Positions 1-32,356 of a stretch of DNA of 32,356 bases are shown here, in pieces. Both the position numbers and the translations under genes were made by a program. The notes below the pieces were generated by a model. That model was not told the DNA's origin. It made no database searches and worked only from the letters and a program-made list of their open reading frames with translations. The stretch's first letter is position 1. Every line of letters begins with the position of its first letter. Origin of the DNA: Eubacteriales bacterium (GTDB lineage: Bacteria; Bacillota; Clostridia; Lachnospirales; Lachnospiraceae); contig JAUNGB010000063.1 in the NCBI GenBank assembly GCA_030524715.1, positions 1 to 32,356 on the forward strand, given 5' to 3'.

Positions 1-263
1 TGGCCTTCCTCATGCATATGGCCATGCAGATATTCCATATCATGGTCATGATTCTCATGAGCCGCATCCAGCTTCACCAGAAAATCACAGGCATCCAGCC
101 CGGACTTCTTCACCCGGCTGATCTCCACCGTAAATCCGTCCACCGGCAGGCTTTCAAGCGCCCGCAGAAGCACGCCCTGATCCGCTCCCAGATCCAGAAG
201 CGCAGCAACCGTCATATCCCCGCTGATCCCTGAGCCGCACTCCAGATATAGTGTTTTTCCCAT
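1..263 (-). CDS. larC: LarC, nickel insertion protein (N-terminal part, cut by window edge)
   Basis: Only the first 87 codons are in the window. Translation starts MGKTLYLECGSGISGDM, matching the N-terminus of LarC, the CTP-dependent cyclometallase that inserts nickel into the pincer cofactor of lactate racemase and related enzymes. A histidine-rich stretch (HENHDHDMEYLHGHMHEEG) near the cut end fits the metal-binding region of the family. The ATG at 263 is preceded by AGGAGG at good spacing. It lies 20 nt downstream of larB on the same strand, the usual larB-larC order, so the two are very likely co-transcribed from the promoter near 1124-1152. LarE and LarA are not in the window. Confidence 0.86.
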   Translation of the reverse strand, partial: MGKTLYLECGSGISGDMTVAALLDLGADQGVLLRALESLPVDGFTVEISRVKKSGLDACDFLVKLDAAHENHDHDMEYLHGHMHEEG

Positions 264-283
264 TGTTCCCTTTATCCTCCTGT

Positions 284-1036
284 TTATTCCTCGCTCTTGC
301 AACCCATTCTGTTGATCTGGGTCGCTATGTAGCCGGCTCCGTAGCCGTTATCAATATTTACCACTGCAATTCCGTTTGCGCAGGAATTGATCATCGTCAA
401 AAGCGCAGATAACCCGTTCATGCTTGCCCCATACCCTACGGAAGTGGGCACGGCGATCACGGGCTTATCCACCAGACCGCCCAGAACGCTGGCAAGGGCG
501 CCTTCCATCCCGGCCACGGCGATCACACAGTTGGCGTCCTGAATAACCTCCAGTCTTGCAAACAAACGATGGATCCCGCTGACGCCCACATCATAAATCC
601 TTTCTACGTTGGAGCCAAAATACTCCGCTACCTGGGCGGCTTCCTCCGCCACCGGAATATCCGCAGTTCCTGCTGTACAGACTGCAATCCTTCCTATACG
701 CTTTTTATCTTCCTTTTCTATCTTGATAATATGAGAGATCTCGTCATACGCCACACCCGGCGCAATATCCTTCACAAGCTCATACTGATGGGGCGTAGCC
801 CGTGTTCCAAGCACTTCTCCGTTCTGCTCATAAAGCTTCCTGAATATCTTTATAAAATGAGCGTCCGCCTTACCGCTGCAGTAGATCACCTCCGGAAAAC
901 CGGACCGGATCTCCCTGTGGGTATCCAGTTTGGCATATTCCATTTCCTCAAAAGGCTCCTTGCGGAAATAATGCTCCGCCTCTTCCAGCGTAATTTTATT
1001 TTCTTTAAATTTCGTAAGAATCTCCCTTGCTTCCAT
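284..1036 (-). CDS. larB: LarB, pyridinium-3,5-biscarboxylic acid mononucleotide synthase
   Basis: A 250-residue protein of the NCAIR-mutase/PurE-related family. The C-terminal half has the PurE-like core (VCTAGTADIPVAEEA, VAGMEGALASVLGGLVDKP) and the LarB-type ending VNIDNGYGAGYIATQINR. LarB carboxylates and hydrolyses nicotinic acid adenine dinucleotide in the first step of the nickel-pincer nucleotide pathway. I place the start at the ATG at 1036 (MEAREILTKF), which has GGAGGT 10 nt upstream. An in-frame start 16 codons earlier lacks a good ribosome site and adds a non-family extension. larC follows after 20 nt. Confidence 0.92.
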   Translation of the reverse strand: MEAREILTKFKENKITLEEAEHYFRKEPFEEMEYAKLDTHREIRSGFPEVIYCSGKADAHFIKIFRKLYEQNGEVLGTRATPHQYELVKDIAPGVAYDEISHIIKIEKEDKKRIGRIAVCTAGTADIPVAEEAAQVAEYFGSNVERIYDVGVSGIHRLFARLEVIQDANCVIAVAGMEGALASVLGGLVDKPVIAVPTSVGYGASMNGLSALLTMINSCANGIAVVNIDNGYGAGYIATQINRMGCKSEE

Positions 1037-1089
1037 AAAAAGTACACCTCCGTTCTCATAAAGCGTAAAAACATGTTTAAACACACTCT

Positions 1090-1114
1090 AAAGCGGAATG
1101 TAACTATCCGCTTT
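1090..1114. repeat. AAAGCGGA-N9-TCCGCTTT palindrome, copy 1
   Basis: Perfect 8-bp arms AAAGCGGA (1090-1097) and TCCGCTTT (1107-1114) with a 9-nt spacer. The same arms with the same spacing recur at 18082-18106 with an unrelated spacer. It sits just downstream of the larBC promoter, so it could be an operator, a 5' hairpin, or a copy of a short dispersed repeat. Confidence 0.75.
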
Positions 1115-1123
1115 ATAATTCAA

Positions 1124-1152
1124 ATTATAACAAAACCCTTATCATAAGTCAA
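1124..1152 (-). promoter_or_regulatory. Sigma-A-type promoter of larBC
   Basis: On the minus strand TTGACT (1147-1152) and TATAAT (1124-1129) are separated by 17 nt, a near-consensus housekeeping promoter. Transcription would start near 1117, so the palindrome at 1090-1114 would lie at the very 5' end of the transcript. Confidence 0.7.
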
Positions 1153-1204
1153 AACAGGCAAAAAAACACAAAAAAAGCCGGTAACCTGATATGAATTTTC
1201 AGGC

Positions 1205-1233
1205 TTGACGGTAATGGAAAAATAGCGTATGCT
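1205..1233 (+). promoter_or_regulatory. Candidate promoter of the SGNH hydrolase gene
   Basis: TTGACG (1205-1210), a 17-nt spacer and TATGCT (1228-1233) lie 55 nt upstream of the start codon at 1288. It is divergent from the larBC promoter. Confidence 0.5.
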
Positions 1234-1287
1234 GAAGGCGAAGAAGATCATAAACAGTTTCACACATTAAAGGAGTTTCCGTTTTTT

Positions 1288-2097
1288 ATGAAAAAATTTG
1301 CAGTTTTTCTTATATGTATTTTGCTGCTCGAAGGCATTTCCCCGCAAGTGTCCTATGCTTCCGCCGGGAATTTCGCTCAGCAGACGACCGCCCAAAGACC
1401 TGCTGCAGGTAAAACCACCAGGATTTTACTGGTCGGCAACAGCTTTACCTTGTTCAACCACCTTGATGAGCTCTTAACGAACCTCAGCCAGAGCGCCGGC
1501 AGGAAGGTAAAGGTCACAACGGTGGCCCAGGGAGGGGCAAGCCTTGAGCAGTATGCGTCCCTGATCACGCCGGAGGGGAAAATACTCCATCGCCTTTTGG
1601 CCGATCAGAAATGGGATTATGTGATCTTACAGGACCGCCACTTTTATCCCATTGTCCATCCTGACAAGCTGAAGAACTCCGTACTGGCCCTGAAGCCCTA
1701 TATCAAACGATCCGGCGCCAGGCTTGCGCTTTACATGACATGGGCTCCCGGCAAAGGTCATCAGGAATATACGACTTTCCGCCATCTGGTTTCCGGCAAA
1801 AGAGACTTTCAGCTCAAGGTCGGCAAGGTTTATAAGGATGCGGGGAAAGCCGCCAACGCCCTTGTGATCCCTGTAGGCTACGCATTTTACAGGGAACAGA
1901 GTAATTCCGGCGTCAGGCTGCTCCGGCAGGACAAATATCATCCCAATTATGCGGGGAGCTATCTGGCGGCATGTACGATTTATTCCGCAATATTTAAGGA
2001 ATCCCCCAATTCCTCCTTCTACGGAGAACTCAGAGGCTCCACGGCCAGACATCTGCAGCGGCTCGCTTACCGTACCGTACAGAAGAACAGCATTTAA
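1288..2097 (+). CDS. Secreted SGNH/GDSL-type hydrolase
   Basis: A 269-residue protein with an N-terminal signal peptide (MKKFAVFLICILLLEGI, cleavage likely after SYASA). The SGNH block I serine is in LLVGNSFTLF (about residues 48-57), a Gly occurs in VAQGGASLEQY (block II position), and block V Asp/His are in DKYHPNYAGSY near residue 220. This layout matches the secreted SGNH hydrolases with GNSFT motifs found in gut Firmicutes and Bacteroidetes, which are often sugar or peptidoglycan esterases. The substrate cannot be read from sequence. AAAGGAG precedes the ATG at rather long spacing. The gene stands alone between a divergent promoter and a strong terminator. Confidence 0.82.
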   Translation: MKKFAVFLICILLLEGISPQVSYASAGNFAQQTTAQRPAAGKTTRILLVGNSFTLFNHLDELLTNLSQSAGRKVKVTTVAQGGASLEQYASLITPEGKILHRLLADQKWDYVILQDRHFYPIVHPDKLKNSVLALKPYIKRSGARLALYMTWAPGKGHQEYTTFRHLVSGKRDFQLKVGKVYKDAGKAANALVIPVGYAFYREQSNSGVRLLRQDKYHPNYAGSYLAACTIYSAIFKESPNSSFYGELRGSTARHLQRLAYRTVQKNSI

Positions 2098-2099
2098 AG

Positions 2100-2149
2100 A
2101 CGAAAAACACCCTCAAAACCGTAAGGCCGGTCTTGAGGGTGTTTTTCGT
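2100..2149. terminator. Strong terminator after the SGNH hydrolase gene
   Basis: GAAAAACACCCTCAAaACCG pairs with CGGTcTTGAGGGTGTTTTTC around a short loop, beginning 3 nt after the stop codon. A-rich and T-rich flanks on the two sides allow function in both directions. Confidence 0.88.
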
Positions 2150-2242
2150 CTTACTACTTCTTTACTTTACTGCTTCTTTACCTGAATATTCCTGCTTTAT
2201 TACCGCGAAGGTCAAATACTCCTATTCCTGCATCAGGGTATT

Positions 2243-2836
2243 TTACTTCAAACGTTCCCGGATATATTGCTCCAGAATATCCACCGTTCTGTCGATTCCG
2301 AGCCTGCTGCTGTTAATCGTCAGATCATAGGTTCTGGAATCTCCCCATTTTCCTTTACAGTGACCATTGTGATAGAGTTTTCTCTTCATATCTTTTTTTG
2401 CCGCAAGCTGCCTTGCCTCTTCTTCTGAAAGGTGATATTTTTCTTTGATCCTCTCAAGCTTACACTTTCTGTCTCCTAAAATAAAGATAGAAACCAGCGC
2501 GGGATTTTCCTTCAGCATTGTTTCCGCACAGCGCCCCACAACCACAAAGGATCTTCCTTCAGAAGCCATTTTTTTGAGATACTCAAACTGCATGTTCGCC
2601 ACATGCTCCTGAGGAGAATTGGAATGGCCGCGGACAGTCCGTGAAAGCAGCTTATTCTTGGGTTTCTCATCATATTTTTCAATAGTATGATGCATCACGT
2701 CCTTCTCTTCCGCCACTGCTGCAAGCAAATTATTGTCAAAAAGCTCCAGACCGAATCTGTCGGCCAGCTTTTCCGCAATCACATGTCCTCCGCTGCCAAA
2801 TTCACGGCCAACAGAAATAATCAACTGTTTTTCCAT
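2243..2836 (-). CDS. Cytidylate kinase-like protein
   Basis: A 197-residue P-loop protein of the cytidylate-kinase-like family (Cytidylate_kin2 type). The N-terminus ISVGREFGSGGHVIAEKLA is the modified Walker A typical of this group, and the FVVVGRCAE strand and a basic lid region (KCKLERIKEKY, KDMKRKLYHN) follow. These proteins are distinct from the essential Cmk and their substrate is not established; some are fused to or neighbour transporters. The gene starts 15 nt downstream of the stop of the SLC13/ArsB-type transporter gene, so the pair is probably one operon. ATG at 2836 has a GGGAGAG ribosome site. Confidence 0.85.
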   Translation of the reverse strand: MEKQLIISVGREFGSGGHVIAEKLADRFGLELFDNNLLAAVAEEKDVMHHTIEKYDEKPKNKLLSRTVRGHSNSPQEHVANMQFEYLKKMASEGRSFVVVGRCAETMLKENPALVSIFILGDRKCKLERIKEKYHLSEEEARQLAAKKDMKRKLYHNGHCKGKWGDSRTYDLTINSSRLGIDRTVDILEQYIRERLK

Positions 2837-2851
2837 ATTCTCTCTCCCTTT

Positions 2852-4204
2852 CTAAAAATATCTTACATAGATGCACACCATGGATACCAAAATAACCAGA
2901 ACCGTTGCCGGAGCTGCATATTTACAGTATTTCCCCCATCCTATCACATGCCCGTTCTGGGATGCGACAGAAATTCCAACAACGTTTGCAGACGCACCGA
3001 TTGGAGTTGCGCTTCCTCCGATATCTGTTCCGATGGCAAGTGTCCAGGCCAGTATGGAAAGGTCCACGCCCTGCATCTGGGAAAGGCTTTTAATAACAGG
3101 AATCATTGTAGCCGCAAAAGGAATATTGTCCACGAACGCGCTTGCTATGGCAGAAATCCACAGAACGATCGCTACCATAAGCATCGTATTGTTTCCGCTG
3201 ACTCCTGCAATAAAATCTGCGATCAGGGTCAGGATTCCCGTCTGCTCCAGTCCGCCTACGACCATAAAAAGCCCGATGAAAAACAAAAGGGTTTTATAAT
3301 CCACTTTTTTGAGAAGCGCCGCAGCTTCCTTTCCTGCGGAAAGCAGGGTAATGATCCCGATAAACAGGCCGATGGTCGCCACCGTAAGTCCGGTCTGCGC
3401 ATGGGTTACCAGAAGAATTACCGCGCAGGCAAAGATTACAGTGCTGACAGCAAAATCTTTCTTATTCTTAATGGCCTCTTTTGCCTTTGGATAGGATACA
3501 GCCGCCTGATCCTTAGTAGTCGTGCTAAGCTCTTTCCTGAAACAAAAGTAAAAATAGAAGATCACAAAGATAAGGCAGATCACTGCGATCACGCCGGTAT
3601 TCCCGATAAAATCACCAAAGGTATATCCAAGGGATGTACCGATGATAATGTTGGGCGGATCCCCGCACATGGTTGCCGAACCTCCCAGATTCGCACAGAA
3701 GATCTCCGACAGGATAACCGGAACCGGAGAAAATTTCAAAAGCTGCGAAAGCTCAATGGTAACGGCTGCCAAGAACAAAATAACTGTGATACTGTCAATA
3801 AACATCGCCAGAACAAAAGACATTACCATAAATGTAATAAAAATGGGAATCGTCTTATATTTTACTTTCTCAGCGATCCACAGGCAAAGCCAGCGGAAAA
3901 AGCCCGCGCGGCCCATGCCTTCCACCATGACCATCATTCCGGCAATAAAGATGATCGTCGCCCAGTTAATTCCTGACGACGCTTCCTCCGCCTGTCCGGC
4001 CTGATACCAGAAGCCCGTGGTGAAAATGTTTTTTATGTTTAAGGTTTCCATTATGGCGGAACCACTGTGCATACAGATTCCGAACACGATCACCATCATC
4101 AATATGCCGCATCCCAGCGATACCAGATGCCGCTCAATCTTTTCTGATACGATCAATGCAAACATTACTATAAATATTATAACCGCAAAAACCTGTGCTG
4201 TCAT
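2852..4204 (-). CDS. ArsB/NhaD/SLC13-type anion or cation transporter
   Basis: About 450 residues with roughly 11-12 membrane segments. It has the ion-transporter-superfamily duplication: the signature NLGGSATMCGDPPNIIIGT in the first half and its counterpart IGTDIGGSATPIGASANVVG in the second, plus SAFVDNIPFAATMIPVI. That assigns it to the ArsB/NhaD/SLC13 group of membrane permeases. The substrate (arsenite, Na+/H+, dicarboxylate, citrate) cannot be decided. I prefer the ATG at 4204; a GTG at 4216 is in frame but sits only 1 nt after GGAG. The cytidylate kinase-like gene follows after 15 nt. Confidence 0.85.
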   Translation of the reverse strand: MTAQVFAVIIFIVMFALIVSEKIERHLVSLGCGILMMVIVFGICMHSGSAIMETLNIKNIFTTGFWYQAGQAEEASSGINWATIIFIAGMMVMVEGMGRAGFFRWLCLWIAEKVKYKTIPIFITFMVMSFVLAMFIDSITVILFLAAVTIELSQLLKFSPVPVILSEIFCANLGGSATMCGDPPNIIIGTSLGYTFGDFIGNTGVIAVICLIFVIFYFYFCFRKELSTTTKDQAAVSYPKAKEAIKNKKDFAVSTVIFACAVILLVTHAQTGLTVATIGLFIGIITLLSAGKEAAALLKKVDYKTLLFFIGLFMVVGGLEQTGILTLIADFIAGVSGNNTMLMVAIVLWISAIASAFVDNIPFAATMIPVIKSLSQMQGVDLSILAWTLAIGTDIGGSATPIGASANVVGISVASQNGHVIGWGKYCKYAAPATVLVILVSMVCIYVRYF

Positions 4205-4245
4205 ATACTTTCTCACTCTCCATCAAAATTTTTTTCATCATGTGG

Positions 4246-4668
4246 TTATATTATGATGGAATCCTTTTTTCCGTCCTGCCGATGGACATACCCGACGATC
4301 ACGGAACAGCATAAACAGCCTGTATGTATCGGGACCATTCCTGCTTTGGAATATAAAAGGAACCTTTCCAAAGGAGTTCCCTTCGGCGCCGCAGCGTCGA
4401 TTCCTCTTCTCGCCCTTATACTCCCGCATTGATCCATATAGCTGTTTATCTCCTGTATTCCGAGCAGTTCCTCCGTACAGGCATCCCGATTCACCACCCA
4501 TGCTCCTTTGGGAATATATGAAGCAGTTTCCTTTTCCCCGCGCACCGTCGGGAGTACGCCCGCCTTTACTTCGGCGCTGCCGCCGTCAAAGCCTCCCAAA
4601 AGGATCATTACTATGGTCAGAACCAGGCACAGGTATTTCTTTTGTTTACCAATTTTTACAAAAAACAC
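4246..4668 (-). CDS. Small secreted or lipid-anchored protein of unknown function (GTG start)
   Basis: A 140-residue protein. I place the start at GTG 4668 because GGGAGG lies 6 nt upstream and the next residues form a basic, hydrophobic export signal (KIGKQKKYLCLVLTIVMILL). The mature part has PKGAWVVNRDACTEELLGI and several Cys (DACTE, DQCGS, GCLCCS), suggesting disulfides or metal binding. I do not recognise a family. Upstream in-frame codons extend to 4719 but would destroy the export signal. An overlapping shorter frame on the same strand (4238-4501) has no ribosome site. It is separated from the transporter gene by about 40 nt, so it could share its transcript. Confidence 0.6.
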   Translation of the reverse strand: MFFVKIGKQKKYLCLVLTIVMILLGGFDGGSAEVKAGVLPTVRGEKETASYIPKGAWVVNRDACTEELLGIQEINSYMDQCGSIRARRGIDAAAPKGTPLERFLLYSKAGMVPIHTGCLCCSVIVGYVHRQDGKKDSIII

Positions 4669-4836
4669 CTTTATCCTCCCTGTATCTCTGCAAAAAATGC
4701 ACAAATGCGTTGAAAACACAGAAGTCCACTATCACGGCGCCGTTGCAATGATAATGGACTGATTGTTCTTTTTTTAACACAATAGAATATAACACCTTTG
4801 AATAAAAATATCAATCTTTTTTTCCGGAATCTTTTA

Positions 4837-4845
4837 TGGTATAAT
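4837..4845 (+). promoter_or_regulatory. Extended -10 promoter of the TraX-like gene
   Basis: TGGTATAAT is an extended -10 element (TGnTATAAT). The -35 region (about 4817-4822) is only T-rich, which extended -10 promoters tolerate. The start codon is at 4972, giving a leader of about 120 nt. Confidence 0.6.
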
Positions 4846-4856
4846 AGCAATATTAG

Positions 4857-4900
4857 CCCAAGCCCTGCAGCCAACGTGAGGCTTGGGAACGAACAACAAC
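4857..4900 (+). repeat. Dispersed GCAGC/CTTGGGA hairpin element, copy 1
   Basis: CCCAAGCC pairs with GGCTTGGG around a 16-nt loop. The block CCTGCAGCCAACGTGAGGCT plus its following TGGGAACGAACA matches the element at 9522-9553 at 24 of 32 positions, including the GAACA tail. It lies in the transcribed leader of the TraX-like gene. Confidence 0.6.
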
Positions 4901-4971
4901 CAATATTTTTTATTATTCTGTAGATGTAAACGGCCATACAATATCTGCGAAAAATAAAGGAGAACGTACTT

Positions 4972-5709
4972 ATGTCCGAACAAACGCCGGCTTCATTTCT
5001 TCCTGAACGCTTCCGGGTACTGAGCGGAAGCGCCTTAAAAATGATAGCGATCATTACGATGCTCATTGACCATACCGCTGTTGTATTGTTAAGCCAGTAC
5101 GCGCCCGCATGCCGGACGATTTTTTTCATAGGCGACAAGGGGTTTTCTTTTTACCGCATCTGCCGTGATATCGGAAGGGTCGCTTTCCCGATCTTCTGTT
5201 TTTTATTGGTGGAGGGCTTCCTGCATACCAGAAACCGTTTCAAATACGGAAGAAACCTTCTGCTCTTTGCTTTGATCTCGGAAATCCCGTGGAATTTCAT
5301 GTTTGCGGGTACCTGGCGCTGCGAGAAACAAAATGTATTCTTTACACTCTTTCTGGGATACGCGGCATTCTGCGCCATTGAACATTTCCGGGAAAGCCAG
5401 TGGATGCAGCTATTATGCGTGCTCGCTCTTTTGCTGGTTTCCGTATACCTGAATGCGGATTATGGCTGGAGAGGGTATGTCTTTCTCCTGATCATGTACT
5501 GGTTCCGTTATTACAAGACCGCCCAGGCTGTTATCGGAAGCTGCTGGCTGTACTATGAATGGAAGGCATGCTTTGCCTTTCTTTCTATTAATATGTACAA
5601 CGGAAAACGCGGCTTTATCAGAGGAAAAGCCGCAAAATACTTCTTTTATGCTTTTTATCCCTTACATATTACCATTCTGGTAATTCTCCGCAGGGTTTTG
5701 TTTCCGTAG
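4972..5709 (+). CDS. TraX-like integral membrane protein (putative acyltransferase family)
   Basis: A 245-residue multi-spanning membrane protein. Family marks are the N-terminal LKMIAIITMLIDHTAVVL (conserved DH), CRDIGRVAFPIFCFLLVEGF (RxAFPxFxFLLxEG), LFALISEIPWNFMF, NVFFTLFLG, and the ending YFFYAFYPLHITIL. TraX in F plasmids N-acetylates pilin; chromosomal relatives in Firmicutes are common and their substrates are unknown, so transfer of an acyl group to a surface molecule is inference. ATG at 4972 has AAAGGAG 8 nt upstream. No conjugation genes are nearby, so this is a chromosomal paralogue. Confidence 0.88.
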   Translation: MSEQTPASFLPERFRVLSGSALKMIAIITMLIDHTAVVLLSQYAPACRTIFFIGDKGFSFYRICRDIGRVAFPIFCFLLVEGFLHTRNRFKYGRNLLLFALISEIPWNFMFAGTWRCEKQNVFFTLFLGYAAFCAIEHFRESQWMQLLCVLALLLVSVYLNADYGWRGYVFLLIMYWFRYYKTAQAVIGSCWLYYEWKACFAFLSINMYNGKRGFIRGKAAKYFFYAFYPLHITILVILRRVLFP

Positions 5710-5713
5710 GAAA

Positions 5714-5732
5714 CCGGGTTATCATAACCCGG
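5714..5732 (+). terminator. Hairpin after the TraX-like gene
   Basis: CCGGGTTAT and ATAACCCGG form a perfect palindrome 5 nt after the stop codon, followed by an AT-rich but not T-only tail. It is probably a weak terminator. Confidence 0.45.
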
Positions 5733-5840
5733 ATTATTATATCCCGTCCATATTGGAGGGGCATGGAAAAGCCTGCTGTTCATACCTGCGGCATAAACAG
5801 TAACAAAATCAGCACATTGAAGATTCCTGATGTAATCAGG

Positions 5841-5865
5841 AAGGAGCGCCCGCCGGGCGCTCCTT
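5841..5865. terminator. GC-rich terminator-like palindrome between convergent genes
   Basis: AAGGAGCGCCCG and CGGGCGCTCCTT are perfect 12-bp arms just beyond the stop of the minus-strand beta-helix gene at 5871. Its place between two convergent genes fits termination in both directions; the T-tracts are short. The preceding 5733-5840 stretch holds nothing convincing. Confidence 0.6.
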
Positions 5866-5870
5866 CTTGG

Positions 5871-6536
5871 TTACTGCTTCTTAACGATTTCGTTTTTATT
5901 CTTATAAATACTGTCCGCCGGGACACAGCCGCGTACAGGAGACAGGGGATAAATATTGGAATTTCTTCCGATCACCGTTCCCGGGTTCAATACGGAGCCG
6001 CAGCCAACCTCTACATTGTCGCCCAGCATTGCGCCGAATTTCTTGATTCCTGTTTCAATCTGTTCGTCGCCGTTCTTTACAACTACAAGCTTTTTATCAG
6101 ACTTTACATTGGAGCAGATGGAGCCTGCGCCCATGTGCGCCTTAAATCCAAGAACAGAATCACCCACATAATTGTAGTGCGGAACCTGTACTTTATTAAA
6201 CAATACTACATTTTTCAGTTCTGTGGAATTTCCTACGACCGCTCCGTCGCCTACAATGGCTTTGCCGCGGATAAACGCGCAGTGACGGATCTCCGCCTCC
6301 CTGCCGATAATAGCAGGTCCGTTAATGCAGGCGGTAGGAGCCACCTTCGCAGCTCTGGCGATCCAGATATCGCCCTCTCTGTATTCATATTCCTCCGGAT
6401 CCAGTGTCTTTCCAAGCTTTACAATAAAATCCCCGATCTCCGGCAAAACCTCCCACGGATATGTTTTTCCTTCAAACAGCTCTTTTGCAATAGTTTCATT
6501 TAAGTCCAACAGATTCTCAATGCTAAATTCCTTCAT
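5871..6536 (-). CDS. Left-handed beta-helix (hexapeptide repeat) nucleotidyl/acyltransferase-like protein
   Basis: A 221-residue protein. After an N-terminal helical part (MKEFSIENLLDLNETIAKEL) come imperfect hexapeptide turns (IARAAKVAPTACINGPAIIG, FIRGKAIVGDGAVVG, FGAMLGDNVEVGCGSVLNPG), the coil of left-handed beta-helix acyltransferases. Homologues in Lachnospiraceae are usually labelled UDP-N-acetylglucosamine pyrophosphorylase-like, but the pyrophosphorylase domain of GlmU is absent, so the reaction is unproven. ATG at 6536 has AGGAGG at 8 nt. The start overlaps the end of topB by 14 nt, indicating translational coupling. Confidence 0.82.
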   Translation of the reverse strand: MKEFSIENLLDLNETIAKELFEGKTYPWEVLPEIGDFIVKLGKTLDPEEYEYREGDIWIARAAKVAPTACINGPAIIGREAEIRHCAFIRGKAIVGDGAVVGNSTELKNVVLFNKVQVPHYNYVGDSVLGFKAHMGAGSICSNVKSDKKLVVVKNGDEQIETGIKKFGAMLGDNVEVGCGSVLNPGTVIGRNSNIYPLSPVRGCVPADSIYKNKNEIVKKQ

Positions 6537-8586
6537 GATGGTTTCCTCCTCGTTTAGAAGCAGATGGTTTCTTATAATTGACGGCCGCGGCATCAAACAA
6601 CTGGCGCAGGGCATACTGGTAATTCCCGGCTTCCACCTGGGCAGTACGAACCCGCACAAAGTGTTCCAGCTTATCCATATACTCCCTGGGCGTAATGGTT
6701 CCCTCCGCCACATAGGTCAGGCCCTTTTCCCAGCTTGCGGTCAGTTCCGGATTCAAAAGCTGGCGGATGGAACAGTTCACAACATCAAAAACCATTTCCC
6801 CGAGAAGGGTCGGCGTGATCACCTGTGTCTTCTTATTCAGGGACAGATATTTGATATGGAACAGTTTTTTCAGAATTTCCGCCCTGGTGGCGCTGGTTCC
6901 GATGCCGCTGCCCTTGATCTGGGCGCGCAGCTCCTCATCCTCAATGAGCTGCCCTGCATTTTCCATGGCAAGGATCATGGAACCGGAATTATAACGCTTC
7001 GGCGGAGAAGTCTCCCCTTCCCTGATGCTTAAGCCTTCCACAGAAAGTATATCATTCTTTTTCAGCTTCTGCAATGCCGCCAGCAAAACGGCGCTGCAGG
7101 AAATGTTCTCTTCTGTGCCGTCTTTGCCGTTTTCCGCATCCCTTCCTCCTGACGCCTGCTTTTTGGAAAAGGAATTGGCCGCAATTTTCAGATAGCCCTC
7201 TTCTATAAGGACCTTAAAGGACGAGAAAAAGGATTCTTCCCTGATTTTGGTCACCATAGTTATCTTCTGGTAAACTGCAGGAGGATAAAAGATGCAGAGA
7301 AAACGCCGTACGATGGTCTCATACACCCTTTGGGCAGTCTGGGAAACCCCGTTCAGCGCGCCTAGCCCCTGCCCCGTAGGAATAATGGCATAATGATCCG
7401 TGATCTGCTTATCATTGACATAACGGGTTCCCGCGATATTTTTGTAGCTTCCCATGGCAAGCACCTCTGCCGCCGCCTCCCCTGCCTGGGGATAATTGCG
7501 CAGGCCGGAAATATTCTTATAGATTTCTTTTGCCACCGCCGTAGAGAGCACACGGGCATCGGTTCTCGGATATGTCACCAGCTTTTTCTCATAAAGCTCC
7601 TGTACGATCTTCAGGGTTTCATCAGGGCTGATCTTAAACAGCTTTGAGCAGACGTTCTGCAGCTCTGCAAGGTTAAAAAGAAGCGGCGGGTTCTTATTCT
7701 CTTTTTTGCGCTCAACCTTATTCACCACACAGCTAAGGGGCTGCTGTTCGCTTAAAAAGCGCACCAGTTCTTCCGCATCCTTCTTTTCTTTAAAGCCGTT
7801 TTCTTTATATAAACGGGGAGACTGGAAATAGCGGCTGCCCTCTACAGCCCTCCATTCTCCCTCAAAGCTTTCTCCTTCCAGTGTCATAGTGCTCACGACT
7901 CTGTAAAAGGGAGTCTTTACAAAAGAACGGATCTCCCGTTCCCGCCGCACCACCATTCCAAGGACGCAGGTCATCACACGTCCCACGGAGATCGCCTGAT
8001 ATTTCGTATTCAGATAATTGGAAATACTGTTTCCGTAGCGGAGGGTCAGCACACGGGAAAAGTTAATCCCCATCAGGTAATCTTCTTTTGCCCGCAAATA
8101 AGCGGATTCAGCCAGATTATCATAGGCGGAAAGATCCTTTGCCTCCCGGATCCCCCTTAAGATTTCCTCTTCTGTCTGGGAATCGATCCACACCCTCTTT
8201 TGTACCTTTCCCTTCACTCCGGCCATCTGGGCCACCAGACGGTAGATATATTCTCCCTCCCGCCCGGAGTCCGTACACACATAAATTGTCTCCACATCCG
8301 GACGGTTCAGCAGTCCCTTCACGATATCAAACTGCTTCTTTACCCCGGGGATGACTTCATACTTAAATTCCTGCGGCAAAAAAGGCAGGGTATCAAAACT
8401 CCACCTTTTGTATTTGCCGTCGTATTTTTCAGGGTAGCTCATAGTGACCAGGTGCCCTACGCACCAGGTCACTACGGAAGTCTCGGACTCCAGATAGCCG
8501 TCCCGTCTTTGTCCGTTGATTTTTAAAGCTTTCGCAAATTCAGAAGCCACGCTGGGCTTCTCTGCTATGTACAGCGCTTTTCCCAT
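6523..8586 (-). CDS. topB: DNA topoisomerase III
   Basis: A 687-residue type IA topoisomerase. The TOPRIM domain begins ALYIAEKPSVASEFAKAL and has the acidic set in YVCTDSGREGEYIYR. The catalytic tyrosine is in KKLVTYPRTDARVLS near residue 340, and ASVGRVMTCVLG-type and IGTSATRAEILKKL motifs are present. The enzyme passes single strands to decatenate replication and recombination intermediates. The length is normal and no C-terminal zinc fingers are seen, as in Firmicute TopB. Its ATG shares bases with the stop codon of the upstream formate/nitrite transporter gene (TAATG), and its end overlaps the beta-helix gene, so the three form one coupled unit. Confidence 0.93.
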   Translation of the reverse strand: MGKALYIAEKPSVASEFAKALKINGQRRDGYLESETSVVTWCVGHLVTMSYPEKYDGKYKRWSFDTLPFLPQEFKYEVIPGVKKQFDIVKGLLNRPDVETIYVCTDSGREGEYIYRLVAQMAGVKGKVQKRVWIDSQTEEEILRGIREAKDLSAYDNLAESAYLRAKEDYLMGINFSRVLTLRYGNSISNYLNTKYQAISVGRVMTCVLGMVVRREREIRSFVKTPFYRVVSTMTLEGESFEGEWRAVEGSRYFQSPRLYKENGFKEKKDAEELVRFLSEQQPLSCVVNKVERKKENKNPPLLFNLAELQNVCSKLFKISPDETLKIVQELYEKKLVTYPRTDARVLSTAVAKEIYKNISGLRNYPQAGEAAAEVLAMGSYKNIAGTRYVNDKQITDHYAIIPTGQGLGALNGVSQTAQRVYETIVRRFLCIFYPPAVYQKITMVTKIREESFFSSFKVLIEEGYLKIAANSFSKKQASGGRDAENGKDGTEENISCSAVLLAALQKLKKNDILSVEGLSIREGETSPPKRYNSGSMILAMENAGQLIEDEELRAQIKGSGIGTSATRAEILKKLFHIKYLSLNKKTQVITPTLLGEMVFDVVNCSIRQLLNPELTASWEKGLTYVAEGTITPREYMDKLEHFVRVRTAQVEAGNYQYALRQLFDAAAVNYKKPSASKRGGNHHEGI

Positions 8587-9341
8587 TATTTATCTGCACT
8601 CATCTTTCTGAGAGGCCATGCCAGAAGAACTGCGCCGCCCACCATATTTCCAAGAGTTACCACTACCATGCTCTTTAAGATCGCAGGAATGGAAAGCCCC
8701 GGAACCAGGCAGAGGGCAGTCACAAAGGTACCCATATTAGCAATACAGTGTTCAAAGCCGCTGATTACAAAGGCTGAGATACACATAACAATCATCAGAA
8801 ACTTCGCTGCTTCGCTCTTCAGCTTGATGCCGCACAGAACCCCAAGACAGACGAAGAAGTTACAAAGAACCGCGCGGAAGAACATCTGGCCTACAGGAAT
8901 CGTAAGCTTGTTGTTAATAAAGCCCGCATAATAGTCAGCGGTTCCGGAAGCTCCCGCCCATACAAAGATCAGGGCAAAGATCAGACATCCTACAAAGTTT
9001 CCGATATAGCTGATTCCCCATACCTTGCCGACATCACCCCAGCTTACCTTTTTGTCATATGCGCCGAATGCCATTACCAGGTTATTTCCGGTAAAAAGCT
9101 CGCCGCCTACCAGGGAAATCAGAAGCACGGCAATGGAGAACACAAGCGCCCCCAGAAACTTCCCCCACTCAGGGAAGGTGCCGGAAAAAACATTTCCCAC
9201 CACATTTGAAAAAATCATTGCGACATCAATAAAGAAGCCTGCCATGACCGCACGCATGAAATACTTACCGAAATTGGTGTTCAGCAGCGTAATCTTTCCG
9301 CTGGCAGCGTTTGACAGTTTCTGCACATCTTCATAATTCAT
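8586..9341 (-). CDS. Formate/nitrite transporter (FNT) family channel
   Basis: A 251-residue protein with about six membrane segments and FNT signatures: FMRAVMAGFFIDVAM near the N-terminus, LISLVGGELFTGNNLVMAFG, IGNFVGCLIFAL, VLCNFFVCLGV, and ISGFEHCIANMGTF with the central pore histidine. FNT channels move formate, nitrite or related small anions; formate export is the likely role in a fermenting anaerobe, but this is inferred. ATG at 9341 has AAGGAGG. It is the first gene of the unit with topB and the beta-helix gene; a leader with two palindromes precedes it. Confidence 0.92.
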   Translation of the reverse strand: MNYEDVQKLSNAASGKITLLNTNFGKYFMRAVMAGFFIDVAMIFSNVVGNVFSGTFPEWGKFLGALVFSIAVLLISLVGGELFTGNNLVMAFGAYDKKVSWGDVGKVWGISYIGNFVGCLIFALIFVWAGASGTADYYAGFINNKLTIPVGQMFFRAVLCNFFVCLGVLCGIKLKSEAAKFLMIVMCISAFVISGFEHCIANMGTFVTALCLVPGLSIPAILKSMVVVTLGNMVGGAVLLAWPLRKMSADK

Positions 9342-9372
9342 AATTCTGCCTCCTTGTCATAAAGCTTATAGC

Positions 9373-9438
9373 TATCCGCATCTTTACGGATATTTTCTGC
9401 GGAACAGCTACAAAATTTTACAGTATCTCCATACTGTA
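9373..9438 (-). promoter_or_regulatory. Palindromic leader of the formate/nitrite transporter unit
   Basis: TACAGTAT (9419-9426) and ATACTGTA (9431-9438) are perfect 8-bp arms with a CTCC loop. TATCCG (9373-9378) and CGGATA (9387-9392) form a second dyad nearer the start codon. Both fall between the transcription start (about 9453) and the start codon at 9341, so they could be a repressor site or RNA hairpins. Confidence 0.5.
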
Positions 9439-9459
9439 CATCTTCCCACACTCATACTT

Positions 9460-9488
9460 ATTATAACACCGTCAGTCAGATTTCACAA
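9460..9488 (-). promoter_or_regulatory. Promoter of the formate/nitrite transporter-topB unit
   Basis: On the minus strand TTGTGA (9483-9488), a 17-nt spacer and TATAAT (9460-9465) form a near-consensus promoter, giving a leader of about 110 nt. Confidence 0.65.
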
Positions 9489-9520
9489 CAAAAAAAGGCA
9501 AACTTATACTGCTCACACCT

Positions 9521-9560
9521 GCCTTGCAGCAAGTGCAAGGCCTGGGAGTGAACAGTAACG
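9521..9560. repeat. Dispersed GCAGC/CCTGGGA hairpin element, copy 2
   Basis: GCCTTGC (9521-9527) pairs with GCAAGGC (9535-9541), followed by CTGGGAGTGAACAGTAACG. It lies 6 nt beyond the selD stop, where it may also help end selD transcripts. It is related to the element at 4857-4900 and, inverted, to 13365-13384. A 15-nt match to GGAGTGAACAGTAAC also occurs on the minus strand at 28489-28503. Confidence 0.6.
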
Positions 9561-9566
9561 TTATGG

Positions 9567-10607
9567 CTACTTTAATATGATAATGGAGTCCCGGCGTTCT
9601 GTGACCTCCCCGATCACGGCGCAGGGCAGCTCCAGCTTTGATAATTCCCGAAGGGCGGCGTCCGCATCCTCCGGGTGGACCGCCAGCAAAAGGCCGCCGG
9701 AGGTCTGGGGATCAAATACAATATCCTCCATACAGACCTCCGCCGTGCTGGTAATGCCTGCGCGCTCCACATGCTCTCTGTTTCTGTAAGCCCCTGCCGG
9801 GATCAGACCCATACAGGCATGTTCACGGGCGCCCCTTAAAACAGGAAGCTTCTTCGTATCAAGTACCAACGTCTTATTACTTCCCTGCGCCATTTCCAGC
9901 GCGTGTCCCCCAAGGCCGAAGCCTGTCACATCCGTACAGGCATGGACTCTGTAATTTCTCATGATATCGCGGGCATATTTATTCAGGCATGTCATGGATT
10001 TCAATACGCCTTCTGTCTCTTCCTCCGAGGCAAGCTCTGCCTTGATCGCCGTATTGATGATCCCGGCCCCGAGGGGCTTGGTGAGAATTAAGGCGTCTCC
10101 CGCACAGGCTCCGAAATTCTTCCACAGCTTATCAGGATGGACAAAGCCTGTAACGCTCAGGCCGTATTTAGGCGTATCATCCTGAATGGTATGGCCTCCT
10201 GCCAGAACGGCTCCGGCCTCCATCACCTTATCCGCCCCGCCTTTTAAGATCTCCCCCAGGATTTCCGTATCCATATGGTTGGGAAAGGCCACGATATTCA
10301 GCGCGATCTTCGGCTCTCCGCCCATTGCGTACACATCGCTGAGCGCATTGGCTGCGGCAACCTGCCCAAAGGTATAGGGATCGTCTGCAACCGGGGTAAA
10401 AAAATCCAGCGTCTGGATCAGCGCCAGATCATTTGAAATCTTATACACTGCCGCGTCGTCCGAGGTTTCCGTCCCTACCAGAAGCTGCTCATCCTCAAAT
10501 TTGGGCAGCTTTCCCAAAATCCCCGTGAGAGTACCCGGCCCAACCTTAGCCGCGCAGCCGCAGTTAGGGGCAAGCTTTGTTAAACGTATCTTTTCTTTCT
10601 TATCCAT
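9567..10607 (-). CDS. selD: Selenide, water dikinase (selenophosphate synthetase)
   Basis: A 346-residue SelD that makes selenophosphate from selenide and ATP for selenocysteine and selenouridine. The catalytic region reads APNCGCAAKVGPGTL, with Cys where many clostridial SelD proteins have Sec. DDAAVYKISNDLALIQTLDF holds the ATP/Mg aspartates, and ADPYTFGQVAAANALSDVYA-like and CTDVTGFGLGGHALEM motifs are intact. The ending FDPQTSGGLLLAV is typical. I choose ATG 10607 (AGGTG 6 nt upstream) over the GTG at 10616. It lies 30 nt after asd. No selA, selB or tRNA-Sec gene is in the window. Confidence 0.94.
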   Translation of the reverse strand: MDKKEKIRLTKLAPNCGCAAKVGPGTLTGILGKLPKFEDEQLLVGTETSDDAAVYKISNDLALIQTLDFFTPVADDPYTFGQVAAANALSDVYAMGGEPKIALNIVAFPNHMDTEILGEILKGGADKVMEAGAVLAGGHTIQDDTPKYGLSVTGFVHPDKLWKNFGACAGDALILTKPLGAGIINTAIKAELASEEETEGVLKSMTCLNKYARDIMRNYRVHACTDVTGFGLGGHALEMAQGSNKTLVLDTKKLPVLRGAREHACMGLIPAGAYRNREHVERAGITSTAEVCMEDIVFDPQTSGGLLLAVHPEDADAALRELSKLELPCAVIGEVTERRDSIIILK

Positions 10608-10617
10608 AAAAAACACC

Positions 10618-10637
10618 TGTAAAGCGGAATCCCCGTT
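10618..10637. repeat. AAAGCGG palindrome, degenerate copy
   Basis: Between asd and selD, AAAGCGGAATCCCCGTTTT is a shortened relative of the palindrome at 1090-1114, with arms AAAGCGG and CCGTTTT and no 9-nt spacer. It directly follows the asd stop codon. Confidence 0.4.
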
Positions 10638-11723
10638 TTATTTTTTTGTAATAAATCCTTTCGCCTTCAGGGTTTCTGCGCAAAGGACAGCGCCGCCTGC
10701 CGCGCCTCTTACCGTATTGTGGGAAAGTCCTACAAATTTGAAATCATAAACAGTGTCTTCACGGAGACGTCCGATAGAAACCCCCATACCTCTTTCATAG
10801 TTTACATCCTCCGTTACCTGCGGACGGTTGTCTTCCTCAAGATACTGGATGAACTGCTTCGGTGCGCTTGGAAGCTCCAGTTCCTGGGGAATTCCCTTAA
10901 ATTCTCTGAGGGCCTTTATCAACTGCTCTTTCGTAGGTTTCTTACGGAATTTTACGAATACGGCCGCCGTATGTCCGTTCAATACCGGGACACGGATACA
11001 CTGGCAGGTGATCACCGGCTCTGTAGCAGGCACGATCACGCCGTCTTCAATCTTGCCCCACAGTCTCAGAGGCTCTTTCTCGCTCTTCTCTTCCTCGCCG
11101 CCGATGTACGGAATAATATTGTGTTCCATTTCCGGCCAGTCCTTAAAGGTCTTGCCGGCACCGGAAATTGCCTGATAAGTCGTTGCAACCACTTCATACG
11201 GCTCAAATTTCTTCCATGCGGTCAGGACCGGAGCATAACTCTGGATGGAACAGTTCGGCTTTACAGCGATAAATCCGCGGGTAGTTCCCAGACGTTTCTT
11301 CTGGAATTCAATAACGTCAAAGTGCTCCGGATTGATCTCCGGCACTACCATCGGAACATCCGGCGTCCATCTGTGGGCGCTGTTGTTGGAAACAACCGGC
11401 GTCTCTGTCTTAGCGTATTCTTCCTCGATTGCCTTGATCTCTTCCTTGGACATATCTACTGCGGAAAATACGAAATCAACTGTTGCGGCAACCTTTTCTA
11501 CTTCATTGACATTCATTACCACGATCTTTTTAACTGCCTCCGGCATTGGAGTGTCCATTTTCCATCTCTGACCTACAGCCTCCTCATAGGTCTTGCCTGC
11601 GCTTCTTGCGCTTGCCGCAAGAGTCACAACCTCAAACCACGGATGATTTTCCAGAAGGGAAATAAATCTCTGTCCTACCATTCCGGTAGCTCCTAAAATA
11701 CCGACTCTTAATTTTTCACTCAT
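10638..11723 (-). CDS. asd: Aspartate-semialdehyde dehydrogenase
   Basis: A 361-residue enzyme that reduces beta-aspartyl phosphate to aspartate semialdehyde for lysine, diaminopimelate, threonine and methionine. The NADP-binding N-terminus is RVGILGATGMVGQRFI, the active-site Cys is in AVKPNCSIQSYAPVL, and ATTYQAISGAGKTF plus the C-terminal NTVRGAAGGAV follow. The longer form and PNCSIQ motif match the archaeal/fungal-like Asd class common in Clostridia. ATG at 11723 has GAGGAG. The frame is open for 39 more codons upstream, without a ribosome site. Confidence 0.95.
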   Translation of the reverse strand: MSEKLRVGILGATGMVGQRFISLLENHPWFEVVTLAASARSAGKTYEEAVGQRWKMDTPMPEAVKKIVVMNVNEVEKVAATVDFVFSAVDMSKEEIKAIEEEYAKTETPVVSNNSAHRWTPDVPMVVPEINPEHFDVIEFQKKRLGTTRGFIAVKPNCSIQSYAPVLTAWKKFEPYEVVATTYQAISGAGKTFKDWPEMEHNIIPYIGGEEEKSEKEPLRLWGKIEDGVIVPATEPVITCQCIRVPVLNGHTAAVFVKFRKKPTKEQLIKALREFKGIPQELELPSAPKQFIQYLEEDNRPQVTEDVNYERGMGVSIGRLREDTVYDFKFVGLSHNTVRGAAGGAVLCAETLKAKGFITKK

Positions 11724-11874
11724 AATCCTCGTTCTCCTCACTTTTCTGCGTTTCCTGCATTTTATACCTTTTAGTGTGTCTTTGCACGAAACACATTTGT
11801 TTTTCCAGTAAATACTATAACACTTTTCAGAAAAATGCAAGTATTTTTTTAAGTTTTTAGTTGTTTTTCATTTT

Positions 11875-13254
11875 TTAGTTGTTTTCCAGATATTCTTTGT
11901 TCGCGGCGATCACCTGCTCCATCACGTCCGGCCCCGGAGCGCCGTAGGTAATGCGTTTTTCCACGCAGGTGCGCATGCTGATGGCTTCGTAAATATCTTC
12001 TTCAAATACCGGGCTGACGGCCTTGTACTCTTCCAGAGGCAGCTCATCCAGAGAGATTCCTTTTTCAATACAGGTCAGCACCAGCTGTCCTACAATGCCG
12101 TGGGCGTCACGGAAAGGCACTCCGTGATTAACCAGATAATCCGCCGCGTCCGTCGCGTTGGTAAAGCCGTTCTTCGCGCTTGCTTCCATGTTTTCCTTAC
12201 GGAACTGCATGGTGGAAACCATTCCGGTAAAGAGGGCAAGGCATCCCTTCACCGTATCGATGGCGTCAAAGGTCAGCTCTTTATCCTCCTGCATATCCTT
12301 GTTGTAGGCAAGGGGAAGCCCCTTCATGGTTGTCAGAATGGACGTCAGCGCGCCATAGACACGGCCTGTCTTGCCGCGCACAAGCTCCGCGATATCCGGA
12401 TTCTTCTTCTGGGGCATGATGCTGCTTCCGGTACTGTAGGCGTCGTCAATTTCCACAAAGCGGTACTCATTGGAATTCCATATGATAATTTCCTCTGAAA
12501 AACGGCTCAGATGCATCATGACCGTAGATAAAGCAGAAAGAAGCTCGATCACATAATCCCTGTCAGATACGGAATCCATGCTGTTTCTGGTAGGCTCGTC
12601 AAACCCCAGAAGCTCTGCCGTATACGCCCGGTCCAGCGGATAGGTGGTTCCCGCGAGGGCTCCCGCGCCTAAAGGACAGGTGTTCATTCTCCGGCGGATA
12701 TCAAAAAGCCTGCTTCTGTCTCTTCTGAACATTTCAAAATAGGCGCCCACATGATGAGCCAGTGTAACAGGCTGCGCTTTCTGCAAATGGGTAAATCCGG
12801 GCATATAAGTATGTATATGCTCTTCCATGATCGCCTGCAGCGCCATAAGAAGCTTCTTCAGCTCCCCGTCGATCTCGTCGATCTCGTCTCTTACATAAAG
12901 CTTCATGTCCAGAGCCACCTGATCGTTGCGGCTGCGTCCGGTATGGAGCTTCTTGCCTGCGTCCCCGATCCGCTCGATCAGGTTTGCCTCCACAAAGCTG
13001 TGAATATCCTCGTATTCCGAAGTGATCTCCAGCTTCCCGGCTTCTACATCCGCAAGGATCCCGTCCAGTCCGGCTGTGATCTTCTGCCTCTCTTCTTCTG
13101 TGAGAATCCCCTGCTTCGCCAGCATTGCCACATGGGCCTTGCTTCCGCGGATATCCTGTTCGTAAAATTTCCGGTCAAAGGAAATAGAAGCGTTAAAATT
13201 ATATACCAGCTTGTCTGTTTCCTTTGTAAAACGGCCTCCCCATAGCTGTGCCAT
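11875..13254 (-). CDS. argH: Argininosuccinate lyase
   Basis: A 459-residue fumarase/aspartase-superfamily enzyme giving arginine and fumarate in the last step of arginine synthesis. It starts MAQLWGGRFTKETD, includes HTGRSRNDQVALDMKLY, GFTHLQKAQPVTLAHH, and the superfamily signature TGSSIMPQKKNPDIAELVRG with the catalytic Ser loop. The length is normal. AGGA precedes the ATG. argG is not adjacent, and the gene stands alone with about 150 nt to asd and 226 nt to the next upstream gene. Confidence 0.97.
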   Translation of the reverse strand: MAQLWGGRFTKETDKLVYNFNASISFDRKFYEQDIRGSKAHVAMLAKQGILTEEERQKITAGLDGILADVEAGKLEITSEYEDIHSFVEANLIERIGDAGKKLHTGRSRNDQVALDMKLYVRDEIDEIDGELKKLLMALQAIMEEHIHTYMPGFTHLQKAQPVTLAHHVGAYFEMFRRDRSRLFDIRRRMNTCPLGAGALAGTTYPLDRAYTAELLGFDEPTRNSMDSVSDRDYVIELLSALSTVMMHLSRFSEEIIIWNSNEYRFVEIDDAYSTGSSIMPQKKNPDIAELVRGKTGRVYGALTSILTTMKGLPLAYNKDMQEDKELTFDAIDTVKGCLALFTGMVSTMQFRKENMEASAKNGFTNATDAADYLVNHGVPFRDAHGIVGQLVLTCIEKGISLDELPLEEYKAVSPVFEEDIYEAISMRTCVEKRITYGAPGPDVMEQVIAANKEYLENN

Positions 13255-13364
13255 TATTCATTCCTCATTTCTCTTGCTGATTTTGTGAGTAAGTGTACCA
13301 TATTTTCAATAAAATGCAAACCCCCTTACCGTAAAAAAGCGAAATAAAGATTACCAGGACTTGC

Positions 13365-13384
13365 ACTGGCTGCCCGGGATTATA
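13365..13384 (-). repeat. Dispersed GCAGC/CCTGG element, copy 3 (inverted)
   Basis: On the minus strand GGGCAGCCAGTGCAAGTCCT followed by GG matches TTGCAGCAAGTGCAAGGCCT plus GG of copy 2, at 18 of 22 positions. Confidence 0.45.
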
Positions 13385-13408
13385 GCTAATACTGTATAAC
13401 AGTAACGA

Positions 13409-13445
13409 ATAAAGGGATATCACCATAACAGCAATATCCCTTTAT
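13409..13445 (-). terminator. Inverted repeat downstream of the anti-sigma factor gene
   Basis: ATAAAGGGATAT and ATATCCCTTTAT are perfect 12-bp arms around a 13-nt loop, 35 nt past the stop of the anti-sigma factor gene. It is the likely terminator, although the T-tract is short. Confidence 0.55.
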
Positions 13446-13480
13446 GATCCATATTTAATTTTCATAATCTGATTCCCGTT

Positions 13481-15142
13481 TTATTCACCATCGGGACATA
13501 TCAGATCTGTAACCGGAGCCTCCGGCTTGTTTTCCGTTAAAAGTGCTTCTGCCTTTGAAAGCCTGCATTCCACTTTCTTTAAAATCTGTAGGGATTTCTG
13601 ATGATACAGTGGATCCAAAGCGCCTGATACTGCACGTTCCTCTACAAGAACGGCAATTTTTTCATATTGGCATCTGCTCTGTCCCAGAAGCTTCATACCC
13701 TCCCGGTAAGTCTGCTGGCTTAAGCCTTCCTCTTCCACAAGCCCAATGTCTGACACACGGGCAGAAAGGCTGTCTGCAAGCTTTATCATCTCCTGAAATT
13801 CTCCGCGAAGCTCGTCCGGAAAATCCTTCACATCTTCCCACTGCGACTGATTTTCCTGCCCTGCGCTCACCTGTCCGTCGCTGCCGGTTTCTTCCTCAAC
13901 CGGCTTCTCCGGAACAACTGTTCCAACTTCAGGTACCGTGTCCGGGTTTTCTTCCGTTCCGGAATGATGCCCAGTATCAGGAATCTCTGAACCAGGCGTC
14001 GGCGCTGTACCGGAATCTGTTCCACCGGGTACCGGATTCTGTCCCGGTTTCTCTCCTTCTGTTACGCCTCCGTCAGGATCCGTGCCCTGCTGGAACCCGC
14101 CTGCCGCTTCGCCTTCCTCGACGATAACCCCATCTGTCGGCAGTTGTGTCTCTGCATCCGGCTGTTCCTGTACGGAACCTTCTGTACCAGGATTTTCCTG
14201 CTTGGGAATCTCCTGAATGTCTGACCTGTCTGCAGGCGTCGGTGTAACTCCCCCCGCGAGCTCCTCACGGGTGATACCTGTCTGTGAATCTGCAGCCGCT
14301 ATCAGACCTTCCTCCGCATTGTTTTCCGTAACTGCGGAATTCACCGTATCCGTATTTTCTGCCGCTTCCTCTGCCTCGTTTTCTGCCACATATTCGGAAA
14401 CATCCACCTTTTCTTCCTGCAAAAGCTCCGTGATCTCAGAGATGGTAAGCTGTGCCAGCTCATCCACCGTAAATTCCGGACGTTTATCTGCCAGCTTATG
14501 GACAAATGCCGCCTTCCCCGGTGAGATATCATAGGTTTCTGCAGTTTCGGATACTACGGAATCCACAGTATATGACTGGTGGTATACGATGCCGGAGATT
14601 TCATCCTCTCCAAGCGCTTCCTTCACATTGCATACGACGTTATGCTGCAGCTTTACGGACTCTGCTTCATCTCCGTGGTCCACAGATACCAGGACGGAAC
14701 TCTTTTGCTCATCGAGAAATCCGTCTGTTACCATAGTATTGACCAAAACCCGGACTGCTGTTTCCAGCTTCTCGTGTTTCAAACTGTCCCCAACTTCGTC
14801 CAAAATCTTTACCCCATCTGCGTTAAACGCGTTTACACGGACAACCCGGCCGCTGCGGCTGACCTGCAGCTCCAGGCTTGGATTCACGTCGATTTCCACC
14901 ACGGAATCCACCTTAAAGGACAACTGATACACGGTAAGACCCAGAATCATCAGGAAACATGCCGCCATAACTGCCGCAGTACGCGCTGCTCTCATCCAGA
15001 AGACATTCCTTCTCTCAGGCTTTTCTTCCGTAAGCCAGGCTTCGTACTCCAGTTTCGGGCCGTCATCCGCCAAAACATTCTGAAATACATCAGGCGCAAG
15101 TTGGTTCATGCCCCGATGGATTCTGCTTTCAATATCGTTCAC
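13481..15142 (-). CDS. RsgI-like membrane anti-sigma factor with long extracellular Pro/Glu/Thr-rich region
   Basis: A 553-residue single-pass membrane protein. A cytoplasmic N-terminal segment (about 1-50) would bind the sigma factor. One membrane helix follows (AARTAAVMAACFLMILGLTV, about 52-72). Next comes an RsgI-type middle domain starting VDSVVEIDVNPSLELQVSRS (about 78-240). A low-complexity Glu/Pro/Gly/Thr-rich linker spans about 250-435, and a small helical C-terminal domain ends the protein. RsgI proteins hold a sigma factor at the membrane and release it on an outside signal, carbohydrate in Clostridium thermocellum; the C-terminal domain here is not a recognised carbohydrate-binding module. 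Its ATG overlaps the sigma gene stop (ATGA). Confidence 0.85.
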   Translation of the reverse strand: MNDIESRIHRGMNQLAPDVFQNVLADDGPKLEYEAWLTEEKPERRNVFWMRAARTAAVMAACFLMILGLTVYQLSFKVDSVVEIDVNPSLELQVSRSGRVVRVNAFNADGVKILDEVGDSLKHEKLETAVRVLVNTMVTDGFLDEQKSSVLVSVDHGDEAESVKLQHNVVCNVKEALGEDEISGIVYHQSYTVDSVVSETAETYDISPGKAAFVHKLADKRPEFTVDELAQLTISEITELLQEEKVDVSEYVAENEAEEAAENTDTVNSAVTENNAEEGLIAAADSQTGITREELAGGVTPTPADRSDIQEIPKQENPGTEGSVQEQPDAETQLPTDGVIVEEGEAAGGFQQGTDPDGGVTEGEKPGQNPVPGGTDSGTAPTPGSEIPDTGHHSGTEENPDTVPEVGTVVPEKPVEEETGSDGQVSAGQENQSQWEDVKDFPDELRGEFQEMIKLADSLSARVSDIGLVEEEGLSQQTYREGMKLLGQSRCQYEKIAVLVEERAVSGALDPLYHQKSLQILKKVECRLSKAEALLTENKPEAPVTDLICPDGE

Positions 15143-15723
15143 CTGATGTCACTTCCTTCCATATAATCTTTCAGCTTCTTAAGCCCCCTGCGGTATTTGG
15201 ATAAAACCGTCGAAAGAGGAATTTTTAACAGCTTCGATATTTCCCGATGTTTCATTCCGGTGTTCGCGTGGAGAAGAACGATCTGCCGTTCTTCGTCCGA
15301 AAGCACAGAGAAAGCCCCTTGAAGCGCTAAGCGATCCTCGCAGTTTTCCACCTTTGAAAAATCAAGACTGTTCTCCAAAAGCTCAAAGGAGGTGGTCTCA
15401 TGCGCAGCCTCTCTCTGGATTTTCCGATAAGCCAGGTTTTTGGCAATGGTAAAAACCCATGCCAGAGGTTTCCCTGAAGGCTTGTACAAATGTGCGCCGT
15501 TCTTAATATTGATGAACGTATCCTGCAGAATATCCTCTGCATCATGCTGGTTCTTCAATATAGAAAGAAGAAACGCATACACTGCCTGATAGCTGGCATA
15601 ATACAGCTTTTCTAATGCCTGCATGTCACCCTGTGCAATACTGGAAATCCATTCTTCACGAATCGTAGCCGTCAGACCTACAGTTTCGTTTTGTTCGTCC
15701 GGAATTACACAAAACAAAATCAT
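15139..15723 (-). CDS. ECF-type RNA polymerase sigma factor
   Basis: A 194-residue sigma-70-family protein with region 2 (LEKLYYASYQAVYAFLLSIL, DAEDILQDTFINIK, LAWVFTIAKNLAYRKIQRE) and region 4 (LSDEERQIVLLHANTGMKHREI, LKIPLSTVLSKYRRGLKKLK). Regions 1 and 3 are absent, which defines an ECF sigma factor. AGGTG precedes the ATG at 15723. The 4-nt ATGA overlap with the membrane anti-sigma gene indicates a sigma/anti-sigma pair that is made together, so the factor is probably silent until an envelope signal arrives. Targets are unknown; self-activation is common in such pairs but no matching promoter was identified. Confidence 0.92.
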   Translation of the reverse strand: MILFCVIPDEQNETVGLTATIREEWISSIAQGDMQALEKLYYASYQAVYAFLLSILKNQHDAEDILQDTFINIKNGAHLYKPSGKPLAWVFTIAKNLAYRKIQREAAHETTSFELLENSLDFSKVENCEDRLALQGAFSVLSDEERQIVLLHANTGMKHREISKLLKIPLSTVLSKYRRGLKKLKDYMEGSDIR

Positions 15724-15804
15724 ATCGTCACCTGTTATTGATTTCCCTTTCTAATACTATAATACATGAGAAGCTCATTTTATTGCATCGAAATCAAAAA
15801 AAAT

Positions 15805-16443
15805 TTAATTTTTTTTATTTTTTTCTGTTTCATCGGGATTTCTCCGGGAAAAAACGCAGCCGCAGTAGTTCTGCCGGTACAATCCGTACTGAGCGGAGAG
15901 CTCTATAGAACGTTTGTACCCGTTCTTTTTCTTAAAATCAGAAGGGAGATGTGAAACCTTATAAATTTCCCCAAGCTCTTCTCCTATTTCGTTGATCTTT
16001 GCCGCGTTTTTAAGAGGGCTGATAGAAAGGGTCGTGGTAAAATAATCATAGCCGCCCTTCTGCGCCAGACGTGCCGCCTCTTCCATACGCATCCGGTAGC
16101 AGCCAAAGCACCTTTCTCCTCCCTCCGGAATATCCTCCATCCCCTTTGCCATCTCGTAAAAGTCCTGGGGGCAGTATTCTCCCTCCAGAAATTCTACAGG
16201 ATGTTCAAAAGACATTTCCCCGATCATGCGGCGGATCTCCTCCACACGCTTTGTATATTCCTCCTTTGGAGAAATATTGGGGTTATAAAAAAATACTGTT
16301 ATAGAAAAGTACCTGGACAGATACTCCAGCACATAGCTGCTGCAGGGAGCGCAGCAGGCATGAAGGAACAGCCGTGGAACCTGCCCGTTACTTTCTTGTT
16401 GTGCCAGAAGCTTTTCCAGTTCTTTTTGGTAATTTCTGTTCAC
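15805..16443 (-). CDS. queH: Epoxyqueuosine reductase QueH
   Basis: A 212-residue protein with the QueH hallmark HACCAPCSSYVLEYL at about residues 28-42, further Cys in RCFGCYRMRM, and the C-terminal YRQNYCGCVFS. These cysteines bind a 4Fe-4S cluster and the neighbouring metal. QueH reduces epoxyqueuosine to queuosine in tRNA and replaces the cobalamin-dependent QueG. I place the start at GTG 16443, which has GGGAG 9 nt upstream inside the end of psd, so the genes overlap by 56 nt in different frames. The next internal ATG would remove the cluster region. No other queuosine gene is in the window. Confidence 0.92.
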   Translation of the reverse strand: MNRNYQKELEKLLAQQESNGQVPRLFLHACCAPCSSYVLEYLSRYFSITVFFYNPNISPKEEYTKRVEEIRRMIGEMSFEHPVEFLEGEYCPQDFYEMAKGMEDIPEGGERCFGCYRMRMEEAARLAQKGGYDYFTTTLSISPLKNAAKINEIGEELGEIYKVSHLPSDFKKKNGYKRSIELSAQYGLYRQNYCGCVFSRRNPDETEKNKKN

Positions 16444-17296
16444 CTATCCGTTCTCCCATCCTTACAATCGTTTCAAAACCGTTCTCTGAATTTTCGATCA
16501 GATCATAGTCAAGGCGCACCCGCCCGGGCTGGATAAAAAGCACGATCGTGGAACCGCCGAACTCAAAACAGCCCTTCTCTTCTCCTTTGGCCACCCTGCG
16601 CGGCTGCTTATGGAGATTGGAGATCCTGCCTACCAGCATCGCCCCCACTTCCATCATCACAATGGCGCCGAATTGCTCTGTCTTTAAAAGGCAGTATTCT
16701 CTGGTGTTCTCCGCATAAATCGGAAACACATCGTTTGCGGCGGGATTCACCGTATGGAATTTGCCCGGAAGATGGATATTGGCGGACTTTACTCCCTCCG
16801 CCACGTAGCAGTAGCGATGATAGTCATCCACCGTAAGGCGCAGAATCACCGCATATCCGCCCACATAACGTTCCGCCAGATTCCTGCTTCTCAAAAGCTG
16901 CTCCGCCGTATATTCCGTTTCTTTAATGTAAAAGCGGGATTCTCTTCCGATCCGGCATACGGTCGCCTTGCCGTCGCAGGGGCTTATAAGCGTTCTGTCC
17001 CCTGCGGCAACAGGTCTTGCCCCCTCCTTCACTCTTCTGGTGAAAAACTCATTGAAGGAATGGTACACCGTATCCTCGTACTCTTCCAGTGAAATCCTGT
17101 TCCTTTTGACGAATTCCGGTATCAGCCGCGCCGAAAGCCCGGTATCCAAAAAACATCCGGCTAATCTGGAAACAAAGGGGCGAACCAGTATTTTCAGGCA
17201 GAGTCTTCCTCCCCAGTCTGTATACAGACGCCGCAGCAGCTTGTCCTGGCTGTTTTCTTCTATTGTCAGGTTTCCTTTTCTGTCAACGTACTTCAT
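16388..17296 (-). CDS. psd: Phosphatidylserine decarboxylase
   Basis: About 302 residues. The autocatalytic cleavage site appears as CFEFGGSTIVLFIQPGRV (Gly-Ser-Thr; Ser becomes the pyruvoyl group). NEFFTRRVKEGARP, ISPCDGKATV, and DYHRYCYVAEG are the family motifs including the conserved His. It converts phosphatidylserine into phosphatidylethanolamine at the membrane. The partner synthase gene lies just upstream (17448-18065). I take ATG 17296 as start; GTG 17308 sits only 1 nt after AGGA. The C-terminus runs 56 nt into queH. Confidence 0.93.
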   Translation of the reverse strand: MKYVDRKGNLTIEENSQDKLLRRLYTDWGGRLCLKILVRPFVSRLAGCFLDTGLSARLIPEFVKRNRISLEEYEDTVYHSFNEFFTRRVKEGARPVAAGDRTLISPCDGKATVCRIGRESRFYIKETEYTAEQLLRSRNLAERYVGGYAVILRLTVDDYHRYCYVAEGVKSANIHLPGKFHTVNPAANDVFPIYAENTREYCLLKTEQFGAIVMMEVGAMLVGRISNLHKQPRRVAKGEEKGCFEFGGSTIVLFIQPGRVRLDYDLIENSENGFETIVRMGERIGEQKLPKRTGKASGTTRK

Positions 17297-17354
17297 TGAT
17301 GATATCACATCCTGTCTTTTATTTTGTAATATCTATGTAACTGTTCTATCATAG

Positions 17355-17392
17355 CATCTCTGTTGTAATATAACATCTCTGTTGTAATATAA
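17355..17392. repeat. Exact 19-bp tandem duplication upstream of psd
   Basis: CATCTCTGTTGTAATATAA occurs twice head-to-tail (17355-17373 and 17374-17392). It lies 60-95 nt upstream of the psd start in the probable promoter zone and would duplicate an AT-rich -10-like box (TATATT on the minus strand). Confidence 0.85.
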
Positions 17393-17426
17393 TAGGTAAC
17401 TGCTCCATTCACGAACAGTTACCTAT
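17392..17426 (-). terminator. Hairpin between pssA and psd
   Basis: ATAGGTAACTG (17392-17402) and CAGTTACCTAT (17416-17426) are perfect 11-bp arms, 21 nt after the pssA stop. The AACTGCTCCA...AACAGTT core is shared with the hairpin at 30406-30446 after the MATE gene. The T-tract is weak. Confidence 0.5.
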
Positions 17427-17447
17427 CGCTTCTGTCCTATTCACATT

Positions 17448-18065
17448 TTACACCAAATGGAACATCTTCGCAAGGGCAAGCGTTACCAGCGCTGCCAGCA
17501 AAATCCGGAAAGGCTTCTGAGGTTTTTTTACCTTTATATCCGTAATAAAAAGGATACCTACCACTGCCACTGTCACGTTCACCGCAGCCAGAAAGCGTGT
17601 CCCGCAGCATCTCCGAAGAAGATAAAGCGCAGGCAGGACAATGGCCATAGAGGTAATGGGGAGCCCCTGATAATATTCCCGTACCTCATCTGTGGTATTC
17701 TGACGCTTTTCTTCCGAAACATTAAAGTAACCCAGACGGATGACCGACGCGATCCCGTAGAAGATCAGCAGCACAAGGCTGAGCCTTCCCCTCATTCCCA
17801 GACAATAACAGATCAGGATCGGGAAAATCCCGAAGCATACCACGTCACAGAGGGAATCGATCTGAATCCCGAAGCTTTTCTCATCATCCGTTCTGTCCTT
17901 CTTGGTCCTGGCGATCTTTCCGTCAAACATATCGCACAGGCCGGAAATAGCCAGACACAATATCGCGACCCGAAAATTCCCCTCCAAAGCCTGAGTCATC
18001 CCAAAAACAGAAACTCCAAGCCCTATGTATGTCAAAACTACCGTATAATCATAAAATCCTAACAT
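17448..18065 (-). CDS. pssA: CDP-diacylglycerol-serine O-phosphatidyltransferase
   Basis: A 205-residue CDP-alcohol phosphatidyltransferase with several membrane helices. The catalytic motif is CDMFDGKIARTKKDRTDDEK followed by SFGIQIDSLCDVV, giving the DG..AR...G...D...D pattern with the longer spacing typical of phosphatidylserine synthases. It joins CDP-diacylglycerol and serine; the product feeds Psd encoded next. ATG at 18065 has AGGAGG. It follows the LPG-synthase-type membrane protein gene by 65 nt, with a palindrome in the gap. Confidence 0.9.
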   Translation of the reverse strand: MLGFYDYTVVLTYIGLGVSVFGMTQALEGNFRVAILCLAISGLCDMFDGKIARTKKDRTDDEKSFGIQIDSLCDVVCFGIFPILICYCLGMRGRLSLVLLIFYGIASVIRLGYFNVSEEKRQNTTDEVREYYQGLPITSMAIVLPALYLLRRCCGTRFLAAVNVTVAVVGILFITDIKVKKPQKPFRILLAALVTLALAKMFHLV

Positions 18066-18081
18066 GCAATATCCTCCTTAT

Positions 18082-18106
18082 AAAGCGGACATCCGCATTC
18101 CGCTTT
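18082..18106. repeat. AAAGCGGA-N9-TCCGCTTT palindrome, copy 2
   Basis: Perfect arms AAAGCGGA (18082-18089) and TCCGCTTT (18099-18106) with a 9-nt spacer, as in copy 1. It lies just upstream of the pssA ribosome site. CGGACATnnGCATTC is shared with the decayed copy at 30151. Confidence 0.75.
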
Positions 18107-18130
18107 GCTATAGTTCATAAACGCCGGCCG

Positions 18131-19177
18131 CTACGCGGCACGCTCCGGTACTTTTCTTCCTATTATAAAATGCGCCGCGCAGGTCATCACCGCGCTGATC
18201 AGCAATTGTCCGTAATATGCGATTCCTCTGCTCAGCACCATGGACGGAAGCAAAAGCTCTCCAAAAACAGGCCTGAACATCAAAAGATATAAGGTCTCGC
18301 TGATCCCCATACCACCCGGCAGCGGCAGCATATCCACAGATACGGAGATCACGGACTGTAAAACAGTGATCGTCCCGATACCCGCGCCATGCAGCCCCAG
18401 AGCCCGGTATGTCCAGTAGGTTACCGTAAACAGTAATGTTCTCTGCACTATTGTGATCAGTAACACATTCAGGATGACCCTTTTATGTCCGGCCCAAAAA
18501 GCCGCTGTCTCATGATATTTGTCCATGGACCTTTCCAGGCTCTCCAGACGCTTTGTTTTTTTCTTCAAAATCCGGAAACGTTCCAAAAAATGAAGCCCCT
18601 TCACCATAAGCCATTTCGCCAGGCCGGGTGCAAAAACCAACGTCAGCATCAATGCGACGCAAAAGACGTTCAGGCCGACCCCCAGATAAAACACCCACAT
18701 GTATTCCCCCAGATAGTCCTTCAGAAAGCCTCTGCCGAACAGACAGAGCACCGCTCCGATCAGAACCAGCACCGCTTTATACGTAATGGTAACGATCATG
18801 AGAACCAACGTAGATACAGGGATATCCAGTTTGTCTTTTTTCATATAGTAAATCTGCATGGGCTGTCCGCCTGTGGCAGACGGAGTAATACAACTAAAAA
18901 AAAAGCCCACAAAGGAATACAAAGCGCAGTGCCCCATATGCACCTTCGCCCCAAGAGTTTTCATCATATAATAAATAATAACCGATTCTCCGATGATAAA
19001 GAGTATCACACAGACAATCCCAAGAAGAAGGTATCTTCCGTCAGCCTTTCGGATAATCTGAAGTATCTCGCCAACGTCCTCTCCCCGGAATACCAGATAA
19101 ACGGTCAAAGTGAATATTGCAGCTAAAAATACAAAATTTAATAATATCTTTTTTCTTTTTTCTGTCATCTTTTCCAC
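18131..19177 (-). CDS. Lysylphosphatidylglycerol-synthase-type membrane protein (flippase-like domain only)
   Basis: A 348-residue integral membrane protein with about eight helices, corresponding to the transmembrane domain of MprF-like proteins (UPF0104/LPG_synthase_TM). Family marks are FFFSCITPSATGGQPMQIYY and DMLPLPGGMGISETLYLL. The cytosolic aminoacyl-transferase domain of MprF is missing, so lysine transfer is not expected; lipid or glycolipid flipping is inferred. The neighbours pssA and psd support a role in membrane lipids. I prefer GTG 19177 (AAAGGA 6 nt upstream); ATG 19168 is the alternative. Confidence 0.85.
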   Translation of the reverse strand: MEKMTEKRKKILLNFVFLAAIFTLTVYLVFRGEDVGEILQIIRKADGRYLLLGIVCVILFIIGESVIIYYMMKTLGAKVHMGHCALYSFVGFFFSCITPSATGGQPMQIYYMKKDKLDIPVSTLVLMIVTITYKAVLVLIGAVLCLFGRGFLKDYLGEYMWVFYLGVGLNVFCVALMLTLVFAPGLAKWLMVKGLHFLERFRILKKKTKRLESLERSMDKYHETAAFWAGHKRVILNVLLITIVQRTLLFTVTYWTYRALGLHGAGIGTITVLQSVISVSVDMLPLPGGMGISETLYLLMFRPVFGELLLPSMVLSRGIAYYGQLLISAVMTCAAHFIIGRKVPERAA

Positions 19178-19250
19178 ACGCTTTCCTTTTGCAGGCAGAC
19201 ATGTCTCCTGACTGCGGCGTTACCATAAACGAGCCATTTCCGTATATCAG

Positions 19251-19329
19251 ATGTGCAAGGATTCGGTTTGGAATTATGTCAGCATAGCTGACCCGAATCC
19301 CGCACCAAGACTCGCGAGCGAGTCTTGAA
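19251..19329 (-). repeat. 79-bp hairpin-rich repeat, copy A
   Basis: The reverse complement matches 20877-20955 at 74 of 79 positions, so the copies form an inverted pair flanking the ABC genes. Inside are a 22-nt near-palindrome (CAAGACTCGC / GCGAGTCTTG) and GATTCGG...CCGAATC with an internal CAGC/GCTG pair. It lies about 55 nt upstream of the ABC ATPase gene, in its leader or promoter zone. Confidence 0.9.
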
Positions 19330-19383
19330 CATAGGGAAGCCCCAAAGCATATCATAAAAATATACAAAAATGGAGGTAAATCA

Positions 19384-20151
19384 ATGAAACCACTGTTGGA
19401 AGTCAGAGATATCTCTCTTTCCTACCACACGCTTTCCGGGGAAACGTCTGCCCTTTCTCATATTTCTTTTGATCTGATGCCCGGTGAATTTCTTGCCATC
19501 GTCGGGCCGTCCGGATGCGGCAAATCCACCCTGCTTAATTTGATCTGCGGCCTTTTAACGGCAGAGCAGGGAACGATCCTCATGGACGGAGCTCCCGTGG
19601 CCCGCGGAGATTCCCGCATTGGCTATATGCTGCAGAAAGATCACCTTCTGGAATGGAGAAGCATCTACAAAAACGTTCTTCTGGGCCTTGAAATACGTAA
19701 GGAACTCACCCCGGAAAAACTCGCCTTTATTGACGAAATGCTTACCACCTACGGTTTGGACAAATTCCGCAATTCCCGTCCCTCCCAGCTTTCCGGAGGG
19801 ATGCGCCAGCGGGCCGCGCTGATCCGCACACTCGCCCTGAAGCCGGAACTTTTGCTTCTGGATGAACCCTTTTCCGCCCTGGATTACCAGACCCGGTTAA
19901 ATGTCAGCGATGATATCGGCAAAATACTCCGCCGGGAGCATAAAACAGCCATTCTTGTGACCCATGATATCTCTGAGGCGATCAGTATGGCGGACCGTAT
20001 CATTGTCCTGTCCGCAAGGCCCGCAGCCATCCGGAAAATTGTTCCGATCCATCTGGAGATCCAGGAACGGACGCCTCTTACCTCCAGAAATGCCCCGAAT
20101 TTCAAATCCTACTTTAATCTTATCTGGAAGGAGCTGAACAAAAATGCCTGA
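19384..20151 (+). CDS. ABC transporter ATP-binding protein, nitrate/taurine/aromatic (NitT/TauT) type
   Basis: A complete 255-residue ATPase: Walker A VGPSGCGKSTLLNL, Q-loop MLQKDHLLEW (with the LLEW typical of TauB/SsuB/ThiZ proteins), signature QLSGGMRQRAALIRT, Walker B LLLLDEPFSALD and switch VTHDISEAI. It would power import of a small anion or thiamine precursor; the substrate is undecided because no binding-protein gene is present. ATG at 19384 has TGGAGGT. The permease gene overlaps its end by 8 nt. The permease is interrupted, so the transporter should be inactive in this arrangement. Confidence 0.92.
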   Translation: MKPLLEVRDISLSYHTLSGETSALSHISFDLMPGEFLAIVGPSGCGKSTLLNLICGLLTAEQGTILMDGAPVARGDSRIGYMLQKDHLLEWRSIYKNVLLGLEIRKELTPEKLAFIDEMLTTYGLDKFRNSRPSQLSGGMRQRAALIRTLALKPELLLLDEPFSALDYQTRLNVSDDIGKILRREHKTAILVTHDISEAISMADRIIVLSARPAAIRKIVPIHLEIQERTPLTSRNAPNFKSYFNLIWKELNKNA

Positions 20152-20860
20152 ACCATCGGCTGCCCAAAGGCAGTATCTGCTTCGCAAAAAACGCGAAAAA
20201 CAATTTGTTCTTCTGGCCCGTATCCTGATCCTTCTCGGTTTTTCAGGATTATGGGAGATATCCGCCCGCCTGGGCTGGATCGATTCCTTTATCTTCAGCA
20301 GCCCGTGTCAGATCGGAGCTACCTTTATCAGCATGTGCCGGGATCAATCCCTCTTTACACATATTGCGATCACCCTGAAGGAAACGCTTTTAAGCTTTTT
20401 CCTTGTGGTAATCTTCGGTACCGGAACCGCTGTGCTTCTCTGGTCTTCCCGGAAGCTCTCCCTGATCCTTGAGCCATACCTTGTGGTTCTGAACAGCCTT
20501 CCGAAATCCGCCCTCGCCCCGCTTTTGATCGTCTGGCTGGGCGCCAACGAACGGACCATTGTAGTTGCCGGAATGTCCGTGGCCATTTTTGGCTCCGTGA
20601 TCAACCTTTATACCGGTTTTCAGGAGGTTGACCCCGAAAAGCGCAAGCTGATCGCAACCCTCGGAGGCGGCAAAAAAGAGGAACTGAAAAAAATCGTCCT
20701 GCCGTCGTCTATCCCTCTGATTTTAAGCGTCATGAAGGTAAACATCGGGCTCTGCCTGGTGGGCGTAATCATCGGGGAATTTATCGGCGCCAGACAGGGA
20801 CTTGGATATCTGATCATCTATGGAAGCCAGACATTCCGGCACGCAGGCATTCTGAAATAA
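20144..20860 (+). pseudogene. NitT/TauT-type ABC permease, front part, cut off at an insertion site
   Basis: Codes for 238 residues; the first 231 are family-like (inner-membrane permease with the EAA loop ATLGGGKKEELKKIVLPSSIP and the late motif IGARQGLGYLIIYGSQTF). Then it ends with RHAGILK and a stop, where family members continue with about 34 more residues including the last membrane helix. Those residues occur on the same strand at 30195-30296. Joining at a TT (20834-20835 with 30192-30193) gives a 265-residue protein, the normal length. I infer interruption by an integrated element, reversible if the element excises. Confidence 0.85.
20812..20858 (+). mobile_element. Predicted attL of the serine-recombinase element
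   Basis: Left junction. The proposed crossover is TT at 20834-20835, inside a Phe codon of the permease. Bases to the left are host (permease); bases to the right (CCGGCACGCAGGCATTCTGA) are one arm of the reconstructed attP. Confidence 0.75.
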
Positions 20861-20876
20861 TCGCCATCCACATCCA

Positions 20877-20955
20877 TTCAAGACTCGCGAGCGAGTCTTG
20901 GTGCGGGATTCGGGTCAGCTCCGCTGACATAATTCCAAACCGAATCCCTGCACAT
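20877..20955 (+). repeat. 79-bp hairpin-rich repeat, copy B
   Basis: Inverted partner of 19251-19329 (74 of 79 identical). Differences include swapped centre bases of the palindrome (GA versus TC) and two changes in the CAGC/GCTG loop. It begins 42 nt inside the predicted element. Confidence 0.9.
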
Positions 20956-21036
20956 CCTCGCGGAGCATATATCAGATGGGGATTGAATCCCGCCGCTGAT
21001 ATAAATTTGTTACTCACCGCCTATAGAGGCGGGAGT
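20956..21036. repeat. Further palindromes following repeat copy B
   Basis: Three nested or adjacent hairpins: ATATCAG (20969-20975) with CTGATAT (20996-21002), enclosing GGGATTgAATCCC (20979-20991), then ACTCaCCGCCTATAGAGGCG plus GGAGT (21012-21036). Together with copy B this is 160 nt of almost continuous secondary structure with no open frame of note. Confidence 0.7.
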
Positions 21037-21062
21037 CATTCCACATATGATATAACGAAAAA

Positions 21063-21089
21063 AGGGCGCGTTTGGATTCAACGCGCCCT
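21063..21089 (-). terminator. Terminator of the Ca/Na antiporter gene
   Basis: AGGGCGCGT and ACGCGCCCT form perfect 9-bp arms. On the minus strand the hairpin is followed by TTTTTTC, a classic intrinsic terminator about 50 nt after the antiporter stop. Confidence 0.88.
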
Positions 21090-21137
21090 GATTTTAATGA
21101 TATTTTAATCCGGAAACTGAACGCTTAGAGTCTGCGT

Positions 21138-22067
21138 TCATAATAAATATACAAAGTATGCCGCATACGCCGCGAGCATGATCACTCCCCCTGTACGGGA
21201 AAGCTTCTTATCTTTAAATACGCACAGCCACAAAAGGATTCCGGCGGCAGCGGCTACCAGCGTGTCAACAATAAATTTGTCCTCAAATACCACCGGAGTG
21301 ATAAGAGCCGTAGTACCCACTACAAAAAGAATGTTGAAGATATTGCTGCCTACGATGTTTCCGATGGCAATGTCCGCTTTCCCCTTTCTGGCGGCGGAAA
21401 CAGAAGTCACCAGTTCCGGCAGGGAGGTTCCGAACGCCACGATGGTAAGCCCGATAAACCGCTCGCTTAAGCCCATTACCCTCGCAATTCCTGTCGCCCC
21501 GTCTACCGCAAGATCGCTTCCCCAGACAACAAGTACGATTCCCACGGCTACTAAGAGCAGCAGCTTCCATAAAGGCTGTTTCTCTTTCTCTTCATCTGCC
21601 TCTTGTTTTCCCTTCTTCGCCATCCAAAACAGATATCCTAAATAGAGAAGAAAAGCGGCCCAGAGGATCACGCCCTCCCAAAACGTAACGGTATTTCCTG
21701 TACTGCCCACAAGTAAAAGCAGCATGGTTATGGCAAGCATATAAGGAATTTCAACCTGAACCGTGGATTTCGCCACGGCAATGGGAACGATCACCGAAGC
21801 AAGCCCCAGGATCACCAGGATATTCATAATATTGCTGCCCACAATATTTCCGATGGTAATTCCCGCATTTCCTTTCAGCGCCGCGGTAATACTCACCGCA
21901 GCCTCCGGCGCGCTGGTTCCCATCGCTACGATGGTAAGCCCGATGACCAGATGCGGGATCCCGAACTTTTCCGCGATCCCTGCCGCGCCGTCCACAAACC
22001 AGTCCGCCCCCACTACCAGCATAGCAAAGCCAGCAGCAAGCATTAAAAGCTGTAATAAAATTTCCAT
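21138..22067 (-). CDS. Calcium/sodium antiporter (CaCA family, YrbG-like)
   Basis: A 309-residue exchanger built of two inverted halves. The alpha repeats are LTIVAMGTSAPEAAVSITAA with GNIVGSNIMNILVILG, and LTIVAFGTSLPELVTSVSAA with GNIVGSNIFNILFVVG; these carry the ion-binding Glu/Ser/Asn residues. A charged loop (KKGKQEADEEKEKQP) joins the halves. It exchanges Na+ for Ca2+, or possibly another divalent ion. ATG at 22067 has GGAGGG. It has its own promoter and a long structured leader ending in an intrinsic terminator, so expression is probably set by attenuation. It is the leftmost gene of the predicted element. Confidence 0.93.
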   Translation of the reverse strand: MEILLQLLMLAAGFAMLVVGADWFVDGAAGIAEKFGIPHLVIGLTIVAMGTSAPEAAVSITAALKGNAGITIGNIVGSNIMNILVILGLASVIVPIAVAKSTVQVEIPYMLAITMLLLLVGSTGNTVTFWEGVILWAAFLLYLGYLFWMAKKGKQEADEEKEKQPLWKLLLLVAVGIVLVVWGSDLAVDGATGIARVMGLSERFIGLTIVAFGTSLPELVTSVSAARKGKADIAIGNIVGSNIFNILFVVGTTALITPVVFEDKFIVDTLVAAAAGILLWLCVFKDKKLSRTGGVIMLAAYAAYFVYLL

Positions 22068-22102
22068 CTTCCATCCCTCCGGATCTTTTATTTTTTGTGC
22101 GC

Positions 22103-22146
22103 AAAAAGAGACTTCTACCGCACAAAATGAATGCGATAAAAGTCTC
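22103..22146 (-). terminator. Intrinsic terminator (attenuator) just upstream of the antiporter gene
   Basis: On the minus strand GAGACTTTTATCGCA (22132-22146) pairs with TGCGGTAGAAGTCTC (22108-22122) around a 9-nt loop and runs into TTTTT. It stands about 36 nt before the start codon, inside the leader, so it should stop transcription unless an alternative fold forms. Confidence 0.82.
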
Positions 22147-22149
22147 GTT

Positions 22150-22316
22150 CTTATTTCAGTATATATCCCGGCCCTGGAGCGTGTTTAAAATTTATTTCCG
22201 CAATCTGTACTCTCTGTACACCCTGCGTCCTTCTGACGAAGCTTTCCACTACTCCATACGGCGTGATGACGTGACATATAACATCTTCAAAAGATGTGAA
22301 CTACTCCCTGATATCG
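22150..22316 (-). ncRNA. Candidate riboswitch leader, possibly yybP-ykoY (manganese) type
   Basis: The transcript starts near 22316 and almost at once shows GGGAGTAG (22301-22308), then a hairpin ACATCTT/AAGATGT, then GTCACGTCATCACG (22265-22274 region). A GGGGAGTAG box, a hairpin and a GTCnTCA box in this order are the landmarks of yybP-ykoY riboswitches, which often control cation transporters. The usual 3' GCAAGAC segment was not found, and GGAGTAG plus CGTCA recur a second time (22249-22256, 22231-22238), so the class is uncertain. The downstream intrinsic terminator supports a regulatory leader whatever the class. Confidence 0.45.
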
Positions 22317-22322
22317 AGAAAT

Positions 22323-22351
22323 ATTTTATCAAAAGGCCCCCGCCAAGTCAA
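22323..22351 (-). promoter_or_regulatory. Promoter of the Ca/Na antiporter leader
   Basis: TTGACT (22346-22351), a 17-nt spacer and TAAAAT (22323-22328) on the minus strand, starting transcription about 8 nt before the GGGAGTAG box. Confidence 0.7.
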
Positions 22352-22376
22352 GAATAAATTTAAGATTTTATTTCGA

Positions 22377-22445
22377 CTAAATCAAGATTGCATTTACTTA
22401 AACAAAGCCGCATTCACTTTGTCATTCAACCGCTAAATCAAGATT
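22377..22445. repeat. Direct repeat CTAAATCAAGATT downstream of potCD
   Basis: The 13-mer occurs at 22377-22389 and at 22433-22445, the second copy ending next to the potCD stop. The gap between is AT-rich and holds no gene. No terminator hairpin was recognised here. Confidence 0.5.
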
Positions 22446-24323
22446 TTATTCTGACTTTACTTTATTCCAGAGTTCTCCGTATACGGTGTCCGCTTCCGGC
22501 CCGAGATACTGGAAGGTTTCCAGTTCAGGCAGGGTGGAAAGATCAGGGAACGCAATACTGCTGTTGCGGATGGCGTCATCCTCGATCATCTCTCTGGCCG
22601 CCGTATTGGGGGTCGAATAGGTAATATACTCAAAATTCTTAAGGGCAATGTCCGGCCTGCAGATGAAATTCAGGAATTTCTCCGCATTTTCTTTATTCTG
22701 GGAATTCTTGGGGATCACCCAGGAATCGATCCAGATATTGGTTCCCTCCTTTGGGATCACATATTCCAGATCCGGGTTTTCCATCTGCGTATAGATCGCT
22801 TCTCCGGAATAGATCACACCGATGGCAGCCTCTCCGCCGATCATCTTGTCACGCACCTGGTCGATGACATACGCCTGTACCAGCGGCTTCTGCTCCACCA
22901 GAAGATTCTTCGCGGCTGTCAGTTCATCCAGATCTGTGGAATTTAAAGAGTATCCCAGATATCTCAATGCTACGGCAAAAGCATCACGGACGGAATCCTG
23001 CATGAGGATATTGTCTTTATATTTTTCATCCCACAGGATTCCCCAACTGTCCACAGGTTCGTCCACCATAGTTTTATTATAGAGGATCCCCACCGTTCCC
23101 CAGCAGTAAGGGATGGAATATTTATTTTCCGGGTCAAACTGCCGGGACTGCTCCATGTATTCCTCACCAATATACTGCAGGTTGGGAATATTGTCAAAAT
23201 TGATCTCCGCGAGAAGATCGTTTTCGATCATCCTCTGTATCATATAATCGCTGGGGCAGACCACATCATAGGCGATAGCGCCGGAGCTCACCTTCGGATA
23301 CAGGATCTCATTGGTTTCAAATTCTTCATAAACAACATCGATCCCTGTCTCTTCCTCAAAGATGGCGAGCACCTCGGGATCAATATATTCTCCCCAGTTA
23401 TAAACAATCACCTTCTCAGAGTTCATCATCTGGTTACGGGACGCATAGTAAATCCCGCCGCCGACAAAAACAAGGCAGAAGGCTGCCGGGATCACACGGC
23501 GGATTACGATTCTTTTTACCTTTGACGGACGTTTTGCCTTCTTTTTCGCAGTACCTTCTTTTTTCTCCGGCGCATAATTGATCAGCAGAAGAAGCAGCAG
23601 CACTGAAGTAAAAAGAATGGTGGAAAGAGCGTAGATTTCCGGTTTGATACCCTTACGGACCTCCGTATAGATCTTGGTAGAAAGAGTATCGATTCCGGGC
23701 CCTTTGGTAAAATGCGTGATCACAAAATCATCCAGGGACATGGTAAACGCCAGCATAAAGCCTGAAAGAACCCCCGGAACGATATCCGGAAATACCACCT
23801 TAAAAAACGCCTGTAAAGGAGACGCCCCAAGATCCATGGCCGCCTCATAAGTATGACGGCTGGTCTGCTTCAGCTTGGGGGTCACGCTCAATATCACATA
23901 AGGGATATTAAACGTAATATGCGCGATCAGGATCGTCCCGAAGCCCAGCGTCATACGGCAGGCGATAAACAGCAGCATCAGGGAAATACCCATCACGATC
24001 TCCGCGTTCATCATGGGAATATTGGTCAGGCCCATATAAATGGTACGCCATCTCTGCTTCATCCCCTGGATACCGATGGCTGCCGCCGTACCAATAATGG
24101 TAGCGACTGCCGCCGCCACAAAGGATATGATCAGCGTCGTATAAAGGGCGCTCATGATCTGTTCGTTCTGAAACAGCTGCCGATACCATTTTAAAGTAAA
24201 TCCTCCCCATTTAGCCCTTGTCTTAGAGTTATTGAAGGAAAGGACGATCAATGTTACGATAGGCGCGTAAAGAAGGATAAAAATGAGCGCCAGATATATT
24301 TTTTCCAGATATTTCTTAATCAA
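22446..24323 (-). CDS. potCD: Fused spermidine/putrescine permease (PotC) and binding protein (PotD)
   Basis: One unbroken 625-residue frame. Residues 1 to about 255 are a PotC-type permease (YAPIVTLIVLSFNNSKT start, EAAMDLGASPLQAFFKVVFPDI loop). A Lys-rich linker (EKKEGTAKKKAKRPSKVKR) leads to a further membrane helix (about 275-300). From about 310 a PotD-type solute-binding domain follows (VIVYNWGEYIDPEVLAIFEE, YDVVCPSDYMIQRM, IPYCWGTVGILYNK, WIDSWVIPKNSQNKENAEKF). The added helix tethers the binding domain outside the cell. Such fusions occur in several Firmicutes. Start overlaps potB stop by 4 nt. Confidence 0.93.
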   Translation of the reverse strand: MIKKYLEKIYLALIFILLYAPIVTLIVLSFNNSKTRAKWGGFTLKWYRQLFQNEQIMSALYTTLIISFVAAAVATIIGTAAAIGIQGMKQRWRTIYMGLTNIPMMNAEIVMGISLMLLFIACRMTLGFGTILIAHITFNIPYVILSVTPKLKQTSRHTYEAAMDLGASPLQAFFKVVFPDIVPGVLSGFMLAFTMSLDDFVITHFTKGPGIDTLSTKIYTEVRKGIKPEIYALSTILFTSVLLLLLLINYAPEKKEGTAKKKAKRPSKVKRIVIRRVIPAAFCLVFVGGGIYYASRNQMMNSEKVIVYNWGEYIDPEVLAIFEEETGIDVVYEEFETNEILYPKVSSGAIAYDVVCPSDYMIQRMIENDLLAEINFDNIPNLQYIGEEYMEQSRQFDPENKYSIPYCWGTVGILYNKTMVDEPVDSWGILWDEKYKDNILMQDSVRDAFAVALRYLGYSLNSTDLDELTAAKNLLVEQKPLVQAYVIDQVRDKMIGGEAAIGVIYSGEAIYTQMENPDLEYVIPKEGTNIWIDSWVIPKNSQNKENAEKFLNFICRPDIALKNFEYITYSTPNTAAREMIEDDAIRNSSIAFPDLSTLPELETFQYLGPEADTVYGELWNKVKSE

Positions 24324-25135
24324 AATACCGAGCCCTCCTCATCTTTATCGTATTTTGCCACAAGGGCCATGCTTGCAATGATAAACACCATCAGCACCAG
24401 AGACAGGCCGCTTCCTACATGCCAGTTGCTGTTCTGCTTGAAGGACTGCTCGATGACGTTTCCGATCAGCAGGATCTTCCCGCCGCCCAAAAGGTCGGAG
24501 ATAACGAAGGTGGTCAGCGCGGGCACAAAAACCATGGTGATCCCGCTGATGACTCCCGGAACGCTTAAAGGAAGCGTGATCTTCAGGAAGGTCTGAACCG
24601 GATTGGCTCCCAGATCTCTTGCGGCGTTCAGCACGTCCTTATCGATCTTGATCAGGACATTGTAAATGGGCAGTACCATAAACGGCAGGAAGTTATATAC
24701 CATGCCAAGGATAATGGCATAAGGCGTATTGATGATCTCCAGCGCCGGAAGGTGCAGAAAACCAAGAATACTGTTGATAACGCCTGTCTTTTCCAGCAGG
24801 GTCTGCCATGCCATGGTGCGCAGAAGGAAATTCATCCACATGGGAAGAATAAAAATCAGCACAATAAAGCTTGACTGGTTCATATTCCTGGAGCTTAAGA
24901 TCATGGCAAGGGGATAGGCCAGCAGCAGGCACACTGCTGTGCTTATAAAAGAAAGCAGAATGGAAATCCCCAATGCCTTCAGGTTCTCCGGCGTAGTAAT
25001 CTGCGCCAGGTTTGCAAAGGTGAACGCTCCCTCGTCGTCTGTAAACGCATAGTAAACGATCAAAAGGAGGGGTATCACCACAAAGGATACAGACCAGAAC
25101 AGATAAGGGCCTGCCAGATAACGTTTATTCTTCAA
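24320..25135 (-). CDS. potB: Spermidine/putrescine ABC transporter permease PotB
   Basis: About 271 residues, six membrane segments, EAA loop [22 protein letters not shown]-terminus [20 protein letters not shown] typical of PotB. I place the start at TTG 25135 because AGGAGG lies 9 nt upstream and the protein then begins like relatives. An ATG at 25153 in the same frame would add six residues and lacks a good ribosome site. Either way the gene begins inside the end of potA and its stop overlaps potCD, so the three genes are translationally coupled. Confidence 0.92.
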
Positions 25136-26198
25136 TATTGACTGCCTCCTCATCTTCTGATTCCGGTTTTTTCATGATCTGAATGTCAAAGGGGTCTACA
25201 TGGATGCTGACCTCCGTACCCACCGGGAACATATCCGTGCTGTGAACCAGCCATTCATAGTTATTTGCCATAACCTCCATCTCATAGTGTACCCCCTTAA
25301 AGATCAGGTGGGTCACGATCCCGTCGATGCTTCCCTCTCCCGGCTTCAAAAGATCGATATCCTCGGGGCGGATAACCACATCCACAGGCTTGTTGCGCCC
25401 GAAGCCTTCGTCTACACAGGGGAAATTTACGCCCAGGATCTTTACCAGACGGTCTTCCAGCATCAGCCCCGGGAGAATGTTGCTCTCTCCGATAAAGTCC
25501 GCCACAAAAGCGTTTTCCGGCTCATTATAGATACTCTCCGGCGTTCCGATCTGCTGGATATAGCCCTGGTTCATGACGACGATGGTATCGGACATGGTAA
25601 GGGCCTCTTCCTGATCATGGGTTACATATATAAAGGTAATGCCCAGCTCGTTTTTCAGGCGGATCAGCTCGTACTGCATATCCTGACGCATCTTTAAGTC
25701 CAGCGCTCCCAGAGGTTCATCCAGAAGAAGTACCTTCGGCTCGTTGACGATGGCACGGGCGATGGCGATCCTCTGCTGCTGGCCGCCGCTTAAAGAATCA
25801 GGCATACGGTTCTCGAAGCCGTCCAGATTGACCAGCTTTAAGGCGTATTTGATCTTGTCGTGAATATACTGCTTGCTCTTGTTTTTGATTTTCAGGCCGA
25901 AAGCAATATTTTCTGCGATCGTCATGTGGGTAAACAGGGCGTATTTCTGAAATACGGTGTTTAACTGGCGCTTATTCGGCGGAAGATTCGTAATGTCTTT
26001 TCCGTCAAAAATAACACGCCCGGAATCCGGGCTTTCAAACCCGCCCAGAATACGCAGCGTAGTTGTTTTGCCGCATCCGCTCGGACCAAGAAGAGTCAGA
26101 AACTCGTTCTCGCGGATATAAAGGTTCAGATCGTCAAGAACCGTCTGGGTACCATAGGACTTGGTGATGTTGATAAAATCAATCAGCTTGTTGCTCAT
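25125..26198 (-). CDS. potA: Spermidine/putrescine ABC transporter ATP-binding protein PotA
   Basis: A 357-residue ATPase: Walker [20 protein letters not shown]-loop [13 protein letters not shown], signature [15 protein letters not shown], Walker [13 protein letters not shown], switch [12 protein letters not shown]-terminal TOBE-type regulatory domain follows (from about residue 270, [11 protein letters not shown]). It energises polyamine uptake through PotB and PotCD. ATG at 26198 has GGAGGA. It is the first gene of the pot operon, with a 135-nt leader. Confidence 0.94.
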
Positions 26199-26333
26199 GG
26201 CTCATTCCTCCATCATGTAGTATTTCGGCGCCGGTACCGGCCGCCGATAGAGGGAGTCCGGAGAATTATCTCCGCCGTGCAGATTTGCACGAAATATGCC
26301 GAAACAGCCTCCCTCGGCTCATTTCGACATTTA
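26199..26333 (-). other. Leader of the pot operon
   Basis: Transcribed region between the predicted start (about 26333) and potA. It contains a GC-rich palindrome around GCCGGTACCGGC and several short complementary segments, but no terminator-like T-tract. A regulatory fold is possible; nothing specific was recognised. Confidence 0.35.
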
Positions 26334-26339
26334 ATATCT

Positions 26340-26368
26340 ATTATAGTATGTCTTCCCCCCAAAGTCTA
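26340..26368 (-). promoter_or_regulatory. Promoter of the pot operon
   Basis: TATAAT (26340-26345) with TAGACT (26363-26368) 17 nt upstream on the minus strand. It lies directly after the recombinase stop codon (26369), with no visible terminator between them. Confidence 0.6.
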
Positions 26369-28267
26369 TCATTTTCTCACGCCAGAGGGGTACAAAATTT
26401 CATTTACTTCCCATCTTCCCCTGCCTCCTGCCCCCAAAAACTGTATTTTTCCTTCTTTTTTCAGAGCTTTTATTCTATAATTCACGCAGGACGGACTGAT
26501 ATCCAGCTTTTCCGCGATCTGTTTTGCTGTAATCTCCGGGTTTTCTTTGAGCAGGTTCACTATGATTTCTCTGTCTTTCTTTTTCTGTTCCGGATAATCA
26601 AAGGCGTTTCCGTAACAGACGGTTATCCTGTTTTCGTGCGCTTCTATTGAAGGTGATTTTTTTGAGGATGGTATTTCTTTCGCATGTATTTCCAGTGCAG
26701 AGATTTCCTTTGGAGATACTTCCTGTGTAAAAAACAGTTCCATGTACCGGGGATATATAACAATTTGTTCTATCTCTTTCAATATTCCCTCCACACATGC
26801 CCCTTCAAATATGCGTTCTTCCCGCATAAATTCTTCCAGCTTGCAAATTCGTTCTTTCAGAGGCATAGCATGAGCTTCCTGTCTGCTGATTCCCTGTATT
26901 TTTTCCTGTATGGCATTTAATTTTTGTTCCAATTCTGTTTGCTTTGCCTGATAGACCTCATCTGACAGGACGCCAGTCAGTAATTTATCCACCAGAGTAT
27001 TCATCTGTTCTTTTGTTTTTTCTTTATTTCGCTCTTCTCTGTCCAATTCCGGCTTCAGATTTTTCTCCTGCAAAGTAATCTGCAGAAGCTGTTTCATCCT
27101 CCCTATTATTTTTTCTTTTTCTATTGGACGGATTTCGCTGAATTTCCTGTAAAGGATATGGTACAGTTTTTCTTCTTTTAAATGAATATTATCACAGTCT
27201 GTTCTTCCGGATTCTATATAACATTTACATTTCCACTCATAAATTTTTTCGCCGTTCCGATATCTTCGCCGCACTGTGCGGTAATAAGGTGCGTGACAGT
27301 TCCCACAGAAAAGCTTTCCGCTAAGGGGAGTTTTACCGGGATTTTTTCCATTGGCAACTCCGGTCTTTTCCTTCGCAGCAGTTCGGTTTTCTTTTTCAAA
27401 TATAGACCCTTCTCTTTTTTCCAGCCGGGCTCTGTCAGTCATTTTTTGATTGGCAAGTTCCCATAATTCTGCTGACACAATGGTCGGAACTTTGTTTTCA
27501 TAAATAAACTGCTGTTCTATGGGAACCGGCAAAGTTCTTTTTGAATCAAAATCATAGTGCTTCCGGTTCATCACAACAGTTCCTTTATTCAGAGGGCTGC
27601 GGATCATTCTTCGGATATCGGCATCAGAAAAGGGATTGCCCTTTCGATTAACAATCCCTTCGTTTCTTAATATTGCCGCAATTCTGCGGCAGCCATATCC
27701 TGCGGCACACAACTCGTACATCCGACGCTTTATCTGCGCTTCCTCTTCCACAAGCACCACGCTTTTATCCGGCAGTTTTTGATAACCATATGTATGGGAG
27801 GTTAAAATTACTGCTCCTCCGTTTTTCTGCCGGTTATGGTGCGCATTATTAATTTTCTTACTGAGCTCCCGGCTGTAATCCTCTGCCAGAATTGCTTTGA
27901 TTCCCGTAATCAATGCGTCGTCGGTACTGTAAAACTTCTGCTCAATATAAATATAAAGCTTTTTTCGGGAAACCGTAAGCCTGTCAATGAACAGATACCA
28001 GTCCCGGGTATTCCGCATTAACCTGTCCTGGGATTTAATTACAATAATATCGAACTTATCAAGAAGCAGATCCTCATACAGACGGTTATATTCCGCCCGT
28101 CCCTTTGTACTTGTAGCGGAACGGCTTTCCACATAGAAATCCGTCAGGAACCAGCCCTTCCCTTGCACGCACTCCCGCGCCTCCTGTACCTGATTTGCCA
28201 GAGCGTCCTTCTGGCTTTCCTCTTCCGTGCTGCACCGGGCGTAAATCACTGCCCGAAGCCCGCTCAT
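26369..28267 (-). CDS. Large serine recombinase with an extra C-terminal winged helix
   Basis: A 632-residue large serine recombinase. The resolvase domain (about 5-150) has catalytic Ser13 in VIYARCSTEEESQ and SQDRLMRN; the recombinase domain (about 165-280) includes YGCRRIAAILRNEGI. A zinc ribbon with CGNCHAPYYRT follows near residue 320, then a Glu/Lys-rich coiled coil (about 385-470). Beyond the usual end, about residues 560-630 form a winged helix (EITAKQIAEKLDISPSCVNY, RIKALKKEGKIQFLG). It should integrate and excise the surrounding element by recombining attP with attB. ATG overlaps the upstream 54-residue gene by 4 nt (ATGA). Confidence 0.93.
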   Translation of the reverse strand: MSGLRAVIYARCSTEEESQKDALANQVQEARECVQGKGWFLTDFYVESRSATSTKGRAEYNRLYEDLLLDKFDIIVIKSQDRLMRNTRDWYLFIDRLTVSRKKLYIYIEQKFYSTDDALITGIKAILAEDYSRELSKKINNAHHNRQKNGGAVILTSHTYGYQKLPDKSVVLVEEEAQIKRRMYELCAAGYGCRRIAAILRNEGIVNRKGNPFSDADIRRMIRSPLNKGTVVMNRKHYDFDSKRTLPVPIEQQFIYENKVPTIVSAELWELANQKMTDRARLEKREGSIFEKENRTAAKEKTGVANGKNPGKTPLSGKLFCGNCHAPYYRTVRRRYRNGEKIYEWKCKCYIESGRTDCDNIHLKEEKLYHILYRKFSEIRPIEKEKIIGRMKQLLQITLQEKNLKPELDREERNKEKTKEQMNTLVDKLLTGVLSDEVYQAKQTELEQKLNAIQEKIQGISRQEAHAMPLKERICKLEEFMREERIFEGACVEGILKEIEQIVIYPRYMELFFTQEVSPKEISALEIHAKEIPSSKKSPSIEAHENRITVCYGNAFDYPEQKKKDREIIVNLLKENPEITAKQIAEKLDISPSCVNYRIKALKKEGKIQFLGAGGRGRWEVNEILYPSGVRK

Positions 28268-28428
28268 ATACTATCCTCACGGATTCTTTCTGTCAATTTC
28301 ACCTTTTCGCCCGGCGTAATGACATGTTCCTGTTCCATCCGGTCGATAAGCTTTTGCATCACATTCTTTTCCTGCTGAGTTAAGACTGCTTTTCCCGTAT
28401 CCGATGATCCTTTAAAATTTTCTGTCAT
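28264..28428 (-). CDS. Small charged protein (54 aa), possible recombinase accessory factor
   Basis: A 54-residue frame too short for routine calling: MTENFKGSSDTGKAV start, then a charged helical part (QQEKNVMQKLIDRMEQEHVI) and EKVKLTERIREDSI. Both ends overlap neighbours by ATGA, its start with the 25-residue frame and its stop with the recombinase, which strongly suggests it is translated. No family recognised. Position next to a serine recombinase makes a directionality or regulatory factor worth considering, but nothing in the sequence proves that. Confidence 0.68.
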   Translation of the reverse strand: MTENFKGSSDTGKAVLTQQEKNVMQKLIDRMEQEHVITPGEKVKLTERIREDSI

Positions 28429-28502
28429 AGACGTTTGGGTACTCCCGCTGCTAATTCTTTGCTACATTCTATGCAGAACGGGCTTTTCCTGTTACTGTTC
28501 AC
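28425..28502 (-). CDS. Candidate 25-aa Cys-x2-Cys miniprotein
   Basis: GTG at 28502 overlaps the stop of the 96-residue gene (GTGA) and its own stop overlaps the next start (ATGA). The product begins VNSNRKSPFCIECSKELAAG, with one CxxC pair like half of a zinc knuckle, and ends VPKRL. An AGAGAAGG-like ribosome site is present but close. It may instead be only a coupling frame that carries ribosomes to the next gene. Confidence 0.4.
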   Translation of the reverse strand: MNSNRKSPFCIECSKELAAGVPKRL

Positions 28503-28789
28503 TCCTTCTCTCTAATCGTAGTATTTGCCCTATTCCGGTATGCTTCTGCAAGTTTTATGCCTTCTGCCACTTTACTTGCCTGCTGATAATAAAAATTTAC
28601 CGCCGCCCGAAATACTTCCGGGCGTTTTCCCTGAAGCAGATCCGGACTAAACTGTGCCTCTTTCTGATAAAGAAATGTTTTTCCGGAAACAACAAGATAA
28701 TTCTTTTGCGTATCTATATCAATAATTAATTGCGGGGATTCCCCTATATAAAGTTTCCTTCCCTGAAGCTTTACAGGTATCTGCTGCAT
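28499..28789 (-). CDS. Small protein of unknown function (96 aa) between HipA-like kinase and recombinase
   Basis: MQQIPVKLQGRKLYIGESPQ start, followed by beta-strand-like segments (LIIDIDTQKNYLVVSGKTFL) and a helical C-terminal half (EVFRAAVNFYYQQASKVAEG, IKLAEAYRNRANTTIREKE). I recognise no family. AGGAGG lies 9 nt before the ATG at 28789. It follows the kinase gene after 30 nt and overlaps the next frame, so it belongs to the same transcript. By position it could be the kinase partner or substrate. Confidence 0.75.
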   Translation of the reverse strand: MQQIPVKLQGRKLYIGESPQLIIDIDTQKNYLVVSGKTFLYQKEAQFSPDLLQGKRPEVFRAAVNFYYQQASKVAEGIKLAEAYRNRANTTIREKE

Positions 28790-28819
28790 TCCATGCTACC
28801 TCCTGACTGTGAAGTCCGA

Positions 28820-30034
28820 TTACCAATACTTTTCCTTTTTCCAAATCTTCCTGCCGTCCATAAATAGCTGCAGATACTCAATTTTCCGGCAGATTGTCTG
28901 CACAATTTTTTGTATCCGTTCTTCAGGCATTTCCGTGTATTCGCTCAGAAGCTGCTTTGCAATTTCCGGTAAACCTTCTAATTTCGCAATCGGGAACCAT
29001 GTCGGCTCCTTCACATACCGGAGCATCTCCACCTCACGCTTGCAAAATGATGTAACCTTTAAATCCAGAAGCCCGCTTTTTGCCGGAATGAACTCCTGAT
29101 TATAATATAAAGAATTTCCTGTATCAAAAATCGGAGCCATTGCCACCAGTTTTCGTTGCTTTTCGCTGTAAAGAAATCCAAAATTATTATAATGCCTGTC
29201 CGTATTGCTCAAAACAAAGTCTGTGAGAATTGTATATTCCAACTGCCTGCGCACAACTGCCTCTTCCATTCCATGCAGCACTGCCTGTTGAATTACTGCT
29301 TCATATTCTGATATCTCATTTGGAACCTTATAATTTTTTACCAGTTGATAAGCAGATACAAATTCCAAATCCTGCGAAGTAAAAAGCTCGTTCAAAGAAC
29401 ATGGTACTTCCTGTCCTCCTATCAGAATTTTATCCATAACGTAAGTCACGTAATTGTCCCATCCTAACAGTTCATGCATTCTGCCTGCAATTACTTCATT
29501 CACTGATTGCTGACCATAATCATTTGCATTAACCTTTAACAGATACCTTTTTCCATTCCTGATAACCCACTTTTTCTTCATTTCACCATTTACAGAAGAA
29601 GACGGTGAAAATCTGGAAATATGTCTGTCTGCATCAATTCTTCCGGAATCTGTCAGAAGATTTCCCATCTCATCAGAAAAAGCATTTTCATAAAAATTAA
29701 TATCTTTCCAGTACAATTCCTCTCCGACAGGCTGCAGCCAATAATGATCCGTCAAACTCAAACCATATCCGGAAAGCATCAACGACTGACAGGTATCCTC
29801 CCCCATGTACGCCAATACCTGCTGAATGCCACGCCTGGTATCCGGAATCGCTCTTAGCTGCCACCATTGCGCAATCTGGCTGCTCTCCCCATTGCATCCG
29901 ACAGGAAGTTCCTCCGGTAAAAACACTTCAATCACATATTCCAGTTTTCCGGAAACAGAATCCATATATACCAATGCAACATCCAGATCTTTGTGCTTTA
30001 AAACATATAATTCTTCATGTATCAGCGCTTTCAT
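28820..30034 (-). CDS. HipA-like protein kinase
   Basis: A 404-residue kinase-fold protein. The N-terminal part resembles Firmicute HipA-like proteins (LPVG, WWQLRAIPDTRRGIQQVLAY, LSGYGLSLTDHYWLQP). The kinase part has a nucleotide-binding Lys (NGKRYLLKVN, about residue 172), SVNEVIAGRMHELLG, the catalytic loop LSNTDRHYNNFGFLY near 290 and the metal-binding APIFDTGNSLYYN. All key residues look intact. HipA kinases phosphorylate proteins such as tRNA synthetases and act as toxins in some systems. No HipB-like antitoxin or DUF3990/DUF3791 partner is visible. AGGAGG precedes the ATG. It leads the kinase to recombinase operon. Confidence 0.85.
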   Translation of the reverse strand: MKALIHEELYVLKHKDLDVALVYMDSVSGKLEYVIEVFLPEELPVGCNGESSQIAQWWQLRAIPDTRRGIQQVLAYMGEDTCQSLMLSGYGLSLTDHYWLQPVGEELYWKDINFYENAFSDEMGNLLTDSGRIDADRHISRFSPSSSVNGEMKKKWVIRNGKRYLLKVNANDYGQQSVNEVIAGRMHELLGWDNYVTYVMDKILIGGQEVPCSLNELFTSQDLEFVSAYQLVKNYKVPNEISEYEAVIQQAVLHGMEEAVVRRQLEYTILTDFVLSNTDRHYNNFGFLYSEKQRKLVAMAPIFDTGNSLYYNQEFIPAKSGLLDLKVTSFCKREVEMLRYVKEPTWFPIAKLEGLPEIAKQLLSEYTEMPEERIQKIVQTICRKIEYLQLFMDGRKIWKKEKYW

Positions 30035-30049
30035 AAACCTCTGCCTCCT

Positions 30050-30153
30050 TTTACTGCTGCCTATAGTTCCCTCTATTATATATAAGTGTATTTAAAATTC
30101 TGTTACGGTATCAGTATATCACAGTCCTCAATATCGTAGCAAGCAGCAGTAAA
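30050..30153. repeat. Inverted repeat embracing the kinase promoter
   Basis: TTTACTGCTGC (30050-30060) and GCAGCAGTAAA (30143-30153) are perfect 11-bp arms 82 nt apart, one beside the ribosome site of the kinase gene and one upstream of the promoter. They could be paired repressor sites. Confidence 0.55.
30113..30142 (-). promoter_or_regulatory. Candidate promoter of the kinase-recombinase operon
   Basis: TTGCTA (30137-30142), an 18-nt spacer and TATACT (30113-30118) on the minus strand. A TATAAT box nearer the gene (about 30077) is an alternative without a clear -35 box. Confidence 0.4.
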
Positions 30154-30174
30154 GCGGACATTTGCATTCTGTCA
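30151..30174. repeat. AAAGCGGA element, decayed copy
   Basis: AAAGCGGACATTTGCATTCT matches the first 20 nt of the palindrome at 18082 except for two bases, but the closing arm is lost (TCTGTCAT instead of TCCGCTTT). It directly abuts the predicted attR. Confidence 0.5.
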
Positions 30175-30215
30175 TAATGCCTACGCACCTTTTTAAGCTT
30201 ACCTGGGTGTTAATG
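30170..30215 (+). mobile_element. Predicted attR of the serine-recombinase element
   Basis: Right junction, crossover TT at 30192-30193. Bases to the left (TCATAATGCCTACGCACCTT) are the second attP arm; bases to the right restore the permease frame as Phe-Lys-Leu-Thr-Trp. The two arms share AGGCATT/AATGCCT at equal distance from TT. Confidence 0.75.
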
Positions 30216-30299
30216 TCTATCGTGATCCTTTGCATTATAGCCATGGCTTTATACGGGATCCTGAATTTTATCGAAAAAAAATATTTAAAGCGCATCTGA
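30192..30299 (+). pseudogene. Detached C-terminal end of the ABC permease
   Basis: Reads FKLTWVLMSIVILCIIAMAL then YGILNFIEKKYLKRI and stop: a last membrane helix and basic tail characteristic of NitT/TauT-type permeases. An ATG at 30177 in frame gives a 40-codon frame, but it has no ribosome site and its first codons belong to the element. It fits exactly onto the truncated end at 20835 with no missing or duplicated residues. Confidence 0.82.
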
Positions 30300-30309
30300 T
30301 ACAGGCAAG

Positions 30310-30333
30310 GTTTCTTTATCGCACAAGAAACCG
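30310..30333 (+). terminator. Hairpin after the permease tail
   Basis: GGTTTCTT and AAGAAACC, perfect 8-bp arms with an 8-nt loop, 10 nt after the permease stop. No T-tract follows, so termination is uncertain. The rest of 30334-30405 shows nothing. Confidence 0.4.
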
Positions 30334-30405
30334 GTAAATATCATATGCCAGATGTTCCACTGATTGCTTTCAGAAACAAACAACATAATTTCTTATGCGC
30401 CACAA

Positions 30406-30446
30406 AAGGGAACTGCTCCACCATACTTTGGTGTAACAGTTCCCTT
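30406..30446 (-). terminator. Terminator of the MATE gene
   Basis: AAGGGAACTG (30406-30415) pairs with CAGTTCCCTT (30437-30446), with an inner ACC/GGT pair. On the minus strand it ends in CCCTTTTG just after the MATE stop codon. Confidence 0.7.
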
Positions 30447-30453
30447 AAAACCG

Positions 30454-31854
30454 CTAATTCTCATTTGTAACAATATTCTGCATCCATACGCCTTTTTTGA
30501 CCAGAATAAATCCAATGGCACATTTGATCCAGTCTCCAACCTGAACCAGCGCCAGGATATATACTACATACAGATCCGTATACCTGCTCAGGAAATACGC
30601 GATCGGCACACTCACGCACCAGATAAACACACTGTCAAAAAAGAACGTCACCAGTGTCTTCCCGCCTGAGCGGAGGGTAAAATAAGCGGCATGCAAAAAT
30701 GCATTCTGAGGCATAAAGATCGCCTGCACAATAATAAACCGGGCAGCCAGAGTCCTTGCCTCCGGCGTTGTGTTGTATAACCTCGGAAATGCCGGAGCGA
30801 TCACCAGCATCACAGCCGCCACAATGGTACAGCAGAAAACGGAAAAAGCGATCATCTTATTGTCCGTATCCCTGGCTTCCTCCATCTTACCGCCGCCCAG
30901 AAGCTGTCCAACGATTATGGCCACAGAATCACCCAGCGCAATAAATACTACATTAAAGACATTATTAATGGTATTGGCAATATTCAGCCCTGCCACTACA
31001 TTCAGCCCTCTTACAGAATAACACTGGGTCAGCATTGCCATAGCGGACGCCCACAGAGTTTCATTCAAAAGCAGCGGCATTCCTTTGATAAAGAACTTCT
31101 TCACCAAAGCCCCGGGAACCTTCATTGTCCGGTAAAGCCCTACTATATAGCTGTTTCTCTCTTTATGCCTGTGAGTCCATACAAGAACCACCGCCGCTTC
31201 CACATAACGGGACATCACTGTCGCCACTGCCGCGCCTACAACGCCAAGCTTTGGAAACCCGAACTTTCCGTAGATCAACAGATAATTAAAGGTAAGGTTA
31301 ACCGCCACGGCAATGAGCCCGGCCCGCATGGGAACCACTGTTTCACCGCACTCCCTCAGAGTGCTGGCGTATACCTGAAGCATCATAAATGCCGGAAGTC
31401 CAAGCAGCATTACCAACAGATATTTCTTTCCATAACTCAGCGCCGCAGCCAGGTCCCCGCCGTCACTGCTGCCGTTCAGATACATCTGAATAAGACTCTC
31501 TCCAAACACCAGAAACAAAAGGATCGCCCCCGCGGTCAGGATCACTGCCATCCATATCTTATAGCGGAAGGTATGGCGGACACCCTCGTCATCCTTCTGG
31601 CCGAAATACTGTGCCGTAAAAATCCCCGCTCCGGACAGTCCTCCAAAAATACAGAGATTATACACAAAAATCAACTGATTTACGATAGCCACTCCGGACA
31701 TCTGCTCCGTTCCCACCTGCCCGACCATAATGTTGTCCAAAAGGCTGACAAAATTAGTAATACCGTTCTGGATCATGATCGGCACTGCGATGGCGAGCAC
31801 CATTTTGTAAAAATTCCTGTCTCCTACAAATTTCTTCCGTAAATTCCCCTTCAT
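30454..31854 (-). CDS. MATE family multidrug/Na+ efflux transporter
   Basis: About 466 residues and 12 membrane segments in two homologous halves. N-terminal MVLAIAVPIMIQNGITNFVS, LLDNIMVGQVGTEQMSGVAI and GAGIFTAQYFGQKDDEGVRH, and second-half GDSVAIIVGQLLGGGKMEEA are typical of MATE exporters, which expel drugs or metabolites in exchange for Na+ or H+. I choose ATG 31854 (MKGNLRKKFVGDRNFYKMVL) with GAGGGA upstream; the frame stays open to 31902. It is convergent with the permease tail and outside the element. Confidence 0.92.
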   Translation of the reverse strand: MKGNLRKKFVGDRNFYKMVLAIAVPIMIQNGITNFVSLLDNIMVGQVGTEQMSGVAIVNQLIFVYNLCIFGGLSGAGIFTAQYFGQKDDEGVRHTFRYKIWMAVILTAGAILLFLVFGESLIQMYLNGSSDGGDLAAALSYGKKYLLVMLLGLPAFMMLQVYASTLRECGETVVPMRAGLIAVAVNLTFNYLLIYGKFGFPKLGVVGAAVATVMSRYVEAAVVLVWTHRHKERNSYIVGLYRTMKVPGALVKKFFIKGMPLLLNETLWASAMAMLTQCYSVRGLNVVAGLNIANTINNVFNVVFIALGDSVAIIVGQLLGGGKMEEARDTDNKMIAFSVFCCTIVAAVMLVIAPAFPRLYNTTPEARTLAARFIIVQAIFMPQNAFLHAAYFTLRSGGKTLVTFFFDSVFIWCVSVPIAYFLSRYTDLYVVYILALVQVGDWIKCAIGFILVKKGVWMQNIVTNEN

Positions 31855-31952
31855 AACAAATTCCCTCATCCTTATGTCTGAATAATCAAGTATGCATTGC
31901 AATGATCAGGCAGCAGCCTTGGCGCTTACCAGATATTACAAGCAGTCTTTCA

Positions 31953-31981
31953 TATATATCATAAAAATGAAGGAATTTCAA
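31953..31981 (-). promoter_or_regulatory. Candidate promoter of the MATE gene
   Basis: TTGAAA (31976-31981), a 17-nt spacer and TATATA (31953-31958) on the minus strand, about 100 nt before the start codon. The rest of 31982-32130 holds nothing convincing. Confidence 0.45.
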
Positions 31982-32130
31982 GTGGATTTTCTTCAAATCT
32001 ATATAGAATAATTGATTATCTTTTTAGAAGTTCTTATATGCCGTTATAGCCTGTGTTTGCTTCAAAAATTGGTGGTCTAACATGAGCGCGATATTATCCT
32101 ACATGAACAGGATACACAGATACGATAAAG

Positions 32131-32178
32131 GGAATGCCCCGATGGAATTTAGTTTTCCTCCGGGTATTCCTCTTTTTT
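32131..32178. terminator. Bidirectional terminator at the end of the right-edge gene
   Basis: GGAATGCCCCGATGGAA pairs, with a few G-T pairs, with TTTTCCTCCGGGTATTCC around a short loop, followed by TCTTTTTTAT on the plus strand and CCCTTTAT on the minus strand. It begins directly after the minus-strand stop at 32177. Confidence 0.75.
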
Positions 32179-32356
32179 ATTTCGATAATTCTTCCAACAT
32201 CAGCTTTTCCAGACGCAAAATATCTGGAAAGACAATTTTAATCCCTCTTGTATCAGCATACAATCCTCCGCCTAAAAGAGCAGCCCCGCCTTTTCAGACA
32301 GGGCTGCAAAATTTTCGAGCCAGACATTTATTAGACGCTTCTGGTAAGCGAGCAAA
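32177..32356 (-). pseudogene. C-terminal end of an unidentified gene with an apparent frameshift
   Basis: On the minus strand one frame reads NVWLENFAALSEKAGLLF and stops at TAG, while the frame one base over continues ALLGGGLYADTRGIKIVFPD then ILRLEKLMLEELSK and stops right at a terminator. Adding one G to the GGGG run near 32289 would join them into a single reading (EKAGAALLGGGLYADTRG). This suggests a one-base deletion, real or from sequencing. Alternatively GCAGCCC...GGGCTGC plus TCTTTT (about 32277-32306) is itself a terminator of a gene ending further right. The family was not recognised. Confidence 0.4.

Follow-up and report, generated by a model that had tools for sequence, protein, structure and literature searches.

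An ABC permease gene of a Lachnospiraceae bacterium interrupted by a probable site-specific island of the large serine recombinase type

In the window, a 32,356-nucleotide stretch from the draft genome of a Lachnospiraceae bacterium (here G000), an insert of 9,358 bp, which includes the gene of a large serine recombinase (LSR), interrupts an ABC permease gene within its Phe-231 codon. With high confidence, this insert is a site-specific LSR island that crossed over at a TT dinucleotide, could in principle be excised exactly and shares its target with a whole recombinase clade, with cargo that changes from one element to another. Three properties by which an LSR island is recognised were found, namely a recombinase with the proper domains and catalytic serine, an empty site with exact insertion and symmetric attP arms.

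The permease front (20144–20835, plus strand) is of the BPD_transp_1 type and covers HMM positions 1–238, and its open frame continues for seven codons (RHAGILK) past the island border up to a stop at 20858–20860. The tail, which consists of the Phe codon and the last 34 codons and encodes the final hydrophobic helix, lies on the same strand at 30192–30299. Both pieces share a TT (20834–20835 and 30192–30193) and, fused at this point, yield a single frame that runs from ...YLIIYGSQTF into KLTWVLMSIVILC..., the crossover falling in a conserved GLGYLIIYGSQ(T/V)F motif. As the insertion takes away the last hydrophobic helix, the permease is probably inactive, judging from its sequence, while the island is in place. 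Any conservative LSR insertion restores the frame exactly on excision; therefore, frame restoration alone is no sign of a switch.

When the locus was compared within the genus, over 46 loci matching the ATPase and the permease front, 42 carried an intact permease that continues likewise into the tail, and four were split at this site (G000, G083, G070 and G069). As the intact loci share this continuation, an origin of the 34-codon tail in a different permease is ruled out. An earlier note on this DNA had claimed a precise join at the TT, a tail belonging to the gene of the front and an intact permease with the junction as something to look for in related genomes; the single frame, the alignment with intact homologues and the 42 intact loci bear this out. 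In the family, the permease is cut at this codon in at least 16 of the 153 sampled Lachnospiraceae genomes that have it, and the identical Phe codon is interrupted in 23 genomes or records besides that of the window, which excludes chance.

Occupancy is sporadic, and close relatives of split genomes have the empty site. Empty and occupied states were compared in three cases. The first is the gene order of G000 versus G023, G027, G013, G066 and G079, in which the intact permease is followed by the same MATE transporter gene that forms the right chromosomal flank in the window (30454–31902, minus strand); the genes found 3′ of the intact permease in the remaining relatives are different ones. 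The second is G083 versus its sister G076, whose flanks join exactly at the site, the two sequences diverging as well from about 100 bp past the tail start. The third is the G196 bin, where a split contig was compared with an intact contig of a congener. In the split copies both permease halves are open and apparently as conserved as in intact copies, and no relaxed selection was detected on them, although synonymous sites are near saturation, so that this comparison cannot date the insertions.

The left TT core (attL, 20834–20835, plus strand) is the midpoint of the attP symmetry. It is followed at 20836–20873 by the P′ half of attP (CGGCACGCAGGCATTCTGA from 20837), an inverted repeat of the right arm, and by the remainder of the left end up to a host repeat; a similar P′ was found in G188. 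At the right end of the island, the P half (30167–30191, with the motif TCATAATGCCTACGCACCTT at 30172–30191) precedes the right TT core (attR, 30192–30193, plus strand). When the two island ends were joined, an inverted-repeat attP centred on the TT appeared at one constant offset in all 11 elements tested, in line with the attP layout described for LSRs in the available part of PMC3783163, where a central dinucleotide is flanked on both sides by symmetric arms of about 25 bp. On average, 17.8 of 25 positions matched between the arms of the same element versus 12.0 between swapped arms, and shifting an element's own arms to other offsets decreased the matches to 5.0–7.8. The target is interior to the gene and attP holds no full replacement tail for the permease. 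The attL/attR architecture is such that excision would restore the permease exactly.

The recombinase (26369–28267, minus strand, 632 amino acids), which the earlier note had also named, shows Resolvase, Recombinase and Zn-ribbon domains and a C-terminal winged helix. Of the clade sequences with residue letters at the positions concerned, all 26 keep the catalytic Ser13 and all 25 keep four zinc-ribbon Cys. In a tree of 47 sequences, all 25 permease-linked recombinases fell within one clade of 32 (support 0.998), whose other members comprise three on contigs too short to judge, one of them from G188, where attL is present on a separate contig, and four without permease linkage (G147, G205, G346 and G355), whose genomes contain an intact permease. 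The clade is thus tied to the permease site in Lachnospiraceae and at least one further family, with the target mostly retained. The four members located away from the permease count against the explanation preferred here. Two recombinases are apparently dead: that of G201 is truncated within a split copy, and that of G448 is broken, with element remnants adjoining an intact permease. A 54-amino-acid ORF overlaps the recombinase start (28264–28428, minus strand) and is a candidate directionality factor or regulator; inspection by eye showed a similar small ORF ahead of the recombinase gene in 18 of the 28 clade members and a looser resemblance in two others. Family searches with this ORF, PHROG included, gave no significant match.

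The rest of the island carries, next to its left end, a copy of a structured host intergenic repeat (20873–21061, fold computed) that was detected at 39 other places of at least 80 bp in the same genome among the best 40 of 160 candidates. Then follow, all on the minus strand, a calcium/sodium antiporter gene (21138–22067), which lies elsewhere on the chromosome in G023, G027 and G066, a polyamine uptake operon with potA, potB and a fused potCD (22446–26198), and, beyond the recombinase, the gene of a HipA-like kinase (28820–30034) with its 96-amino-acid partner ORF (28499–28789), a pairing repeated in the G345 element. The 12 elements with both ends range from 2.3 to 27.9 kb and their gene lists differ, a few modules recurring among the matches listed. 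As the earlier note had stated, phage structural genes were not recognised: none of the eight element proteins matched a structural PHROG, a collection in which many families have no known function, nor were the structural or replication genes that mark a prophage found among them in this comparison. Matches of the recombinase were to integrase, invertase, transposase and regulator families, that of PotA was to one labelled "ABC transporter", and the rest were to families of unknown function. No Rfam family reached its gathering score in the window, and plasmids contained no near DNA match to the element. At the protein level, all matches in plasmid records were below 60% identity, and a single phage record exceeded it (MT836003.1), which carries a split permease of the Fusicatenibacter type. 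Variable gene content, sporadic occupancy, empty close relatives and apparently dead recombinases together led us to read these elements as mobile islands.

The pot operon is probably, on sequence grounds, a resident operon that entered the island. In the pot tree, G000 is placed beside G013, G079, G027, G066 and G023, in agreement with the host-gene tree, but G080 and G014 change position between the two, as compared by topology. The sole pot match of G000 at the 80% level lies inside the island, and this, together with the grouping in the tree, makes an imported payload unlikely; a second strong antiporter match was not found in G000 either. The transporters noted earlier are present as cargo, without being clearly a payload for uptake control. 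In nine relatives, pot lies within about 2 kb of the permease, and in G014 it adjoins the MATE gene, which suggests a likely ancestor with pot between permease and MATE. Pot as a flank that never moved was rejected, since the tail sits on the wrong side of it for a simple insertion, as was cargo capture through host repeats, the repeat being present on the left side only. The pot–recombinase junction is unique, not a repeat, among the scored candidates. No mechanism was found by which the operon and the antiporter would have entered, a point against the island reading.

In the proposed mechanism, the LSR would have recombined attP of a circular form with attB inside the permease gene, at the TT of the Phe codon. 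Perhaps aided by the product of the small upstream ORF, the LSR would recombine attL with attR, release a circle and repair the gene exactly, as predicted from the sites. The island would be one member of the recombinase clade, which mostly keeps its target while cargo changes, here the HipA-like pair and, unusually, the resident-looking pot operon and antiporter. Neither an excised chromosome nor a circle of G000 was found among the best 40 of 160 and the best 9 of 48 candidates. Circular or empty forms were not found in viral contigs either with strict patterns, the circle being sought by the exact attP of the window and the empty site by a pattern too strict for the purpose, as a near-identical one fits none of 262 loci, intact permeases among them.

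It is unlikely that the island is retained as a regulated switch whose timed excision turns the permease on, as with skin in sigK or gin in gerE. The element does interrupt a coding gene that excision would restore, as the frame check and the empty sites indicate, both halves are open and seemingly as conserved as intact copies, and the small ORF recurring beside the LSR could serve as directionality factor. In addition, the target is interior and attP holds no complete replacement tail, a situation that, according to the available part of PMC10111431, is unusual for islands where disruption is neither tolerated nor useful. Against this stand the sporadic occupancy (4 of 46 loci in the genus, at least 16 of 153 genomes in the family), the differing gene lists and empty close relatives, as well as the truncated recombinase in the split copy of G201 and the intact permease beside element remnants in G448. 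The switch controlling nutrient uptake that the earlier note had proposed is thus possible but unsupported.

It is very improbable that both permease pieces are translated and cooperate. In six elements (G000, G083, G070, G069, G187 and G284), the P arm supplies an ATG that stands five codons ahead of the Phe codon, in frame with it and without a stop (in the window, MPTHLF). However, such an ATG is missing from 8 of the 14 attR ends, though some of these have TTG, CTG or GTG as possible starts, two have an in-frame stop there, no consistent ribosome site was seen by eye and the frame is a consequence of the fixed attP geometry. An assembly artefact or a tail from a second permease is scarcely credible, even in a draft of 210 contigs with 5% estimated contamination and a host repeat that lies 38 bp in from the left end and could hide a join (among the best 40 of 160 candidates, its longer copies elsewhere do not exceed 97% identity and one of 88 bp reaches 99%), since 23 further genomes or records are split at this Phe codon, the two attP arms agree in all 11 elements tested and the tail matches intact homologues.

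Mageeney et al. 2020 reportedly described, as regulated gene integrity, islands that disrupt a gene without bringing a replacement sequence. The idea is also treated in PMC10111431, and the LSR island of the window shares this disruption without replacement with the islands described in the available part, regulation being only hypothetical here. Gene-interrupting elements without phage genes were already described, as gin in gerE of Bacillus cereus ATCC10987 (PMC5595907, available part), so that the "undescribed" of the earlier note's proposal is not supported. According to the same source, gin resembles the window element in its serine recombinase, interrupted gene and lack of phage-related genes, as well as in att sites with an imperfect inverted repeat and contents that vary between strains, here between elements. 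An additional factor, GirX, serves in gin excision, and the small candidate ORF of the window element may be its counterpart. In contrast, gin has three serine recombinases and demonstrated excision during sporulation, whereas the window element, known from sequence alone, has one LSR, and its kind targets a transporter gene and is spread across many genera. In skinCd, within sigK of Clostridioides difficile, an LSR and a separate element-encoded directionality factor restore the gene by excision, as predicted here; skinCd resembles a prophage and has a factor controlled by sporulation, whereas no family was detected for the candidate ORF of the window (PMC5025042, available part). Durrant et al. 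describe diverse LSRs at one conserved site in a coding gene, a prolyl isomerase, with disruption of the target, as here; their targets include this gene and a magnesium chelatase, here a permease, and the words "permease" and "ABC transporter" are absent from the main text compared, supplements apart (PMC10083194, available part). No published report of this permease as an LSR target was found in the literature, supplements lying outside the search.

These islands define a widespread insertion hotspot at one permease codon, occupied in at least 16 of the 153 Lachnospiraceae genomes sampled that have the permease. With its more than 20 natural att sites, the LSR clade is useful for studies of target choice and may perhaps provide integrases for engineering anaerobes, and resident-looking genes within an island bear on how islands become hard to lose. 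A further reading, unlikely at present, is that the clade became specialised for a single transporter gene in Lachnospiraceae and related bacteria and that hosts use the island as a reversible on/off state for that transporter within populations. This would be regulated gene integrity in a setting other than phages and sporulation, and in the genome of the window the uptake of a resident polyamine operon into the island would link the transport of two substrates. If true, that genome would regain one transporter and lose the other on losing the island.

The window makes up one entire contig (C208) of a draft genome. The permease front (20144-20835), whose start is overlapped by an ABC ATPase gene (19384-20151), runs on through seven further codons before stopping at 20860. 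The tail, consisting of the Phe codon and the last 34 codons, lies at 30192-30299, with a MATE gene after it on the opposite strand. When 64 genomes of the genus were searched, 46 showed a match over the ATPase and the permease front, and 42 of these loci were intact and read on in the same manner, the remaining four being split (the window's genome G000, G083, G070 and G069). Therefore, front and tail are one gene, as the earlier note had proposed, and the intact junction that it suggested seeking in relatives was indeed found there. The MATE gene of the window also comes after the intact permease in G023, G027, G013, G066 and G079.

When the split genome G083 was aligned to its intact sister G076, the flanks joined at the site around an insert of about 6.3 kb. 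The alignment extends 3.6 kb along the front side yet no more than 99 bp into the tail side, so that it is exact at the gene but not across a long right flank, because the genomes diverge farther on. A split and an intact contig of the G196 bin also showed exact insertion, with 88% identity before and 84% after the site; the two contigs belong to different species sharing the bin and do not represent one strain in two states. Insertion into the permease is thus exact, in agreement with the precision claimed earlier.

As for the type of transporter, the ABC permease part of the former assignment was borne out by BPD_transp_1, the sole Pfam family above cut-off, whereas the NitT/TauT part was not, every such NCBIfam match (SaoP, SsuC, TauC, NtrB) falling below cut-off. 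As the tail is a C-terminal hydrophobic helix, the cut permease is probably inactive. The nonsynonymous/synonymous ratios of split fronts and tails resemble those of intact pairs, with synonymous sites near saturation.

The ends of the islands were compared in 11 elements with both ends; G284, which also has both, was excluded as its front motif was missed at that time. In 11 of 11, the right-end sequence before the TT core and the left-end sequence after it are inverted repeats at one offset, centred on TT. Own pairs of arms gave on average 17.8 matches per 25, compared to 12.0 for swapped pairs and 5.0-7.8 for own pairs at other offsets; therefore, the two arms have changed in step within each element, and this identifies them as the true ends of the islands, the window's included. 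The weakest pair was that of G201 (14/28), whose recombinase is truncated as well. The motif of the P (right) arm, at 30177-30191 in the window and at other attR ends, carries a stop-free ATG in the frame of the tail in 6 of 14 elements. In G258 (loci L195 and L226), P arm and permease tail occur twice, 2 kb apart (at 36642 and 38674 when the two loci are joined), with 80% identity over 210 bp.

Beyond the usual parts of large serine recombinases (LSRs), the recombinase (26369-28267) ends in a further winged-helix domain (residues 564-609). In a tree of 47 sequences, all 25 permease-linked recombinases, including F. saccharivorans-type records (G201 and MT836003) and a remnant (G448), fell in a single clade of 32 (support 0.998), together with three at contig edges and four (G346, G644, G147, G205) forming a subgroup without permease, as judged within the stretches fetched. 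This subgroup is most simply explained as a likely switch of target site; the permease is intact elsewhere in G147, G205, G346 and also G355. Among the 27 sequences of at least 320 bits, 23 had the permease, three were at contig edges (G188, G052, G519) and one was without it (G147). The clade also has members in a second family (G432, G616, G495). Across 299 genomes of the family, 153 had the permease at E 1e-40 or better, cut at the site in at least 16; in all 16 the match stops there, and reading the junction confirmed the cut. G101, where the match stops earlier, is outside this count. G219 is split without a strong recombinase match, its contig ending about 250 bp beyond the cut.

The base preceding TT occupies a silent codon position and in intact genus copies is mostly a pyrimidine. 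A purine was found there in 4/4 split versus 9/42 intact genus copies (p = 0.0044), and outside the genus in 18/21 versus 31/63 (p = 0.0043), both ignoring relatedness, and the pattern having been spotted ahead of the test. The 63 derive from 64 loci picked as intact, one of which (L279, G219) turned out split and was moved; the 21 split bases were gathered by eye and include the G448 remnant and L030, of genus not known. This base may gate the choice of target.

In F. saccharivorans the split looks permanent, because the recombinase frame is shortened to 321-329 aa. In G448 (L259, 6140-13477) the permease is whole. Behind it lie a short remnant of attL, a broken recombinase and, downstream, another tail that nearly matches the end of this permease; it seems that an insertion had hit the gene and that it was later restored. 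In G277 (L198, 12262-14353) an inverted tail lies between recombinase and front, as though a piece made up of some of the island and its flank had turned round. The 14-kb record L252 (MT836003.1), filed as a bacteriophage, is probably chromosomal, since it holds a Fusicatenibacter-type split permease and a truncated recombinase.

The 12 elements with both ends range from 2.3 to 27.9 kb, and varied cargo was detected: a HipA-like pair in the window and in G345 (far end missing), PAS-GGDEF-EAL and DUF362 proteins in G083, an ABC/FtsX protein in G187, two-component and ABC genes in G070 and G187 (judged solely by ORF starts), AAA-ATPase/PD-DEXK proteins in G336 and G194, a non-specific endonuclease in G201 and a GNAT acetyltransferase in G069. 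Some modules recur; among the matches listed, segments of the G196, G194 and G363 elements matched contigs of other elements at 66-70%. A small ORF directly upstream of the recombinase looks similar, by eye, in 18 of the 28 clade members and loosely so in G137 and G616; it was not found in the other 8, of which two are truncated by contig edges within the recombinase. It may encode a regulator or directionality factor, by analogy with CD1234 of skinCd (PMC5025042).

The cargo of the window's island is unusual. GC is 0.45-0.51 over the antiporter and pot part and 0.40-0.46 over the recombinase-HipA part. The pot operon had no second match in G000 at the 80% level, weaker paralogues being present. 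G000 stands beside G013, G079, G027, G066 and G023 in both pot and host-gene trees, G080 and G014 being placed differently in the two. In nine relatives pot lies no more than about 2 kb from the permease, and in G014 it adjoins the MATE gene; in close relatives it is near genes named, from ORF starts, LacI-like (G023, G066, G079) or malQ-like (G027). Thus, pot looks like a resident operon, yet it is now within the island; a mechanism bringing it there was looked for and none was found. A partly palindromic, structured intergenic repeat (20873-21061, also 19250-19329) recurs in G000, among candidates scored, at no fewer than 39 further positions over at least 80 bp, with related copies in other genus members.

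In the window's element, the one tested in this respect, no recognised phage structural genes were found, as had been described. The suggestion that it may be of an undescribed kind is not supported, since both LSR islands dedicated to one target gene (PMC10083194) and elements that interrupt a gene yet carry no phage genes (PMC5595907) are already known. The proposed gene switch is a tentative reading. The islands cutting the permease are thus known as a kind, and the split permease itself stands, wider than first described, as the mark of an island family with one preferred target gene.
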